64,000 nt of DNA from Flavobacteriales bacterium (GTDB lineage: Bacteria; Bacteroidota; Bacteroidia; Flavobacteriales_F; PHOS-HE28), in contig CP129489.1 of assembly GCA_030584065.1 (NCBI GenBank), positions 3,267,497-3,331,496 on the forward strand. The letters run 5' to 3'. Shown here one piece after another: positions 1-64,000 of this stretch (position 1 is its first letter; every line of letters starts with the position of its first letter). The position numbers and the translations under genes are program-made. Below the pieces are notes generated by a model, which was given only the letters and a program-made list of their open reading frames with translations, ran no database searches and was not told the origin of the DNA.

Positions 1-14
1 ACGCCACGGGGCCT

Positions 15-22
15 CACCTTCG
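15..22 (+). promoter_or_regulatory. Candidate -7 box, leaderless spacing
   Basis: CACCTTCG ends 4 nt before the ATG at 27, the same box-to-ATG distance seen at four other genes here. It supports the start at 27 and a leaderless or nearly leaderless mRNA. No -33 element can be judged because the window begins 14 nt upstream. Confidence 0.4.
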
Positions 23-26
23 CGGC

Positions 27-947
27 ATGCGCCTGCGCTTCACGCTGATGCTCGGATTGCGCCGTTGCGCACGCGGTGTGGTAGACGCGTTGAACGATGC
101 GGCGGAGTGCGCAGCCGCCCGGGTGGAGGCCTTGGGCGACGCGGGGCAGCGGGCGCTGCAACGGCGCAGCCGCTGGGCCGGCGGCCTGCCGGTGGGCCTT
201 GCGCAATTGTGCGGTGCGTTGATCAAGGGCGGAGCAGACCTGCTGGCGGCGGTGCTCGCTGCGCCGCTGCGGAGCGTGTGCGGCCTGCTCGGTCATCGCG
301 CCGGACTATGGCGCGGACTGCTCCATCCATGCGCGGCGCTCGCCGGCGGCGCCCTGGTGGCGGCGGGGCAGCTGGTGGCTCTGGTGCAGCGGCTGGTGGG
401 CGCCCAGGCCGCCGACCGGCCGCTCACGCCAGCCGAATATGCTCTGCTGCGCACGGTGTTCGGTGATGCGCTGGCGCCCGCCGGCATCCGCATCGTGGAC
501 GGCCGCGCCGGGCTCTTCGGCCTCAGCGCGCGCCCCTTCGCGCTGGGCAATTCGATCTACCTCAAGCGGCGCGGCGGGCGCACCGATGGCGCGCTGCTGG
601 TGCACGAAGCCGTGCACGTGTGGCAGTACCGGCGCTGGGGCCCGCGCTATGCCGCGGAGGCCTTGGCCGCCCAGGCGGCGCATGGCCGTGCGGCCTACGA
701 TTGGATGCTGGAGCCGGTGCGCGGCCGCATCGGCTGGCGGCGCTTCAACCGCGAGGCGCAGGCGCAATGCATCGAGGACCTTTGGCGCGGCCGCGCGTGC
801 TTCACCCCGGGCGCCGGCGCTCACCGCTTCGTGCACCGCGGCGCCGACCGCACCGTCTTCGCGCATGCGGCCTTGGCCGCGTTGCGCAGCCGGGGTGAGG
901 GGCACCGCCGGAGCCGATCGATCCGGCCGGTTCCGGCGCATCGGTAG
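27..947 (+). CDS. HExxH-type metallopeptidase-like protein
   Basis: 306 residues. The C-terminal half (about 130-275) carries LLVHEAVHVWQYRRWG, an HExxH zinc-peptidase signature of the sort found in DUF4157-like and Vgr-related proteins. The first 130 residues are Ala/Leu/Arg-rich with several weakly hydrophobic stretches and no clean signal peptide. ATG 27 is supported by a CTTCG box ending 4 nt upstream. The gene converges on its neighbour, with 13 bp between the stop codons. Zinc binding is inferred from the motif; the substrate is unknown. The basic tail from about residue 290 is low-complexity. Confidence 0.6.
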   Translation: MRLRFTLMLGLRRCARGVVDALNDAAECAAARVEALGDAGQRALQRRSRWAGGLPVGLAQLCGALIKGGADLLAAVLAAPLRSVCGLLGHRAGLWRGLLHPCAALAGGALVAAGQLVALVQRLVGAQAADRPLTPAEYALLRTVFGDALAPAGIRIVDGRAGLFGLSARPFALGNSIYLKRRGGRTDGALLVHEAVHVWQYRRWGPRYAAEALAAQAAHGRAAYDWMLEPVRGRIGWRRFNREAQAQCIEDLWRGRACFTPGAGAHRFVHRGADRTVFAHAALAALRSRGEGHRRSRSIRPVPAHR

Positions 948-960
948 CCGCAGCGCACGG

Positions 961-2358
961 TCAGTCCCCGGCCGGACGCTTGCGGCCCTTCAGCCGCACC
1001 TTGGCGCCGAAGTAGAGGTCCGCTCCGCGCAGGTCGTTCAGGCCGAAGAGCCCGCCGATGCGGTCCGTGCCGATCATGAAACCGGCCGCACGCAGCATGA
1101 GCCCGATGCCCCAGTTGCCGAAGGCATCGGCGCTCACCGGCAGCGCTGCGCAGAAGTTGCGCGTCTCGAAGCGCAGCGTGAGGCTGAGCTGGTCGCGCAC
1201 GGAAGGGCCGTCGATCGGTGCGGTGGTGCCGCGCACGGCCTCCATCCGCAGCGCGAGGTGCTTGATCGGGCTGTAGTCCACGCTCAGGTGCACCGCCGTG
1301 GGGAGCATCTGCGTGAATGCGCGGCCCGTCCGGGAGGCCTGCGGGTCGCCCAGCAAGAGGCTGCTCAGCGCGGTGTCCACCTCGTTCATGCCGCCTATGT
1401 CAAGCCCTTCCAGGGCGCTCACGGTGGTGCTCCCGTTGGCGATCGCATGGCTGGCGGCCTTCCGGTTGAACCGGATGCGGCCGATATCGGTGACCGCCGC
1501 ACCGATGCGGAGGGCATGGTGCCCGGGCGCTCCCGCATCCTGGCCGCCGGGCCGGCGCAGCACCGCATACACCGCTCCCGCATCGAGCCCCCATCCGTGG
1601 CCATGCACCCAGCCGCCCGATCCGCCGGCCCATGGGGCCTCGGTGAGCTGCACGAGCCCGTAGCGCATGCTCACCTCCGTCACCGTCTGTACGCTGTCGT
1701 TGAGCGCGCTCAACAGCGGGGCCCGGTTGTCCGCATACAGGCCGAAGATCCCGAGCAGGTACTTGGCCGTGATGCCCGTGTGCAGCTGCCGGCGCCCGCC
1801 CAGCGGGAAGAGGCGCCCGTAGGTGAGGCCATGCTCGGTCCAGCTCATGGCGCTCGACCGCACGGTGGCCTCGTCCACGCGCCGGGCCTCGCCGGGGTTG
1901 AGCGCGATGGTGTCGATGCCGAATTTCCGCGCCAGGTCGTTCAGGTCCAATGCGGTGAGGGACGCGCGCACGCTGTTGGTGAAGGCAATGGCCTGGCGCT
2001 CGCCGATGCGCAGGGAGAAGGAGGGCCCCATCACCCGCAGGTCGAGCGATACGGCGCGCTCGCGGTCCGTGGTGAGGTCGCCCAGCTCGATCGCCGTGGT
2101 GTCCACGCGGATGCGGCGGCCGAAGCCGAAGAGGCCGAGCTGCTCCCTGCCCAGGAAGAGGAAGCTGTTGTCCAGGTCGACGCCCGCACGGACCAGCGCG
2201 ATCTCGGCCCGGTCGGCATTCAGCGTCAGGCACGCCGGCTGGCTGCCGACGCCCCAGACCCCTTCCCAGGTGCTTCCTGCGATGCCCTGGCCGTATTGGG
2301 CGCGGCACGGGGCCGCGGCGAGCAGCAGCGCAGCGGCGATCGGGATCACGGACCGCAT
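961..2358 (-). CDS. Outer-membrane protein, DUF5723-like
   Basis: About 465 residues. A signal peptide (MRSVIPIAAALLLAAAPCRA, then Q) is followed by a region of alternating polar and hydrophobic strands, consistent with an outer-membrane beta-barrel. The start of the mature protein (QYGQGIAGSTWEGVWGVGSQP, lacking PAxLAD) resembles the DUF5723 family of Bacteroidota. ATG 2358 gives the cleanest signal peptide; ATG 2367 is the alternative. It lies 28 bp after the stop of the lipoprotein gene 2387-2926 on the same strand, so the two are probably co-transcribed. Function unknown. Confidence 0.6.
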   Translation of the reverse strand: MRSVIPIAAALLLAAAPCRAQYGQGIAGSTWEGVWGVGSQPACLTLNADRAEIALVRAGVDLDNSFLFLGREQLGLFGFGRRIRVDTTAIELGDLTTDRERAVSLDLRVMGPSFSLRIGERQAIAFTNSVRASLTALDLNDLARKFGIDTIALNPGEARRVDEATVRSSAMSWTEHGLTYGRLFPLGGRRQLHTGITAKYLLGIFGLYADNRAPLLSALNDSVQTVTEVSMRYGLVQLTEAPWAGGSGGWVHGHGWGLDAGAVYAVLRRPGGQDAGAPGHHALRIGAAVTDIGRIRFNRKAASHAIANGSTTVSALEGLDIGGMNEVDTALSSLLLGDPQASRTGRAFTQMLPTAVHLSVDYSPIKHLALRMEAVRGTTAPIDGPSVRDQLSLTLRFETRNFCAALPVSADAFGNWGIGLMLRAAGFMIGTDRIGGLFGLNDLRGADLYFGAKVRLKGRKRPAGD

Positions 2359-2386
2359 CGCGGGCATGGATCGTTCGGCGGGCGCC

Positions 2387-2926
2387 TCAGAGCCGCACCA
2401 CCACCCGGCCGCCAAGGTCGGCCCGCATCAGCACCGGCTCGGCAAAGGTGCCATGCACCTCAGCGACCATCTTCAGCGCAACGTCGGAGCTGCGCAGGAT
2501 GCCGGCTGCGTTCACGTTCGCCAGCTCAAGGGACAGCTCGCGCACGCCATCGGGGACGGGGTTGAGGGAAGCGATGGTCCGCGCATCGGCACCCGATGCG
2601 CTCAGTCGCATCTCCACCATGTCCACCGGATCGAAGTTCTGCTCGTCGGGCGAGAGGATGCGCAGGTCGGCCTTCGTGAACGTGAACTCCTGCAGCTGGT
2701 CCATGGTGTAGCCGTTGTTGCTCAGCAGGGTGTTCAGCTCCTGGCCATTGAAGGTGAGGTTGAGCTCCACCTGCCCGTCGTAGGCGCCGGGCTCCACGGT
2801 GAATTCAATGGCGTTGTACTGCAGCAACAGCTCGGCCTCCACGGCCAGTTGCTCCTGCTCCTCCTTGGTGCATCCGGTGCTCAGCAGGGCGCACAGCGCT
2901 GCCGCAATGACAGGGTAGGTCTTCAT
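2387..2926 (-). CDS. Lipoprotein of unknown function
   Basis: 179 residues. Type II signal peptide with lipobox LSTGC (Cys19), then a soluble, mostly beta domain of about 155 residues (VEPGAYDGQVELNLTF, LSLELANVNAAGI). The absence of Cys after the lipidation site and the periplasmic/outer-membrane location are read from the sequence. It precedes the DUF5723-like barrel gene by 28 bp, which suggests a lipoprotein-barrel pair. I do not recognise the family. Confidence 0.65.
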   Translation of the reverse strand: MKTYPVIAAALCALLSTGCTKEEQEQLAVEAELLLQYNAIEFTVEPGAYDGQVELNLTFNGQELNTLLSNNGYTMDQLQEFTFTKADLRILSPDEQNFDPVDMVEMRLSASGADARTIASLNPVPDGVRELSLELANVNAAGILRSSDVALKMVAEVHGTFAEPVLMRADLGGRVVVRL

Positions 2927-3051
2927 GGCGTGATGGTTTTTTTATTGTTCTTCAGTGAAGGTGGGAGGGTGGTTGTAACGGGGACAGGTCTTTTCCTCAG
3001 GTTCCGGCGCTGTTCGTTCGGCGCGGATGCCCGGTCAGGGGTGCGGCCGCC

Positions 3052-5529
3052 TCACGGCGTCACCATCACCCGCGTGCGATGCAACGCGTTTCCGGTGGCG
3101 AGCACGGCGTGGTAGATGCCCGCCGGCAGGTCGTGCACGTCCAGCTGCAGGCGCTCGGTGCCGGCGGGCCAGCGCACCAGCCTCAGCTGGGCCCCGGAGG
3201 CCGCATACAGGGAGAGCATGCCAGGCCCCATGCCAGCCGTGCGGGTCAGCGTAAGCCGGTGCTGCGCGGGGTTCGGGAAGGCCTGCAGGCCGGCCGCATC
3301 AGCCGCCTCCGCCACCCCGGAGATGATGTCCTCCACCTCCCCGCAGGTCCATTGCTGCGCGGTGTACCAGTTCTTCACCGCCTGCGCCCGGGTGCGGAGG
3401 GCCTCCAGGCTCTCCAACGGGTCGCCGCTCGCCGCGCGTGCCCATGGATAGGCCAGGTCCACGCACAGGGTATCGCCGGCATTGAGCATGAATGGACCGG
3501 CCGAGCCCACCGCGTAGCGGTCGGGGCTGGCGAGGTTGAGCTGATCCACCCAGGCACCACCGGGGTATTCGAAGTGCGTGGGGTAGTCCAAGGGACTGAT
3601 CGGCTGGGCGAAGGGCGCCCCCTGCCAGGTGCCATTGATGGCATCCTCCAGCGGAGTGTTAAAGGGTGCAGTGCGGCTGATCGCATTGTGCGCGCTCATC
3701 GCCTGGTTCAGGAAGAGCACCCCCTGGGCCGGGATGTCGGCACCATACCCAGCAGCACTGGATGTGGTCTGATCGTCACCGTCGCCGTTATAGGTGAAGA
3801 AAAGGCCCAGCAGCGAGTCGCAGCCGGCCAGGTCATCGTCGTAGAATCCCAGGTCCATGTCCGTGAAGGCGCCGAAGCGCACACCGGTGAAGTCCAGGCT
3901 GCCGCGGTTCACGATGCGGTAGTTGGTGAAAACGGTGCGTTGCAGGTCCGTGTTGCCGCCCGTGTTGTAGGCGTAGTGCATCACATGCAGGTCCAGCAGC
4001 ATGGGCGGGTGCAGGCTGTCGGCATCCTGCTCGCTGTGGAGGATGAAGTACACGGCCTGGTCCCCGCGGATCAGCGGGTATTCACCGCTGGCAGGCTCGT
4101 ACAGCCCGTCGTTGTCCAGGTCCTTGTAAGGCGCCAGCTGGGCGGGCTCCCCGTTGCTCACATCGCCGTTGCCCGGCCAGGTGGCGATGGCGTACGGCAT
4201 CACATAGCCACTCTGATCCCATTGCTGGGCATGCTGGCTGATGGTGGCCTGGTCCAGCTTCCACACCTGGTAGTAGCGCTCGTAGAAGTCGGCATCCATC
4301 ACCGTAGCGTGCGGCCCCGCCGTGGGCGCCGGCTGATTGTCGTAGGTGGGTGCCGCGCTGTGGAGGGTTCCGCTGTGGAAGCCGGTGACCCAGGGGGATG
4401 CCGAGTAGATGCTGTGCACGCCGCTCCCCTGTGGCACTTCGAAGCCGGGCCGGAGCCCCGAGCCGTCGTTGAAGAGGTACGTGGAGGGGATCGCGGCCGC
4501 TTTGATCTGGTTCGCATCCACATGCTCCAGGTCGCTGCCGTCCGTCAAGTGGCCCACGATGCCCACCGGGGCATAGGAGTTGCCGTTGAGCCCGCCCACC
4601 AACAGCTTGCCACCGAAGGGAACGGCCGCGCGCAAGGAGTTGTAACGGATGTTCCGCACCGCGGCACCGTTCACCCAAAGAGAGCCGGAGCCACTTCCGA
4701 GCAGGTAGCCACCGTCAGGGTGCGCGCAAACAGCCTCGATGCTCACGACGTTGGGGATGGATGCGGTCGGCTCGGAGAAGTCCGCACCATCATACACAGT
4801 CCATAGCGGCAGCTGCAAGGCGCCATCACCGCGGGTGGTGAATGAGCCGACGACCACCAGGCCCTCCGGGGTGGAGAGCAGGTCGGAGACCGCGTTGTTC
4901 AGGCCGGTGGCCACCTCCTCCCACGCCGTTCCCGTCCAGCGGGCCAGCCGCCGGAGCTGCTGGGTGGAATCGGCATCGAAGTCGAACGCGCCACCGGCGT
5001 ACAGCTGCCCGTTGTGCGACTGCAGGGAGGCGACCGCTGCGTTGAAGGCCGCACCCACCGGTTGCCAGGCGGCACCGTCCCACCGGTTCACCGCGCCATC
5101 GTTCGCCGCCACGTAGAGTTCGCCGTTGTGGATGCACAATGCGCGGCCCTGCGCGGCCAGCCCGGCGCCCATGGGCTGCCAGGCGGCACCGTCCCAGCGC
5201 CCCACATGGCCAAAGGCGGCGTCGTTGCCCGTGGCGATGACCTCGCCGTTGTACACTTCCAGGTCACGCACCCGCTGGGAAGCGCTGGTGAAGGCCCCCG
5301 GCAGGTCGTGGAAGGTGGTGCCGTCCCACGCCTGGATGTTCCGGCGTGGATTGCCGAGGAAGGAGGTGTAGAGCCCGCCCACATAGAGCCGGCCTTCGTG
5401 CTCGACCAGGTCGAACACGCCCAAGCCGCCGACGCTGCCTTCGCCAAAGGGCAGCACGCGTTGGGCCATGGAATCGGTGCCGATCAGGAGGGCGACGGGC
5501 AGGACCAGGAGGGCGGTGAGGGGGCGCAT
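3052..5529 (-). CDS. T9SS-secreted beta-propeller protein
   Basis: 825 residues. Signal peptide at 1-22 (cleavage after SMA). Residues about 25-330 form WD/delta-60-like blades that repeat phrases such as LYVGGLYTSF and RWDGAAWQPMG. Residues 340-740 are a second domain with Asp-rich turns (DLDNDGLYEP). Residues about 745-825 are a T9SS type A sorting domain (FPNPAQHRLTL ... LPAGIYHAVL). Such proteins cross the outer membrane through T9SS and are anchored or released at the surface. The gene is monocistronic, with its own CCACGTCTTTTTCACC/TTGCTTCG promoter about 70-110 bp upstream. Confidence 0.85.
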   Translation of the reverse strand: MRPLTALLVLPVALLIGTDSMAQRVLPFGEGSVGGLGVFDLVEHEGRLYVGGLYTSFLGNPRRNIQAWDGTTFHDLPGAFTSASQRVRDLEVYNGEVIATGNDAAFGHVGRWDGAAWQPMGAGLAAQGRALCIHNGELYVAANDGAVNRWDGAAWQPVGAAFNAAVASLQSHNGQLYAGGAFDFDADSTQQLRRLARWTGTAWEEVATGLNNAVSDLLSTPEGLVVVGSFTTRGDGALQLPLWTVYDGADFSEPTASIPNVVSIEAVCAHPDGGYLLGSGSGSLWVNGAAVRNIRYNSLRAAVPFGGKLLVGGLNGNSYAPVGIVGHLTDGSDLEHVDANQIKAAAIPSTYLFNDGSGLRPGFEVPQGSGVHSIYSASPWVTGFHSGTLHSAAPTYDNQPAPTAGPHATVMDADFYERYYQVWKLDQATISQHAQQWDQSGYVMPYAIATWPGNGDVSNGEPAQLAPYKDLDNDGLYEPASGEYPLIRGDQAVYFILHSEQDADSLHPPMLLDLHVMHYAYNTGGNTDLQRTVFTNYRIVNRGSLDFTGVRFGAFTDMDLGFYDDDLAGCDSLLGLFFTYNGDGDDQTTSSAAGYGADIPAQGVLFLNQAMSAHNAISRTAPFNTPLEDAINGTWQGAPFAQPISPLDYPTHFEYPGGAWVDQLNLASPDRYAVGSAGPFMLNAGDTLCVDLAYPWARAASGDPLESLEALRTRAQAVKNWYTAQQWTCGEVEDIISGVAEAADAAGLQAFPNPAQHRLTLTRTAGMGPGMLSLYAASGAQLRLVRWPAGTERLQLDVHDLPAGIYHAVLATGNALHRTRVMVTP

Positions 5530-5595
5530 GGGACCGTGCGGTGTTGGTGAGGGGATCGATCAGGGCATCGCTGTTGGCAGTGCGCCAACGCAAGG

Positions 5596-5642
5596 CGAAG
5601 CAAGGCGTGCAGCGGATGCGCCACAAGGTGAAAAAGACGTGG
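5596..5642 (-). promoter_or_regulatory. Bipartite promoter, motif copy 1
   Basis: On the minus strand the 16-mer CCACGTCTTTTTCACC (5642-5627) is followed after 23 nt by TTGCTTCG (5603-5596), a Bacteroidota-like -7 box. The 16-mer recurs exactly at 10391-10376 and 19615-19600 with the same geometry. It would start the mRNA of the T9SS gene 3052-5529 with a leader of about 60 nt. Confidence 0.6.
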
Positions 5643-5645
5643 CCC

Positions 5646-5667
5646 CGGCAGCGTTCTCCTGCTGCCG
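5646..5667 (-). terminator. Hairpin after the two-component operon
   Basis: CGGCAGC and GCTGCCG form a 7-bp stem with an 8-nt loop, 6 nt after the stop of the last gene of the 5673-10322 operon. No U-tract follows, so termination is only inferred. Confidence 0.35.
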
Positions 5668-5672
5668 CGCGA

Positions 5673-6314
5673 TCACGCCCCAGGCTTGGCAGAGGCAAGG
5701 CGGAAGGCGAAGGCGGCGAGCAGGTAGCGCAGGGTGCCCAGCAGCAGCGGCACGCTCCAGAGCGCTCGGGCCAGGGCCGGATCCCCGGGGGCGACCAGCT
5801 GCGCCAGCGCCGTCACCGGCGGCAGCGCGATGAAGTGGAGGAGCATGCCGGCGAAGAGCCAGAAGGCGGGCACGCGCTGCACCGGTGCCACGCTCCTCGT
5901 GGCGAGGCGCCAGAGCTGTGCGCCGAGCACGGCGGCCAGCAGCGCGGCGTTCACCGCCAGGCCCACGGTGAGCGGATGATTCAGGCTGCCCAGCACCGAC
6001 AGGTCGATCGCCAGGGCGGCGATGCCCGCTGCGCCCACCGCGGCGAGGCGCGGCCCCCACGCGGGCTGCTGCGCGCGCACCGCCGCCAGCACCAGCAGCG
6101 CTTCGGCGGCGATGAAGGCGTTGCAGATCGCGCTGCCGTTCACCTGCAGCCCTGCGGCGATGAGCCCTGCGGCCGCCGCGGCCAGCGATAGCGCGGTGAG
6201 CAGCCCCGCCAGCCGGTACACGCGCTGGCGGGGCCACGGCACGCGCGTGTAGGCGAGCAGGGCCAGCGCCATGGCGGCGATCAGGAGCGTGGCGCAGAAC
6301 TGGTACAGGGTCAT
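5673..6314 (-). CDS. Seven-TM membrane protein, copy B
   Basis: 213 residues with about seven hydrophobic helices and almost no soluble part. Residues about 135-165 (AQLWRLAT..., RVPAFW) match AELLRLAT... and RLPAFW in the 218-residue protein at 8724-9380, so the two are paralogues. It follows the lipoprotein at 6338-7222 by 23 bp, just as copy A follows its lipoprotein. ATG 6314 is chosen because it follows the upstream stop and begins directly with the first helix. A role as sensor or partner of the histidine kinase is inference. Confidence 0.65.
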   Translation of the reverse strand: MTLYQFCATLLIAAMALALLAYTRVPWPRQRVYRLAGLLTALSLAAAAAGLIAAGLQVNGSAICNAFIAAEALLVLAAVRAQQPAWGPRLAAVGAAGIAALAIDLSVLGSLNHPLTVGLAVNAALLAAVLGAQLWRLATRSVAPVQRVPAFWLFAGMLLHFIALPPVTALAQLVAPGDPALARALWSVPLLLGTLRYLLAAFAFRLASAKPGA

Positions 6315-6337
6315 GGCGGTGGCGTGGATCACGGGCC

Positions 6338-7222
6338 TCAGTGCCGCTCCGCGCCGTGCCCTGCGGCGGATGGCGGGAGGGGCGGACAGAGGGGCGGGCA
6401 CGGCGCGCCCTTGCCCAGCGCCTTGTGGCGGTAGGGCGCTGCGGGATGCAGGCTATCGCTGAGGGGCACGCCCACGGGCACCCAGGCGATGCCGGGCAGC
6501 AGGTCGGAAGTGGCGTCGCCGCCAGCTTTCGGCCCGGCATCGTGCACCGCGATGGGCACCAGCGCCAGCCTTCCTTCGGCCAGCGCGTTGTCCGCGATCA
6601 GCGCGCGCAGCGCTTCCTCGGGGAACACGGCCGGGTGCGGTGCGGTGCCGACGGGCCGCCATGCGCTGTCGGCGATCACCGGGCGCAGCAGCAGGCGGCT
6701 GCGGTAGCGGTGGCCGGGGCCGCCAGGAGCGTACCAGGCCGTGAGGCCCCCGGAATCGGGGTGCAGGCGGCCGTCGGCGCCGATGCGCAGGCAGTGGTCG
6801 GGCCCGGCGGGGCACAGCGGCTGCAGCCGCACGGTGTAGGCGCCGGCGCTGTCCAGCCCATGGTGCACGGCCATGGCGCGGGGCGCGGCATCGGGGCAGC
6901 GGTCCCAGGCGGCCAGCAGGTCCGCGGCCAGCACGGCGAAGCCGCCGCTGGGCACAGCGATGGGGCGCGGGTCGGCGGGCAGGCCATGGCCCACGTGCTG
7001 CGCGAAGCGCGCCGTGGCGCGGATGAGCCCGCTGCGCGAGAGCCCCTGCCCATCGTAGAGGGCGGGGAGTGCGGCCTTGAGCGCCGAATCGAGCTGCGGC
7101 AGCCCCAGGGCATGCGGTGATTCATGCATCGCACCGTCGGCGCCGCACGAGGCCAGCGCGATCAGCGCGGCGGCGCTGAGGCCGAAGGCCCAGCAGGCGG
7201 GGATGCGGATCGCGGCGGCCAT
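6338..7222 (-). CDS. Lipoprotein, copy B of the paralogous pair
   Basis: 294 residues. A long N-terminal hydrophobic segment ends in lipobox LASC (Cys26). The body shares order and motifs with the 293-residue lipoprotein at 9441-10322: VHHGL versus VHYGL, a YRSRLLLRPVI segment versus IRIRRTI, ALRALIADN versus LDRLVAEN, and a C-terminal CPPLCPP versus CPPRCR. It is predicted to be a lipid-anchored envelope protein. It lies between the LuxR regulator (74 bp upstream) and 7TM copy B (23 bp downstream). Family not recognised. Confidence 0.65.
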   Translation of the reverse strand: MAAAIRIPACWAFGLSAAALIALASCGADGAMHESPHALGLPQLDSALKAALPALYDGQGLSRSGLIRATARFAQHVGHGLPADPRPIAVPSGGFAVLAADLLAAWDRCPDAAPRAMAVHHGLDSAGAYTVRLQPLCPAGPDHCLRIGADGRLHPDSGGLTAWYAPGGPGHRYRSRLLLRPVIADSAWRPVGTAPHPAVFPEEALRALIADNALAEGRLALVPIAVHDAGPKAGGDATSDLLPGIAWVPVGVPLSDSLHPAAPYRHKALGKGAPCPPLCPPLPPSAAGHGAERH

Positions 7223-7285
7223 GGTTCAAGGGCCGAAGCAAGGCCCCCGGCACCGCCGCGAACAGCGTTGTTTTCACAGCCGGGC

Positions 7286-7303
7286 CCTGTGAATTTTCAC
7301 AGG
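7286..7303. terminator. Perfect 8-bp hairpin at the regulator stop codon
   Basis: CCTGTGAA-TT-TTCACAGG overlaps the stop codon of the LuxR regulator. A second TTTTCACAG lies 12 bp further downstream (7271-7279). It may attenuate or process the operon transcript between the regulator and the copy B genes, or be an operator; the sequence alone does not decide. Confidence 0.3.
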
Positions 7304-7977
7304 TGCCGCCCGTCGCCGTTGCCGAGCAGGCCCCAGCGGAGCGCGAAGAGCACCAGCCCGGTCTTGCTCTTGATGCTGAACTTCTCGAACAGCCCGATGC
7401 GGAAGTTGTCCACCGTGCGCCGGTGCACGCCCATGCGCTCGGCCATCTGCTCGTAGGTGTACTCGGCCTCGTCGCACACCAGCTGCAGGAATTCCATCTC
7501 GCGCGGGGTGATCTGCGCCAGCACGCGTTCGCGCTCGCGCTCGGCGCGCGTCTTCATGTCAGGGTGCCGCTGCAGCGCCCCGCTCAGGTCGTCGGAGTAG
7601 TAGTAGCCGGTCTGCGCCAGGCTGTCGAGCGCGCGCTTGAGCACCTCGGGCCGCGCGTTCTTCAGCAGGAAGCCGCGCGCGCCGGCGCGCACGGCGCGCA
7701 CCATGGCGTCCTCGGCGGCATCGAAGGTGAGGGCGAGCGGCAGCACCTGCGGGGCGTTGGCGCGCAGCCAGGCGATGGTCTCGAAGCCGTCCATCACGGG
7801 CATGTTGAGGTCCACGATGGCGATGCGGGGCTCGGCGCCGCGCTCCAGCTCGGCGATGAGCTCGCGGCCGTTGGCGGCCTCCACGCGCACGGCATAGCCG
7901 CCCAGCGCGTTCACGGTGGCGGCCAGCCCGCTGCGTACCAGGTGGTGGTCATCCACCAGGGCGATCGGGAGTTCCAT
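7297..7977 (-). CDS. LuxR-type response regulator
   Basis: 226 residues. N-terminal receiver with the acidic pocket VDDHH (Asp9/Asp10), phosphoacceptor Asp56 in IAIVDLNMPVMDG and the LLKN lysine; C-terminal LuxR/GerE helix-turn-helix (ITPREMEFLQL ... MGVHRRTVDNF). The family binds DNA as a dimer after phosphotransfer from a HisKA_3 kinase. The gene overlaps the end of the kinase gene by 29 nt, implying coupled translation and cognate pairing. ATG 7977 fits the usual N-terminus of the receiver. The target is unknown; autoregulation of the operon is possible. Confidence 0.9.
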   Translation of the reverse strand: MELPIALVDDHHLVRSGLAATVNALGGYAVRVEAANGRELIAELERGAEPRIAIVDLNMPVMDGFETIAWLRANAPQVLPLALTFDAAEDAMVRAVRAGARGFLLKNARPEVLKRALDSLAQTGYYYSDDLSGALQRHPDMKTRAERERERVLAQITPREMEFLQLVCDEAEYTYEQMAERMGVHRRTVDNFRIGLFEKFSIKSKTGLVLFALRWGLLGNGDGRHL

Positions 7978-8737
7978 GGGGTTGGGTTTGGGTGAGGGTC
8001 CAGATGCAGCCGCGGCCCGGGGTGCTGGCGCACCACGCATCGAAGCCGATGAGCGCGCAGCGCCGGCGGATGGCCTGCAGGCCGCCGTTGCCCGCGGTGG
8101 CGGCGGCATCGAAGCCGCGGCCGTTGTCGGCGATGGAGAGGGTGACGGGCGCATCGCCGTAGAGCGTGATGGTGAGGGTGTCGGCGCCGCTGTGCTTCAG
8201 CGCGTTGTTCACCGCCTCCTGGAACACGCGGAAGAGGATGGTGCTGCTGTCCGCGTCGAGGGCCAGCGGCGCGCCGGAGCGCAGCACATGGGCGCGCACG
8301 CGGCTCACGCGCTCGATGCGCTCGGCCTCGGCCACGATGGCGTCGGTGAGCGAGCGCCGCGCCCACAGGTCGGCGTCGAGCCCGTGCGCCACGCGCCGCA
8401 GCTCCTCCACGCTGCGGTCCATGGCATCCTGCACCGCGGTGAGCCGCGCATCGGGGTGCTCGGCCAGCGCCTGGTTCACGCCGATCTGCGCCACTGTGAG
8501 CAGCTGCCCCACGTTGTCGTGCAGCTCGCGCGCCACCTCGCGCAGGGTGTGGCGCACCGCCTCGCGCTCGGCATGCGCCACCTCGCTCTGCCGCGCGCGC
8601 CCGGCCTCGGCCAGCTCGGCGCGGTGGCGCATGCGGCGCGTGCTGTTGAGCACCAGCAGCGCCACCACGAAGGCCGCCATGGCCAGCAGCACCAATGTGC
8701 TCACCACCACGGCCCAGGCGATGTCAGCCTTTTCCAT
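7949..8737 (-). CDS. Single-TM histidine kinase, HisKA_3 type
   Basis: 262 residues. One transmembrane helix (about 7-30) with a negligible extracytoplasmic part, a coiled coil, a dimerisation box with His73 in ELHDNVGQLL, N-box FQEAVNNALKHSG (172-184) and G1 box DNGRGF (204-209). With no sensor domain of its own it probably relies on partners, and its start overlaps the 7TM copy A gene by 14 nt. The partner regulator (7297-7977) overlaps its 3' end by 29 nt. ATG 8737 places the TM helix at the N-terminus. Confidence 0.88.
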   Translation of the reverse strand: MEKADIAWAVVVSTLVLLAMAAFVVALLVLNSTRRMRHRAELAEAGRARQSEVAHAEREAVRHTLREVARELHDNVGQLLTVAQIGVNQALAEHPDARLTAVQDAMDRSVEELRRVAHGLDADLWARRSLTDAIVAEAERIERVSRVRAHVLRSGAPLALDADSSTILFRVFQEAVNNALKHSGADTLTITLYGDAPVTLSIADNGRGFDAAATAGNGGLQAIRRRCALIGFDAWCASTPGRGCIWTLTQTQPHGTPDRPGG

Positions 8738-9380
8738 GGGCGGGTGCAATGGGCGTGGGCCGCAGCAGCAGGCCGGCCACGCCGAGCGCCGCGAACTGCA
8801 CCAGGAAGAGCACATCCACGATCACGAAGAGCGTGTCGGCCAGGTGGCGGTCGGCGGCGTAGAGGCGGTTGAGCAGGCCGAGGTAGGGGATGGCGGGGCC
8901 CAGCGAGGCGAAGAAGGCCAGGTGCACCCAGAAGGCCGGCAGCCGCCACAGCACGCTGTCGGCCGTGGTGGCCAGCCGCAGCAGCTCCGCGGCGCACAGC
9001 GCGCTGATGAAGGCATAGCCGAAGAGCACGCTGCGGGCGAAGAGGAGGCGCTCGGCGCTCACGGTGGCGGCCTCCCAGCCGAGCAGCCCCAGGTAGACGG
9101 CGAGCGCCCCGGCGATCACCGCCGTGGCCCAGGGGCGCGCCATGCTGCGCCAGAGCCAGTAGCTGAGCAGCACGATGAGCGCAGGCACATAGGCCTTGTA
9201 GAGCCAGGTGTTGTTGCCGGTGAAATGGCCCAGGAGCAGGGCCACGTTCTCCACCGCCACGCTCAGCGCCAGGAAGGCCGCGATGGGGCGCAGGGCGGGC
9301 GCCGCCCGGCGCAGGTGCAGCACCCAGGCCAGCAGCGCTGCGGCTTGCACCGCGATCTTCAGCAGGGTGAGGGGTTCCAT
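8724..9380 (-). CDS. Seven-TM membrane protein, copy A
   Basis: 218 residues with about seven TM helices. Paralogue of 5673-6314: the block RLAT...RLPAFW aligns and overall length agrees. Its 3' end overlaps the histidine kinase start by 14 nt, and it follows lipoprotein copy A after 60 bp. This suggests that a lipoprotein plus a 7TM protein form the sensory input of a kinase that lacks a sensor domain. That role is inferred from gene order only. Confidence 0.65.
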   Translation of the reverse strand: MEPLTLLKIAVQAAALLAWVLHLRRAAPALRPIAAFLALSVAVENVALLLGHFTGNNTWLYKAYVPALIVLLSYWLWRSMARPWATAVIAGALAVYLGLLGWEAATVSAERLLFARSVLFGYAFISALCAAELLRLATTADSVLWRLPAFWVHLAFFASLGPAIPYLGLLNRLYAADRHLADTLFVIVDVLFLVQFAALGVAGLLLRPTPIAPAHGKG

Positions 9381-9440
9381 GGCGCGGGCGCTGGCACCGA
9401 AGCTATCCACCGGGGCGTATCACCGTGCGGCGCGCAGGGC

Positions 9441-10322
9441 CTAGCGGCAGCGCGGCGGGCACAGGTGGCCCAGGTCCACGGCGCGGCGCAGGTAGAGCTT
9501 GCCGTCGGGTTGCGGCGCGTCCAGGTCGTCCTCGCTCAACTGCGGCTGGTTGCCGTGCGCCACGTGCCAGGCGATGAGGTGGCGGTATTCCTCGCCCTGG
9601 CCGGGCACGAAGCCCAGCGCTGCCGAGTAGCACACGGGCTCGCTGATGCAGGTGAGCACGAGCGCCATGTCGTCGCCGTTGTTCTCCGCCACCAGGCGGT
9701 CCAGCTCCAGGGGGAAGCGGAACCACTCGCCGAGCGGGTCGGGGAAGTCGCTGGGCGCGAGGATGGCGCTCGTCCAGGCGGGGTCGATGGTGCGGCGGAT
9801 GCGGATGCTGCTCGCGTAGTTGTCCATCAGGTCCTGCGCCGAGGGGCCGGCGATACCGGGCAGCACGAGTTCGCCGTTCACCGCCACGTACAGGTCGCCC
9901 ACGGGCACGGCATAGACCCCATCGGCCGAGAGCTCCATGAACTGGAACACCGGCGCGAAGCGATCCTCGTGCAGGCCGTAGTGCACCATCAATGCCACGG
10001 GCTTCGGGTTCATGTTGTCGCGCAGGTCCTTCAGCTTGTCCACCAGCAGCGGCACCGACGTGCCGGTGATGTCCTTGTTGCTGCCGTCCACCCATGCCTT
10101 GAAGTGGACATTGAAGGTGTCGACCGCGTTCTTCAGGGTGCTCTCGTTGTAGAGCTTCGAGCGCTTGCCCAGGTCGCCGTTGGCGCAGAGCGAATCGGGC
10201 GACTGGAGAGCGGCCGCAGCGGCTGGCTGCTGTTCATCGCGCTGCTTCCATTCGCAGCCGCTGAGGGCGAGCAGCAGGGCGCCGAGCGCAGCGGCGCCGA
10301 GGAGGGGATGGGTGTGCTTCAT
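9441..10322 (-). CDS. Lipoprotein, copy A of the paralogous pair
   Basis: 293 residues. Signal peptide with lipobox LSGC (Cys23), then a soluble domain ending in a C-terminal Cys pair (HLCPPRCR). Related to copy B (6338-7222) in length, motif order and neighbour gene, but more polar. First gene of the six-gene minus-strand operon (lipoprotein A, 7TM A, kinase, regulator, lipoprotein B, 7TM B). ATG 10322 lies 21 nt after a TTCCTTTG box. Confidence 0.65.
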   Translation of the reverse strand: MKHTHPLLGAAALGALLLALSGCEWKQRDEQQPAAAAALQSPDSLCANGDLGKRSKLYNESTLKNAVDTFNVHFKAWVDGSNKDITGTSVPLLVDKLKDLRDNMNPKPVALMVHYGLHEDRFAPVFQFMELSADGVYAVPVGDLYVAVNGELVLPGIAGPSAQDLMDNYASSIRIRRTIDPAWTSAILAPSDFPDPLGEWFRFPLELDRLVAENNGDDMALVLTCISEPVCYSAALGFVPGQGEEYRHLIAWHVAHGNQPQLSEDDLDAPQPDGKLYLRRAVDLGHLCPPRCR

Positions 10323-10343
10323 GGCAGGGAGGTGGGTTTGCAG

Positions 10344-10412
10344 CAAAGGAAGACGGATGCGGTGCAGCCGGTGCAGGTGAAAAAGACGTGGGGGCCGGGT
10401 GTGAAAAGGACG
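10344..10412 (-). promoter_or_regulatory. Bipartite promoter, motif copy 2, with a second half
   Basis: On the minus strand CCACGTCTTTTTCACC (10391-10376) is followed after 24 nt by TTCCTTTG (10351-10344). A diverged extra copy, CGTCCTTTTCAC (10412-10401), lies 24 bp further upstream. This promoter heads the lipoprotein/7TM/two-component operon; the doubled upstream site suggests a DNA-bound activator. Confidence 0.6.
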
Positions 10413-10517
10413 TTCGCGGTGCTGCGCACCCATCCGCAGCGCTCCGGTGCAGTGAGCCGGGTGCGGCGCGGCCGGTGCGGAATGGCGCAGGGATGGGTTC
10501 CGATCCGCCCCAGGGGA

Positions 10518-10553
10518 GCGTTCCGCGCGCCGCATCAGCGGCGCGCGGAACGC
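10518..10553 (-). terminator. Perfect 16-bp GC hairpin after the giant gene
   Basis: GCGTTCCGCGCGCCGC and its exact complement flank a 4-nt loop (atca), 7 nt after the stop of the 10561-19389 gene. It is very stable but has no U-tract. It also insulates the promoter at 10344-10412. Confidence 0.55.
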
Positions 10554-10560
10554 CATGCCC

Positions 10561-13500
10561 TCAGGGCAGTTGGGCGGCCCGTGTGCTGGTGGGCACGCTG
10601 CCGCCGATGTTCACCAGGATGGGGTCGCGGTCGTTGTCCTCGCCCACATAGCGCACCACGCCGTCCAGGTTCACGTCGTCGTTGAGGTAGCCGGTGGCGG
10701 TGTTGGTGGGCACGCTGCCGCCGATGGTGACCAGGATGGGGTCGCGGTCGTTGTTCTCACCCACATACTGCAGCAGGCCGTTGAAGGTGACATCACCCGC
10801 CCAGAGGGCATGCACAGGGAAGGCGCCGGTGATCGACTTGCGCGCGGCAGTGCCGTAGGTGGCCGTGCCGGGGTCGCTGAGGTCGAGGGGGGTGGACGAT
10901 GCGGACAGGCTCACCGGCAGGGCCGCCATGCAGCCCAGGTGGTTGCGGTGCCGCACGGCCACGTAGTAGTCGCCCGGCGGCGCCGCGAAGGTGACCGGCG
11001 AGCGGCCGTCCACCTCCACGATGTCGCCATCGCGCTGCAGCAGGGCGCTGCGCGTGGCCACCACGGTGGCGTTGTTGCCGGAGGCGCGCAGCTCCAGCAG
11101 CACCCAATCCACGATGGCATCGCTGCCGGCGGCCGCCAGCACCGTGGGCGTGGTGAACTCGCTGCCGCCGCCGCTGTGCGCCACGCCAAGGGCGGTGTAG
11201 GGCTCCGTGATCGGGAGGAGGCCCGCCGTGCGGAGCGCATCGCCCATGAGCCCGGTATCGCTGTCGTAGGGGCCTTCGAGGCGCACCCTGGCCTGCAGCG
11301 CCACTTCCTGGCCTTGTGGCAGCGTGAAGGCGGCGATGCCCGCCCGCGGCTGCAGCCCCATGAAGCCGAAGCGTCCACCGACGAAGAGCCGGTCGCCGCT
11401 CACCAGCAGGGCTTCCACCCCACCGTTGGAGGCCTCCGGGTTCCACGGCGAAGCAAGGCCGTCATAGGTGCCCACCGAGCCGAGGAACCACCGCGACCCT
11501 CCGCCGATGCTGGTGAAGTAGCCGCCGGCGTAGATGCCGGAGGCGTGTGCGCCCACCCCGCTCACCTGGCTGTCCGGGTTCGGCGCCCAAGGTGATACCG
11601 CGCCGGACACCCGGTCGAGCAGGGACAGGTTGCTGCGCGGCTGGCCGTTGATGGTGCTGTACCAGCCCGCCACGTAGAGCCGGTCGCCTTGCAGGTGAAG
11701 GTCATGCACAGTGCCATCCGCATCGGCGCTCCAGGGCAGCGTGACGCCACCGCTCCGGCTGAGCGCGGCCAGGCGCGACCGGGGCGCTCCGCCGATGGTG
11801 GTGAAGGCGCCGCCGGCATAGAGCGTATCGCCATGCAGGGCGAAGTCCAGCACACTGCCATTGGCGCCGGGGTTCCATGCGGTGGGCACGCCCGTGGCGG
11901 CATCCACGCAGGCGATGCGCTCGCGGGATTGTCCGGCCAGGGTGGTGAAGGAGCCGCCCACATACACCTGATTGCCGCTGCGCACGATGGCCGAGGCCAG
12001 GGAGCTCGCTGCCGGGGCCCAGCCCGTGGCCGTGCCGTCGGAGGTGCGCAGCGCGGCCAGGTGCTGGCGGGGCTGCCCGCCCACTGCATTGAACTGGCCC
12101 GCCACATAGACCAGTGAGTCGCCGCTGAGGTGGATGTCGTACACATCGGGAAAGGACGTGTGCTGGACATTCGGATTCCACGGGAGCACCGCACCGGTGG
12201 CGGCATCGATCGCCGCCAGGTTGTTGCGCACGGCGCCACCCAAAGTCGCGAAGGTGCCGCCGATGTAGACCGCCGATCCGCTGCGGCACACCGCGCTCAG
12301 CGATGCCCCGGGCGCGGGATCCCAAGCGGTCACCGCACCGCTGGTGAGGTCCACTTCCACCGCATTCTGGCGTTGCTGTCCGCCTATGGAAGCGATGTTG
12401 CCCACCAGGTAGGCGCTGTTGCCGCTCACGGAGAGGTCGAGGACGCCGCCCAAGAGGTTCGCGTTCCACGGGGTGCTGGTGGCGGTGGTGGTGCTCACCA
12501 ACGCGATGCCCATCCGGAAGTTGCCGCCGATCTGGTAGTACTGGCCGCCCACCAGCAGGTTGCCGCCGTGCAGGGCCAGTGCGTTCACAGAAGCGAATCC
12601 GCCCGAGCCGACCACCCCAGGATCCCAGCTCGTTGCCGCGCCGGTGGTGCTGTTCAGTGCGGCCAGCGCCGTGCGGGGCTGCCCGCCGATGCTGGTGAAC
12701 TGACCGCCTGCATAGACGACACCGCCGGCCGCCAGCATGGTGAGCACGGCCTCATTCGGGGCGGGGTCCCAGGCCGTGGCGGCACCCGTCACGGTGCTCA
12801 CCGCACCGGCGTTGGTGCGCGGCTGGCCCGCCACGCTGGTGAGGAAGCCGCCCACGTACAGGGTGGTGCCGTCCAACGCGAGGGAGAGCACGGAGGAGCC
12901 GGTGGCGCCGGGGTTCCAGCTGGTGGGCACGCCCGTGGTGGCATCCACGGCGGCGAGCCTGGCCCGCGGCTGGCCGCCCACGGTGGAGAAGGCACCGCCC
13001 AGGTACACCGTGGAGCCGGAGACCACGATGGCATTGACGCCCCAGCTGGCATTCGGGTTCCACGGGTGCAGGCTGCCGTCGGCGTTGATGCGCGCCGCGC
13101 GGTTGCGCTCCACGCCGCCGATGCGGGTGAAGAACCCGCCGATGTACCAGCCCCCGGCGCCATCGGGCACCGCCACCTCCACCGGGCCATTGGGGGCCGG
13201 GAAGGCCGGGTCGTAGGCACCATCCGTGGTGTTCACCCGGGCGCCGTAGGGCACTGCGGGTCCCAGGCGCGTGAAGCTGCCGCCGAGGTAGACGATGTCG
13301 TTGATGGTGTCGTGCGCAAGGGCGCGCACCAAGCCATTCACCAGGGGCCAGTTGGCGGCCAGGGTGACGCCGCCGCTGCTCACCGTGCCGCTGCAGGTGC
13401 AGCCGCTCACCACGTCGCCGATGGTGGCGGGGTTGCCGTCGTCGCAGGGGTCGCCGTTGTTCAGGTCGGCCAGGTAGGGGCAGGCATCCAGCCCGTCGCA

Positions 13501-16500
13501 GGTGCCGTCGCCGTCGGAATCGGGCGCACTGGTGCCCACGCACAGGCAGTCGGCACCGAGGGCATCGTTCAAGGTGCAGGGGTCGTTGTCATCGCACGGG
13601 CTGCCCACGGTGCCGGGCACCAAGGGGCAGCTGTCCTGCGCGTCGCAGAGGCCGTCGTTGTCGCTGTCGGGCAGCGGCGTGCCCACGCACTGGCAGCTGG
13701 GGTTCCAGGTGTCGCCGGTGGTGCAGGCGTTGTTGTCGTTGCAGGGCGTTCCCGGCAGCGCGGAGCCGCCCAGCACCCCGAGGCAGTCGAAGACCGGGGG
13801 CGGATAGTTCGCGCAGATGGAGAAGCCGCCCGCGCCGCTGCTGAACACCTTCACGTAGTAGTTCTGGAAGGGCGCCACGCTCACCGTGTGGGAGGTGCCG
13901 CTACCGCAATACACGGCGCTCCCGGGGCAGCCGTCGAACACCTCAATGCCGGTGCCGGTGGCGCCCAGCTCGGCGATGCTCACCTCGATGGCCGCTGCGC
14001 TGCCGCTGTAGAGCACGTACCACACGTCGTAGGATGCGCTGCCGTTGCAGCCGTTGGCGCCGCTCTGCGTGCTGCCCGCGGTGGTGCCGGGGTTGGCATT
14101 GGCGGGGCAGTCGCCGTCGTTGAACACGCCCAGGACCGTGGCGAAGTCGCACTCGTTGTTGGCCACCGGTGTGCTGGCGCAGATGGTGAAGTCGCCCGGC
14201 GCGGTGCTGAAGACCTTGATGGAGTAGGTGGTGTAGAGCGTGGTGGGCACGGTATGCGCGGTGCCCGTGGCGCAGTACACCGGCGTGCCGCCGCAGGCAT
14301 CGAAGACCTCGATGCCGATGCCCGCCGCGGTGACGTCACCGAGGTTGACGAAGAGGGCGCTGCCGCTGCCGGAGCCCACCGTGTACCACACGTCGTGCAC
14401 GGCGCCTGGGGCGCATGAGTTGGCGCCGCTCTGCGTGCTGCCCGCGGTGGTGCCGGGGGTGGCGTTCACGGGGCAGTCGGTGTAGTTGTAGAGGCCCAGG
14501 CCTGCGGCGAAGTCGCACTCGTTGTTGTACACCGGCGTGCTGGCGCAGATGGTGAAATCGCCCGGCGCGGTGCTGAAGACCTTGATGAAGTACGTGGTGT
14601 TGAGCGTGGTGGGCACTGTATGCGTGGTGCCGTTGCCGCAGTACACCGGCGTACTGCCGCAGGCATCGAAGACCTCGATGCCGATGCCCGCCGCGGTGAC
14701 GTCACCGAGGTTGACGAAGATGGCGCTGCCGCTGCCGGAGCCCACGGTGTACCACACGTCGTGCACGGCGCCTGGGGCGCATGAGTTGGCGCCGCTCTGC
14801 GTGCTGCCCGTGGTGGTGCCGGGGGTGGCGTTCACGGGGCAGTCGGCGTAGTTGTAGAGGCCCAGGCCGGTGGCGAAGTCGCACTCGTTGTTGTACACCG
14901 GCGTGCTGGCGCAGATGCTGAAATCGCCCGGCGCAGTGCTGAAGACCTTGATGTAGTAAGTGGTGTAGAGCGTGGTGGGCACGGTGTGCGCAGCGCCGTT
15001 GGCGCAGTACACCGGGGTGCCGCCGCAGGCATCGAAGACCTCGATGCCGATGCCCGTTGCGGTGACGTCACCGAGGTTGACGAAGAGGGAGCTGCCGGTG
15101 CCGGAGCCCACGGTGTACCACACGTCGTAGGTGGCGCCGCCGTTGCAGCTGTTGGCGCCGCTCTGCGTGCTGCCCGTGGTGGTGCCGGGGGTGGCGTTCA
15201 CAGGGCAGTCGGCGTAGTTGTAGAGGCTCAGGCCCGCGGCGAAGTCGCACTCGTTGTTGTACACCGGCGTGCTGGCGCAGATGGTGAAATCGCCCGGCGT
15301 GGTGCTGAAGACCTTGATGACGTAGTTGGCATTGATCGCGGTGGGCACGGTGTGCGCAGTGCCCATGGCGCAGTAAACCGGGGCGCCGCCGCAGGCATCG
15401 AAGACCTCGATGCCGATGCCCGTGGCGGTGACGTCACCGAGGTGGATGAAGATGGAGCTGCCGCTGCTCGAGTAGGCGCTGTACCACACATCCTGCGTGG
15501 CGCCGGCACTGCAGCTGTTGGTGCCGCTCGGGGTGGCGCCCGCGGTGGTGCCGGGGGTGGCGTTCACGGGGCAGTCGGCGTAGTTGTAGAGGCCCAGTCC
15601 GGTGGCGTTGCTGCAGTCGTCGTTCGAAGGGGGCGCGCTCACGCAGATGGTGAAGCTGCCCGGCGTGGCCGTGAAGACGCGGATGGCGTAGAGCTGGCTG
15701 GGCACCATCGGCACGGTGTGGCTGTTGCCACTGGCGCAGTAGATGCTGTTGGCGTTCACGCAGCCGTCCCACTCGATCACCTCGATGCCCATGCCGCCGG
15801 CCGTGCCGGGCACCAGGTCCACGAAGGTGCTGCTGCTGCCGCTGGCGCTCACGTAATACCACACATCGTTCGCGCTGGCGCTGCATGCGCCGCCGCTGGC
15901 GCTGGCGCCCAGCGTGGTGCCGCTGGTGGCGGAGCAGCTGCCGAAGGGCTGTGCCCCGCCCAGGTAGGTGGAGTTCGCGCAGTCGTCGTTGCCCGGCTGC
16001 ACGATGCTGCTCACGCAGACGGTGAAGTCGCCGGGGGTGCTGGAGAAGATGCGCAGGTAGTAGTTCTGCCCGGGCGTCACCGGCACGGCGTGGCTGGTGC
16101 CGGCGGCGCAATAGATGCTGCTGCCGCCGCAGCTGGCCTCAACCACCTCGATGCCCAGGCCGGCGGCGGTGAGGGCGCCGAGGTCCACCTGGGCGGAGAG
16201 CGAGGTGCCGGAGTAGAAGTAGTACCAGGCGTCGGCATTGGCCGCGCCGCAAGCACCGCCGCTGGGGGTGGTGCCGGAGGTGGTGCCGGTGACGGCGTTG
16301 GCGGGGCAGTTGGCGGCCTCGTTGTTGTCGATGTACACGGCGCCGGCGCAGTCATCGTTGGTCTGGGGCGCGCTCACGCAGATGGTGAAGCTGCCCGGGG
16401 TGGCGGTGAAGACGCGGATGGCGTAGAGCTGGCTGGGCAGCATGGGCACCGTGTGGCTGTTGCCGCTGGCGCAATAGATGCTGTTGGCGTTCACGCAGCC

Positions 16501-19389
16501 GTCCCACTCGATCACCTCGATGCCCAAGCCGCCGGCCGTGCCGGGCACCAGGTCCACGAAGGTGCTGCTGCTGCCGCTGGCGTAGACATAGTACCACACG
16601 TCGTTCGCGGTGGCGCTGCACGCGCCGCCGCTGGCGCTGGCGCCGATGGTGGTGCCGCTGGTGGCGGAGCAGGCGCCGAAGGGCTGTGCCCCGCCCAGGT
16701 AGGTGGAGTTCGCGCAGTCGTCGTTGCCCGGCTGCACGATGCTGCTCACGCACACGGTGAAGTCGCCGGGGGTGCTGGAGAAGATGCGCAGGTAGTAGTA
16801 CTGCGCGGGCGTCACCGGCACGGCGTGGCTGGTGCCGGCGGCGCAATAGATGCTGCTGCCTGCGCAGCTGGCCTCGACCACCTCGATGCCCAGGCCGGCG
16901 GCGGTGAGGGCGCCGAGGTCCACCTGGGCGGAGAGCGAGGTGCCGGAGTAGAAGTAGTACCAGGCGTCGGCATTGGCCGCGCCGCAAGCACCGCCGCTGG
17001 GGGTGGTGCCGGAGGTGGTGCCGGTGACGGCGTTGGCGGGGCAGTTGGCGGCCTCGTTGTTGTCGATGTACACGGCGCCGGCGCAGTCATCGTTGGTCTG
17101 GGGCGCGCTCACGCAGATGGTGAAGCTGCCGGGGGTGGCGGTGAAGACCCGGATGGCGTAGGTCTGGCTGGGCAGCATGGGCACCGTGTGGCTGTTGCCG
17201 CTGGCGCAATAGATGCTGTTGGCGTTCACGCAGCCATCCCACTCGATCACCTCGATGCCCAAGCCGCCGGCCGTGCCGGGCACCAGGTCCACGAAGGTGC
17301 TGCTGCTGCCGCTGGCGCTCACGTAATACCACACATCGTTCGCGCTGGCGCTGCACGCGCCGCCGCTGGCGCTGGCGCCGATGGTGGTGCCGCTGGTGGC
17401 GGAGCAGCTGCCGAAGGGCTGTGCCCCGCCCAGGTAGGTGGAGCCCGCGCAGTCGTCGTTGCCCGGCTGCACGATGCTGCTCACGCACACGGTGAAGTCG
17501 CCGGGGGTGCTGGAGAAGATGCGCAGGTAGTAGTACTGCGCGGGCGTCACCGGCACGGCGTGGCTGGTGCCGGCGGCGCAATAGATGCTGCTGCCTGCGC
17601 AGCTGGCCTCGACCACCTCGATGCCCAGGCCGGCGGCGGTGAGGGCGCCGAGGTCCACCTGGGCGGAGAGCGAGGTGCCGGAGTAGAAGTAGTACCAGGC
17701 GTCGGCATTGGCCGCGCCGCAAGCACCGCCGCTGGGGGTGGTGCCGGAGGTGGTGCCGGTGACGGCGTTGGCGGGGCAGTTGGCGGCCTCGTTGTTGTCG
17801 ATGTACACGGCGCCGGCGCAGTCATCGTTGGCCTGCGGCGCGCTCACGCAGATGGTGAAGCTGCCCGGGGTGGCGGTGAAGACCCGGATGGCGTAGGTCT
17901 GGCTGGGCAGCATGGGCACGGTGTGGCTGTTGCCGCTGGCGCAGTAGATGCTGTTGGCGTTCACGCAGCCATCCCACTCGATCACCTCGATGCCCATGCC
18001 GCCGGCCGTGCCGGGCACCAGGTCCACGAAGGTGCTGCTGCTGCCGCTGGCGCCCACGTAATACCACGCGTCGTTCGCGGAGGCGCTGCACGCGCCGCCG
18101 CTGGCGGTGAGCCCCACGGTGGAGCCGGCCGTGGGCGTGCAGCTGCCATAAGGCTGCGCGCTGCCCAGGTAGGCGCTCTGGGCGCATTCGTCATTCCCCA
18201 TCGGTTCGCGCACGCACACCGTGAAGGTGCCCGGCGTGCTGGTGAACACGCGGAACCAGAAGTACTGGCCAGGCTGCACGGACAGGGTGTGACTGTTGCC
18301 CGTTCCGCAATAGGTGACCGCGCCGTCGCAGTCGATGTCGCGCACCTCCACCCCGAGGCCGGCCGCCGTGCCCGGCACCAGGTCGATGAAGGCCACGCCC
18401 TGGGGGTTGGTCGCGTAGCTGTAGTACCACACATCGGCCGGCGTGCCGCCGGTGCAGCCCAAGGGGCCGCTCGACGTGGCCCCCTCGCTGGAGCCCAGCG
18501 TGGCGCTGCAGCTCAGGGTGGGTTGCGCCGCCCCCAGCCAGGTGGCCACGTTGCACTCATCGCTCACGAAGATGCCCTGGCACACGCAGCTGTTGTTCAC
18601 CTCGTCATTCACGGTGCCGGGGTTGCCATCATCGCAGGCATTGCCGGGCACCAGATTGGCCAGGTAGGGGCAGGGGTCCGTATCGTCCGGGGTGCCGTCC
18701 TGATCGCTGTCCAGCGTGCCGTCCACGGTGATGTCATCGAAGGCGAGTGCGCTGCTGTTGCCCGTTTCCGTGCCGCGCCAGATGGCCCAGCGCACCTGCA
18801 CCACCGGCTGGTAGTTGCAGGCGGCGGGCAGGGTGGCGCTCACGGTGGTCTTCAGCCCCGTGCCGACAGCACCGGCCTGAGAGTAGGGGTTGGAGCCGCT
18901 CGTGGGGCTGATGCTCGTCCAGCCGCCGCTGGTGCCCACGCGGTACTGGCACACCACGCCGATGGTGCGCGGCTGGGCCAGCTGGCTGTACACCGCATAC
19001 TCCAGGGTGATGTCGGCGTAGCTGGTGGCATCGAAGGCCATCATCAGCTGGTTCACCCCGTTGGTGGCATTGCCGCTGGTGTTCACCGCGATGCGCCCGC
19101 TGGTGCCGAAGAGCCCGGCCGTGCCGCCCGCGGTGGGCGCGGCGGCCGTGAGCGTGGCATTGCCCGTGGGGGTGCTGGCCGCCGCCAGCGCCAGCGTGGT
19201 GGTGCTGCCGCCGTTCACGCCGTTCCATCCCTGGAAGCCGCTGGGGTAGGTGTTGAAGGTGCCGGACGGGAACGCCTCCGTGAAGGGGAGGCTCCGCGGG
19301 CTGGGGTTGGTCTGGGCCTGCGCGCAGAGCGCAGCACCGGTGAGCGCAGCCCCAAGGAGGGCCCGCAACGGCAGGGACGAGAACAGCAT
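10561..19389 (-). CDS. Giant modular surface protein, 2,942 residues
   Basis: Signal peptide at 1-26 (LCAQAQ). A galactose-binding-like or MAM-like domain (about 30-235) is followed by a thrombospondin-3-like Asp-rich linker (LDSDQDGTPDD). Next come 13 tandem modules of about 122 residues, each opening with N-[DE]-[DE]-C and containing G-[IV]-EV and SSTPGDFTVCVS-like strands. Then more TSP3-like Ca-binding linkers, about 13 delta-60/propeller repeats (VYLGGAFSTVGGQPRARLAA style), and a C-terminus with two dockerin-like Asp loops (DVTFNGLLQYVGENNDRDPI and a copy). No typical T9SS type A domain is seen; the paired Asp loops may serve as anchor or sorting signal. ATG 19389 gives the signal peptide. 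Its promoter is at 19569-19615. Confidence 0.8.
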   Translation of the reverse strand: MLFSSLPLRALLGAALTGAALCAQAQTNPSPRSLPFTEAFPSGTFNTYPSGFQGWNGVNGGSTTTLALAAASTPTGNATLTAAAPTAGGTAGLFGTSGRIAVNTSGNATNGVNQLMMAFDATSYADITLEYAVYSQLAQPRTIGVVCQYRVGTSGGWTSISPTSGSNPYSQAGAVGTGLKTTVSATLPAACNYQPVVQVRWAIWRGTETGNSSALAFDDITVDGTLDSDQDGTPDDTDPCPYLANLVPGNACDDGNPGTVNDEVNNSCVCQGIFVSDECNVATWLGAAQPTLSCSATLGSSEGATSSGPLGCTGGTPADVWYYSYATNPQGVAFIDLVPGTAAGLGVEVRDIDCDGAVTYCGTGNSHTLSVQPGQYFWFRVFTSTPGTFTVCVREPMGNDECAQSAYLGSAQPYGSCTPTAGSTVGLTASGGACSASANDAWYYVGASGSSSTFVDLVPGTAGGMGIEVIEWDGCVNANSIYCASGNSHTVPMLPSQTYAIRVFTATPGSFTICVSAPQANDDCAGAVYIDNNEAANCPANAVTGTTSGTTPSGGACGAANADAWYYFYSGTSLSAQVDLGALTAAGLGIEVVEASCAGSSIYCAAGTSHAVPVTPAQYYYLRIFSSTPGDFTVCVSSIVQPGNDDCAGSTYLGGAQPFGSCSATSGTTIGASASGGACSASANDVWYYVSASGSSSTFVDLVPGTAGGLGIEVIEWDGCVNANSIYCASGNSHTVPMLPSQTYAIRVFTATPGSFTICVSAPQTNDDCAGAVYIDNNEAANCPANAVTGTTSGTTPSGGACGAANADAWYYFYSGTSLSAQVDLGALTAAGLGIEVVEASCAGSSIYCAAGTSHAVPVTPAQYYYLRIFSSTPGDFTVCVSSIVQPGNDDCANSTYLGGAQPFGACSATSGTTIGASASGGACSATANDVWYYVYASGSSSTFVDLVPGTAGGLGIEVIEWDGCVNANSIYCASGNSHTVPMLPSQLYAIRVFTATPGSFTICVSAPQTNDDCAGAVYIDNNEAANCPANAVTGTTSGTTPSGGACGAANADAWYYFYSGTSLSAQVDLGALTAAGLGIEVVEASCGGSSIYCAAGTSHAVPVTPGQNYYLRIFSSTPGDFTVCVSSIVQPGNDDCANSTYLGGAQPFGSCSATSGTTLGASASGGACSASANDVWYYVSASGSSSTFVDLVPGTAGGMGIEVIEWDGCVNANSIYCASGNSHTVPMVPSQLYAIRVFTATPGSFTICVSAPPSNDDCSNATGLGLYNYADCPVNATPGTTAGATPSGTNSCSAGATQDVWYSAYSSSGSSIFIHLGDVTATGIGIEVFDACGGAPVYCAMGTAHTVPTAINANYVIKVFSTTPGDFTICASTPVYNNECDFAAGLSLYNYADCPVNATPGTTTGSTQSGANSCNGGATYDVWYTVGSGTGSSLFVNLGDVTATGIGIEVFDACGGTPVYCANGAAHTVPTTLYTTYYIKVFSTAPGDFSICASTPVYNNECDFATGLGLYNYADCPVNATPGTTTGSTQSGANSCAPGAVHDVWYTVGSGSGSAIFVNLGDVTAAGIGIEVFDACGSTPVYCGNGTTHTVPTTLNTTYFIKVFSTAPGDFTICASTPVYNNECDFAAGLGLYNYTDCPVNATPGTTAGSTQSGANSCAPGAVHDVWYTVGSGSGSALFVNLGDVTAAGIGIEVFDACGGTPVYCATGTAHTVPTTLYTTYSIKVFSTAPGDFTICASTPVANNECDFATVLGVFNDGDCPANANPGTTAGSTQSGANGCNGSASYDVWYVLYSGSAAAIEVSIAELGATGTGIEVFDGCPGSAVYCGSGTSHTVSVAPFQNYYVKVFSSGAGGFSICANYPPPVFDCLGVLGGSALPGTPCNDNNACTTGDTWNPSCQCVGTPLPDSDNDGLCDAQDSCPLVPGTVGSPCDDNDPCTLNDALGADCLCVGTSAPDSDGDGTCDGLDACPYLADLNNGDPCDDGNPATIGDVVSGCTCSGTVSSGGVTLAANWPLVNGLVRALAHDTINDIVYLGGSFTRLGPAVPYGARVNTTDGAYDPAFPAPNGPVEVAVPDGAGGWYIGGFFTRIGGVERNRAARINADGSLHPWNPNASWGVNAIVVSGSTVYLGGAFSTVGGQPRARLAAVDATTGVPTSWNPGATGSSVLSLALDGTTLYVGGFLTSVAGQPRTNAGAVSTVTGAATAWDPAPNEAVLTMLAAGGVVYAGGQFTSIGGQPRTALAALNSTTGAATSWDPGVVGSGGFASVNALALHGGNLLVGGQYYQIGGNFRMGIALVSTTTATSTPWNANLLGGVLDLSVSGNSAYLVGNIASIGGQQRQNAVEVDLTSGAVTAWDPAPGASLSAVCRSGSAVYIGGTFATLGGAVRNNLAAIDAATGAVLPWNPNVQHTSFPDVYDIHLSGDSLVYVAGQFNAVGGQPRQHLAALRTSDGTATGWAPAASSLASAIVRSGNQVYVGGSFTTLAGQSRERIACVDAATGVPTAWNPGANGSVLDFALHGDTLYAGGAFTTIGGAPRSRLAALSRSGGVTLPWSADADGTVHDLHLQGDRLYVAGWYSTINGQPRSNLSLLDRVSGAVSPWAPNPDSQVSGVGAHASGIYAGGYFTSIGGGSRWFLGSVGTYDGLASPWNPEASNGGVEALLVSGDRLFVGGRFGFMGLQPRAGIAAFTLPQGQEVALQARVRLEGPYDSDTGLMGDALRTAGLLPITEPYTALGVAHSGGGSEFTTPTVLAAAGSDAIVDWVLLELRASGNNATVVATRSALLQRDGDIVEVDGRSPVTFAAPPGDYYVAVRHRNHLGCMAALPVSLSASSTPLDLSDPGTATYGTAARKSITGAFPVHALWAGDVTFNGLLQYVGENNDRDPILVTIGGSVPTNTATGYLNDDVNLDGVVRYVGEDNDRDPILVNIGGSVPTSTRAAQLP
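14155..15260. repeat. 366-bp tandem repeat units inside the giant gene
   Basis: Three consecutive units of 366 bp (122 codons) begin at the recurring GCACTCGTTGTTGTACACCG near 14515, 14881 and 15247. They encode modules 10-12, which open NNECDFA. The copies differ by scattered substitutions, so this duplication is older than the 735-bp one. Confidence 0.75.
15615..18190. repeat. 735-bp near-identical direct repeats inside the giant gene
   Basis: Three copies of a 735-bp unit (about 15615-16349, 16350-17084, 17085-17819) plus a half copy (17820-18186). Each unit encodes two alternating 122-residue modules (NDDCAGAVYIDNNE and NDDCA-STYLGGAQPFG). Identity is very high over long stretches, so the copies arose recently or are kept alike by recombination. 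Copy number could be mis-assembled. Confidence 0.85.
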
Positions 19390-19568
19390 GGAAGGTAGGG
19401 GGTAGGGTATGGTTTTGTTGCGCCAGGCCAGGGACAAGGGCGTTGGCCGGACGCAGGGTAGGCGGAGCAAATTAGAAGAATGCTCCGTGGGCCACAAGCC
19501 CCTGCGCATTTCATGGGGCGTGCCGTGGGCCGATGGGGGCTGTGGGGCGGGCATGGCGGGAGGCTGTG

Positions 19569-19615
19569 CGAAGGAACCGGGACCCGCCCCGCGCGGCAAG
19601 GTGAAAAAGACGTGG
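19569..19615 (-). promoter_or_regulatory. Bipartite promoter, motif copy 3
   Basis: On the minus strand CCACGTCTTTTTCACC (19615-19600) is followed after 23 nt by TTCCTTCG (19576-19569). It drives the giant gene with a leader of about 170 nt. Same geometry as at 5596-5642 and 10344-10391. Confidence 0.6.
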
Positions 19616-19746
19616 TCGCCGCCGGTGGGGCGGCGGCCCCGCGAACGGAGGGCGCCGGGGCGAAGGCCATCCCATGGAATCGGCATCCGCACGGCCGTCG
19701 GCTTCCTCCTGCCCGATCCAGGGGCACGGGAACTGCGGAATGAGAA

Positions 19747-19768
19747 AGCCCCGGCCGTGGCCGGGGCT
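19747..19768 (-). terminator. Rho-independent terminator of the GNAT-like gene
   Basis: AGCCCCGGCC and GGCCGGGGCT form a 10-bp perfect stem with a 2-nt loop. On the minus strand TTTCTCATT begins at the last base of the stem. It lies 22 nt after the stop of the 19791-20576 gene. Confidence 0.75.
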
Positions 19769-19790
19769 GCTGCGCGGGTGCCCGCTGCGC

Positions 19791-20576
19791 TCAGCCCACC
19801 TCCACCCTGTCGAAGGGCTCGGCGAAGATGAGCGCGGGCCGGTGGGGCGGCACGGTGCCGCGCGTCATGCGCAGGCCGTGGGGCTCGGCGCGGTAGCCGC
19901 GCGCGGTGAGGTGGTGGTGCGCGCTGTTGCCCTCCCACAGCAGTACGTGCTCCTGGATGGGGAAGTGCCAGCGCTGCAGCTCCAGGCCCAGGTCGGGGTC
20001 GTCGGCCACGATGAGGCCCTCGCCGAGCAGGGCCAGGGTGAAGCCGCGCACCGTGCCGCGCTCGGTGCAGGCGCGGCCCATGTATTCGTGCTCCAGCAGC
20101 AGCGTGCTGCGCTCCTCGCCGCTGGCCTTGCGGTCAAGGTGGATCACGCCCAGGCGCTGCGCGGGCTCCAGGATCTCGATGCCGTCCCAGGTGGCCTGCA
20201 GGAAGCGGCCGCCGGTGTAGCGCAGCAGCGGGGTGCCGGCCGCGAAGCCCAGCGCGCCCCAGAATGCGGCATCGGCGGGCGCGGCGTGCACCACCTGTCC
20301 GGTGCAGCCGGCGCGCTCCAGCGCGGCGATCAGGGCCTGCGCCACGGCTTCGCGCTCCTGCGGCCGCTGGCCGCGCAGCGCCGTGATGCGGCCGGTGCCG
20401 CCGCTCACCACGGCCGTGCCGCAAGCCTCCACCTCGTCCCAGCGCACGGCCCCCAGGGCCAGCGCGTAGGGCGTGCGCGCGCTCCAGCGCAGCCGGCCCA
20501 GGAAGAGCTCGTACTGCTCGTGCCACCAGGCGGCGGCCTGCTCCAGCTCATGCGTGAGGAGGGGACGGATCTCCAT
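19791..20576 (-). CDS. GNAT-like acetyltransferase family protein
   Basis: 261 residues, no signal peptide. The N-terminal half has GNAT-like order (tail-to-head alternation around GTAVVSGGTGRITALRGQRP and AFWGALGFAAGTPLLRYTGG); the C-terminal half (GFTLALLGEGLIVADDPDLG, GYRAEPHGLRMTRG) resembles the second domain of two-domain YitH-like acetyltransferases. The A/B motif (Q/R-x-x-G-x-G/A) is not clear, so the enzyme class is tentative. Followed by a strong terminator; likely monocistronic. Confidence 0.5.
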   Translation of the reverse strand: MEIRPLLTHELEQAAAWWHEQYELFLGRLRWSARTPYALALGAVRWDEVEACGTAVVSGGTGRITALRGQRPQEREAVAQALIAALERAGCTGQVVHAAPADAAFWGALGFAAGTPLLRYTGGRFLQATWDGIEILEPAQRLGVIHLDRKASGEERSTLLLEHEYMGRACTERGTVRGFTLALLGEGLIVADDPDLGLELQRWHFPIQEHVLLWEGNSAHHHLTARGYRAEPHGLRMTRGTVPPHRPALIFAEPFDRVEVG

Positions 20577-20689
20577 GGCAGTTGTTCTACGGAAAGTGAA
20601 CGGGGCGGGATATGGGGCTTGGGTGGACCGAGGGGGGCGGGTTGGTGTGCGGGACGCGTGCAGGGCCGCCACCGGACCCGCCCCGGCAT

Positions 20690-20711
20690 CCGCCCACCGT
20701 GCTGTGGGCGG
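20690..20711 (-). terminator. Hairpin downstream of the FN3 protein gene
   Basis: CCGCCCAC and GTGGGCGG form an 8-bp stem with a 6-nt loop, 54 nt after the stop of the 20765-21394 gene on the minus strand. There is no U-tract. Apart from this hairpin, nothing was seen in 20577-20764. Confidence 0.3.
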
Positions 20712-20764
20712 ACCCGGGGCTGAGGTCACAGTGCATGTGCGGACGCGTGTTCGTGGTGTCCGGA

Positions 20765-21394
20765 TCAGGCGGCCTTGGCGGTGGCGCTGTCGCTCATCTC
20801 GCCGGCGCCCGCCGTGCCGATGGCCTGCACGCGGAAGTAGTAGGCCCGGTCCGTGGTGAGGCCCGCGGCCGTGTACCGGTTCTTGCTGGTCTGCACCAGC
20901 AGCTTCCACGTGCTCTCGTCCTTCGGGTCACCATCGGTGATGTACACCGCGTACATCAGGCGGCCGTACACGCCGTCCCACATCAGGTGCACCTCACCGG
21001 GCAGCTTGCCGCGGCCGGCGCGCAGGTTGGCGGGGGCATCCAGCACGCCCACCGGGCTGGGCTGCTTGCGCACGCCGAAGCCCGTGCTGGCGATCTTCTC
21101 ATGGTCGCCTTCGGACTGGGCCTGCACGTAGCCGGCCAGTTCGCGCACCACATCCTGCACGTCCGCCACACGGGCGTCGCGGGTCACATGGTCCTGGCGG
21201 CCGCCGTTGTCGCGCACCGCGAGGTTGGCCTGCTCCAGCGCGTCGCACGCCGCGCCCAGGTCGGTGAGCAGGTTCGCCGGCAGCGTCAGGTTCGCGTTGC
21301 CCGTGCACTTCTCCACCAGGTTCCGTCCCTTTTCCACCAGGGCCGTGGGGGTGAGGCCGATGAGGCCCAGTTTGACGACATACACCTGTTTCAT
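20765..21394 (-). CDS. Fibronectin type III domain protein
   Basis: 209 residues, no signal peptide. Residues 1-100 are helical (ALVEKGRNLVEKC ... LLTDLGAACDALEQAN), and residues about 115-205 form a single FN3-like domain with the hallmark WDGVYGRLMYAVYIT and TTDRAYYFRVQAIGTAG. Proteins of this layout recur in Flavobacteriales; their role is unknown. An imperfect inverted repeat (TGTCGGA/TCCGGCA, 21414-21433) lies about 20-40 nt upstream of the start and could be an operator. Confidence 0.65.
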   Translation of the reverse strand: MKQVYVVKLGLIGLTPTALVEKGRNLVEKCTGNANLTLPANLLTDLGAACDALEQANLAVRDNGGRQDHVTRDARVADVQDVVRELAGYVQAQSEGDHEKIASTGFGVRKQPSPVGVLDAPANLRAGRGKLPGEVHLMWDGVYGRLMYAVYITDGDPKDESTWKLLVQTSKNRYTAAGLTTDRAYYFRVQAIGTAGAGEMSDSATAKAA

Positions 21395-21620
21395 GGTGTT
21401 GGGTTGTTTTAGTGCCGGAGACATTTCCGACACGGGGCCTTATTCGATGGGTGCGCTCATCTGGTGTCGTTTTCACCTTGCGGGAATTACGTACCGCCAT
21501 CTGCGTTGAATTGCGTACGGACTCTGGAAATCCGCTTCGGACGAGGCTTTCAGACGGGGTGCCGCCCCGCCGGCCCGGGTGCGGCATACGGCGCCCGGGT
21601 CTTCCCCCCCGCGGCTCGCG

Positions 21621-22045
21621 GCACAACTCAATAAGGTCGCGGTGCAGCTCAATCGGGTCGCGGCGCAGCTCAATCGGGTCACCTCGCAGCTCAACAGGTT
21701 CGCGACGCAGCTAAACAGGGTCCCGATGCAGCTCAATCGGGTCGCGACGCAGCTCAATTAGGTCGCGACGCAGCACAACAGGGTCACGACGCAGCTCAAT
21801 CGGGTCGCGTCTCAGCTCAATTAGGTCGCGACGCAACTCAATAGGATCGCGACGCAGCTCAATAGGATCGCGACGCAGCTCTATAAGGTCGCGACGCAGC
21901 TCAATCGGGTCGCGGCGCAGCTCAATCGGGTCACGACGGAGCTCTATAGGGTCGCGACGCAGCTCAATAGGGTCGCGACGCAGCTCAACAGGGTCACGTC
22001 GCAGCTCAATTGGGTCGCGACGCAGCTCAATAGGGGCGCCGCGCA
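21621..22045. repeat. 21-bp minisatellite, about 20 copies
   Basis: Twenty full units and one partial unit of a 21-bp repeat with core GCAGCTCAAT-nGGGTCGCGAC (n varies among C, A, T). The unit is a multiple of 3, so both strands read as heptads: QLNRVAT on plus, IELRRDP on minus. In-frame TAG triplets in some copies break both readings (for example plus TAG near 21760 and minus TAG near 21711), so it is probably non-coding. It fills the gap between the FN3 gene and the LuxR regulator. Confidence 0.9.
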
Positions 22046-22097
22046 AAGCAATAGAGCAAACGGGGACGGCAAGGGGACCTTCCCACCTGAGTCGGCC

Positions 22098-22781
22098 TTA
22101 CACCCGCACCAGCCCCAAGCGGATGGCGGCCACCACCAGGGCCGTGCGACCGCGGACGCCGAAGGTGCCGAACAGCTCGTTCACGTGGCTGTCCACCGTG
22201 CGGCCGCTGATGCGCCACCGCTGGCCCAGGGTGGCGCTGGTGTGGTCCGGGTGCTTCACCAGGCCCTCCAGCACCTCCAGCTGTCGCCCGGTGATCTGGC
22301 GCAGCAGGCGCTGCCGCTGCCGCTCGGCGGGCGTGAGGCCATCGGGGTTCTCCACCAGCAGGCGCTGGCTCTCGGGGCTGTGCACCACCACCCCCTGCAG
22401 CACGGCAGCCAGGGCCTCCAGCACCGCCTGGGTGTGGAAATGGCAGCAGAACAGGGCCCGCGCACCGGCGCGGTAGGCGCGCAGGATAGTGGCCTCGTCG
22501 TGGTGGTGCGCCAGGGCCACGGCATGCGGCCCCTGCGGCAGGGCGCCCAAGCGCTCCAGCACCTGCAGGTCGTCCTCCACCTGCGGCCGCAGCCCCACCA
22601 GCACCAGGGCGGGCGCCACCCCCTGCTCCAGCGCCGCGAAGAGCGCCTCGGCCTCCCCGCCGCTCCACACCACCCGGTAGGGTCCGTGGGCCTCCAGCCA
22701 ACTGCCCAGCGCGGCACGCATCAGCGGGTGCGGATCCAACAGGGCAATGGGGTGGGGTGGGGGCTGGGTGGGGCGGGCCAT
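22098..22781 (-). CDS. LuxR-type regulator with a degenerate receiver
   Basis: 227 residues. Receiver-like N-terminus (12-125) in which the phosphoacceptor position reads LVLVGLRPQVED: Gly63 stands where Asp is expected, and the acidic pocket has only Asp16. The C-terminal LuxR helix-turn-helix is intact (ITGRQLEVLEGL ... WRISGRTVDSHVNELF). It probably works without phosphorylation, as a pseudo-receiver or ligand-binding regulator. An odd CCHFH motif lies near residue 115. There is no kinase next to it. A TACACTTG box lies 17 nt upstream of the ATG. Confidence 0.8.
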   Translation of the reverse strand: MARPTQPPPHPIALLDPHPLMRAALGSWLEAHGPYRVVWSGGEAEALFAALEQGVAPALVLVGLRPQVEDDLQVLERLGALPQGPHAVALAHHHDEATILRAYRAGARALFCCHFHTQAVLEALAAVLQGVVVHSPESQRLLVENPDGLTPAERQRQRLLRQITGRQLEVLEGLVKHPDHTSATLGQRWRISGRTVDSHVNELFGTFGVRGRTALVVAAIRLGLVRV

Positions 22782-22798
22782 GGCAACCGGGATTTACT

Positions 22799-22806
22799 CA
22801 AGTGTA
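22799..22806 (-). promoter_or_regulatory. Candidate -7 box of the pseudo-receiver regulator
   Basis: TACACTTG on the minus strand differs by one base from TAnnTTTG and ends 17 nt before the ATG at 22781. Confidence 0.35.
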
Positions 22807-22903
22807 GCGCGCGCATCGGCAGTGCGCAGGCGCCAGTTTCACGAAAGGCAGCGCGCAGCAAGGGATCGCGCGGGCTGAGACGGGATTTGTGAAGAGGGGT
22901 TTA

Positions 22904-22911
22904 TACATTGA
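22904..22911 (+). promoter_or_regulatory. Candidate -7 box at the head of the defence island
   Basis: TACATTGA, within an AT-rich patch (TTTATACATTGAG), ends 7 nt before the ATG of the truncated reading frame at 22919. It is the only promoter-like patch upstream of the co-directional 23-36 kb genes. Confidence 0.3.
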
Positions 22912-22918
22912 GCGCCCC

Positions 22919-23164
22919 ATGGCCCCCCTCACCCCCGAACAGCAGGCCCGCGAGCGCATCGAGGCCTTACTCAGGGACACTGACTCGAGGGGAATGGCGA
23001 TTTGGTTCTTGGTGGCCGGAGGCCAAGAGGCCAGCAGGCCTGTAAGCCGACAGGCCAAAAAGCCCATGGCCGATAAGCCCGAGGCTGCAGGCACAGGCCG
23101 CGCAGCGGAAAGGCCAATGGCCATCAGGCCTCAAGGCCATCAAGCCACAAGCCCCCTTGCCTGA
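22919..23164 (+). pseudogene. Short HsdR-like N-terminus, truncated
   Basis: 81 codons. The first 18 residues (MAPLTPEQQARERIEALL) look like the N-terminus of type I restriction R subunits or related DEAD-box helicases, which often begin TPEQQAR..ID.LL. After residue 20 the reading frame runs into a low-complexity AGGCC-rich tract and stops 3 nt before the helicase gene. It could be a remnant left by insertion of the helicase/type III genes, or a leader peptide. The family match is from memory of the consensus, so it is weak. Confidence 0.35.
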
Positions 23165-23180
23165 GCCATGGCCAAGAAGC
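23016..23180. repeat. Octamer-phased NNNARGCC tract
   Basis: About 20 units of 7-8 nt ending in AGGCC, AAGCC or TGGCC follow one another (ggaggcc-aagaggcc-agcaggcc-tgtaagcc and so on). The helicase start (atggcc-aagaagcc) continues the pattern. No protein reading explains it; only the end of the truncated 22919 frame crosses it. Confidence 0.6.
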
Positions 23181-25762
23181 CCGACCTCCTCCAGTCCCTC
23201 TTCTCCGCCGTCGGCTTCACCCCCAACCCCAGCCAGCGCAGCGCCATCCTCCACGAGGCCGGCCCGCTCTTCCTCACCGCAGGCCCCGGCTCGGGCAAGA
23301 CGCGCGTGCTCCTCTGGCGCACCGTCAACCTCCTCGTCTGCAAGGAGGTGCCACCCGAGCGCATCTTCCTGAGCACCTTCACCGAGAAAGCCGCGCACCA
23401 GCTCAAGGAAGGCCTGCGTTACCTGCTCGCGATCGCCACCAGCCAGACCGGCCGGCACTACGACATCAGCGGCATGGCGGTGGGCACCGTGCACAGCATC
23501 TGCCGCCAGATGATCACCGACCGGCGGTTCTCACCACCCGGAGCACGCCCCAACCCCGTGGTGTTGCTGGATGAGCTGACGCAGTACTTCCAGGTGACCC
23601 GTCGCGCGTGGAACCATCTAGTGGCCCCCTTGGGCAAGGAGAAACCGGAGGATGCGCAGCGCTTCCTGAACAAGACCATCGAGGATGCCGACAACGGGAG
23701 CAAGCACCTCGCTGTGCTCAGCGCCATCAAGGCCTTCAACCGCTTCGCCGAGGAGAGCATCCTACCCGAGCGGGAGCTGGCCTGCGATGATGACTGGAAG
23801 CTGATCCGCGAGGTGCATGCGGCCTACATGAACTGGCTGAACCAGGACGAGGTGCAGAAGGTGGACCTGTCCCTGTTGCAGCAGAAGGCGCTGCAGGTGC
23901 TGCAGGCCCATCCGGAGGGCACGCGCCTCTTCGACCACGTGATCGTGGACGAATACCAGGACACCAACGCCATCCAGGAGGACCTCTTCTTCCACCTCGC
24001 GGGCGGCAGCACCAACCTCACGGTGGTGGGCGATGATGACCAGGCCCTCTACCGCTTCCGCGGAGCCACCGTGGAGAACCTCGTTCAGTTCCCCGAGCGT
24101 TGTGTGCAGCGCCTCGGCGTGGAGCCCACGCGCATTGACCTCGACATCAACTACCGCTCACGCAGCCAGGTGGTGGATGTGTACACGCACTTCATCGACC
24201 GCATCGACTGGCGCAAGCAGAGCGGCCAGGGGCACTACCGGGTGCAGAACAAGAACATCCAGGCCCACCGCAAGGATCCGCTGCCCAGTGTGGTGGTCAC
24301 GGAGAAGCAGGATGTTGAGGTTGTGTACGCGGAGCTGGCGGCCTTCATCAAGCAGCTCAAGGTCCAGAAGAAGATCAACGACTACAACGAGGTGGCCGTG
24401 CTCTTCCCGAGTGTGCGCCCCTACAATGGTGTGCCCAACAGGGCGGTGACCGGAATGCGGGATGCCCTACAAGTACATGGCATCCCCGTGTACGCGCCAC
24501 GCGCCGGTCGCTTCCTGGAGACCGAGGAGGCCACGGTGGTGATGGGGCTACTGCGCCTGATCATCGGCACACCGCACGAGCCGGAGTGGAACAGCCCCAG
24601 CTACCAGCGGTTCCGCGCCTGGCTAAGCCGCTGCCGCAAGGAAGCGATGGAATACGTGGACAAGGACAAGCAGTTGAAGGCCTTCATTGAGGACCGCAAG
24701 GCCGAGAAGCAGCAGGCCGCCGATGACCTCACCGCCTTGCAGAAGGTGCTGCAGAAGAAGAAGTGGGCACCCAGCGATGCCTGCACCTTGGAGCATGTGG
24801 CCGCCCTCACCAAGGCCACCAACCTCAGCACGCGCGCCATCAAGGCGCTCACGAGCAAGTACTTCCGCGACATGGTGGCCAACCGCGCCAAGGCGGGCAA
24901 CCCGCTCACCCTCACCTACGTGCTCAACCGCACCACGGCGCTGGACTGGAACGTGCTCGACCTCTTCTACCAGCTCGCTGGCTTCGCTCCCTTGCGGTCG
25001 TGGTTCCAGCTGGCGGAGGACGGCACGCGGGAGGACTACGACGAAGGCCCCATCTGCAACCTCGGGCTCCTGAGCCAGTACATCGGTCGCTACCAGGATG
25101 AGTTCACCGCCATCCTCACCGGTTGGTACATGCACGAGGAGCGACTGGCCAACAGCTTCTTCCGCCAGTACTGCTATGCCTTGTGGCGTTTGGGCGAGAG
25201 CGAGTACGAGAACGACGACGACCCCTTCCCGCGCGGGCGCGTGCCCTTCCTCACCATCCACCAGAGCAAGGGGCTGGAGTTCAAGGTGGTCATCCTGGGC
25301 AACATGGGGCGCCGGTTGCGCGAGCCCTCCCCCTTGGAGGTGGCCGTGCGCGACATGCTGGGCAAGGAAGGCGAGCCCCTGGATCGCCACGCCGAGTTCG
25401 ATGCCATGCGCCTCTTCTACGTGGCCCTGAGCCGCGCCAAGGACCTGCTGGTGTTCGTGGACAAGAAGGGCGGGCACGTCTTCCCACCCCTCAAATGCTT
25501 CCGCGACCTGCAACTGCCCAAGCTGCACGATCTGGACATCGCCACCCTGCCACCCGCCACCGCCGAGGTGGACGACATGGGCAAGGCCTACAGCTTCACG
25601 GGCGACTACACCAGCTACCTCACCTGCCCGCGGCAGTACATGATCTTCGACAAGTACGGCTTCGTGCCCAGCCGCCAGCAGACCCGGCTGTTCGGCCACC
25701 TGGTGCACCGCACCGTGGAGGACCTCCACCAATTCCTCATCGCCCAACGCCATGGCCACTAA
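23168..25762 (+). CDS. UvrD/Rep-type helicase with N-half of a RecB nuclease domain
   Basis: 864 residues. SF1A helicase: Q-motif PSQRSAI (21-27), Walker A AGPGSGKT (38-45), motif II VIVDEYQDTN (about 258-267), motif III GDDDQALYRFRGA, motif VI YVALSRAKD (about 750). The last 55 residues carry TSYLTCPRQY and GHLVHRTVEDLH, that is, the first Fe-S Cys and the GxxxH motif of a RecB/AddB/Cas4-type nuclease. The rest of that nuclease is in the next gene, whose start overlaps by 11 nt. Family knowledge suggests 3'-5' unwinding with DNA cleavage. First intact gene of the defence island. Confidence 0.88.
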   Translation: MAKKPDLLQSLFSAVGFTPNPSQRSAILHEAGPLFLTAGPGSGKTRVLLWRTVNLLVCKEVPPERIFLSTFTEKAAHQLKEGLRYLLAIATSQTGRHYDISGMAVGTVHSICRQMITDRRFSPPGARPNPVVLLDELTQYFQVTRRAWNHLVAPLGKEKPEDAQRFLNKTIEDADNGSKHLAVLSAIKAFNRFAEESILPERELACDDDWKLIREVHAAYMNWLNQDEVQKVDLSLLQQKALQVLQAHPEGTRLFDHVIVDEYQDTNAIQEDLFFHLAGGSTNLTVVGDDDQALYRFRGATVENLVQFPERCVQRLGVEPTRIDLDINYRSRSQVVDVYTHFIDRIDWRKQSGQGHYRVQNKNIQAHRKDPLPSVVVTEKQDVEVVYAELAAFIKQLKVQKKINDYNEVAVLFPSVRPYNGVPNRAVTGMRDALQVHGIPVYAPRAGRFLETEEATVVMGLLRLIIGTPHEPEWNSPSYQRFRAWLSRCRKEAMEYVDKDKQLKAFIEDRKAEKQQAADDLTALQKVLQKKKWAPSDACTLEHVAALTKATNLSTRAIKALTSKYFRDMVANRAKAGNPLTLTYVLNRTTALDWNVLDLFYQLAGFAPLRSWFQLAEDGTREDYDEGPICNLGLLSQYIGRYQDEFTAILTGWYMHEERLANSFFRQYCYALWRLGESEYENDDDPFPRGRVPFLTIHQSKGLEFKVVILGNMGRRLREPSPLEVAVRDMLGKEGEPLDRHAEFDAMRLFYVALSRAKDLLVFVDKKGGHVFPPLKCFRDLQLPKLHDLDIATLPPATAEVDDMGKAYSFTGDYTSYLTCPRQYMIFDKYGFVPSRQQTRLFGHLVHRTVEDLHQFLIAQRHGH

Positions 25763-26579
25763 GAAGAAGCCCGCCGGCGATCCGATGGAGGAGCGCATCC
25801 GCGACCACTTCGAGCGCAACTACGAGCTGCTCCGCATGGAGAGCGGCCAGGTGCTCACCAACGAGCTGAAGCAGGAGGCCCTCAACCAGGTGCTCTTCTA
25901 CTACCGCAAGATGAAGCACGTGGCCGAGAACGTCACGCGCACGGAGGTGCGGCTGGCCCTGCCCGAGCAGCGCACACCGCAGGGCCGCCGCTTCACCATC
26001 GAAGGCGTGGTGGACGTGGTGCAGGAGGGCGACGAGACCTGGCTGTACGACATCAAGACGCACGACCCGGAGTACGTGCGCCAGAACCCCGCCAGCTACG
26101 AGCAGCAGCTCAACGTGTACGCCCACATCTGGCAGAACCTGCAACGCCAGCCCCTGCACCACACGGCCATCATCGCCACCCAATACCCGCGGGCCATGAA
26201 GGATGCCTGGCGCCGGGGCGACATGCCCGCCTTCCTCTTCGAGTTCGAGCGCTGGGACCCGCTCATCGTCCTGCCCTTTGACCAAGGCCGCCTGGAGGAG
26301 ACCCTGGGCAGCTTCGGCGAGGTGGTGGATGCCATCGAGGGCAAGCAGTTCCCACCCCGCACCGAAGAGGACCTGGAAGGCGGTGGCAAGCGCCGCTTCG
26401 CCACCCGGGTGTGCCGCAACTGCGATGCCCGCTTCAGTTGCAGCAGCTACCGGGGCTGGGCGCGAAAGCGTACCGCCAACGACCGCAGCGCCGCCAAGTA
26501 CTTCAGCGACCCGGTACCCGATGCCGAGCAGAACGACTGGGTGGATGGCAACCTTGAAGCTCCATCGAATGAACCCTGA
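25752..26579 (+). CDS. C-half of a RecB/Cas4-like Fe-S nuclease
   Basis: 275 residues. PD-(D/E)XK core: VVDVVQEG (Asp88), YDIKTHD (Asp100, Lys102), QLNVY (Gln119, Tyr123, the RecB QxxxY motif). Three cysteines, Cys221, Cys224 and Cys230 (RVCRNCDARFSC), match the last three ligands of the AddB/Cas4 4Fe-4S cluster; the fourth would be the CPRQY Cys of the helicase protein. It is in another frame than the helicase and overlaps it by 11 nt, with a clean ATGGCC start. Probably the two chains assemble one nuclease. The N-terminus is lysine-rich. Confidence 0.8.
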   Translation: MATKKKPAGDPMEERIRDHFERNYELLRMESGQVLTNELKQEALNQVLFYYRKMKHVAENVTRTEVRLALPEQRTPQGRRFTIEGVVDVVQEGDETWLYDIKTHDPEYVRQNPASYEQQLNVYAHIWQNLQRQPLHHTAIIATQYPRAMKDAWRRGDMPAFLFEFERWDPLIVLPFDQGRLEETLGSFGEVVDAIEGKQFPPRTEEDLEGGGKRRFATRVCRNCDARFSCSSYRGWARKRTANDRSAAKYFSDPVPDAEQNDWVDGNLEAPSNEP

Positions 26580-26609
26580 ACCCGACTTTCGCAGTCCGCA
26601 TTGATCCCC

Positions 26610-28469
26610 ATGTCCCACACCAAACTCCGCCCCTCCTTCACCTTCACCGACGAGCGCCTCGCCGAGCTCAAGCGCATCGCCCCCGAAGCCTTTGCCGATG
26701 GCCGGGTGAACTGGGAGGCCCTGCGTGCCGCCTTGGGTGAGCACCTGGAGGACGACGATGCCAACGCCGAGCACTTCGGCCTCAACTGGCCCGGCAAGCG
26801 CGAAGCGCGCAAGATGGCCGGCACCCCGAGCAAGGGGGCCCTGGTGCCGCAGCCCGGCAAAGGGGTGAACGAGGACAGCACCCGCAACGTGTTCATCGAG
26901 GGCGAGAACCTGGAGGTGCTGAAGCTGTTGCAGAAGGCCTATGCCGGCAAAGTGAAGATGATCTACATCGACCCGCCGTACAACACGGGCACCGACTTTG
27001 TGTACGAGGACGACTTCACCGAGCCGCTGGAGGAGTACCTGCGCCGCACCGGGCAGGTGGACGAGGAGGGCAAGGCCCTGACCACCAACACTCGTGCCGA
27101 CGGGCGCTTCCACAGCAAGTGGCTGAGCATGATGTACCCGCGCCTGCGCCTGGCACGCCAGCTGCTGCGCGATGACGGGGTGATCTTTGTGAGCATTGAC
27201 GACAACGAGGTGCACCACCTAGTAACATTGATGGCAGAGGTTTTTGGCGATGAAAACAAGGAAGCGCTTGTGACGTGGCGCAGAAGGCACAATCAGCCGA
27301 ATGACAAGACGAAGATGATTGGCAAAGTGGCTGAGCACATAGTAGTCTTCGCTCGAAACTCCGAGGCCTTAAAAACGCAAGGCGGATTCCAAGGGGTGCC
27401 GCTAACCGAAAAGCGGAGTGCCGAATACAAGAATCCTGATAATGACCCCAAAGGGCCATGGACATCTAATCCTTGGAAGGCCGCTAAAGGTCGGGGCGGT
27501 TCGAGGTACACGATAACAACACCGACCGGCAAGAAGTACACTGAGGTATGGTACGGTAATGAGGAATCCTTCAAGGACCTTATCAAGGAGAAGCGGGTAC
27601 ACTGGACTGATGAAGGTGCTGGGGTTCCTCGTATCAAGATTTACCTGACGGAAGCCATGGAAGGCGGTCAGTCTGCCATCAATTTCCTGCGACATGAGGA
27701 GTACGGCAGTAATCAGGATGCATCTGCTGAGCTTGAAGAACTCTATGACGGAGTAAAGATTTTTGATAACCCCAAGCCGACTCAACTATTGTCATCACTT
27801 TTCCACGTTGGGAGCAAGGCGGGTGATATTGTCCTAGACTTTTTCGGAGGGTCTGGCTCAACTGCTCATGCCTGTTATCGGATGATGAGCGAAGGCGCTG
27901 GTGCGCGACAATTCATAGTGGTTCAGATGCATGAACCTGTGAATGAGAAGGAGGAAAGTGGCGCCAACGCAAAGAAGTTAGGTTTTGGCACAATCTCCGA
28001 GCTTACACTGGATCGTATAAAACGGGCATCGAAATCTCTTTCAAAGGGCAAGAAAGACTTTGACATAGGTGTGCGGTCTTATGTTATGACACACAGCCAC
28101 TTCCGCGCCTGGCGCGATGTGGAGGGTGCGGACCTCACCGCCTTGGAGAAGGCCTTTGCCGAGGCCGAGAGCCCCTTGGTGAAGGACTGGACCTGGGAGG
28201 GCCTGTGCACCGAGGTGATGCTGCTGGAGGGCTTCCCGCTCGATAGCCGGGTGGAGGCCGTGAAGGAGCTGAAGAAGAACCGTGTGGAGCGCATCCACCA
28301 CGAGTGGCACGCCCACCGCCTGCTGGTGTGCCTGGACAAGAAGGTGGCCCCCGAGACGATCAAGGACCTGCAGCTGGAGGATGGCGACATCTTCATCTGC
28401 CTGGACACGGCCATTGATGACCAGAGCAAGTTGCGGCTGAGCGACAAGGGGATGATCAAGACGATCTGA
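26610..28469 (+). CDS. mod: Type III restriction Mod DNA methyltransferase
   Basis: 619 residues. Beta-class adenine methyltransferase: motif IV DPPYNTG (121-127) before the target-recognition region, and motif I DFFGGSGSTAHA (about 411) after it. Length fits Mod of type III systems. It methylates the recognition site and directs Res (32580-35609). ATG 26610 is preferred to TTG 26601. About 27220-28085 (residues about 204-492, the recognition region and motif I) is clearly more AT-rich and has different codon use from both flanks, a sign of exchange of the specificity segment by recombination. Starts 30 nt after the nuclease gene. Confidence 0.9.
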   Translation: MSHTKLRPSFTFTDERLAELKRIAPEAFADGRVNWEALRAALGEHLEDDDANAEHFGLNWPGKREARKMAGTPSKGALVPQPGKGVNEDSTRNVFIEGENLEVLKLLQKAYAGKVKMIYIDPPYNTGTDFVYEDDFTEPLEEYLRRTGQVDEEGKALTTNTRADGRFHSKWLSMMYPRLRLARQLLRDDGVIFVSIDDNEVHHLVTLMAEVFGDENKEALVTWRRRHNQPNDKTKMIGKVAEHIVVFARNSEALKTQGGFQGVPLTEKRSAEYKNPDNDPKGPWTSNPWKAAKGRGGSRYTITTPTGKKYTEVWYGNEESFKDLIKEKRVHWTDEGAGVPRIKIYLTEAMEGGQSAINFLRHEEYGSNQDASAELEELYDGVKIFDNPKPTQLLSSLFHVGSKAGDIVLDFFGGSGSTAHACYRMMSEGAGARQFIVVQMHEPVNEKEESGANAKKLGFGTISELTLDRIKRASKSLSKGKKDFDIGVRSYVMTHSHFRAWRDVEGADLTALEKAFAEAESPLVKDWTWEGLCTEVMLLEGFPLDSRVEAVKELKKNRVERIHHEWHAHRLLVCLDKKVAPETIKDLQLEDGDIFICLDTAIDDQSKLRLSDKGMIKTI

Positions 28470-28507
28470 GGCTTTGAGCGACCTTTGGAGCTGTATACGG
28501 AACGAAC

Positions 28508-31324
28508 ATGAGCGCAGGCATCAACCCTACCCAATGGCCCTACCCCGGCGCACGCTGGTGGAAGTGCGACCTGCACAACCACACGCCGGCTTCAGCGGAC
28601 TATGGAGCCGGCCCGAACCAGGCGGCGCTGAAGGCGCGCACACCGCAGGATTGGTTGTTGGACTACATGCGGGCCGGTATCGATTGTGTGGGTGTGACCG
28701 ACCACAACTCCGGGGCGTGGATCGATCAGCTGAAAACGGCACTGGCGCATCTTGATGACACGCAACCGGCAGGGTACAGACCGCTGGTGATCTTTCCGGG
28801 AGTGGAGTTGTCCATCGGGCGTATTCATGCCTTGGTCCTGCTGGACCCAGACAAAGGCAGTGCGGATGTGGAGGGGATCATTGGCTATGCGCAATTCAAT
28901 GGCACCCGAGGCGATTCCGACAGCGCTTGTTTGAACTCCCCGACGGCGATCGCCGCAGAGGTGCATCGCCGTGGTGGCTTGTTCATTCCGGCCCATGCCG
29001 ACAATACCAAGGGCATCTTTCACGAACTGCACGGCAACGACCTGCGTCCCTTTCTTGACATTGAGAGCGTGGTGGGCATCGAGTTGTTGGCCGAACCCAT
29101 CGTTTGGCCGTCGCTCTACACGGAGCGGAAGCTGCACTGGACCCCGATCGTTGGTAGCGATGCGCATCATCCGGATGACCAAGGCCGGACCGTGAACAAC
29201 TATCCAGGAAGGCGTTGGACCTGGATCAAGATGGGTCGGCCCACGATCGATGGGTTGCGGTTGGCTTTACTGGATGGGGCGCTCAGCGTATCTCGTATCC
29301 TAGATCCCGCTTCGGTCGCGGAGCGCAACCGGACACCGGACCGATTGATCACTCGAGTGGAGGTGAACGGTACCAAGGTGATGGGCAATGGCGCGCCGGT
29401 GCAATTGGCATTGAGCCCATGGCTCAACGCGGTCATTGGTGACCGTGGTACGGGGAAGAGCAGCTTCGTCCATTTTGTCCGGCAGGCTTTGGCGCGTAAC
29501 AAACCGATTGATCTTGGTGGAGAGAACAGCCGGCCGTGGGCAACCTTCAGCAGTTTCATGAAGCCTTCAACCAGCCGGAACGGCGACGGGGTTCTGAGGA
29601 CCAATGCGCTGCTAAAGGTGCACTACTGGTTGAACGGAACGGAGTTCGTGATCAGCAGCCAAGGCGGCACCAAGGACCATTTGGTGGATGAAGTACAGCC
29701 GGAGGGTACTGTGAAGCGGGCCGGGAGTCAAGAGGTCCGGGACCGCTTCAAAGTGACCTTGGTGAGCCAGGACCAGCTGGCCGAGCTTGTTGAGAACGGT
29801 AGAGGTGGGCTGTTGGGTTATGTGGACGAAGCGATCGACCGCCTGAAATGGCAAGCGGAGCAAGATGAACGCAATGCTCAATTCCTCGCGATCAGTGCAA
29901 ATCGGCGTGAGCAGGGCACCCAGTTGGCCCAGGAAGATCGACTAAAGGCACAGCTCGAAGACATTGGACGAAAGCTTGCTCAGTTCGAGGGTTCTGACCA
30001 TGCACGCATCCTAAAGGAATTCCAGCGCCAGAGTCGCCAAAGTCGCGAGGTACAGTCACTTTTCAGCGAACTGGATGCCATCGGCACTGACATTCAACGC
30101 TTGGAAGAGGGTATCGGTCTTAGCGACATGGCCGAAGGGGTGTTCGAAGCTGATTCTTCCGCCGAGGCCGAGGTGCTTGAAACCTACCAGCGTTTGGTGC
30201 AGGCCGTTAATAGCGCCAAGGCTAAATTGAAGGAAGCGCGCGAGCTGCTGGCTACACAAGGCCGGATGGCACAGAAGGTCTTGAATGAGTCGGAATGGGC
30301 CGCTAATGTCAAGGCTGCTCGGGAAGCCCACGAGCAGCTCATCGATCGATTGCGAGCCTCAGGGGTTAACGACCCCGAGCAATTCGGTCAACTGGTGCAA
30401 CAGCGCCATGTGGTGGAGGGACAACTGAAGCGATTAGAGGAGGTCAAGGTTGAATTGCACCGATTGGATGGTATGCGCGCAGCGGCGATTCGGGCACTGC
30501 GGAGCCATCGCCTGACCTTGTCGCGTGAAAGGGCCCGATTCCTCACTGAGGTTCTCAAGGACAACCGCTTCGTGCGCATGCAGGTGGTGGCCTTTGGCGA
30601 CGAGATGGAACACTTGGTGCGCAACATGCGGGAATGGTTAGACCTCCAAGGCGATGGTTTCGGCGATGACCTGACCGCGATGGCTGCCGAGCTCTACAAT
30701 GCACTCCCCGGCGAATTGGAAGCTCGGATGACCGAGTTCTTGCGTCGCTTGGATACCTTGAAGGACGAACTCCTGCGCGTTGCACGGGGTGAGCGCAACT
30801 CGAAGTGGTCGGGGTGGTTGAACAACAGGATCATCAAAATGGCCGCTGAGAGACCGGAGTTCTTTGACCGGATCGAGTCGTGGTATCCTGAGGATGGCAT
30901 TGCCGTGGAGTATAACGCGACCTCACGAGAAGGTGGACAGCGTTGGAAGGATGTGAAAACCGGTTCGGCCGGCCAAAGATCAGCGGCCCTGCTCGCCTTC
31001 TTGCTCTCGTATGGTGAGGAACCTATCATCCTCGATCAGCCCGAGGATGACTTGGACAATCAGGTGGTCTTCGATCTGGTTGTTCAAGGCATCCGCGAGA
31101 ATAAGCAGCGAAGACAGATCATCGTGATAACGCACGATGCCAACATCGTGGTAAATGGAGATGCGGAAGCAGTACACGTTATGGAATTCCGCGACCAATG
31201 CCATCTACAACTCACCGAGAGTTTGCAGAACAGCGCTCTGCGCGACTTGGTCTGCCGTGTGATGGAGGGCGGTAAGAAAGCATTTGAGAACAGATATCAA
31301 CGCTTGATCGGCGCTACCGAATGA
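28508..31324 (+). CDS. PHP-domain plus SMC-like ATPase (TrlF-type)
   Basis: 938 residues. PHP phosphoesterase domain (about 18-265) with intact metal ligands: DLHNH (His23, His25), TDHN (Asp65, His66), PGVE (Glu100), PAHAD (His163) and SDAHH (Asp218, His220). Then an SMC/RecN-like ATPase: Walker A GDRGTGKSS (311-319), a coiled coil (about 470-720), signature GSAGQRSAALLAF and Walker B IILDQPEDDLDN near the end. The layout matches proteins named TrlF in databases. It sits between Mod and Res, so it is probably a nuclease-type effector tied to the restriction system. Its last 4 nt (ATGA) overlap the next gene. Confidence 0.85.
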   Translation: MSAGINPTQWPYPGARWWKCDLHNHTPASADYGAGPNQAALKARTPQDWLLDYMRAGIDCVGVTDHNSGAWIDQLKTALAHLDDTQPAGYRPLVIFPGVELSIGRIHALVLLDPDKGSADVEGIIGYAQFNGTRGDSDSACLNSPTAIAAEVHRRGGLFIPAHADNTKGIFHELHGNDLRPFLDIESVVGIELLAEPIVWPSLYTERKLHWTPIVGSDAHHPDDQGRTVNNYPGRRWTWIKMGRPTIDGLRLALLDGALSVSRILDPASVAERNRTPDRLITRVEVNGTKVMGNGAPVQLALSPWLNAVIGDRGTGKSSFVHFVRQALARNKPIDLGGENSRPWATFSSFMKPSTSRNGDGVLRTNALLKVHYWLNGTEFVISSQGGTKDHLVDEVQPEGTVKRAGSQEVRDRFKVTLVSQDQLAELVENGRGGLLGYVDEAIDRLKWQAEQDERNAQFLAISANRREQGTQLAQEDRLKAQLEDIGRKLAQFEGSDHARILKEFQRQSRQSREVQSLFSELDAIGTDIQRLEEGIGLSDMAEGVFEADSSAEAEVLETYQRLVQAVNSAKAKLKEARELLATQGRMAQKVLNESEWAANVKAAREAHEQLIDRLRASGVNDPEQFGQLVQQRHVVEGQLKRLEEVKVELHRLDGMRAAAIRALRSHRLTLSRERARFLTEVLKDNRFVRMQVVAFGDEMEHLVRNMREWLDLQGDGFGDDLTAMAAELYNALPGELEARMTEFLRRLDTLKDELLRVARGERNSKWSGWLNNRIIKMAAERPEFFDRIESWYPEDGIAVEYNATSREGGQRWKDVKTGSAGQRSAALLAFLLSYGEEPIILDQPEDDLDNQVVFDLVVQGIRENKQRRQIIVITHDANIVVNGDAEAVHVMEFRDQCHLQLTESLQNSALRDLVCRVMEGGKKAFENRYQRLIGATE

Positions 31325-32583
31325 AGTACACAGCCTTAGAACTGCTGGATCGAATTCGGCTCGGCGAGGACAGTGAAGTGGAATGGAAGGAGGTCCGCCT
31401 GAGCGGGGACAGGCTTACTGGACCAAGGCCGGATGATCTCGCTGACGAGATCGCTGCCTTCGCCAACAAACGGGGTGGTGTTCTTATACTCGGCGTGGAT
31501 GATAAGACGAAGGAGGTCGTTGGTATTGCCAAGGAGAAACTCGAGGCCCTGGAGAATGCCGTGAAGAACATCTGCGCGGACAAATTGAGGCCGGCGCTAG
31601 AAACGGTGGACATCTACAGGCGGGAGCTACCAGACTCATCGGGCCAGCTTCGTGCTATCCTGCAACTAGAGATCACACGCAGCCTGTTCGTGCACGAAAG
31701 CCCAGGAGGCACCTTTACACGCATCGGGAGCAGCAAGCGCCAGATGAGCGCTGAGCTGAAGTTGCGCATGCAGATGCAGCGCTCGCAAGCGCGGGTGGTG
31801 CGCTTTGACGAGTTCCTGGTGCATGAGGCCGGCCTCGGGGACCTGGACAAAGACCTCTACGAGCGTTTCAGGACTGACCGCTCGGACACCAGCGTCGAGG
31901 ACTTCCTGCGCAAGCTGGGCATCCTCGGGCAGGATGAAGAAAGGGCTTGGCACCCCACTCTTTCCGGCGTGCTGATGTGCTCCAAGACCCCCAAGGTCTG
32001 GCACAAGGGAGCCTTCATTCAGGCCGTTGCCTATTCCGGGGCAGATGCGGTCACATCAGGTGGCGAAGCCGCCTATCAGGTGGATGCAGAGGACATCACC
32101 GGACCCTTGGATCAACAGATCGTCGGGGCGATGCAGTTCGTGCGTCGGAACTCCAAGGTCGCGGCCACAAAAGAGGCCGGACGAACTGACAAGCCGGAGT
32201 ACGATACCACGGCCATTTTCGAAGCCTTCGTCAACGCGGTGGTCCACCGGGACTACACCATTCAAGGAGCCAAGGTCCGCCTGAAGATGTTCAGTGATCG
32301 CCTGGAGCTCTATGTCCCGGGTGCCTTGGTGAACACGCTTGATCTGGATTCGATCTTGTTCAGGCAGGTATCACGGAACGATACACTTGCGAGTCTCTTG
32401 AGCAAGGTGCCCGTGGATGAAAGGCTGAAAGGGAACACATCGCGCAGTACCTACATGGATCGGCGCGGCGAAGGGGCCGGCCTGATCGTGAAGCGCACGG
32501 AGCAATTGTCAGGCAAGCCGGCAACCTACCGGCTACTTGGAGATGATGAGGTCATGTTGACCATTCCCAAGGCCAGCGTATGA
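31321..32583 (+). CDS. AlbA_2 (Schlafen-like) and HATPase_c_4 protein
   Basis: 420 residues. N-terminal AlbA_2 domain (about 12-135: EWKEVRLSGD, ANKRGGVLILGVDD, GGTFTRIGSSKRQMS) and a central-to-C-terminal HATPase_c_4-like region (about 290-345: IFEAFVNAVVHRDY, DRLELYVPGAL). Such proteins are annotated as RecG-like or transcriptional regulators and are common in defence islands. ATGA overlaps on both sides (PHP-SMC protein before, Res after) imply fixed stoichiometry or a shared complex. A regulatory versus effector role cannot be told from sequence. Confidence 0.82.
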   Translation: MKYTALELLDRIRLGEDSEVEWKEVRLSGDRLTGPRPDDLADEIAAFANKRGGVLILGVDDKTKEVVGIAKEKLEALENAVKNICADKLRPALETVDIYRRELPDSSGQLRAILQLEITRSLFVHESPGGTFTRIGSSKRQMSAELKLRMQMQRSQARVVRFDEFLVHEAGLGDLDKDLYERFRTDRSDTSVEDFLRKLGILGQDEERAWHPTLSGVLMCSKTPKVWHKGAFIQAVAYSGADAVTSGGEAAYQVDAEDITGPLDQQIVGAMQFVRRNSKVAATKEAGRTDKPEYDTTAIFEAFVNAVVHRDYTIQGAKVRLKMFSDRLELYVPGALVNTLDLDSILFRQVSRNDTLASLLSKVPVDERLKGNTSRSTYMDRRGEGAGLIVKRTEQLSGKPATYRLLGDDEVMLTIPKASV

Positions 32584-35500
32584 GCAAGGTGATCAAGCTC
32601 CACTTCGACCCGAGCCAGCCGCACCAGCTGCGCGCCGTCGAATGCACCGCGCAGTTGCTGGAGGGCCTGCCGCAGTTCGACAGTGCTCTGTACAAGAAGG
32701 CGCTGAGCGAGAGCGGCCAGCTCGGTCTGCAGAACGATGTGGTGGGCAACATCCCACCCGCCTACCAGCTGGACGAGGACTGGTTGCTGGACAACCTGAA
32801 CGCCGTTCGCCGCGGCCAGCGTGACTGGCTGGAGCCCGCCCAGCTGATCCAGGAGACGATGACCCTGGACGTGGACGATGGCGATCTGCTGGACGTGCCA
32901 GGTGTGGAAGGCGAGGCCCACCGCTACCCCGTGTTCACGGTGGAGATGGAGACCGGCACCGGCAAGACTTACGTGTACCTGCGCACCATCCAGGAGCTGC
33001 GCAAGCAGTACGGCCTGCGCAAGTTCATCATCGTGGTGCCCAGCGTGGCCATCTACGAGGGCGTGGTGAAGAGCTTCGACACCATGCGCGAGCACTTCAA
33101 GGGCCTCTATAGCAATGAAGTGACGCACCTGATCCAGTATGACAGCGGGCAGATCAGCCAGTTGCGCGACTTCGCCACGAGCGACAAGGTGGAGGTGCTG
33201 TTGATGACCGTCGACAGTTTCAACAAGGCCAGCAATAACGTTTACAAGGCCACCGAGAAGCTGCAGGGGGAATGGAAGCCCTACCGGTACATCCAGGCCG
33301 TGCGGCCTGTGTTGATCCTGGACGAGAGCCAGAACTACCAGAGCAAGCGCGCGCGCCAGGCCCTGCGCACACTGAAACCGCTCCTGGCCATCAACTACAG
33401 CGCCACGCCCGGCAAGCGCGAGAACCTCTTCTACCGCTTGGGGCCGCTGGAGGCCTTCCAGCAAGGGTTGGTGAAGAAGATCGAGGTGGTGGGTGTCACT
33501 GAGCAGTACCAGTACAACAACGAGCAGTTCAGCTTCAGCTTCGTGAGTGCAGGTCGCAGAACTGGCGTGGGGCCCGAGGTGGAAGCGGATGTTACCAGTC
33601 TGATCAAGGGTCAGCCCACACGGGTGGTCCTGCGATTCAAGAAGGGTGATGATCTGTTCGACAAGACCGGCAATCCCGCATACAAGGGTTTGATCATTGA
33701 TGAAGTGAGCCAAACTACCGGCGTCCTCCTCTTCTCGAACGGCGACCAGGTGAACGTGCGCGACCACGGCAACGCACAGGAAAAGGAGGACATCTTCCGC
33801 ACCCAGATCGAGGAGACCATCAAGCACCACTTCGACAAGCAGAAGGCCCTCCTCGCCTCCGGCATCAAGGTGCTCTCCCTCTTCTTCATCGACCGGGTGG
33901 ACAACTACGTGGCCACCGACGGCCTCATCCGCCGGTTGTTCGACGAGGCCTTTGAGAAGTTGAAGAAGGACTACCCGTACTGGAAGGGATGGAAGGCCGA
34001 GGAGGTTCGGGAGGCCTACTTCGCCAAGCGGAAAGCCGCACGTGGCCAGGCCGAGCAGTTCGTGGACACGGCCATCGAGGTGGAGGAGAAGACGAAGGCC
34101 GATCAGGAGGCCGAGAAGGCGGCGTACGAGCTGATCATGAAAGGCAAGGAGCGCCTGCTGAACCTGGACGAGAAGGTCGCCTTCATCTTCGCCCACAGCG
34201 CCTTGAAGGAAGGCTGGGACAACCCCAACGTGTTCCAGATCTGTACCCTGAACCAGACCACCAGTGAGGCCAAGAAGCGGCAGGAGATCGGCCGGGGCCT
34301 GCGCCTGGCGGTGGACCAGAGCGGTCAGCGCGTGATGAGCGAGCAGGTCAACGTGCTCACCGTGGTGGCCAACGAGAGCTACGAGCGCTTCGCCGATGCC
34401 TTGCAGAAGGAGTACACCGAGGCCGGCCAGCTGGCCCCCCCGAAGCCCACCAACGCGCGCCGCTACGCCGCCAAGCGGAACGAGAGGGTGTACAAGAGCA
34501 AGGCCTTCCGCGCCTTCTGGGACAAGCTGATGCAGCAGGCGGAATACGAGATCCTGGTGGAACCGGAGGCCGTGGTGGAGGCCTGCGTGGCCAAGCTCAA
34601 CGCCGAGCAGTTCCCCGAACCGCACATCGTGGTCACCCGCGGGGAGTTCGTGATGAGCACCATCAGCGTAGAGCTGATGCAAGTCAGCGCGGGGCTGGCC
34701 AAGCTGGACGTAAGCATCAGCAACACCGCAGGTGAAAGCCGCAGCAGCACGCAGTGGTTCCGCACCGGCGATGAACTGGCCCGCAAGCTCAACGAGCCGC
34801 GTCTCAAGGGCTACAAGCTCGTGGCCATCGAGGGTGAGGGCAATGAAGCCCGCGTGCTCTTTGGCGACAAGGGCGAGCTGGCCGTGGGGCAGCAGCACCA
34901 GTTCCAGGTGCGTGAGGAGAACCGCAACACCCCGAGCACCCGCCTGGAGGCACAGGCTACGCATCCGGTCTTCAACCTCATCGACCGCGCCGCGCAGGAA
35001 ACGAAGCTGACGCGCCGCACCATCCGCACCATCTTCGAGCGGATGCACCCGGACAAGAAGCAGTGGGTGTTCCGCAACCCCGAGGGCTTCAGCGGGGTGT
35101 TCGTGCGCACCATCCGCGACCTGCTCGCCGACCACATCGCCGAACGCGTGCAGTACCACCTGAAGAAGGAGAAGCAGGATGCCGACCTGGAGGCGATGTT
35201 CCCGCCGGAGAAGAAGTACGCGCAGAAGGAGCTGATCGAGGGCTCAGACGCCAGTATGTACGACTGGGTGCAGGTGGACAGCGACGTGGAGAAGCACTTC
35301 GTACAACTACGCCTGAACGGGGATGGCAAGGTGAAGGGTTATTTGAAGTTCCCAGCCGGCTTCAAGATCAACATGCCGAAGATCATCCAGGACTACAACC
35401 CGGATTGGGGTGTGCTGCGCGAGGATGAGCAGAAGCCCGAAGTGCTGATGGAGCTCGTGCGCGAAACGAAGGGCACCACGCAGATCGAGAACCTGCAATG

Positions 35501-35609
35501 GGGCCACGAGAAGCGCAAGATCAAGCTGGCCAAGAAGTACTTCGCCGCCCTGGGCATCGATTACCGCACGGTGGATGACAAAGTGGTGAGGTGGTGGGAG
35601 AAGGGGTGA
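32580..35609 (+). CDS. res: Type III restriction endonuclease Res subunit
   Basis: 1,009 residues. SF2 helicase/translocase: Walker A METGTGKTY (about 122-130), motif II LDESQNY (about 246), motif III SATPG, motif VI QEIGRGLRLAV (about 573). C-terminal PD-(D/E)XK nuclease: NPDWGVL (about 940) and LVRETKG (about 960). With Mod it cuts DNA after communication between two head-to-head sites (family knowledge). It is separated from mod by two accessory genes, which is unusual because mod and res are normally adjacent. The start overlaps the AlbA_2 gene by 4 nt. Confidence 0.92.
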   Translation: MSKVIKLHFDPSQPHQLRAVECTAQLLEGLPQFDSALYKKALSESGQLGLQNDVVGNIPPAYQLDEDWLLDNLNAVRRGQRDWLEPAQLIQETMTLDVDDGDLLDVPGVEGEAHRYPVFTVEMETGTGKTYVYLRTIQELRKQYGLRKFIIVVPSVAIYEGVVKSFDTMREHFKGLYSNEVTHLIQYDSGQISQLRDFATSDKVEVLLMTVDSFNKASNNVYKATEKLQGEWKPYRYIQAVRPVLILDESQNYQSKRARQALRTLKPLLAINYSATPGKRENLFYRLGPLEAFQQGLVKKIEVVGVTEQYQYNNEQFSFSFVSAGRRTGVGPEVEADVTSLIKGQPTRVVLRFKKGDDLFDKTGNPAYKGLIIDEVSQTTGVLLFSNGDQVNVRDHGNAQEKEDIFRTQIEETIKHHFDKQKALLASGIKVLSLFFIDRVDNYVATDGLIRRLFDEAFEKLKKDYPYWKGWKAEEVREAYFAKRKAARGQAEQFVDTAIEVEEKTKADQEAEKAAYELIMKGKERLLNLDEKVAFIFAHSALKEGWDNPNVFQICTLNQTTSEAKKRQEIGRGLRLAVDQSGQRVMSEQVNVLTVVANESYERFADALQKEYTEAGQLAPPKPTNARRYAAKRNERVYKSKAFRAFWDKLMQQAEYEILVEPEAVVEACVAKLNAEQFPEPHIVVTRGEFVMSTISVELMQVSAGLAKLDVSISNTAGESRSSTQWFRTGDELARKLNEPRLKGYKLVAIEGEGNEARVLFGDKGELAVGQQHQFQVREENRNTPSTRLEAQATHPVFNLIDRAAQETKLTRRTIRTIFERMHPDKKQWVFRNPEGFSGVFVRTIRDLLADHIAERVQYHLKKEKQDADLEAMFPPEKKYAQKELIEGSDASMYDWVQVDSDVEKHFVQLRLNGDGKVKGYLKFPAGFKINMPKIIQDYNPDWGVLREDEQKPEVLMELVRETKGTTQIENLQWGHEKRKIKLAKKYFAALGIDYRTVDDKVVRWWEKG

Positions 35610-35640
35610 TGAATTGAACGCAGAATCAACAACGGATAAC

Positions 35641-36372
35641 ATGCCTCGCACGAATAAGCCGATACGTGATCAGATCGCGGACTACTGCTTACAGCAGTTA
35701 AAGACTCATCCTGATGGCTTGCGCTTCAGTGAACTCAAACGCTTGGTCGTAGAGAAGTTCAAGGGCACCCCCGACGGAACCATTCACGGCTCCGTTTATG
35801 TCCTTGGCGACCACCCTCAAGTGGTCAAGCCTTCACGTGGACTGTTCCGACTCCGGGAGTACGATATCACCAAAGAGGCAAAGAAACCCAAGTCCAAAAT
35901 CAAGGAGCAAGATTTTTACGGACCGTTCGCAAATTGGATCACAACGGAATTGGAAGAGTGCACAAAGGCCTTGGAGGTTGGGGGCAACAAGTTCAAGGAC
36001 AAGTGGGGGACTCCGGATGTAGTTGGTATCAAACGCCCCAAGGAGAGCGACATGCTCAAGTTCCCCATTGAGATCGTATCCGCTGAGATCAAGGTTGATG
36101 GCAACGGCTTGATTACCGCTTTTGGCCAGGCTTGCGCCTATCGGCTTTTCAGTCATCGCTCTTATATCGTAGTGCCAAGACAATCGCGTCAAGACGACAT
36201 TGATAGACTGGACAGCTTAGCTCTTGTTTTTGGGATCGGACTTATCTTGTTCGACAACACCAACAAGCTGGACCCGCAGTTTGAGATTCGCAGCAGAGCA
36301 GCCAGGCACGAGCCTGACATGTTTTACGCGAACAAGTACATGAAGCTCCTTGAGAACGATCTGTTCTCTTGA
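35641..36372 (+). CDS. Winged-helix plus PD-(D/E)XK nuclease-like protein
   Basis: 243 residues. N-terminal winged helix (about 10-60: FSELKRLVVEKFKGTP, GSVYVLGDH) and a C-terminal fold with TPDVVG (about 124) and SAEIKVD (about 148), the PD...ExK pattern of restriction-type nucleases, followed by GQACAYRLFSHRSYIVVP. No name recognised. It starts 31 nt after Res, so it belongs to the island operon; ATG 35641 is preferred to TTG 35614. GC is lower than in the flanks, a sign of transfer. Confidence 0.65.
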   Translation: MPRTNKPIRDQIADYCLQQLKTHPDGLRFSELKRLVVEKFKGTPDGTIHGSVYVLGDHPQVVKPSRGLFRLREYDITKEAKKPKSKIKEQDFYGPFANWITTELEECTKALEVGGNKFKDKWGTPDVVGIKRPKESDMLKFPIEIVSAEIKVDGNGLITAFGQACAYRLFSHRSYIVVPRQSRQDDIDRLDSLALVFGIGLILFDNTNKLDPQFEIRSRAARHEPDMFYANKYMKLLENDLFS

Positions 36373-36391
36373 GATGGAGATAATGTAACGC

Positions 36392-36399
36392 TTCCTTTC
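36392..36399 (+). promoter_or_regulatory. Candidate -7 box of the DUF429 gene
   Basis: TTCCTTTC ends 8 nt before the ATG at 36408. It resembles the TTCCTTTG and TTCCTTCG boxes elsewhere in the window and suggests that this gene has its own short-leader promoter, outside the island operon. Confidence 0.35.
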
Positions 36400-36407
36400 A
36401 GGTTATC

Positions 36408-37058
36408 ATGGCGAATGACCCCATCGTCGTCGGCATCGACGTCGGCGGCCCCACCAAGGGCTTCCACGCCGTGGCGCTTGCGGGCGGCCGCTACCACGCC
36501 ACGCTCGCCAGCAAGGACATTGCAGAGCTCGCGCACTGGAGCGTGCGCGACATGGGCGCCACGGTGATCGCCATCGATGCGCCCTGCGGCTGGAGCATGA
36601 CCGATCGATGCCGACTGGCCGAGCGCGAACTCATGGAGCGGAGGATCTTCTGTTTCGCCACGCCCACCAAGGCTACCGCCGCCGACAGGCCTTTCTACCA
36701 TTGGATGCTGAAAGGCATGGCACTGTATGATGCTCTTGCCCCTACGCACCCCGTGCGCGATCCACGTTCACCAGGCCGTACGCACTACTGCATCGAGACC
36801 TTCCCGCACGCCATCACTCATCAATTCCTGGGCGTGAATGCTACGGCGCGAAAGAAACGGGAACAACGCCGCGCGCTCTTGGACCGCCTGGGCATCGACC
36901 GCACGGCCCTCACCAACATCGACAAGGTGGACGCCGCGCTGTGCGCGTACGTGGCGCATCGGGCCGCCACGCGAGCGGCGCTGCAGGCGTACGGGGAGGA
37001 GGCCACAGGGCTGATCGTGGTGCCGCAGATGGCCAAGCGGTTCTTTGCGGGGGTGTGA
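36408..37058 (+). CDS. DUF429 family protein
   Basis: 216 residues, cytosolic. RNase H-like fold indicated by VGIDVGGPTKGFHAVAL at the N-terminus, VIAIDAPCGWSM (about 58), ETFPHA (about 130) and the late NIDKVDAALCAYVA (about 173), as in DUF429 predicted nucleases. The Asp residues of these motifs are the likely metal ligands. GC returns to the genome norm, so the defence island probably ends before this gene. A hairpin follows at 37087-37108. Confidence 0.8.
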   Translation: MANDPIVVGIDVGGPTKGFHAVALAGGRYHATLASKDIAELAHWSVRDMGATVIAIDAPCGWSMTDRCRLAERELMERRIFCFATPTKATAADRPFYHWMLKGMALYDALAPTHPVRDPRSPGRTHYCIETFPHAITHQFLGVNATARKKREQRRALLDRLGIDRTALTNIDKVDAALCAYVAHRAATRAALQAYGEEATGLIVVPQMAKRFFAGV

Positions 37059-37086
37059 GGGCATGCACGTGCCGTAATGCACGCAA

Positions 37087-37108
37087 CCCCCAACGCATCC
37101 GTCGGGGG
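37087..37108 (+). terminator. Hairpin after the DUF429 gene
   Basis: CCCCCAACG and CGTCGGGGG form a 9-bp stem with one mismatch and a CATC loop, 28 nt after the stop. There is no U-tract. Confidence 0.35.
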
Positions 37109-37133
37109 CTCCGTGCTTCGTAGTGCGGGTCGG

Positions 37134-37271
37134 TTACTTCTTGGCCGGTGCGTTACTCCGCCCAGGGCCCGAAGGCACATGGGGTACGGTGCTCGGCTTG
37201 TTGGCCGGGTAGGCAGGCCGGGGGCTTCCGCCGCCCTTGTTGCCTCCACCTTGGTTTCCTCCTTTGCTCAT
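37134..37271 (-). CDS. Small Gly-rich basic protein, 45 residues
   Basis: The frame begins MSKGGNQGGGNKGGGSPRP and ends with SNAPAKK, then a TAA stop. It is rich in Gly, Asn, Pro and Lys, lacks hydrophobic segments and is probably disordered. An ACAACTTG box ends 6 nt before the ATG, matching the short-leader promoters seen elsewhere. Similar short GG-rich proteins occur in Bacteroidota; function unknown. Apart from the hairpin, 37059-37375 holds nothing else. Confidence 0.5.
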   Translation of the reverse strand: MSKGGNQGGGNKGGGSPRPAYPANKPSTVPHVPSGPGRSNAPAKK

Positions 37272-37375
37272 GAGGAACAAGTTGTTGAGTTTGTTGCCCC
37301 GGGTCTCATACCCTCATCCCTGCGCCCGGTCCGTGGGATGAAGGGGTATTAATCGGCTTCTGCGGGCCGGCTCGT

Positions 37376-37897
37376 TCACTTGCTCGAGCACTCGTGCCAG
37401 CAGCGGCCGCTGCAGTCGTGCCAGCAATCGGTGGCATCGGGTGCTGTCATCTCCTCGCCGAAGGCCTCCTTGTAGAGGCGGGCGGTGCGGTTGAAGCCGG
37501 CCTCCAGCTGGCGTTCGTCCTCCTCGCCGCGCATGCCCAGGTAGGGGAAGTGGTGCAGGTAGTGGCCGAACACCTGCTGGCAGTCCTCGTGGTAGGCGCG
37601 GGTGTCGAGGATGTGGTAGTGCCAGAACTGGTCGATGACCTTGGTGGGCACCATGCCCTTGCCGTGCAGCTTGCACAGGTGCAGGTACCGCTTGTACTCC
37701 ACCTCGTTGGCCTCGCACTGTTCGCGGGTCCAACCAAGGCCCTCCTCGGTCTCCATCAGTTTGGTCTTCACCATCTCCAGGTCGATCGCCGCAACGGCCG
37801 GGTCGATGCCCTTGTCATGGATGAGGTGCGAGATGCGCTCGGCCGTCAGGGGCTCGGGCAGGTTCACGTTATAGGCTTCCTTCAAATGCGCTTTCAT
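37376..37897 (-). CDS. GRDP-like protein with a Cys-rich tail
   Basis: 173 residues. The middle (about 65-130) has DQFWHYHILDTRAYHEDCQ and a HHFPY motif, the conserved Trp-His-x-His pattern of glycine-rich-domain-protein-like (DUF1399/GRDP-like) sequences. The C-terminus is CWHDCSGRCWHECSSK, two CWH-[DE]-C elements that could bind metal or be a modified peptide. ATG 37897 is chosen; an earlier ATG (37969) would add a low-complexity N-terminus. Last gene of a minus-strand set with the TauD-like enzyme. Confidence 0.55.
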   Translation of the reverse strand: MKAHLKEAYNVNLPEPLTAERISHLIHDKGIDPAVAAIDLEMVKTKLMETEEGLGWTREQCEANEVEYKRYLHLCKLHGKGMVPTKVIDQFWHYHILDTRAYHEDCQQVFGHYLHHFPYLGMRGEEDERQLEAGFNRTARLYKEAFGEEMTAPDATDCWHDCSGRCWHECSSK

Positions 37898-38065
37898 CGT
37901 CGTTGGGGGTATTGTGGGCGTTGGCCCGTGGTTCTTGCTCGTCGTTATGGACGTCTGTCCGTGGCTCATGCTGATTCCCCGCACGCCGCCCAGAAGGGCA
38001 TGGCGCTGAGCCTGGGGGCACCGGGTTCATCTTCTCATGGGGTTGGTAGGTTGGCAGGTGGATGA

Positions 38066-38686
38066 TCACTTGATCCAGAAGCGCTCCAGGTAGCGATCGC
38101 CATCGGGTCCGATCGCCTTGCGGCCGTGGAGCATGCGGTGGTTGTCGATGATCAGTGCATCGCCGGGCCGCAGCTTCAGTTCCAGGCGAGGCATGGCCCG
38201 CAGGGCATTCTGAAAGGCCCCGTAGGCAGGATCGTCGCGGTCGCTGGGGTTGGTGAGCCAGAAGGAGTAGTAGAAGCGCAGTCGGCCTTGGTCGTACATC
38301 ACGAAGGGCCAGCTGCCGGGGTCCTCCGGAAAGACCTTGTGCTCGTGCAGTTCCAGCGTGAACAGGCGGTCGCGGTGCTCAGGTGCAAGGCGGTCGAAGG
38401 CGGCACGGGCATCCAGCAGCAGGCTCTCCCCACCCTGTTCGCTCTGCCGGTGGCAGTACCACGCGATGTAGCGTGCGGCATGGTGATCGGTATGCAGGTC
38501 CAGCGAGCGCGGCGAGGTGACCATGGCCTTGCTCTCGGGCCGCACGCGCACCTCGGTGCGTTGGATGATGGTGCCGAGCTCTCGGATGGATTCCCGGAAG
38601 TCGCCGTAGGGCAGCGCGGGCAGATGCAAGTGGCCTTTCTCCATGAGGGTGGTCCTTATGTCGGTGAGGAAATCGGTGGTGTTCAT
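38066..38686 (-). CDS. TauD/TfdA-type Fe(II)/2-oxoglutarate dioxygenase
   Basis: 206 residues. Facial triad: His65 and Asp67 in LHTDHH and distal His187 in MLHGRKAI; an Arg near residue 198 would bind 2-oxoglutarate. The HTDHH context and PGDALIIDNHRMLHG are typical of TauD/CAS-like oxygenases. It is shorter than TauD (about 280), lacking part of the N-terminal region. It lies 31 nt downstream of the hypothetical gene 38718-39257 and 168 bp before the GRDP-like gene. The substrate is unknown; hydroxylation of a product of the neighbouring genes is a guess. Confidence 0.8.
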   Translation of the reverse strand: MNTTDFLTDIRTTLMEKGHLHLPALPYGDFRESIRELGTIIQRTEVRVRPESKAMVTSPRSLDLHTDHHAARYIAWYCHRQSEQGGESLLLDARAAFDRLAPEHRDRLFTLELHEHKVFPEDPGSWPFVMYDQGRLRFYYSFWLTNPSDRDDPAYGAFQNALRAMPRLELKLRPGDALIIDNHRMLHGRKAIGPDGDRYLERFWIK

Positions 38687-38717
38687 GGGTGCTTCGGGTT
38701 ACAGGAATGATGGAAGT

Positions 38718-39257
38718 TCAGGCGCGTTGGCGCTGGGTGAGCAACGCATGGCGCTTGCGGTCGATGAACTCATGGAGCTGCACGGCAACGCGGTAGGAAG
38801 GCAGGAGGATCTGGAAGCTGAATTCGCCACCCCGATGCTGCACGCGGAGCACACGGTTCCGCACGCACATCACCTGCACGATGTCGCGGATGTAGAGGAA
38901 GACCTCGCGCTTGAGCTTGCCCTCCTCATCCAAGCGGATGCGCACGACATGGCGCGGGGTGAAGAGCAGGATTACCAGCAGGGTCTTCCGGATATGCTCA
39001 TTCGGAAGGCGGTGCCCCTTCGTCTGGAAATGGTTGTCCGGTACCAGGAACCCCTGTTCGATCAACTGGGATCCATACTTCTTGCCGGCATCATCGAGGT
39101 AGCGCTCCCCCACGTTCACCACCACGTGGCGGACGTAGTTGAGCTCTTCGGCCCGGAGGGCCTCAGAGGCATGCTCGAGAAGGTCCGGTATGCAGGTGGC
39201 GTTGGGGAATTCCTGCTGGAGCTTGCGCTCTACGGTCTGAAGGATGTTCGGGTACAT
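38718..39257 (-). CDS. Hypothetical protein next to the TauD-like gene
   Basis: 179 residues, no signal peptide or clear TM helix apart from a hydrophobic KTLLVILLF stretch. Mixed alpha/beta with basic regions (KLKREVFLYIRD, EFIDRKRHALLTQRQRA). I do not recognise the family. ATG 39257 is taken. It starts a short minus-strand run (hypothetical, dioxygenase, GRDP-like), which suggests one pathway. Confidence 0.55.
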   Translation of the reverse strand: MYPNILQTVERKLQQEFPNATCIPDLLEHASEALRAEELNYVRHVVVNVGERYLDDAGKKYGSQLIEQGFLVPDNHFQTKGHRLPNEHIRKTLLVILLFTPRHVVRIRLDEEGKLKREVFLYIRDIVQVMCVRNRVLRVQHRGGEFSFQILLPSYRVAVQLHEFIDRKRHALLTQRQRA

Positions 39258-39361
39258 GGCTTTGAGGTTTGCGCCTCGCCATGCCAAGCAAATGCCGTCA
39301 ATCGCTCGCGAACTCCACCGGGCAATAAGTGCCCTGTTCGGGGCAATGGATGACGGTGCTA

Positions 39362-40111
39362 TCAGCCCAACCGCCCCCGATAGGTGTCCGTGACCTTCAA
39401 CAAGTGACGGACGAGCTTGCCCGATTCATCAATTGCTTCAACCTTCAAACCATCTGTACCCTTCTGAATGATGCACCTTCTGTTCACCACGCACTTGCTG
39501 GAGATCTGAACAAACACCCGATCCGGTAATGTGGTCCCGACCATCTTCTCCAAGGTGATGTTGGCCAAGGTCTCCGGCGGGCGGTCCGTGAAGTGGATCC
39601 GCTTGTTCTGCGAAGCGGCCTCCTTGGCATCGGGATGCACCTCGATGAACACGATTCGATCCGGCGGCACCAAGATCTCCTCACCGTTGCGCTTCAGCCT
39701 GATCGGGATGGGCTTGTCCAAGCCGAGCGCATGGATCAGGCGCATCAGCCTGCTGACGGCCTGCTTGAGTCCAGCTTCAGTATAGGTCTTGGTAAGATGT
39801 TCAACCGGCATATGCTCTCGTATGCGCTGAATCTGTTCGATCGTATCAAGGTGCTCCCGGGTGTGTGCACTGGTGAAAAGCACCGGTATCGCGAATTCCT
39901 CTGCCAAGTCCAGGCCAGCACGCTTATCCGTCTTCACCTCAATATCGAGCAGGAGCGCATCAGGCGCTTTGGTTCGCACCCGGCTCTTGAACTCGATGAC
40001 ATCATCGGTGGCCGTGACCACCTCCACGTTCTCCATGCCTTTGAGCCACCGGACAAGTTGGTCCAACACTTGCTCGTCATCCTCAAGGACGGCAACCCTC
40101 AGCTTCGTCAT
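39362..40111 (-). CDS. LytTR-family response regulator
   Basis: 249 residues. Receiver with LEDDEQ (Asp11/Asp12), phosphoacceptor Asp56 in LLLDIEVKTDKRAG, Thr/Ser at TSAHT and Lys near 108; C-terminal LytTR DNA-binding domain (about 140-249: RLKRNGEEILVPPDRIVFIEV ... VFVQISSKCVVN). It overlaps the kinase gene by the 4 nt ATGA, so kinase and regulator are coupled. No CATGC-type direct repeats like those at 56.8-62.3 kb are seen upstream of this pair. Confidence 0.9.
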   Translation of the reverse strand: MTKLRVAVLEDDEQVLDQLVRWLKGMENVEVVTATDDVIEFKSRVRTKAPDALLLDIEVKTDKRAGLDLAEEFAIPVLFTSAHTREHLDTIEQIQRIREHMPVEHLTKTYTEAGLKQAVSRLMRLIHALGLDKPIPIRLKRNGEEILVPPDRIVFIEVHPDAKEAASQNKRIHFTDRPPETLANITLEKMVGTTLPDRVFVQISSKCVVNRRCIIQKGTDGLKVEAIDESGKLVRHLLKVTDTYRGRLG

Positions 40112-40869
40112 GACTTGACCGTGATGGTGAGCGATGAACGATACATGTCCGAAGACACTGGACCATGCTCGATGTGGAACGAACCATCCAGCAGGCTTTC
40201 CAAGCGCTCCTTCATGTTCTTCAAGCCGATGCCTCCTGTCGAATCCCCATACTTCTTGCCGACCTTGTTCAACACTTCCATGCGGAACTCATTGCCAACA
40301 AGGCTGATCTCCACCCGCAGAAAGTCGGGGTCCTCCACCGCACCGTGCTTGAAGGCGTTCTCCAACAGGTAGCCGGTGACAAGGTGCGGGATGCAAGGCT
40401 GCGCGTACCAGCGTGAGTTCTTATCCAGCTTGTCGTCAATGACATCCAGCCCATCCCGCTGCTTGCGGATGATCGCTTGCATGTCCACATAGCTGCGGAT
40501 GAAGCCCACCTCTTCCTCCACGCTCACCGTATGCGTGGCCCCCTTGTACAGCACATAGTCCATGGTCTTGATCATCGTGTCCATACCATGGCTCAGGTTG
40601 CTCGAATAGGCCTGCAGCCGGCCCATGATGTTCTTCACGGTATGCGGCTCCAGTTGGATCTTCAGGTTATCCGATCGGAGAAGCGCATTCTCTGCCTCGA
40701 GCTTCGCATTCTCCGTGATCAATGTATCCCGGTGGACCGTGATGCGATCCTTCTCCTTGACCACGGCATCCAATTCCTTGCGCGTTCTTCGCAGCTTGAC
40801 AATGAGAACGATGAGGGCCGTGGGAATACCCAGCAGGATCAATAGCCCCAACAGATCTCCAGCCTCCAT
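40108..40869 (-). CDS. LytS-type sensor histidine kinase
   Basis: 253 residues. One N-terminal TM helix (about 5-25), a coiled coil, then the His_kinase domain with EPHTVKNIMGRL (in place of the usual NPHFLFN), and an HATPase domain with LLENAFKHGA and GGIGLKNMKERL. It lacks an extracytoplasmic sensor domain, so the stimulus is unknown. Upstream (40870-41100) is AT-rich near the start (TAGATAATTTCAC) and may hold the promoter; otherwise nothing is seen there. Confidence 0.85.
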   Translation of the reverse strand: MEAGDLLGLLILLGIPTALIVLIVKLRRTRKELDAVVKEKDRITVHRDTLITENAKLEAENALLRSDNLKIQLEPHTVKNIMGRLQAYSSNLSHGMDTMIKTMDYVLYKGATHTVSVEEEVGFIRSYVDMQAIIRKQRDGLDVIDDKLDKNSRWYAQPCIPHLVTGYLLENAFKHGAVEDPDFLRVEISLVGNEFRMEVLNKVGKKYGDSTGGIGLKNMKERLESLLDGSFHIEHGPVSSDMYRSSLTITVKS

Positions 40870-41100
40870 GGAATGGATTAGATGAGTGTGAAATTATCTA
40901 TTCAACAACATCAGACGGATGGCTTTGTCTCCAGCGCTTCTCGACATTCACCCCTGGCCGCACGCCGATGACAACCTGTTGAGCAAGGGATGCGCCGAAT
41001 GGCGGATTCACCAGCAAGCAGCTTGCGCTAGGCAAGGTCATCAGCCCCACATGAACGAACCTGCTGGTCGTGCGAAAGGACCTGGATTAGAACCGCAAGC

Positions 41101-41685
41101 TCATCCTGCAGTGCCAGCAGTTGGCGAAGCGGTGCTTCCCGGGGGTGTGAGGTCCCACTCCACCACCACAAAGTCCTCCACGCTGCACCCGCACTGCAAC
41201 GCCGCCTCCAGCCACCGTCCCTGGGTGGCGCGCATGCGGTCCTTGCCGTAGCGCTTGCTTTCCACGAAGAGCAGCCGCCCGTTCTTCCACAGCACTACAT
41301 CCCAGCTGCCGCCGTAGGTGCCGCCGTTGGCTTGGGCGATGGCGTGGAGCCGCTCGTTCACCCCGGGCTCCTCGATGGGGACATGTTCCTGGGCGCCGGG
41401 TCCGCCCGGCTTCCATTCCCGCCAGAGCCCGGGTTGCAAGCGGGGCTTGCCGTAGGTCTCCACCCACCTTCCTTCCCAGCCCACGGCCTCAAAGGCCCGC
41501 AGGATGGCCAACTCCGCGAACATCGGCTGGCCGTTGGCCTCCACAAGGGCCTTGTGGCCAAAGGTCCAGAGGTCGGTGGGCGCGGTGTACGCGGTGAACA
41601 CCGGCCGGCACACCGGCACGGCCAGCGGTCCGGTGGTGGTGTGCAGCACCAGTTGGTCAGTGGGTTCGAAGCCTGGCGGCCACAT
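41101..41685 (-). CDS. VRR-NUC-like predicted nuclease
   Basis: 194 residues. The C-terminal half contains GGSWDVVLWKNGRLLFVESK followed by R and Q..W, the D...ExK...Q pattern of VRR-NUC and related PD-(D/E)XK nucleases. The N-terminal 90 residues have no recognised fold. A TAGCTTCG box ends 4 nt before the ATG, supporting the start and a leaderless mRNA. Alone on its strand; a defence or repair role is only a guess. Confidence 0.5.
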   Translation of the reverse strand: MWPPGFEPTDQLVLHTTTGPLAVPVCRPVFTAYTAPTDLWTFGHKALVEANGQPMFAELAILRAFEAVGWEGRWVETYGKPRLQPGLWREWKPGGPGAQEHVPIEEPGVNERLHAIAQANGGTYGGSWDVVLWKNGRLLFVESKRYGKDRMRATQGRWLEAALQCGCSVEDFVVVEWDLTPPGSTASPTAGTAG

Positions 41686-41689
41686 GCAA

Positions 41690-41697
41690 CGAAGCTA
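41690..41697 (-). promoter_or_regulatory. -7 box with leaderless spacing
   Basis: TAGCTTCG, close to TAnnTTTG, ends 4 nt before the ATG of 41101-41685. Confidence 0.45.
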
Positions 41698-41862
41698 GGT
41701 TGGCTTCGACCCTTCGAGTCCATTGCTCTCCACGCTACCGGGACCTTCGGCCGGCGAAGGCCCGTTCATGGTCCCTGCCGATTTCCCAGCTCCCCCATCC
41801 GCACCAGGCATCACCCCCTGCGCGTGGTCGTTCCCCAGTGCGGCGTTGCCGCCGGATATGCG

Positions 41863-42285
41863 CTACCGCGCACTGTTCACCAGCCGCGCGACATACCGCT
41901 GCTGGTGGTGCTCCACGCTCACCACGAAGACCCCATCGGGCAGCGGCGCATCGATGCGGATGGGCTCCGGAGCGGCCGTGATGGGGCGCTCGTGCAGCAG
42001 CAGGCTGCTGGCGGCATGGATGCGCAGCGTGGCGCGCGCGCCATCGGCCAGGGGCAGCAGCAGGTGATGCGCGCCGGTGGCGGGGTCGGTGAGCAGCCGC
42101 AGCGCGGGGCTGTGGGGCGCCTCGTGCACGGAGTTGAGCTCATCGGGCGTGAGGCGGATGATGTTGCGGAACTGGTCCTCCGCATCGAAGGCGCCGAAGA
42201 AGCCGCCCAGCAGGATGAGGCCATCGGGCTACACGGCGATGGTGTTCACGAACGCGGTGGGCTGGGTGCCGGGCACCGCGCCCCC
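41863..42285 (-). pseudogene. Decayed delta-60 repeat protein, C-terminal fragment
   Basis: Reading the minus strand, one frame gives AFVNTIAV-stop-PDGLILLGGFFGAFD ... FRNIIRLTPDEL, a textbook delta-60 repeat interrupted by TAG (42229-42231) where such repeats have Gln. The frame then continues about 110 codons with TLRIHAASSLLLHERPITAA to VARLVNSAR, similar to a surface-protein C-terminus. No start or signal peptide remains: the neighbour gene ends at 42286. Inferred to be the tail of a lost gene. Confidence 0.65.
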
Positions 42286-43371
42286 TCACTCCACCACCAG
42301 CCGCTGCGCCCCGGGCGCGCCCTCCAGCCGCAGCAGGTACACGCCCGGCGCAAGGTGTGCCGCGAGGGTGGCGGTGCCGCTGGGGATGCGCTGCTGCAGG
42401 AGCAGCTGGCCCCGGGCATCGTGCAGCTGGAGCAGGCCTGCGGCGCGCGCGTGGATCAGCACCGGGCCCGAGGCCGGATTCGGGGCGATGGCCAAGGGGG
42501 CGGGGCCCGGCTGATCGGGCAGGCCCGTGCTGGCGATGAACACGCAGCTGCTCTGCTGGCTGCAGCCGCCGAAGCTCACCTGCAGGGCGTAGCTGCCCGC
42601 TGTTTCAGCCGTGTAGCTCTGCTGGTCGGCGCCGGGGATCGGCGTGCCGCCGTCATCGCAATCGAGCCACTGGTAGGCCACGCCGGTGGCGTTGGCCGTG
42701 AGCAGGGCGCCGTCCACGGTGAAGCCGGTATCCAGGTCGATCACCTCCAGCTCGATGGTGATGATGGAGTCGCAGCCCTGCGCGTTGGGGATGGTGTCGG
42801 TGTAGAGCCCGCTGCTGGTCCATTGCTGCCCGCTGGGCGAGAGGAAGGACAGGCAGGCCGAGGCCTCGAGGGAGGAGGCGGTGGGCACGCAGTCGGCGAG
42901 GATGGAGACGTTGAAGCGGATGTCGCTGTTGGCGTAGAGCGCGGCGTTGGTGCCGTTGTAGAACATGCGTCCGCCGGGGTAGGGGTTGCCGCCGGAGAAG
43001 GGGATCTCCAGGCTCATGGGCAGCTCGAAGGTGAGCTGGCTGAAGGCCGTGGCCGTGACCGCTTCGGTGAGGTAGATGCGCAGGTAGGAGTTGGCGCTTA
43101 CCGCTGTGGCGGGCTGCGCCTGGGTGTGGATGGGCGTGCTGGTGACGGTGCTGCCGGCGTAGATCTTCAGCTGGCCGGCCAGGTTGGTGCCGCCCTCCAG
43201 GCAGTAGATCTCCACATACTCCACGAGGCCGTTGCAGGTGGGCATGAACGACTGGCCGATCTCCGCATCGGTGGGGTCGGAGCCCGGGGCGTTGCTGTTG
43301 CCGATGAGGCATTGGGCCTGCGCGGCGAGGGAGAAGCCAAGACCAACGGCGAGGAGGAAGGGGCGGTTCAC
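42286..43371 (-). CDS. T9SS-secreted protein with PKD-like region
   Basis: 361 residues. Signal peptide at 1-20 (AAQAQ), a jelly-roll-like domain (about 25-160) with several Cys, a PKD/Ig-like stretch (ALLTANATGVAYQWLDCDDGG) and a T9SS type A sorting domain (IAPNPASGPVLIHARAAG ... LAPGVYLLRL). GTG start, 43371. Divergent from the 43542 cassette, with 170 bp between. Confidence 0.8.
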   Translation of the reverse strand: MNRPFLLAVGLGFSLAAQAQCLIGNSNAPGSDPTDAEIGQSFMPTCNGLVEYVEIYCLEGGTNLAGQLKIYAGSTVTSTPIHTQAQPATAVSANSYLRIYLTEAVTATAFSQLTFELPMSLEIPFSGGNPYPGGRMFYNGTNAALYANSDIRFNVSILADCVPTASSLEASACLSFLSPSGQQWTSSGLYTDTIPNAQGCDSIITIELEVIDLDTGFTVDGALLTANATGVAYQWLDCDDGGTPIPGADQQSYTAETAGSYALQVSFGGCSQQSSCVFIASTGLPDQPGPAPLAIAPNPASGPVLIHARAAGLLQLHDARGQLLLQQRIPSGTATLAAHLAPGVYLLRLEGAPGAQRLVVE

Positions 43372-43526
43372 GGTGGGAGGGTGAGCGCGAGAGGTATCAT
43401 GGACCGGCTGGGTCGTGCTGCGGCGGCCTGCGGAAGCGGGGTGCGCGTCAGCGCATGCGGAAGGGTGCGGTACCGGGGCTTTGGCAATCTGGGCTTGCGA
43501 ATGCCGTAGCGTAAGGGCCGTCCGCC

Positions 43527-43534
43527 TATCTTGG
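43527..43534 (+). promoter_or_regulatory. Candidate -7 box of the protease cassette
   Basis: TATCTTGG, near TAnnTTTG, ends 7 nt before the ATG at 43542 and is the best promoter candidate for the four-gene cassette. Confidence 0.4.
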
Positions 43535-43541
43535 TCTGGAA

Positions 43542-44351
43542 ATGCGAACTGGAATGAAAGCGATGGCCCGGATCACGGTGGTTGGGCTGCTGGCCTTTGC
43601 GGCCGGCGGGGCGGCTGCGCAGTGCAAGTCCTTTGAGGGCGATCGCGGCGCGCTGAAGTACCAGGCACGGGGCCAAACGGCCGAGGAGAAGCGATGCGAA
43701 GGCTTCACCAAGCTCGATATGGCCGCATTGGACGGTGAGGTGATGTCCGTGACGCGGGGCATCCCCTCGTATTACTACTCGGCCACGGAGGTCATCTCCA
43801 TCATGGCCCCGTACATCGCGGGCTGTGAAGTGCTCGAATGCACGGGGCGTGCGCGGGTGAGCGGGAGCTTCTATCGGCTCGACATGGAGATCGGGCCGGG
43901 CGAGACGAAATACGTACCCGTGAAGGACGTGATGCTGGACGGCGAGGTGAAGAACGACCGCCTGGGGGTGGTGCTGCGGCGGCCCGGCATGAAGGAGACC
44001 TATGTGCCGGTGCGCGTGAGCTCGCGCCTGCGCAAGGGCGGCATCGGCGCACCCGATAGCCTGTTCGTGAAGTTCCTGCCGCGCATCGCCCTGCGCGATA
44101 TGGCCGTGGAGGTGTATGACGGGGCCACGGAAAAGCTGCTCTACACAGGCGGGGTGCGCGGCATGCTGGCCAACGACAGGGAGGTGACCGTGGCGATACC
44201 GGTCGCTGCGCTGGGCCTGCGCCGCGATGCCGAGCGCATGGTGCTGGTGCAGCTGAAGAGCAAGGCGGAGGGCCCGGCGACCGACAAGGAGAAGGCGCGA
44301 CTGGACCGGTCGTTCACCTTGATCCTGCCCAAGGAATTGCCGGCGCAATGA
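43542..44351 (+). CDS. Secreted protein, cassette gene 1
   Basis: 269 residues. Signal peptide MKAMARITVVGLLAFAAGGA (from Met5), then a periplasmic domain with four Cys early on (QCKSF, KRCEGF, GCEVLEC) that could form disulfides, and beta-rich segments. No recognised family. ATG 43542 is supported by the TATCTTGG box 7 nt upstream. Its stop overlaps the next ATG (ATGA), as do the following two junctions, so all four proteins are probably made together and work in the envelope. Confidence 0.65.
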   Translation: MRTGMKAMARITVVGLLAFAAGGAAAQCKSFEGDRGALKYQARGQTAEEKRCEGFTKLDMAALDGEVMSVTRGIPSYYYSATEVISIMAPYIAGCEVLECTGRARVSGSFYRLDMEIGPGETKYVPVKDVMLDGEVKNDRLGVVLRRPGMKETYVPVRVSSRLRKGGIGAPDSLFVKFLPRIALRDMAVEVYDGATEKLLYTGGVRGMLANDREVTVAIPVAALGLRRDAERMVLVQLKSKAEGPATDKEKARLDRSFTLILPKELPAQ

Positions 44352-45481
44352 GCTTGCAGGGGGGGCTGCGACGGATCAGCCGCAGCGTGCACGGATGGTG
44401 GGCCGCCGAGCGGGGCTGGTGCCGGCTGCGCGAGGAGCGTGAGCGGCTGTGGCGCCGGATGTCCCGCTCATTGCGGAAGCCCGATGCGGATGCCGCACGG
44501 CGGGAAGCGGAGTTCGCCCACCTGCAGCGCGTGGAGGCGGTATACAAGGAGCTGCGCCAGCGCCGCGTGCTGCGCAACAGGCTGTTGCTGCTGTGCGGAC
44601 TGATGCTGCTGGTGGGGCTGCTGCTGCGCCCTAGGGAATCCAGCACCACATTCCAATTGAAGGGCCGGTTCAGCTCGGTGCTGTTCCGCACCACCACGGA
44701 CCTGTCCATTTCGAGCGATGAAGGGGCGCCATGGGTGCGAAGGGCGGTATCCGCCGTGGTGGATACCACGTGGAGCTACAAGTACGGCACGCCGTTCCCC
44801 AAGCGCGGCCGCCTCGTGCTCACGGCACCGGGCGGCGAGGTCGTGATCAGCCACCTGAAGATACCCGCAGGCACCTTCATACGGTTGCAGCGCGACGGCA
44901 ATACGAGCCTGCTGCGCATGCTTCCCGCAGAGGAACGGCGGGAAGACCTCAGTGTGAGCCTGCTCGGCCACGGAGGAGCACTCGTGCGGGACGGTGACAG
45001 CACCACCTTCCCCGGCGGTGTGGAGCTGCTCCCCGAGGGCAATGGGTACCATGTGATCCAGCTCGTCGGGCTGGACCTTGAGCTGCCCTGCCTGGCGGTG
45101 GATTCGGTGCGCTTCGTGCGGTCGAACTGGCTGAACCCGGAGGACATGCCCCGCGCTTCGACGCTGGCCGCCAGCCTGGTCACCGGTGCCGGCGACACGC
45201 GCGGCATCGAGCTCCTGCAGCACGACACGCTGGCGATCCGGCTCGATGGCCGCGCCCCGTTCTGCCTGCGCACGGACAGCTTGGGCCTGCAGGTGACCCA
45301 GACGGGCCGTGCCCTCGGTCTGATGGCCGGGCAGGCATGGAGACAGGCGGAGGAGCTGGACCGGAGACGCCTGTGGCTGACGGCGCAGGTGGCGGACCTG
45401 CCGGCGGAGTGGCGCGCTTTCCTCCTCACCATCCTGGTTTCCGTGTTCGGCTACCTCGTACTTGGCAACCGGGGCAAATGA
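44348..45481 (+). CDS. Two-TM membrane protein, cassette gene 2
   Basis: 377 residues. A basic, helical cytoplasmic N-terminus of about 75 residues, TM1 (about 77-92, LLLLCGLMLLVGLLL), a beta-rich extracytoplasmic domain (about 95-350), TM2 (about 357-372) and a short tail. No family recognised. The layout suggests an inner-membrane anchor presenting a periplasmic domain to the protease made by the next gene. Confidence 0.65.
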   Translation: MSLQGGLRRISRSVHGWWAAERGWCRLREERERLWRRMSRSLRKPDADAARREAEFAHLQRVEAVYKELRQRRVLRNRLLLLCGLMLLVGLLLRPRESSTTFQLKGRFSSVLFRTTTDLSISSDEGAPWVRRAVSAVVDTTWSYKYGTPFPKRGRLVLTAPGGEVVISHLKIPAGTFIRLQRDGNTSLLRMLPAEERREDLSVSLLGHGGALVRDGDSTTFPGGVELLPEGNGYHVIQLVGLDLELPCLAVDSVRFVRSNWLNPEDMPRASTLAASLVTGAGDTRGIELLQHDTLAIRLDGRAPFCLRTDSLGLQVTQTGRALGLMAGQAWRQAEELDRRRLWLTAQVADLPAEWRAFLLTILVSVFGYLVLGNRGK

Positions 45482-46104
45482 GGCCACTCGTCGCCCTGTA
45501 CGTTGCGCTGCTCGGCTGCGAACTTGCGGCCCAGATGCCGCCGGAGTACGAGCTCGCCTACCGGCGGTGCGCCGTGTACATCGAGCGGCCGGCCGACGGA
45601 GGCCGGGAAGTGGGCGCGGGCTTCATCGTGGATCGGCGCGGTGATTCGCTGGTGGTCGCCACCGCACGGCATGTGGTGCAGGACACGGCTTCGCGCCATG
45701 CGCCACCGGGCCATGCCGTGCTCTACAATGGCGGGCCGCCACTGCCCTACCGCCTCCTCCATCTGGATCGTGAGGACCTTGCTTTCATCCAGGTGCACGC
45801 CCCACGCTACACGGTTCGGCCTGCCCCGCCCTGCCGCGAGGCACCGATGGACGCACCGGTGTGGTTGCTCGCTTTGCGCGCGGGCTACGTTCCCATGCCC
45901 TTCGGTTTCGATGGCCGGTTGCTGGCCCGTTCAAGCAACGGCCTCCATTTCTGGGCGGCGATGACCGGCGCTGATCAGGGCGATTCGGGCTCGGCGATCA
46001 TCTCCCACCAAGGCGTGGTGGGCATGCTGCTCGGTGGAAGCGATGAGGTCCGCTGCCTGGACATCGCATACATCATGGAGCGATACCAGACCCTGAAGCG
46101 ATGA
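45478..46104 (+). CDS. Trypsin-like serine protease, cassette gene 3
   Basis: 208 residues. Signal peptide (about 1-18). Complete catalytic triad: His65 in VVATARHVV, Asp100 in LDREDLAFIQV, Ser170 in GADQGDSGSAII. Size and motifs fit the bacterial trypsin/S1-like fold without a PDZ domain. Predicted periplasmic. The ATGA overlap with gene 2 and the same overlap with gene 4 fix its place in the cassette. Target unknown. Confidence 0.75.
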   Translation: MRPLVALYVALLGCELAAQMPPEYELAYRRCAVYIERPADGGREVGAGFIVDRRGDSLVVATARHVVQDTASRHAPPGHAVLYNGGPPLPYRLLHLDREDLAFIQVHAPRYTVRPAPPCREAPMDAPVWLLALRAGYVPMPFGFDGRLLARSSNGLHFWAAMTGADQGDSGSAIISHQGVVGMLLGGSDEVRCLDIAYIMERYQTLKR

Positions 46105-47597
46105 AACGAGCCCGCAACCTGCGCTGCCGACTCCTGCTTGCCGTCAGCCTGCCGCTGGGGTGGTCGGCGCTGCACGCTCAACCCTCGATCACCGAGCTCA
46201 CGGCGGTGGAGTTCGAGGATGGCCAGCTGGGCGCCGTGGTGGCCTCCCGCAACGGGACCCATCACTTCGTGCGGATTACCACGCGGCAGCAGGAAGCCGC
46301 TGCGCCTTTGCTGCCCGAAGCGGAGGTCCTGTTCGCCAGGAGCAGGAAGGCGACCGCCACCCTGGTCCGCCGCATCGATGCGGACGAGCGCTACATCATC
46401 GGATTGTACCGCTGCCAGTACCTCGGAGCAGCAACCTCGGCACCGCGGATCGCCACCATGCCACTGACCAAGGACCAGCCGCTTCATGTGGTGATGGACG
46501 TCCGCCCAGCCAGTGAGCGGGACCAGTTCGAGCCGAGCCTGCGGCGCATCCTCACGTACACGGGCGAGTCCGGTGGCAGGCATGAGGCCCGTCCCGTTCC
46601 CGCCACGCGCGGCTCAAGCGGTGCACCGGTATTCAATGAGGAGGGCGCAATGGTGGGAATCACCCTGGAGGATTGGACCCTGCGGGATGCGCGCGTGGCG
46701 GTTGCCATCCTGCCCATCACCGGCCTGCGGGAGCTCATCCTCGGGAAAGCCGGGACCACGGCGGGTGCTGGAGGCATACCCTGCGAGCAGTTCGACCTGC
46801 AGGAGATGGCCACGGGCCGGAACACGTGTGAGCAGTTCGAGCACGATGCGCAGCAGGCGCTCAAGCGCGCCGAGGAGGCGCAGCAGCGCCAAGCGGCGCG
46901 CCAGCGCCAGTACGAAGCGCAAACCAGGCTGCAGAAGCGCTGGGAGCGTCGGATGGTGCAGAGCACCATTGCGGTTGCGCCGGTAGTGGGCTGGGGCGGC
47001 GGCTCAGAGATGCTGCTGCGACCCACTGGGGGAGTGGACCTCCATGTGATGCCCGACCGGCTGTTCCAGATCCATGTGCGGCTGCAGGGGCTCATGCTCT
47101 ACGGCGACCGCACCTATGAAGATGCCGACGCAGCACTGCTCGGGTTCAACCGGATCCGCACGCGCGCGCAGGCGGTGGAGGGCATGGCGGGCTTCTGCCT
47201 CGGCAAGGGCGACATCTACTTCGGGGCGATGGCCGGCTATGGGATGGAGTTGCCGGCTACCTTGATCCGAACCCTCGGCCCACAGGAGATCAGCACCGTC
47301 ACTGCAGCAGAGGGCTGGATGCGGCCGGTTTCGCAATTCGACATCGGCGTTCAGATCGCCCCTGTTCGATTGTCACTGGGCTTCCGTACCGCCCATGGCG
47401 CCGTTCCTGATATCTACAAGGCCCAGCGCATGGGCCTGCCCTGGGCATTCAGCTGGCCCGCGAAGGACATGCCCGCGAACGGGACCATGATCGTGCTGGA
47501 GTTCAGCTACCGGCTTTGGGGCTGGTGGAACCGCGATATGAAGGAGCACGCGGAGAAGGAGTACTATGGGAGCGGTGGCATCGATCGGCCGCGCTGA
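46101..47597 (+). CDS. Protease-like domain fused to a beta-barrel, cassette gene 4
   Basis: 498 residues. Signal peptide at 1-27 (LHAQ). Residues 30-215 look like a trypsin fold in which the Ser motif is present (TRGSSGAPVF, Ser173) but no clear catalytic His or Asp is seen, so a pseudo-protease is likely. A Gln/Arg-rich coiled coil (about 255-290) leads to a C-terminal region (about 295-480) of amphipathic strands such as IYFGAMAGYGMEL and MIVLEFSYRLWGW, typical of a small outer-membrane barrel. It could tie the cassette to the outer membrane. Converges on the AMOP-like gene, 31 bp away. Confidence 0.65.
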   Translation: MKRARNLRCRLLLAVSLPLGWSALHAQPSITELTAVEFEDGQLGAVVASRNGTHHFVRITTRQQEAAAPLLPEAEVLFARSRKATATLVRRIDADERYIIGLYRCQYLGAATSAPRIATMPLTKDQPLHVVMDVRPASERDQFEPSLRRILTYTGESGGRHEARPVPATRGSSGAPVFNEEGAMVGITLEDWTLRDARVAVAILPITGLRELILGKAGTTAGAGGIPCEQFDLQEMATGRNTCEQFEHDAQQALKRAEEAQQRQAARQRQYEAQTRLQKRWERRMVQSTIAVAPVVGWGGGSEMLLRPTGGVDLHVMPDRLFQIHVRLQGLMLYGDRTYEDADAALLGFNRIRTRAQAVEGMAGFCLGKGDIYFGAMAGYGMELPATLIRTLGPQEISTVTAAEGWMRPVSQFDIGVQIAPVRLSLGFRTAHGAVPDIYKAQRMGLPWAFSWPAKDMPANGTMIVLEFSYRLWGWWNRDMKEHAEKEYYGSGGIDRPR

Positions 47598-47628
47598 TCG
47601 GTGCTCCGGCTCCGCAGCCCATCCGTCA

Positions 47629-48237
47629 TCAGCGCTTGGCAGGCCCTTGGTGGGGGTCGAACATCCTCTTCCGCTCGGCTTCGATGATCGCGGGCAGAGC
47701 ACCGTTCGTCTTGCACCGCGCTCCCCTGTTCGGCGGATGCAAGCGCTGGCGCTCCAGCCAGCCATTCGGCATGGCGGCGGCTTGTTCGCGCGGCAACAAG
47801 TCCTCTATCCGGTGAGCATCGAGGAGATCAGGATCCAGTATCACCGTTCCGTCCGCTTCTTCACCCATCCCGGTTCCAACCTTGTCGGGCAGCCCGGCCG
47901 AAGGCCCTTGGTTGTACAGCGCACCGGTTCGGTCGTAGCAGCAGTTCTGGCCTGCCCGCACCGCGCGCTCATTCACCGTGGGGTAGGATCGGTAACAGGT
48001 GACCGTGTCTGACGTTGCGTTGGGAATCAGCGGCGGAAGGATGGCCCAGCCATCGCCCAAGTTCTTGCCGGGCGCTGTGCACGGGCAGTTCCTCAAGGCC
48101 TTCGCCCACTCCGGGGTAGGCGGCGCATTCATGACCGACCCTGGAGCGGAGTAGCCGCCGATGTGCTGTGCCGCGGCACCCGCGATCCAGGCGAAAGGCA
48201 TCAGTACGAGCACGATGCGCAGCATGGGGAAGGGCAT
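47629..48237 (-). CDS. Secreted AMOP-like domain protein
   Basis: 202 residues. Signal peptide at 1-24. Residues 44-122 read W...L..CPC (Cys51, Cys53), C81 in TVTCYRSYPT, AGQNCCYDRTGALYNQGP (Cys99, Cys100) and GLPDKVG, the same order as the Cys-rich AMOP domain of animal adhesion proteins such as MUC4, whose core is CPC ... C.RS ... GxQCCYD. No other domain. ATG 48237 is chosen because a GACCTTCG box ends 6 nt upstream; ATG 48225 is the alternative. Confidence 0.55.
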   Translation of the reverse strand: MPFPMLRIVLVLMPFAWIAGAAAQHIGGYSAPGSVMNAPPTPEWAKALRNCPCTAPGKNLGDGWAILPPLIPNATSDTVTCYRSYPTVNERAVRAGQNCCYDRTGALYNQGPSAGLPDKVGTGMGEEADGTVILDPDLLDAHRIEDLLPREQAAAMPNGWLERQRLHPPNRGARCKTNGALPAIIEAERKRMFDPHQGPAKR

Positions 48238-48243
48238 CCGTTG

Positions 48244-48251
48244 CGAAGGTC
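48244..48251 (-). promoter_or_regulatory. Candidate -7 box of the AMOP-like gene
   Basis: GACCTTCG ends 6 nt before the ATG at 48237, in line with the other short-leader promoters. Confidence 0.35.
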
Positions 48252-48349
48252 GCGGTCTTCGCCCATACGGGCAGGCGACCTGACGAGCAGAAGCATCGGG
48301 GCGTGCCCCCCCCATGATCCCCGTCAGCGCCGCGTACGCCACGCCCGAC

Positions 48350-48357
48350 TACCTTTC
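48350..48357 (+). promoter_or_regulatory. -7 box of the 48372 gene
   Basis: TACCTTTC matches TAnnTTTG except at the last base and ends 14 nt before the ATG at 48372. Confidence 0.4.
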
Positions 48358-48371
48358 GGAAAATCGCCACC

Positions 48372-49319
48372 ATGCGGAACATGACCCTGCTCGCTTCCGC
48401 TGTGCTCAGCGCCGCCGCGCTCCACGCCCAGCCCACCCTTACCCAGGCCACCAACAGCTTCACCATCGGCCAGAGCCTCACCTTGAACTACAGCCCCTAC
48501 ACGGACCCGGGCTCCGCGGGGCCCAACCAGACCTGGGACTTCGCCGCGCTGGCCGTTGACAGCACCACCACCGTGCAATGGGTGGACCCCGCCACCACCG
48601 CCAGCGGCGCGCTCTTCCCGCAGGCCACCATCGCGGAGCTGTGGGACGTGACCTCCTTCAGCGATCAGGACGCCACGGGCCTCTATGTGCAGGGCACCGA
48701 TGAGCAGGGCACCGTGGTGGCGCTCACCGACACCCGCCGCGCGCTGATGTGGCCGCTCACCTACGACGACAGCTGGACCGACACCTATGCGGGCGCCTAC
48801 AACGTGGCCGGTTTCGATGTGACGCGCACCGGCACCTACAACGGCGAGGCCGATGCCTACGGCACCCTGGAGATGCCCTGGGGCACGGTGGCGAATGCGC
48901 TGCGCGTGCACATCACCGCCGCGCAGAGCGATGCCTCGCCCTTCGCCACCCTCGAGCAGGACATCGATTCCTACCAATGGTTCGTGGTGGGCGAGCCCTG
49001 GCCGGTGCTGGAGGTGGTGACCAATACGATCAACAGCCCGCTCGGCCCCTTCACCACCACCTACAGCCTGTGGCAAGCCGATGCCGTTACCGGTACGCCC
49101 GAGCGCACGGCGCCGGCGGCCGAGCTGCGGGGCTGGCTGCTGCCCGGCGGCGCGGCCTTCGCGCTCAACCGGCCGGCCACTGGAGTGCTGCTCGATGCAT
49201 CGGGCCGTGTGGCGGCCACGCTGAACCGCGAGGCGGTGATCGGCCTGGCCGGCCTGGCACCGGGCCTCTACATCGTGCGCGGTGACGATGGCGCCACGGC
49301 GCGCTTCGTGCGCGAGTAG
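48372..49319 (+). CDS. T9SS-secreted protein
   Basis: 315 residues. Signal peptide (LSAAALHAQ), then a soluble beta-rich domain (LNYSPYTDPGSAGPNQTWDF ...) and a short T9SS sorting tail (VLLDASGRVAATL, LAPGLYIVRGDD). The middle is also found in other T9SS proteins of Bacteroidota, where its role is unknown. TAG stop. Its own promoter is at 48350. Confidence 0.75.
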   Translation: MRNMTLLASAVLSAAALHAQPTLTQATNSFTIGQSLTLNYSPYTDPGSAGPNQTWDFAALAVDSTTTVQWVDPATTASGALFPQATIAELWDVTSFSDQDATGLYVQGTDEQGTVVALTDTRRALMWPLTYDDSWTDTYAGAYNVAGFDVTRTGTYNGEADAYGTLEMPWGTVANALRVHITAAQSDASPFATLEQDIDSYQWFVVGEPWPVLEVVTNTINSPLGPFTTTYSLWQADAVTGTPERTAPAAELRGWLLPGGAAFALNRPATGVLLDASGRVAATLNREAVIGLAGLAPGLYIVRGDDGATARFVRE

Positions 49320-49446
49320 CGGAGGGGCGAGGGCCAGCGACAGCCGTCCCTTCACGGTCGGCCTGGCTACGCTGAAGCGCCGATGGTGCGCGCCGGCTCA
49401 TTGGCACGCACCGGGTCGGTGGGAAGGGTCTATGTTCGCGCCCGCC

Positions 49447-52400
49447 ATGATGAAACGACTCCTGCCCCTTCTGCTGGCGGTCGCCGCCGTCGCCCCGGCC
49501 GCGGCCCAGGGCTACCGCACCGAGCTGATCTCGCACACCACGCTGGACCTGGTGGTGACCGATCTGGACGAGGACGGCGACCTCGACCTGGTGACCGGTG
49601 GCCTGCGCAACGTGGTGTGGTACGAGAACGAGGGGAACGCGCTGTTCACCAAGCACGCCATCAGCCACGATGCCCAGGAAGCGCAGCAGGTGCTGGTGCT
49701 CGACCTGGACCAGGACGGCCACAAGGACCTGGTGGTGGCCGATATGGCCGCCAACCGCATCCTGTACTACCGCAACAACGGCGACCTCACCTTCGACCGC
49801 ACCTTCCTCTACACCGGCACCGGCGGAGTGAGCGGCATCGGGGTAGCCGACATGGATGGCGATGGCGACCTGGACATCGCCTGCGCGGCCTTCACCACCA
49901 ACAAGGTCTACTGGCTGCGCAATGAGGGCGGCTTCGCCTTCACCCCCATCGACATCGCCACGGGCATGACCGGTGCAGCCCGCATCCTGCTCCACGACGC
50001 GGATGGCGATGGCGATGCCGATGTGATCGCCGCCATGCAGACCGCCGGTGCCATCCGCCTCTTCCGGAACGACGGCGCAGGAACCTTCACCAACGAGCTG
50101 CTGCTCACCACCAGCACGCCGCGCAGCATCAAGCTGGCCGATGTGAACCAGGATGGCCTTCAGGATGTGCTGTACGCCGGTACAGGCGGCGCCGGATACC
50201 TGCGCAGCACGGGCACAGCATTCACCCAGCAGCAGATCTACGGCTACAACGGCATCCGGGGCCTCGGCGTGGCCGACCTCACGGGCGACGGGTACAACGA
50301 CCTGATCGTGGCCGACTATGCCGAGGACCGCATCACGTGGAGCGCCCAGAATCCTGCCACTGGGGCGTTCACGGGCCCGGGCAGCGGCACGCTCGACACC
50401 TGGCTGAACTACGCCTCCATCGTGCACGGAGCCGATTTCGATGGGGATGGCGTGAACGATGTGCTGGCGGCATCGAGCTTCGACATCCGCATCTACCTGC
50501 ACCCGGGCAACCCGCCCGACCAGCGCCTGCTCGTGAACCGGTACCTCGGGGATGCACGCGGCATCGACCACGGCGACCTGGACGGCGACGGTGACGTGGA
50601 CATGATGGCCGTGGGCCAGCTCTACATCAACTGGTACGAGAATGACGGCGATGGCCACATGATCCCGCGAATCGCCAGCGAGGGCATCGGCCGCATCACC
50701 ATCAATGGCGGCGTGGACCTGAAGCTGGTGGACCTGGACGGCGATGGGGACCTGGATGCCGTGCTCACCGAGAGCCTGGGCAACCGGGTGACCTGGCTCG
50801 ACAACAACGGGAACGGGACCTTCATCAAGCGCCTCGTCACCGGCCACCAAGCCGCCTACTCGTGCGACCCGGTCGATTTCGACGATGATGGCGACATCGA
50901 TGTGGTGGTGACCAGCGTGATGGGCGACGACAATGTGTACTGGTACGAGAACAACGGTGCACAGAGCTTCACGCAGCGGCCCATCCTGCTGAGCTATGCC
51001 GACCCCTTCGAGGCGCGGGCACTGGACTACGACAACGATGGCGACATGGACGTGGTGGTGGCCTGCCATTCCAACCTGGCCCAGAACGGCAAGGTGGTGC
51101 TGTGCCGCAACAACGGCAGCAATGCCTTCACCGTGCAGGAGCTGGATGGCGCAGCGCCCATGGCCACCTCCGTGTTCTGGGTGGACCTCGACCAGGACGG
51201 TCACATGGATGTGCTGTCCACCACCGGCGGCGACGACCGCGTGAACTGGTACCGCAGCAACGGGGCGTCCATCCCTTCGTTCACCAAATCCGTGATCCAG
51301 TACGGCATGGGCTACGCCACCTATGTGGTGGCCGAGGACCTGGACGGCGACGGCGATGTGGACGTGGTGGTCTCCTGCCTCGACGACCGCAACGTGAACT
51401 GGCTGGAGAACGATGGATCCCAGGTCTTCACCCGCCACCTGCTCGCGCGCAACGTGTTCAACAGCCAGTTCGTGGGCGCTGGCGACATCACCGGGGATGG
51501 CGTGCCGGAGATCTACGCCACCGACATGGAGGCCGAGGCCGTGCACCTCTACCACCGCACCGGCTTCAGCTACGAGGAAGTGGCGGGACCGGAGCCGCAG
51601 CCCTGCCACGACCTCTTCATCAGCGAGATGGTCCATTATCCCGGCGACATCGCCCGCGCCATCGAGATCTACAACCCGCGCTCGGTGCCGGTGGACCTCT
51701 CGGACTATTCGCTGCGGTTCTACCCGAACGGTTCGCACACCTACGATGCCACCCTGCTCAACGGCGTGATCCAGCCCGGTGATGTGCACGTGGTGGTGGC
51801 CCCCAACTACGCCACGAACATCAACACCTACGCCGACCAGATCACCGACCTGTGGTACGACGGACAGGAGACCATCGTGCTGGTGCACGGCGATCAGCCC
51901 ATCGACGTCATCGGCCGCGTGGGCGACTACTTCGTGGACGATGACTACTGGTTCAACAACGGCGTGGGCACCTTCTACACCGTGCTGGTGCGCAAGCCCA
52001 CCATCAATCGCGGCGATCCCGATGGCACCGACCCCTTCCTCCCCGACGAGGAGTGGATCGCCTACCCGGTGAACGACTACAGCCACCTGGGCAGCCACAC
52101 GGCACCGTGCGCTGCGGTCTGCACGCCCACCATCAGCCTGTCGGCGCCTGCCGGTCCGTATTGCGCGGGCGATGTCATCACCGTCACGGCGAGCGTGACG
52201 AACGCAGGCGCCGCCCCCGCCTACCAGTGGACCGTGAACGACGCGCCCGCAGGGGGCGGCGGCTCCAGCTTCACCATCAACGGGCTCATGGGCAATGCCC
52301 TGGTGCGCTGCACGCTGGAAGGCGATGCCGCGTGCGCCACGGCCACCAGCGTGCAGAGCGAGCCGCTGCTGATCGCGTTGAGCACCGTGCAGCCGCCGGT

Positions 52401-52836
52401 GGCGGCCATCACGGGCAACGTGGTGAGCGCCAGCCCGGTGCCCGGTGCCGACTATCAGTGGTACTTCAATGGCGACCTGCTTCCCGGTGGCAGCACGGCC
52501 ACCGTCACCGTCACCCTGCCCGGCGATTACCACGTGGTGGCCACGGTGGCGGGGTGCGCATCGGCGCCTTCGAACACCGTGACCTACGAGATCAACACCG
52601 GCCTCCTGTTGCATGAGGCGCCCGGCATCCAGCTGGTGCCCAATCCCACCGACGGGCCGCTCACCATCCGCGGTGCAGCCGGGGTGCACGCGGTGGAGCT
52701 GTGGGACGCGGCAGGACGGAAAGTGCTCGAGCAGCGCGGTGCTTCGTTGGACCTTTCGCCCTTCGCGCCCGGTCTCTATACGGTGGTGTTGCGGACGGAG
52801 AACGAGCGCTGGCAGATGCGCGTGGTGCGGCAATAG
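49447..52836 (+). CDS. T9SS-secreted VCBS/FG-GAP protein with lamin-tail domain
   Basis: 1,129 residues. Signal peptide (APAAAQ). About 14 Asp-rich VCBS/FG-GAP repeats (DLDEDGDLDLV, DMDGDGDLDIA and similar) up to about 690 form Ca-binding propeller blades. Then a lamin-tail-like domain (FISEMVHYPGDIARAIEIYN, about 720-880), two PKD/Ig-like domains and a T9SS type A sorting domain (VPNPTDGPLTI ... FAPGLYTVVL). TATGTTCG at 49432-49439 may be the -7 box; ATG 49450 is an equal alternative start. Confidence 0.85.
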   Translation: MMKRLLPLLLAVAAVAPAAAQGYRTELISHTTLDLVVTDLDEDGDLDLVTGGLRNVVWYENEGNALFTKHAISHDAQEAQQVLVLDLDQDGHKDLVVADMAANRILYYRNNGDLTFDRTFLYTGTGGVSGIGVADMDGDGDLDIACAAFTTNKVYWLRNEGGFAFTPIDIATGMTGAARILLHDADGDGDADVIAAMQTAGAIRLFRNDGAGTFTNELLLTTSTPRSIKLADVNQDGLQDVLYAGTGGAGYLRSTGTAFTQQQIYGYNGIRGLGVADLTGDGYNDLIVADYAEDRITWSAQNPATGAFTGPGSGTLDTWLNYASIVHGADFDGDGVNDVLAASSFDIRIYLHPGNPPDQRLLVNRYLGDARGIDHGDLDGDGDVDMMAVGQLYINWYENDGDGHMIPRIASEGIGRITINGGVDLKLVDLDGDGDLDAVLTESLGNRVTWLDNNGNGTFIKRLVTGHQAAYSCDPVDFDDDGDIDVVVTSVMGDDNVYWYENNGAQSFTQRPILLSYADPFEARALDYDNDGDMDVVVACHSNLAQNGKVVLCRNNGSNAFTVQELDGAAPMATSVFWVDLDQDGHMDVLSTTGGDDRVNWYRSNGASIPSFTKSVIQYGMGYATYVVAEDLDGDGDVDVVVSCLDDRNVNWLENDGSQVFTRHLLARNVFNSQFVGAGDITGDGVPEIYATDMEAEAVHLYHRTGFSYEEVAGPEPQPCHDLFISEMVHYPGDIARAIEIYNPRSVPVDLSDYSLRFYPNGSHTYDATLLNGVIQPGDVHVVVAPNYATNINTYADQITDLWYDGQETIVLVHGDQPIDVIGRVGDYFVDDDYWFNNGVGTFYTVLVRKPTINRGDPDGTDPFLPDEEWIAYPVNDYSHLGSHTAPCAAVCTPTISLSAPAGPYCAGDVITVTASVTNAGAAPAYQWTVNDAPAGGGGSSFTINGLMGNALVRCTLEGDAACATATSVQSEPLLIALSTVQPPVAAITGNVVSASPVPGADYQWYFNGDLLPGGSTATVTVTLPGDYHVVATVAGCASAPSNTVTYEINTGLLLHEAPGIQLVPNPTDGPLTIRGAAGVHAVELWDAAGRKVLEQRGASLDLSPFAPGLYTVVLRTENERWQMRVVRQ

Positions 52837-52875
52837 GCGCGCGGCTCTAGGGCGCTGGAGCGGCTGCAAGCAGCG

Positions 52876-54729
52876 CTACGGGCCCATGGGCCTTGTGCCC
52901 AGCGGGTACCGTGTGGCCTTCCACCTAGCCTTCTCTCCAAGCGCCTTCAACTCCGCATGGCGCGCGGCCTGGTCCCTGTTCAGCTTCTGCTCCTTGCGCA
53001 GTGCTTCCAATTCCTCCAGCTCCTCGGCCTGGCTCTCCTCGGATGAGGCATGGAAGGAGCGACCACCGGATTCCACCAGGTAGAAGGCCTTGCGGAATGC
53101 GTCGTACACGTACTTGTCCGCGCTGATCCACTTCCACGCGCTGCCGCCGAACTGGGTGATGACCAAGGTATCCGCATCGATGCTGACGCCGCTGATGCCT
53201 TCTTCACCGATCGGGTCATGGAAGCCGCCGTCGCTTCTACCGGGCAGGAAGTCCGTCAGCAAGGCGTGCTGCACGAAACGGCCCCTGTCTTGCGCGGTGA
53301 AGGCGATGAGCAGGTCGCGTGGCCCATCGTCGGCTTCGTTGGTGAGCACCAGCGCATGGTCCTCGGCGCCATCCCCGTTCAGGTCGCCGCTGGCCTGTTG
53401 GAAGACCACGCGCCCGGCGGGCATCACCTCGCGCAGCGAATGCCACCGGTAAGGTGGAGGTTGGTTCACGGGGTGCTTCTCCACCCAGCAGCGGGTGAGA
53501 TCCACCGGGCGGCGCCTGAGTTGATAGCGGTACTGAACCTCACCGCTCTCCACCAGGAAACCGGTCTGCTCGATCACCGGCTCATACACCAAGGTGTCGC
53601 ACCGGTAGGACATGGTGTCCACTTCATCGCGCAGGGTCTCGTTGTGCACGGACTCCACGAGCAGTTGCCCGTAAGGGTTCAGGCTGATGCACTCCGACAC
53701 GGCGTACTGGCCGTCGCCGAAAGTGGAGGCCAGGGTGTCCACGCCTTGCAGTTGCCCCAGCTGGTCATAGGTCAACCACAGCAGGTCGTGGTCATCGTCT
53801 CGGTCGCAAAGCAGCGCGACGCGCAGCCCGTTCTCGAACGGCAGCTTGGCACCGTAGCGCAAGGTGGCACCGGCGTACGTGGCCAGAGCATGCTGCAAAA
53901 GCTCCGCACGTGCACGCTCCTCCACCAGCGGCCGGGCCATGTTCCCATGATCAAGGCCGGGACACAGGCGTTGGTTGAGCCGCAAGGCGTGTCGGTCCCA
54001 GCCACCCGGCGGTGCAGGAAGCTGGCCTGCGCCGGATCGGGCCGGGGCAATGCTGATGCCGCCATCCGGCACCAACGCCCCTGGGGTGATCCGGTAGGAT
54101 ATTGAGGGTGCCTCGCAGGGCACCGACGTGCCATTCACTGTGCAGCCGTTGGTCAGGTGGATGTGCGTGTCCGTGATGCGCACCACGGAACTGTCGCGCG
54201 TGCGGTGGTCATGCTGCACCTCCTGGTCATCGATCTCCCATTCGAAGCTGTCCGCCAAGGTGGTCACGCTGGCGTAGGTCAGGCGTTCCAGGTCGATCAG
54301 GAACGATTCCACCTGGTGGTATTCCTGGCCCCGGGTGAAGTTCATGGACCGCTGCTCCGCGATCAGGAAACGGCCATCGGGTGTGAAGCGCTGCAGTTCG
54401 AAGCTGTTCTGACGGTCCTTGTAGAGCGGAAGGGGAAAGGCCAGCCACCGGGCGCCCGAGCGCTTCACCAGCATCGCGCTGCCTTCTTCCTGCGGCTCGG
54501 CCGGTTCGGTGATGCTGTGCGCATCCGCATCCGCCACCGGGCTGCTCCGCATCAGCGCGGCAAGTGCGGCAGCGGTGCACAGGGTGTCCGGGGAATCCAG
54601 CGGTGCCATGGGGATACTGTCCTGCGACATCGCTGACGCGCAGGTGCAGAGGGCCAGCAGGACCGGGAAGAGGGATGGGACGCGCAAGGGAGGGGGAAAG
54701 GTGGCGCTGCGCGGCAAAGTTCGGTCCAT
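52876..54729 (-). CDS. Secreted protein of unknown function
   Basis: 617 residues. Signal-like hydrophobic segment (FPVLLALCTCASA) about 20 residues in, then a large beta-rich region with no repeats I recognise and a charged helical tail (EESQAEELEELEALRKEQ) that ends without a sorting domain. ATG 54729 is chosen; an 18-bp perfect palindrome (54737-54754) lies 7 nt upstream of it. If translation began further upstream, the palindrome would be coding. Confidence 0.6.
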   Translation of the reverse strand: MDRTLPRSATFPPPLRVPSLFPVLLALCTCASAMSQDSIPMAPLDSPDTLCTAAALAALMRSSPVADADAHSITEPAEPQEEGSAMLVKRSGARWLAFPLPLYKDRQNSFELQRFTPDGRFLIAEQRSMNFTRGQEYHQVESFLIDLERLTYASVTTLADSFEWEIDDQEVQHDHRTRDSSVVRITDTHIHLTNGCTVNGTSVPCEAPSISYRITPGALVPDGGISIAPARSGAGQLPAPPGGWDRHALRLNQRLCPGLDHGNMARPLVEERARAELLQHALATYAGATLRYGAKLPFENGLRVALLCDRDDDHDLLWLTYDQLGQLQGVDTLASTFGDGQYAVSECISLNPYGQLLVESVHNETLRDEVDTMSYRCDTLVYEPVIEQTGFLVESGEVQYRYQLRRRPVDLTRCWVEKHPVNQPPPYRWHSLREVMPAGRVVFQQASGDLNGDGAEDHALVLTNEADDGPRDLLIAFTAQDRGRFVQHALLTDFLPGRSDGGFHDPIGEEGISGVSIDADTLVITQFGGSAWKWISADKYVYDAFRKAFYLVESGGRSFHASSEESQAEELEELEALRKEQKLNRDQAARHAELKALGEKARWKATRYPLGTRPMGP

Positions 54730-54736
54730 TCCGGGC

Positions 54737-54754
54737 GGCTCCTGGCCAGGAGCC
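54737..54754. promoter_or_regulatory. 18-bp perfect palindrome, possible operator
   Basis: GGCTCCTGGCCAGGAGCC, 7 nt upstream of the ATG at 54729. It could be an operator for a dimeric repressor or a hairpin that hides the start codon. Confidence 0.35.
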
Positions 54755-54844
54755 CCGGAGGATTCCATGCGCGAGGCGGTGGTCACCGTGTCGCAGGTGT
54801 TCACGAAGGTGGAGCGGCCATGACCCTCTCCTTCTGCTGCGACG

Positions 54845-54872
54845 GCGTGGAGGACCGAGAGGTCCTCCACGC
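54845..54872 (-). terminator. Perfect 12-bp hairpin after the acetyltransferase gene
   Basis: GCGTGGAGGACC and GGTCCTCCACGC with a GAGA loop (12-bp stem), 70 nt after the stop of 54943-55587. There is no U-tract. Confidence 0.4.
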
Positions 54873-54942
54873 GCGCTGCAATGAAGCCGCCGCGGCGGGT
54901 GGCGATGCAACCGACGAACTCGCGGGGCTTGGTGCCCGGGGT

Positions 54943-55587
54943 TCAGCGGGCGCTCTCCAGGGCGGTGATGTCCGTGCCGTGCAGCAGCCGTGCGTTCCGG
55001 GTGATCCAGGCGGCATCGCGGTCCCACCAGCGGAGCGTCAGCAGGCGCTCGATGTCGGCTTCGCTGAAGCGCTTCCGCACCGCGCGCGCCGGGTTGCCCG
55101 CCACGATGCTGTACGGCTCCACATCGCGGGTGACCACGGCGCAGCTGCCGATGATGGCCCCATCGCCGATGCGCACGCCCGGCATGATCGTGGCGCGATA
55201 GCCGATCCACACATCGTTGCCCACGATGGTGTCGCCCTTGTGCGGATACGACAGCCCTTCCATGGCACCCTCCCAGCCGTGGCCGAAGACCTCGAAGGGA
55301 TAGGCCGTCACCGCATCCACCAAGTGATTGCCGCCGTTCATGATGAAGGTGACATCGGAGGCGATCATGCAGAAGCGGCCGATGACGAGCCGGTCGCCGA
55401 TGAAGTCGAAGTGGTAGCGCACGTTCCGCTCGAAGTTGCCCACGTCCTCGAAGTCGTCGTAGTACGTGTAGTCGCCCACCTCGATCGTGGAGCGGGTGAT
55501 GCTGTTCTTGAGGAAGCACAGCCGCTCATGGCCGCTGAGCGGATGGCGGGTCAGGGGGCTGGGCCCTTGGGGCGATGCGGGTGTCAT
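54943..55587 (-). CDS. Vat/CatB-type O-acetyltransferase
   Basis: 214 residues. Left-handed beta-helix (hexapeptide-repeat) acetyltransferase: IGRFCMIASDVTFIMNGGNH with the catalytic His of this family, AYPFEVFGHGWEG, then DTIVGNDVWIGYRATIMPGV and SIVAGNPARAVRKRF. The layout matches xenobiotic acetyltransferases (Vat, CatB) that acetylate streptogramin A or chloramphenicol with acetyl-CoA; many homologues have other or unknown substrates, so resistance is not implied. A TAGGTTCG box lies 10 nt before the ATG. Confidence 0.85.
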   Translation of the reverse strand: MTPASPQGPSPLTRHPLSGHERLCFLKNSITRSTIEVGDYTYYDDFEDVGNFERNVRYHFDFIGDRLVIGRFCMIASDVTFIMNGGNHLVDAVTAYPFEVFGHGWEGAMEGLSYPHKGDTIVGNDVWIGYRATIMPGVRIGDGAIIGSCAVVTRDVEPYSIVAGNPARAVRKRFSEADIERLLTLRWWDRDAAWITRNARLLHGTDITALESAR

Positions 55588-55597
55588 GGCGGGAATG

Positions 55598-55605
55598 CGA
55601 ACCTA
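55598..55605 (-). promoter_or_regulatory. -7 box of the acetyltransferase gene
   Basis: TAGGTTCG, one base off TAnnTTTG, ends 10 nt before the ATG at 55587. Confidence 0.45.
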
Positions 55606-55668
55606 TCCGTTCCGGAGGCGGGAAGAGGGCAACCCTCCCGGAGCGCCCCCTTCACCCTCACCTCCGAT

Positions 55669-56754
55669 TCATTGCTTCACCAGGCGCTGCTGCGCCACCC
55701 GCCGGCCATCGCGCAGCTCCAGCACATAGGTGCCGGGCGCAACGTGCTGCAGGGGGATGGTGCCGCGCGCGCCCATCACGCGCCCTTCCTGCACCACGCG
55801 CCCTTCGGCGGACATCAACCGGTAGCGCTTCTCGCCCTCGCCGGGCATCGCTACCTCCACGCGGTCAGTGGCAGGGTTCGGGTGCATGGTGAAGGTGGCC
55901 GCAGCGGCCGGCTGGTGCACGCCGGTGCCGAGCAGCTCCTCCTCGACCCACACTGCGCGGTCCATGGTGCCGTTATTGTCCTCGTCGAAGAGCCGCACTA
56001 CGGGGATGTCGTGCGGCGGCGTCCACCACAACCAGCTGGGCTTCGTGCTCGTGGTCACATCCACCCCCAGCATCCAGAGGCCCTGGTCGGCGCGGTAGAA
56101 GTCCATGGAGTCCGTCACGTTCTCCACGAGGACCTGCTTCACCGCATCGAAAGCGCCGAGCGGCGTGGTCACCGTACCCCAGCCGCCCACCTAGCTCTGG
56201 TAGGCGATGCGCGTGCGCACGCGCATCGAGTCCACGGTGAAGCCGAGCCCCAGGTCGAGCCCGATGTAGTGCGTCACCTGCGAACGGGATACCCCCGAGT
56301 GGACCTGGTTGTACTGCGCCGGCAGGTTCAGCAGCACCATGGGCGGGTCGAGGGCCACGGGCACCTGCACGCCATTCTCCTGGAATATGCGCCCATGGCC
56401 CAGCAGCTGCGTTGGACTCACCGAGATGTACTCCGCCGATGCATCGGTGTCCTCCACCGCCGCCCGGTCGCCCGGGAGCTGGATGCCGAACGGGCTTTCC
56501 CCGGCCTCCATCACTTCCATGCTGCTGGAGTTGTCGGCCTGCAGGCCCGTGAAGGACCAGGACAGCGCTGTGCCATTGCTGCCAGGTGTGACGGCCGGTG
56601 CCTCGTCGGTGGCCAGCTGGTAGCGCGACCCGATGGCGAAGAGCCCGTTGGCGGTGATGACGGCCTGGGCCGATGCCGTGGTGGCCGAGGCGAGCGCGAG
56701 CAAGCCTGCGGCGCCAATGGTATTGCGTGCATTCATGGCGAGTGTCGTTTTCAT
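55669..56754 (-). pseudogene. T9SS protein gene interrupted by an amber codon
   Basis: One continuous frame of 361 codons interrupted only by TAG at 56191-56193 (...RIAYQS-stop-VGGWGTVTTPLGAFDAVKQV). The first part has a signal peptide (SATTASAQ) and a beta domain; the second part continues it and ends in a T9SS type A sorting domain (MHPNPATDRVEVAMPG ... VAPGTYVLEL). Other genes here end in TAG, so recoding is unlikely: nonsense mutation or sequence error. Start ATG 56754 is set by a CTCTTTCG box 4 nt upstream. It carries a LytTR-like repeat pair upstream. Confidence 0.7.
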
Positions 56755-56758
56755 ACCG

Positions 56759-56830
56759 CGAAAGAGGCGCGCGCCGGGCCGTCGAGCGGCATCGGATGGC
56801 ATGAGCCGGAAAACCTGGCGCATGAACCGG
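56759..56830 (-). promoter_or_regulatory. LytTR-type direct repeats and -7 box, site A
   Basis: On the minus strand CCGGTTCATGC, 10 nt, CCGGCTCATGC (56830-56799), 32 nt, then CTCTTTCG (56766-56759), which ends 4 nt before the ATG at 56754. Directly after the second repeat is a GATGC/GCATC-like inverted repeat. The 21-bp period places both half-sites on one face of the helix. Confidence 0.7.
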
Positions 56831-56847
56831 ATGCAGCCGTCGGATGG

Positions 56848-59316
56848 TCACTGCACGATGAGCCGCCGCTCCGCGGTGCCGCTGGCATGCACCACGCGCA
56901 CCACGTAGGCCCCCGGTGCGCAGCCGGAAACATCCAGCACGCGCCGGTGCTCCAGCGAGCGCTCGCTGCGGATCACGCGTCCCTGCGCATCGATCAGCTC
57001 GATGACCACCTGGCCCTGGACCGCCACGCGCACCTGCACGAGGTCGTGCGCGGGATTCGGGAAGAGGCTCAGGATATCGTCAGCCGATGACAGGCCATCA
57101 TCGATGCCGGTGGCGAGGTCGCGGACCCACAGCCCATCAGTTCGGGCCGAATGGAGCCTTCCGTTATGCACTGCGATCGCGTAGCAGGTGCCCAGCGCTT
57201 CCACCAACTGCCACGTGGCTCCCTCGTCGTCCGACCGGTACAGGCGCGAGATGACCGTGGTCCGCAGCGCGTAGAGCCCTTCTCCCGTGGGCAGGAAGCG
57301 AACGGTGCCGCCGCCGGGCAGGCCGGTGCTCGACCAGGTCCACGTGTCGCCACCATCCGCACTGCGATAGATCCCGTAGGTGCCACCGGCAAGAAGCTCA
57401 CCGCCTATGCTCTGTATATCAGTGATGGAATGCGGGTCCCAATCCACCGGCGCCACCAGCTTCGGCTCGAACTGGGTCGCGCCGGGCGTGGTCCGCCACA
57501 GGTATCCGTTGCCACCTGCGCCGGCCCAGAGCGTGTCGCCGATCACGCGGAGCACGGCTACGTTGCCCGCGTTCATCCCATCCAGACCGCCGAAGGGCGC
57601 CCAGGTGGCTCCAGACCGCCTGAAGACACCCGCGCCCACGGTGGCGCACCACAGATCGTTGTCGAAGTTGGCCACGTCCGCGATGGATAGGCTGCCCAGA
57701 CCCGTAAGGCCTTGGGAGAAGTGCTGCCACGTGATGCCGTCGGTGGGGCTCACGAAGAGGCCGTTGCCCCCCGTGCCGGCGAAGAGCATGGTGCCATCGT
57801 GGTAGAGCGCATCCACGAAGAAGCCCGGCTGGGGAAGGGTGGCGCCCCGCTGCCAATCCAAGCCATCGGCGCTGCGCCACACGGTGGAGTCGGTTCCGGC
57901 ATACAGCGCACCTTGATGCGCCAGCAAGGACGGCGTATTGGCCGCCGGAAGGTCTTCGATACGTTCCCATTGAGCGGAGCCGGGCAGGGTCATGCCTGCG
58001 AGGGCAGTGACGAAGGCGATCCGCGAGACGGATCTCTGAACCTCCACGGTGCCGCGTTCGGGCCGGGTCTTCATGCCCCAGAGCAGGAAGGCGGGTTCGC
58101 TGCCGCCAGGCGTAGTGCCGCATTGCTGCGTCTCGAACCGGTCGCGCACCACATGCTGGAAGCGCTCGCTGATGAGGATGCAGCCTGCGGGTGCCGCATC
58201 GCGCAGCTTGACGGCGCCTTCCACGCCGGGGCCGATCACATCGAACACGGGCATCACCTTACCCAGGGCGGTCCGAGCGGATAGGTCTTGGGCGATGCCG
58301 ATGCGCAGCGACAGGGTAGCGCCTTCCGGGAGAGCGGTCTCCTCCGCAACATGCAGCATGGCCAAGGCCAGTTCGGCGAGGTGGTCCGCGCCGCCGGTGC
58401 CGATGCGCGCCGCGGTGCCGATGGCCATGAACTCGCCTCCGGAGAGGCGCGCACGCTCCAGTCCGCGGCGTTGGGCCAGCGTGTCGAAACGGACAATCAG
58501 GTCATGCAGCAGGGCGATGCGCTCATGCAGGGGCCAGGGATGCGACTGCTCGATGTCGACACAGGCGCTCAGCACGTTCATGGTCTCCGGCCGCTCGGCC
58601 ACGAGTCCCGGATGCTCACGCCAGCGCCGGCCGAGATCCTCGGGCAGGGCGCTCATGCGGTGATCGGGGCGCATGCGCTTGGCGCGCTGCACGGAGCGGC
58701 TGCGGAACAAGGTCCACAGGTTGGCCTCCAGCACCACCGCAGCCAGGGCCGCTCCCAGCGTGGCCATGCCGATGAGGAAGGTGCATGCGATGGCGGATTC
58801 GAGCTCCTGCCGGGCGCTGGACCAGAGCCGGACGAGGTAGATGCCGTTGTACACGACCATCACCGGCAATGCGTAGTGCACGCGCAGCCGCAAGGCGAGC
58901 ACGGCATGGAAGGTGATCATCACCAGGCCCACCAGCATGGTGAGCGCGGGCTCCGGTAACAGCGGCGCCACCGCGAACACCATGAGACCCGACGAGAGGT
59001 TGCACAGTGCGGCGAGCCATTGGTAGTGCCCGCGGAACTTGCGATTGCCCAAGGCCGCGCCCACGGCGAGGTAGAAGGGCAGCACGATGCCCAGGCTCTG
59101 TGACAGTTCATCGGCGTTCCACTGACGCAGGGCGAGGCCGAGGATACCCGCCAAGGCCCAGAGGAGCGCTCCGGAGTACATGCCCCAGCGCATGGCCATA
59201 TGGTTCACGCGGTCGTGGAAGCGGTCGAACGCACGGCGCATGCGCGAATCGGCCGAGAGGGGGAGCGCGCTGAGCCAGCGCGTTGCACGGGACGGGAGGA
59301 GATCGAGCGTTCTCAT
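56848..59316 (-). CDS. Membrane cyclase-like domain fused to a T9SS propeller
   Basis: 822 residues. Six TM helices (about 47-197) and a class III nucleotide-cyclase-like domain (about 247-415: LSACVDIEQ, SGGEFMAIG, ILISERFQHVVRDRF, FLLWG). One metal Asp is present (Asp254) but the GD motif reads GG, so activity is doubtful. Then a full signal-peptide-like segment (RIAFVTALAGMTLPGSAQ, about 432-449), a BNR-like propeller (YGIYRSADGGDTWTWSSTG) and a T9SS type A domain (LFPNPAHDLVQV ... CAPGAYVVRV). This looks like two genes joined in frame; Met at 58074 could start the second. ATG 59316 is set by a TCCCTTCG box. Confidence 0.7.
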   Translation of the reverse strand: MRTLDLLPSRATRWLSALPLSADSRMRRAFDRFHDRVNHMAMRWGMYSGALLWALAGILGLALRQWNADELSQSLGIVLPFYLAVGAALGNRKFRGHYQWLAALCNLSSGLMVFAVAPLLPEPALTMLVGLVMITFHAVLALRLRVHYALPVMVVYNGIYLVRLWSSARQELESAIACTFLIGMATLGAALAAVVLEANLWTLFRSRSVQRAKRMRPDHRMSALPEDLGRRWREHPGLVAERPETMNVLSACVDIEQSHPWPLHERIALLHDLIVRFDTLAQRRGLERARLSGGEFMAIGTAARIGTGGADHLAELALAMLHVAEETALPEGATLSLRIGIAQDLSARTALGKVMPVFDVIGPGVEGAVKLRDAAPAGCILISERFQHVVRDRFETQQCGTTPGGSEPAFLLWGMKTRPERGTVEVQRSVSRIAFVTALAGMTLPGSAQWERIEDLPAANTPSLLAHQGALYAGTDSTVWRSADGLDWQRGATLPQPGFFVDALYHDGTMLFAGTGGNGLFVSPTDGITWQHFSQGLTGLGSLSIADVANFDNDLWCATVGAGVFRRSGATWAPFGGLDGMNAGNVAVLRVIGDTLWAGAGGNGYLWRTTPGATQFEPKLVAPVDWDPHSITDIQSIGGELLAGGTYGIYRSADGGDTWTWSSTGLPGGGTVRFLPTGEGLYALRTTVISRLYRSDDEGATWQLVEALGTCYAIAVHNGRLHSARTDGLWVRDLATGIDDGLSSADDILSLFPNPAHDLVQVRVAVQGQVVIELIDAQGRVIRSERSLEHRRVLDVSGCAPGAYVVRVVHASGTAERRLIVQ

Positions 59317-59320
59317 GCGG

Positions 59321-59392
59321 CGAAGGGAGCCCACCACGGCGCCTTCGGCATCATGCGATGGCATGAGTGGGCACGATTGCGGCATGAACCGG
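59321..59392 (-). promoter_or_regulatory. LytTR-type direct repeats and -7 box, site B
   Basis: On the minus strand CCGGTTCATGC, 10 nt, CCCACTCATGC (59392-59361), 32 nt, then TCCCTTCG (59328-59321), which ends 4 nt before the ATG at 59316. Same spacing to the base as sites A and C. Confidence 0.7.
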
Positions 59393-59494
59393 ACCGGGGC
59401 TCGATCCTCCTGTTTCCTCATGAGCGACGGTGAGCCGTCGCAGCTCCATGTCCGTCACTTGCCGGGCACCTGGCGATGAGCAGTTCAGTGCGTC

Positions 59495-59713
59495 GTGCAC
59501 CGCGCGATCCACCGAACTGACGTGGCTCTCTTGACTCCTGTGGGCAGCACCATCGATGCCGACCCGGAGCGCGCAAAGGTTTGGGCGGATGAATGGATCG
59601 TGGGTCCCTTCGACCTGTCGGGCGCGACCAAGCATCTCGACGTGGCCGCCTACCGGCATCCGCAAGTGCGGACCATCGCCACGATCCCCCTCACCGGTCC
59701 AGCCAGGCCTTGA
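59495..59713 (+). CDS. Possible small protein or gene remnant
   Basis: 72 codons from GTG. Codon use (mostly G/C in third position) looks like coding sequence, for example TIDADPERAKVWADEWIVGP. No promoter-like box at the usual distance, no family recognised, and its 3' end overlaps the LytTR gene on the other strand by 23 nt. A decayed gene end is as likely as a real gene. Confidence 0.25.
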   Translation: MHRAIHRTDVALLTPVGSTIDADPERAKVWADEWIVGPFDLSGATKHLDVAAYRHPQVRTIATIPLTGPARP

Positions 59714-60440
59714 ACTCGGCCGAGCGCTCCACGCTCACGATGCTCTCGATGTCGGTGGCTGGGTGCAGCACCACCTTCACGCGGCTCTTGCTGTAGGGCA
59801 CCATGCTCTTGATGGCGCCGAAGCTCACAATGAGCTGGCGGTTGATGCGGAAGAAATGGCGCGGGTCGAGCTCCGACTGGATCTTGTCCATGGTGCCGTC
59901 CACGATGTAGCGGTGGTTGTCGGTGCTCACCAGCTTCACGTAGCGGCCCTCGCTCTGGAAGTAGGCCGCCTGCTCCACGGGCACCGAGCGGATCTGCCCG
60001 CCGCTGGCCACCATGAAGCGCTCGCGGTAGGCCGGTTGCCGGAGCGCGCTCAGCTCACGGAGCACGCCTGGGTCGATGCCGAAGCGGCGCTTCAGCCGGT
60101 CCACCTTCCCCAGGGCCTGCTGGATCGCCTCCAGCGAGATGGGCTTCAGCAGGTATTCGATGCCATTGGCCTGGAAGGCCTGGATGGCATACTTGTCGTA
60201 GGCCGTGGTGAAGATCACAGGCGCTTCCACCGCCGTGCGCTGGAAGATGGTGAAGCACAGGTCATCGCCCAGGTGGATGTCCATGAAGATGAGGTCGGGC
60301 CGCAGGGCCGCGATGCCCTGGACGGCGTCCTCCACGTTGTCGGCCATGCCCACAACGCGAAGGGCGGGGTCGGCCTGTTCCAGCAGGCGCACCAGCCCTT
60401 GTGCGGCGGGCGCCTCGTCCTCGACGATGTAGGCGGTCAT
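59691..60440 (-). CDS. LytTR-family response regulator, likely controls sites A-C
   Basis: 249 residues. Receiver with VEDEAP (Glu7/Asp8), phosphoacceptor Asp54 in LIFMDIHLGDD, TTAYDKY and LLKPIS (Lys); LytTR DNA-binding domain (about 140-249: FMVASGGQIRSVPVEQAAYFQSE, HFFRINRQLIVSFGAIKSMV). It is coupled to the kinase gene by a 4-nt ATGA overlap. LytTR proteins bind paired direct repeats about 21 bp apart upstream of the promoter, which is exactly what lies upstream of this operon and of two neighbours. Confidence 0.9.
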   Translation of the reverse strand: MTAYIVEDEAPAAQGLVRLLEQADPALRVVGMADNVEDAVQGIAALRPDLIFMDIHLGDDLCFTIFQRTAVEAPVIFTTAYDKYAIQAFQANGIEYLLKPISLEAIQQALGKVDRLKRRFGIDPGVLRELSALRQPAYRERFMVASGGQIRSVPVEQAAYFQSEGRYVKLVSTDNHRYIVDGTMDKIQSELDPRHFFRINRQLIVSFGAIKSMVPYSKSRVKVVLHPATDIESIVSVERSAEFKAWLDR

Positions 60441-62182
60441 GGTTCCTGGGAAAGGATGGGTACGGATGCGGTGTAGTGTGTGTCGGTGAGAGTGAAAGCG
60501 GGCTCCTCGGCGCCGAGCATGGCGTAGCGCCGACGGATGTTCTCCAGGCCCGTGCCCGTGCCGGCCTCGCTTGTGCCTCGGGGACGCAGGTCGTTGCGTA
60601 CCACCAGGCGATCGCCGTCAACGCCCACGGTGATGCGCAGGGGCTTGGCGGCGCTGATCGCATTGTGCTTGATGGCGTTCTCCAGCAGCATCTGCAGGGT
60701 GAAGGGGGGGAGGTAGCCCTTGAGCGCATGCGCCGGCAGGTCGAGCGCCACCTGCAGGCTGTCGCCGAAGCGCATGCGCTGCAGGAAGAGGTAGTGGCGC
60801 ACCAGGTCGAGCTCCTCCTCCACGGGCACGATGGTGCGCTCGCGCGAGGTGAGCACCTTTCGGTAGAGCGCGCTGAAGCTGGCGATGAACTCGCGCGCCT
60901 TCGCGGGCTCGGTCTCCACCAGGGTGTACAGCGTGTTCATGGCGTTGAAGAGGAAGTGCGGGTCGATCTGGCTCTTGAGCGTCTCGAAACGGGCCATGAG
61001 GCTCTCCTGGAGGAGGAGCTCGTTCTCCTCCTGCAGCCGCTCCTTGTCGCGCTCCAGGCGCTGCGCGGCCTCGCGCTTCATGCGGTACTGGCGGCGGAAG
61101 GAGACGATGAGCACGACGGCCAGCGCGCTGATGATGGCCAGCGCGCCCCACGCGATGCGCGACCGCTGCGCGCGCAGGGCGTTCACCTCGGCCTCTGTGC
61201 GGGTGAGGGCGAGCTCCTTCTCCATGCGGCCGAGCGCGAAGCGGGCCTGGGCCTCGGCCACGGCGCGCTCGCGGAACACGCCGCTGAGCGAGTCCTTCAC
61301 CGCCAGCAGCGCGTTGGCCGTGTTCAGGGCCCGGGCACTGTCCTTCATGGCCAGGTGGTATTCCACGCGGCTCCCCAGCACCGTGGCCAACAGGTCGCCG
61401 GCGCCGTGGGTGCGTGCGATGCGCTCCGCCTCATCGAGCCGTGCAGGCACTTCCTCCAGCCGGCCCTGCTCGAAGTAGAGGTATGCCAGCGATTCGTTGA
61501 CGCGGGCCTCCAGATGGGGATACCCGCCGCCCGGCACCACCGCCAGGGCCCGTCGGAAGGCGGCCTCGCTCTCGCCCGGCCGACCCAGCGCCCCGAAGGT
61601 GACGCCCATGTTGAAGTGCAGATCGGCCATCACGAAGCTGTCCTGCGCCGCAGCGGCCAGCGGCAGCCCCACCCGGCACCAATACAGTGCGCTGTCGCCC
61701 TGCCCGCGGTAGTCGCTGAGCGCGGCCATCACCAGCGGCAGGCGATAGCTGCGGCCCACGGGCTGCTCCTCGTTCAGCCGCAGCGCTTCGCGGAGGATCG
61801 GCTCCGCTTGGGCCAGGTCGTCGAGGTCCATGTGGATGGCGGCCATGCTCAGGAGCGCATCCACCCGGCCGGCGTGGTCGCTCAGGGAGTCGGCCAGCTC
61901 GTAGGCGCGCACCTGCGCGGCCATGGCCTCATCGAACCGCCCGAGCAGCCGCAGGGCATGGCCCCGGTAGTGCACCATCTCCTTCCGCCACCAAGGGTCG
62001 TGTGCATGGGTGGGCGCCGCCAGCAGCGAGTCGGCCACGGCGAGCGCCGCCTCGGGCGGCTGCGTGCGCAGCATGCGCGAGAGCTGGCGGGTGCGCTCCT
62101 TCAGCGCCGCCGAGCGGCCCCGGCCACTGGCGAGCAACGGCGCCAGTGCGAGCAGCAGGAGCAGAAGGGGCCTTGCGGTCAT
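60437..62182 (-). CDS. TPR-containing LytS-type sensor kinase
   Basis: 581 residues. Signal peptide (about 1-19), TPR-like periplasmic repeats (about 70-300: HFNMGVTFGALGRPGESEAAF and similar), one TM helix (about 340-360), a coiled coil and the His_kinase domain with SQIDPHFLFNAMNTLY (His near 407), then HATPase (MLLENAIKHNAI, GTGTGLENIRRRY). The stimulus is probably a periplasmic protein or peptide sensed by the TPR part (inference). ATG 62182 is set by CAGCTTTG 4 nt upstream. First gene of the operon with the LytTR regulator. Confidence 0.9.
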   Translation of the reverse strand: MTARPLLLLLLALAPLLASGRGRSAALKERTRQLSRMLRTQPPEAALAVADSLLAAPTHAHDPWWRKEMVHYRGHALRLLGRFDEAMAAQVRAYELADSLSDHAGRVDALLSMAAIHMDLDDLAQAEPILREALRLNEEQPVGRSYRLPLVMAALSDYRGQGDSALYWCRVGLPLAAAAQDSFVMADLHFNMGVTFGALGRPGESEAAFRRALAVVPGGGYPHLEARVNESLAYLYFEQGRLEEVPARLDEAERIARTHGAGDLLATVLGSRVEYHLAMKDSARALNTANALLAVKDSLSGVFRERAVAEAQARFALGRMEKELALTRTEAEVNALRAQRSRIAWGALAIISALAVVLIVSFRRQYRMKREAAQRLERDKERLQEENELLLQESLMARFETLKSQIDPHFLFNAMNTLYTLVETEPAKAREFIASFSALYRKVLTSRERTIVPVEEELDLVRHYLFLQRMRFGDSLQVALDLPAHALKGYLPPFTLQMLLENAIKHNAISAAKPLRITVGVDGDRLVVRNDLRPRGTSEAGTGTGLENIRRRYAMLGAEEPAFTLTDTHYTASVPILSQEP

Positions 62183-62186
62183 CGTC

Positions 62187-62258
62187 CAAAGCTGATCATT
62201 GCCGGGGCTCAGCGCGCATCGCTGATGCATGAGCGGGAAGATCCGCGGCATGGGCCGG
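62187..62258 (-). promoter_or_regulatory. LytTR-type direct repeats and -7 box, site C
   Basis: On the minus strand CCGGCCCATGC, 10 nt, CCCGCTCATGC (62258-62227), 32 nt, then CAGCTTTG (62194-62187), which ends 4 nt before the ATG at 62182. It is followed by a GCATC-AGC-GATGC inverted repeat. It heads the kinase/LytTR operon, so autoregulation is likely. Confidence 0.7.
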
Positions 62259-62354
62259 CAAGGGACGGTCATGGAGGAGCAGGACCGCCGTTCACCCGGG
62301 AAACCCCGGGGCCCGACCCCTTGCCGGTGGTTTCTTTGCCGGCGCTGCCGGACC

Positions 62355-62699
62355 ATGCCCACTGCCTACACGGTCTATGTGATCGAGCTGAGCCGGAAGG
62401 TGTACACCGAGAACTGGAAGTTCCGAGCGGCCAATCCGCAGTACAACGGTGCACGCGAATGCCTCTACGTGGGCATGACGAGCAAGACGCCCCAGGAGCG
62501 CTTCGCGCAGCACAGAACCGGCGCGCTCAGCAAGAAGGGCCACGACCTCAGCAGCGCCATCGTGAAGAAGTACGGGCGGTACCTGCGCCCCAGCCTCTAC
62601 CAGCACATCGGCCCGCTCAGCCGCGCCGAAGCGCTGGCCGTGGAGCGGGGCCTGGCGCTGGAGCTGCGGCGCAAGGGCTACGCGGTGTGGACGAATTGA
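62355..62699 (+). CDS. GIY-YIG-like nuclease domain protein
   Basis: 114 residues. YTVYVIELS and CLYVGMTSKTPQERFAQHRTG give the YV...YVG pattern of GIY-YIG nucleases, with Arg in ERFAQH at the expected place; a Glu near residue 97 (VERGLALEL) could be the metal ligand. Small, cytosolic, single domain, like UPF0213-type proteins. ATG 62355 begins directly at the domain. Role unknown. Confidence 0.6.
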   Translation: MPTAYTVYVIELSRKVYTENWKFRAANPQYNGARECLYVGMTSKTPQERFAQHRTGALSKKGHDLSSAIVKKYGRYLRPSLYQHIGPLSRAEALAVERGLALELRRKGYAVWTN

Positions 62700-62839
62700 G
62701 GCGGGGCGCGTACCGTACCCGTGCTTGAGGCGCCGCCCTCCGCCCATCGTCGGGGTCCGTGCGGGGCTCGGTCCACCTTCACCAACGGGTGCACCCGCTC
62801 ACGGCCCATGCCAGGTGCGCACGAGCGCGGATGCATCGA

Positions 62840-63013
62840 CTGCGGCCACCGTAGCCCGAGTACCAGTAGCAGCATGGCGTTGAGCACGCCTTCGATGTGG
62901 CTGCTTTGGCCCATGCGCGGGTTGGCCAAGGCGGGCACCCGCAGGCCGGTGAGCAGGCCGAACGGCAGCAGCCAGGCACCGGGCTTACGCAGGCGGCGGG
63001 CCTGGTGGTCATG
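62840..63013 (-). pseudogene. Remnant of a hydroxylaminobenzene-mutase-like membrane protein
   Basis: The minus strand reads HDHQARRLRKPGAW, then LLPFGLLTGLRVPALANPRM and GQSSHIEGVLNAMLLLVLGL, then RWPQ. The NPRMG.S.H.EGV.N...L..LG..WP block is the signature I associate with HabA/HabB-like proteins. It has no start codon (TGA 13 nt upstream of the matching part) and the second half of the family is missing. The rest of 62700-63208 holds nothing I can name. Confidence 0.45.
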
Positions 63014-63208
63014 GCAGGGGGAGATTCATGAGAAGGCACTTCGGCGCAGGGTCGGGCCTCGGTGGCCTTGGGGGCCTGGCCTGAGGACGATCAGAGTCTC
63101 ATATGGCGGTTTCCCGTATCCTTGAATGACCTGGAGCGAGGAGGGGCGGCTCCTAGGGGTGAAGCAGGCCTTCCGTCTTTCGAACATATCCCCAGATCAC
63201 CGAATACT

Positions 63209-63703
63209 ATGCGTCCACTCTTGAAGAAGATCCTCCTCGGCCTGCTGGGCCTGCTGCTCATCGCCCAGTTCTTCCAACCGGACCGCTCCGCGCCGGCAGC
63301 CGACCCGGCGCTCGACATGCTGGTCATGACCGATGCACCGCAGGACATCCGTGATCTGGTGACCGGCGCCTGCTACGACTGCCACAGCTACACCACGGAC
63401 TATCCTTGGTACGCCTACGTGTCCCCGATGAGCTTCATCGTGCAGGACCACATCAACGAGGGCCGCGAGCACCTCAACTTCAGCCTGTGGGACAAGTTCG
63501 CCACCGACAAGCACGCCCGTGAAGCGGGCAAGGAATTGGGGGAAGGCGAGATGCCCCCGGGCTACTATCGCCTGATGCACGGCCACGGCCGCATGGGCGA
63601 TGCCGACAAGCAGAAACTGGTGGCCTGGTTCAATGCGAACCTGGGCAGTGTGGACGGTGGTGGTGGAGAGGCCACCGAGGCCGAGGAGGGCGAAGGGCAT
63701 TGA
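63209..63703 (+). CDS. Heme-binding domain protein (Haem_bd-like)
   Basis: 164 residues. N-terminal TM/signal anchor (KKILLGLLGLLLIAQFF), then a heme-binding domain with GACYDCHSYTTDYPWYAY (CxxCH, covalent heme c expected), VSPMSFIVQDHINEGREHLNFS and a C-terminal HGHGRM. This is the pattern of Bacteroidota heme-binding domain proteins of the cell envelope. A perfect terminator follows directly. TATCCTTG at 63117-63124 is a possible distant -7 box. Confidence 0.85.
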   Translation: MRPLLKKILLGLLGLLLIAQFFQPDRSAPAADPALDMLVMTDAPQDIRDLVTGACYDCHSYTTDYPWYAYVSPMSFIVQDHINEGREHLNFSLWDKFATDKHAREAGKELGEGEMPPGYYRLMHGHGRMGDADKQKLVAWFNANLGSVDGGGGEATEAEEGEGH

Positions 63704-63718
63704 GCAGCGCTCAATTTC
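63699..63718 (+). terminator. Terminator of the heme-binding gene
   Basis: ATTGAGC and GCTCAAT with an AGC loop, then TTCTC. The stem overlaps the stop codon. Confidence 0.6.
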
Positions 63719-63824
63719 TCCACCGGATCCGCAGATACGCCGCGTTGCCGCGCACGTTCCAGTCCAGGCCGTTGTCGTTCCAGATCGATTGCGCAATGAT
63801 GCCCGGCTTGATGCGCCGATCGCT
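63711..63824 (-). pseudogene. C-terminal remnant of an outer-membrane barrel
   Basis: The minus strand reads RIKPGIIAQSIWNDNG, then LDWNVRGNAAYLRIRWRN and stop: alternating polar/aromatic residues ending as a barrel C-terminus does. An in-frame TGA lies just upstream and there is no start. Probably the tail of a lost gene. Confidence 0.35.
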
Positions 63825-63848
63825 TCAAGAGCGCCTCATGTAACGATA

Positions 63849-63878
63849 ACGGGCGATGACCGTTCTGCCATCGCCCGT
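63849..63878 (-). terminator. Terminator of the partial T9SS gene
   Basis: ACGGGCGATG and CATCGCCCGT form a 10-bp perfect stem with a 10-nt loop; on the minus strand TATCGTT follows. It lies about 20 nt after the stop at 63899. Confidence 0.6.
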
Positions 63879-63898
63879 CACCGGATTCAAGGACCTGC

Positions 63899-64000
63899 TC
63901 AATCCACCTTCACCACCCGCTGCACGTGCTCCCGGTCCTGTTGCCGGTAGCGGACGAAGTACAGGCCTTCGGGTAGCGCTGACAGGTCGAGTGTGGCCTG
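63899..64000 (-). CDS. T9SS sorting domain, 3' end of a gene (partial)
   Basis: Only the last 33 codons are in the window: ATLDLSALPEGLYFVRYRQQ, then a short basic stretch and VVKVD-stop. This is the end of a T9SS type A sorting domain (LPEGLYFV). The gene enters from beyond the right edge. Confidence 0.75.
   Translation of the reverse strand, partial: QATLDLSALPEGLYFVRYRQQDREHVQRVVKVD

Follow-up and report, generated by a model that had tools for sequence, protein, structure and literature searches.

A probable autoregulated LytTR regulon with repeat pairs at a fixed distance from the -7 box in a Flavobacteriales genome

LytTR proteins bind two 9-bp repeats lying 10-13 bp apart and mostly activate transcription from upstream of the -35 element (PMC11347149, PMC2714321). 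The PlnC/PlnD system of Lactobacillus plantarum is an autoregulated LytTR operon with two 9-bp direct repeats separated by a 12-bp spacer (21-bp period) upstream of the promoter, and the repeats of its regulon are bound cooperatively (PMC2714321). The locus described here shares this repeat layout and would share the autoregulation and the cooperative binding, while PlnC/PlnD differs in its -35/-10 promoters, its bacteriocin targets, its use in quorum sensing and its repeat, TACGTTAAT (PMC2714321). Positive autoregulation is also found in the LytTR Regulatory Systems (LRS) HdrRM and BrsRM, whose repeats are 12 bp apart and usually lie 10 bp upstream of the -35 element; there the regulator is paired with an inhibitory membrane protein, not with a kinase (PMC6193735). 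Two LRS-like operons of Bacteroides carry, in order, the repeats, 11 bp, a 4-bp -33 element, 19 bp and TATCTTTG. This places the repeats 34 bp from the -7 box, essentially the geometry reported below, although the Bacteroides repeats have an 11-bp spacer and are predicted only (PMC6193735). BtsS/BtsR and YpdA/YpdB of E. coli likewise combine a LytS-type kinase, a LytTR regulator and a small regulon, but they are pyruvate-responsive, control transporters and use sigma-70 promoters (PMC5552118, PMC4847170). Lastly, PorX/PorY-SigP of Porphyromonas gingivalis is a two-component system tied to an ECF sigma factor and to type IX secretion (T9SS) (PMC4800418, PMC8265659).

The geometry of 21-bp repeats followed at about 33 bp by a -10/-7 element is already known. 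The additions made here are the proposed regulon, with an ECF sigma gene and T9SS genes among its targets, the spacing rule seen on pairs picked regardless of the box, and the link between that rule and starts that are probably leaderless. Few Bacteroidota LytTR regulons were found in the literature searched, with two predicted operons in PMC6193735.

The window, a 64,000-nucleotide stretch of a Flavobacteriales bacterium whose genome is a single contig of 3,918,270 bases, holds a minus-strand kinase-regulator operon. The first gene (60437..62182) encodes a LytS-type sensor kinase of 581 aa with a signal-peptide-like start, TPR repeats and a His_kinase domain (Pfam PF06580, E=2.5e-25). It overlaps by 4 bp the gene (59691..60440) of a 249-aa response regulator with a receiver (PF00072, E=3e-15) and a LytTR DNA-binding domain (PF04397, E=8e-18), the proposed binder of the repeats. 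Three minus-strand repeat pairs with a 21-bp period, reported in the initial annotation, were recovered at 56799-56830, 59361-59392 and 62227-62258. At site 1, the distal repeat CCGGTTCATGC (56820..56830) spans -76 to -66 and the proximal repeat CCGGCTCATGC (56799..56809) spans -55 to -45. Site 2 has the same distal repeat, CCGGTTCATGC (59382..59392), with CCCACTCATGC as the proximal copy (59361..59371). Site 3 precedes the kinase-regulator operon and consists of CCGGCCCATGC (62248..62258) and CCCGCTCATGC (62227..62237). The proposed consensus holds in general, with one mismatch in the distal repeat of site 3. Each pair can be written as a 9-bp core, CCSRYTCAT, repeated across a 12-bp spacer, and lies upstream of a candidate target promoter. 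The repeat of BtsR, ACC(G/A)CT(C/T)A with a 21-bp period, resembles CCSGYTCA.

These pairs are rare. Three were observed in the window against 0.08 in dinucleotide-shuffled windows (up to 3 mismatches), and with at most 1 mismatch sites 1-3 are the only pairs in the whole 3,918,270-bp genome. Relaxing the search to 3 mismatches yields 19 genome matches, against 6 with the reversed pattern. The occurrence of the pair is thus not random along the genome: beside the three clustered matches there is a fourth promoter, about 220 kb away, before an ECF sigma gene that adjoins an apparent mfd, with its box at +32. Two further matches were rejected as promoters. One, with 2 mismatches (G000:C1:3442325, L004), lacks a -7 box at +32 and also coincides with the beginning of the reading frame of another LytTR-linked kinase; the other, with 3 mismatches (C1:1286779), lies inside a coding frame resembling thiolase.

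In all three window promoters the distance from the repeats to the ATG is 44 bp, free of gaps, and an octamer occupies positions -12 to -5 from the A of the ATG, 32 bp from the repeats. These octamers are CTCTTTCG at site 1 (56759..56766), TCCCTTCG at site 2 (59321..59328) and CAGCTTTG at site 3 (62187..62194), all on the minus strand; the TTTG of the last is invariant in the kinase promoters of four species. The position given to the octamer in the initial annotation, 32 bp from the repeats and ending 4 nt before the ATG, is borne out in all three cases, while its consensus nnnCTTYG becomes nnnYTTYG to accommodate CTCTTTCG. The start codons at 56754 and 59316 are choices, as the reading frames of sites 1 and 2 extend upstream through the repeats (starts 56823 and 59421); promoter geometry backs both, and a signal-peptide-like start backs the first.

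The sigma-A box of Flavobacterium, TAnnTTTG, spans positions -12 to -5 relative to the transcription start (PMC6847099, PMC9723704). By comparison of sequence and position, the octamer is most probably this Bacteroidota -7 box and not a ribosome signal. The box stands 32 or 33 bp from the repeats, with the start codon 4 to about 37 nt downstream of it, both in three related genomes (G015, G018, G030) and before the ECF sigma genes of five species. In the same three genomes the repeats-to-ATG distance differs between promoters, from 44 to 77. Since the spacing is constant while the ATG distance varies, box and repeats form one unit that is independent of the start codon. When kinase and ECF promoters are aligned, what they have in common is limited to the repeats, the TTTG and a T-containing stretch ahead of the second repeat; the remainder has diverged. 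Every composite site has the TTYG half of TAnnTTTG. The window boxes mostly lack the TA half, which does occur in part of the class-B sites and in the out-of-genus sites described below. The window boxes would therefore be weak consensus matches in need of an activator. No TTG-like sequence stands at -36 to -33 in the three window promoters, where a TTTG -33 element was sought; this element is weak across flavobacteria (PMC6847099). With the octamer at -12 to -5 from its A, each window ATG would be +1, and the window mRNAs are probably leaderless. Against this reading, leaderless mRNAs are a minority in Flavobacterium, at 5.5% (PMC9723704).

The family is represented by 45 genomes, all of one genus. 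Repeats with at most 1 mismatch and a box occur in 5/5 genomes (four species) with this LytTR protein, against 1/39 without it. Assuming independent genomes, which these are not, the probability of such co-occurrence is 6/1,086,008 = 5.5e-6. Orthologs of the regulator in three other species are 87-89% identical, while those of the kinase are only 59-61% identical between species. In each of the four species that have this LytTR protein, the regulator operon has a site in front of it. The pair is thus present in orthologous promoters, and before the kinase-regulator operons of the three other species the box stands at 32-33 bp. From this co-occurrence and the match to the LytTR repeat type, we infer that the sites are read by this LytTR protein.

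A second repeat class, CCGYTYCRTCS, also with a 21-bp period, lies beside another, paralogous LytTR clade (group B). In a 44-genome search at least 42 class-B pairs were picked on the repeats alone (up to 1 mismatch). Among the matches listed, TTYG stands at offset 32 in 14 of 42 pairs and at 31 in two, and no offset other than 32 appears more than 2 times. In several of these promoters the ATG follows exactly 4 nt past the box. Class-B targets encode a conserved protein of about 70-95 residues, a CxxxxxCH lipoprotein (haem-site-like) or a beta-propeller protein. The small protein, found beside group-B LytTR genes, has the motif LNR..RYHN.LNA, and the lipoprotein, with KHEPP...NCTMGDGCHS, looks haem-binding; these two targets recur in L043, L045, L047, L054, L062, L065, L066, L120 and L125.

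Outside the genus, 105 LytTR loci were screened with the repeat filter C..[AG][TC]TC[AG] at a period of 21. Nineteen repeat pairs pass, and seven have a TAnnTTTG box within 90 bp; all seven boxes lie 33-34 bp from the 9-mer (six at 34, one at 33), equivalent to 31-32 from the 11-mer. Periods of 20 and 22 gave no boxes in these 105 loci. The seven sites, a small sample in which some members are closely related, come from Saprospiraceae, Lewinella and several Flavobacteriaceae and suggest that the spacing rule is wide in Bacteroidota. An unrestricted search of the 105 loci, open to every 9-mer that recurs with a 21-bp period close to TAnnTTTG, returned mainly coding and low-complexity repeats and became clean once the LytTR-type consensus was added. 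A class-wide search with one flavobacterial motif variant (ACARYTCAA repeats) gave mostly chance matches and no visible box enrichment. A tentative generalization, to which we give somewhat less than an even chance, is that LytTR promoters throughout Bacteroidota follow a single base-exact plan, in which two 9-bp repeats separated by a 12-bp spacer are followed after 33-34 bp by TAnnTTTG, and the repeat letters would encode the specificity of each LytTR clade. T9SS propeller proteins, cytochrome-like proteins and an ECF sigma factor might then be under the joint control of two such regulons in this genus, which would give type IX-secreted surface proteins a second regulatory input beside PorXY-SigP.

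Several other readings of these sites have to be weighed. Since longer reading frames at sites 1 and 2 could take in the repeats, repeats and octamer might be chance or coding-sequence repeats with no regulatory role. This is scarcely credible in view of their genome-wide rarity, the identical geometry, the peak in the offset histogram and the conservation in four species at varying start-codon distance. Hardly more probable is a role of the octamer in translation initiation in place of a promoter function. Its place exactly 4 nt before each window ATG would fit such a signal, but in the relatives it stays fixed to the repeats (32-33) while the ATG wanders from 4 to about 37 nt downstream. Moreover, the octamer resembles TAnnTTTG and not a Shine-Dalgarno sequence, and Bacteroidota mRNAs lack Shine-Dalgarno sequences (PMC6847099).

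The sign of control is not readable from sequence, and PlnD and CoxC are LytTR repressors (PMC2714321, PMC11347149), so the regulator could in principle bind upstream of its target promoters and repress them. We regard this as quite unlikely: the repeats reach no further than -45 and stay clear of the polymerase elements, unlike those of CoxC, the lack of a visible -33 element suggests the need of an activator, and the repeat position matches known activator sites. Somewhat less improbable, though still unlikely, is that the sites are LytTR operators whose reader is a different paralog, or several LytTR proteins whose specificities overlap. Three good CATGC-type promoter sites (C27, C35, C38; 1 mismatch each) persist in G012, and a site is kept before the ECF gene in G008 and G028, all in genomes without a close ortholog of this LytTR protein. 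Only LytTR paralogs of about 40% identity were found in these three assemblies, whose completeness is 97% (G012), 94% (G008) and 83% (G028). Nevertheless, all four species have a site in front of the operon that encodes this regulator, every genome with the regulator (5/5) has sites, and the paralogs of about 40% identity in group B adjoin the clearly different class CCGYTYCRTCS.

An autoregulated LytTR regulon, activated from repeat pairs through the -7 box, is the reading that we hold with considerable confidence. Activation by the LytTR protein is the most likely sign of control, given the lack of a visible -33 element and repeats that lie at -76 to -45, as known activator sites do, and the regulon is probably activated in this way. 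In this model, the LytS-type kinase would sense a signal through its TPR sensor and phosphorylate the LytTR regulator. Two regulator molecules would then sit side by side on the two 9-11-bp repeats, 21 bp apart on one DNA face at about -76 to -45, and recruit RNA polymerase carrying the Bacteroidota housekeeping sigma factor to the -7 box 32 bp downstream. Transcription would start at the window ATG (+1) and yield leaderless mRNAs. The predicted targets are the regulator's own kinase-regulator operon (positive feedback), two neighbouring T9SS-linked genes and the distant ECF sigma gene. Such an arrangement would show that LytTR regulators approach a distinct sigma factor and -7 box at about the distance used at sigma-70 promoters, and with a promoter plan this rigid and searchable, targets could be assigned from sequence to the LytTR paralogs of these genomes. 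The regulon with autoregulation proposed in the initial annotation is supported by the rarity of the sites and by their presence before orthologous operons; its octamer, its cyclase, its T9SS gene and its set of targets required correction.

Candidate targets in the source genome are the kinase-regulator operon, the 59316 and 56754 genes and the ECF sigma gene. In relatives, sites are found at a cytochrome c gene with a T9SS gene behind it, at further T9SS genes and at the genes for a cupin and the ECF sigma factor, and in one genome also at the gene for a TPR protein with a strong cyclase-domain match. Through its targets the proposed regulon would connect an ECF sigma factor and type IX-secreted proteins with a LytTR switch. 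PorX/PorY-SigP, by comparison, controls the T9SS machinery, while the predicted targets here are T9SS cargo and a different ECF sigma gene; PorX is, to our knowledge, not a LytTR protein. In G012, the site, the -7 box and the first ECF sigma codons remain beside mfd (L070 8730-8820), but the remainder of the gene is apparently lost or disrupted.

The 59316 gene (56848..59316, minus strand) encodes an 822-aa protein with a hydrophobic N-terminal part, a degenerate class III cyclase domain (PF00211, E=7e-14), a beta-propeller and a T9SS sorting tail (PF18962, E=1e-8). The propeller exists as a separate gene in L069; in G030 the separate propeller gene has its own weaker site and a box at +32. 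Given this separate gene, the 59316 protein appears to fuse a degenerate cyclase-like protein to a propeller. Aligned with the TPR-cyclase of L068, its cyclase domain has SGGEF in place of IGDSY and IGPGVEGAVK in place of WGDTVNTASR. The replaced residues are what we take to be the catalytic metal-binding Asp, Asn and Arg of the class III active site. The protein is likely not an active cyclase; with the residues expected to bind metal and nucleotide replaced, second-messenger synthesis is not to be assumed. The N-terminal part that accompanies the sorting tail is hydrophobic and membrane-like. Ahead of the propeller lies an internal stretch resembling a signal peptide, so the propeller may be made or released separately.

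The 56754 gene was annotated as a T9SS gene, and the sorting tail (PF18962) is indeed present, but the frame is interrupted. Its first part (56191..56754, minus strand) ends at an in-frame TAG (56191-56193), and the same frame continues after it (55669..56190, minus strand) to the tail. Homology to the L067/L068 proteins spans the TAG, and a second assembly of the species has the TAG too, with 100% identity over 1085 bp. As homology continues past the stop, the TAG parts signal peptide and sorting tail, and the gene may have decayed. Recoding of in-frame TAGs was considered and rejected, as TAG ends 24 of 82 long ORFs and is an ordinary stop. One in-frame TAG is likewise found, in both assemblies of the species, in another LytS-type kinase gene (L074 ~6334-7346; G000:C1:3442770-3443339) beside a 39% identical LytTR paralog.
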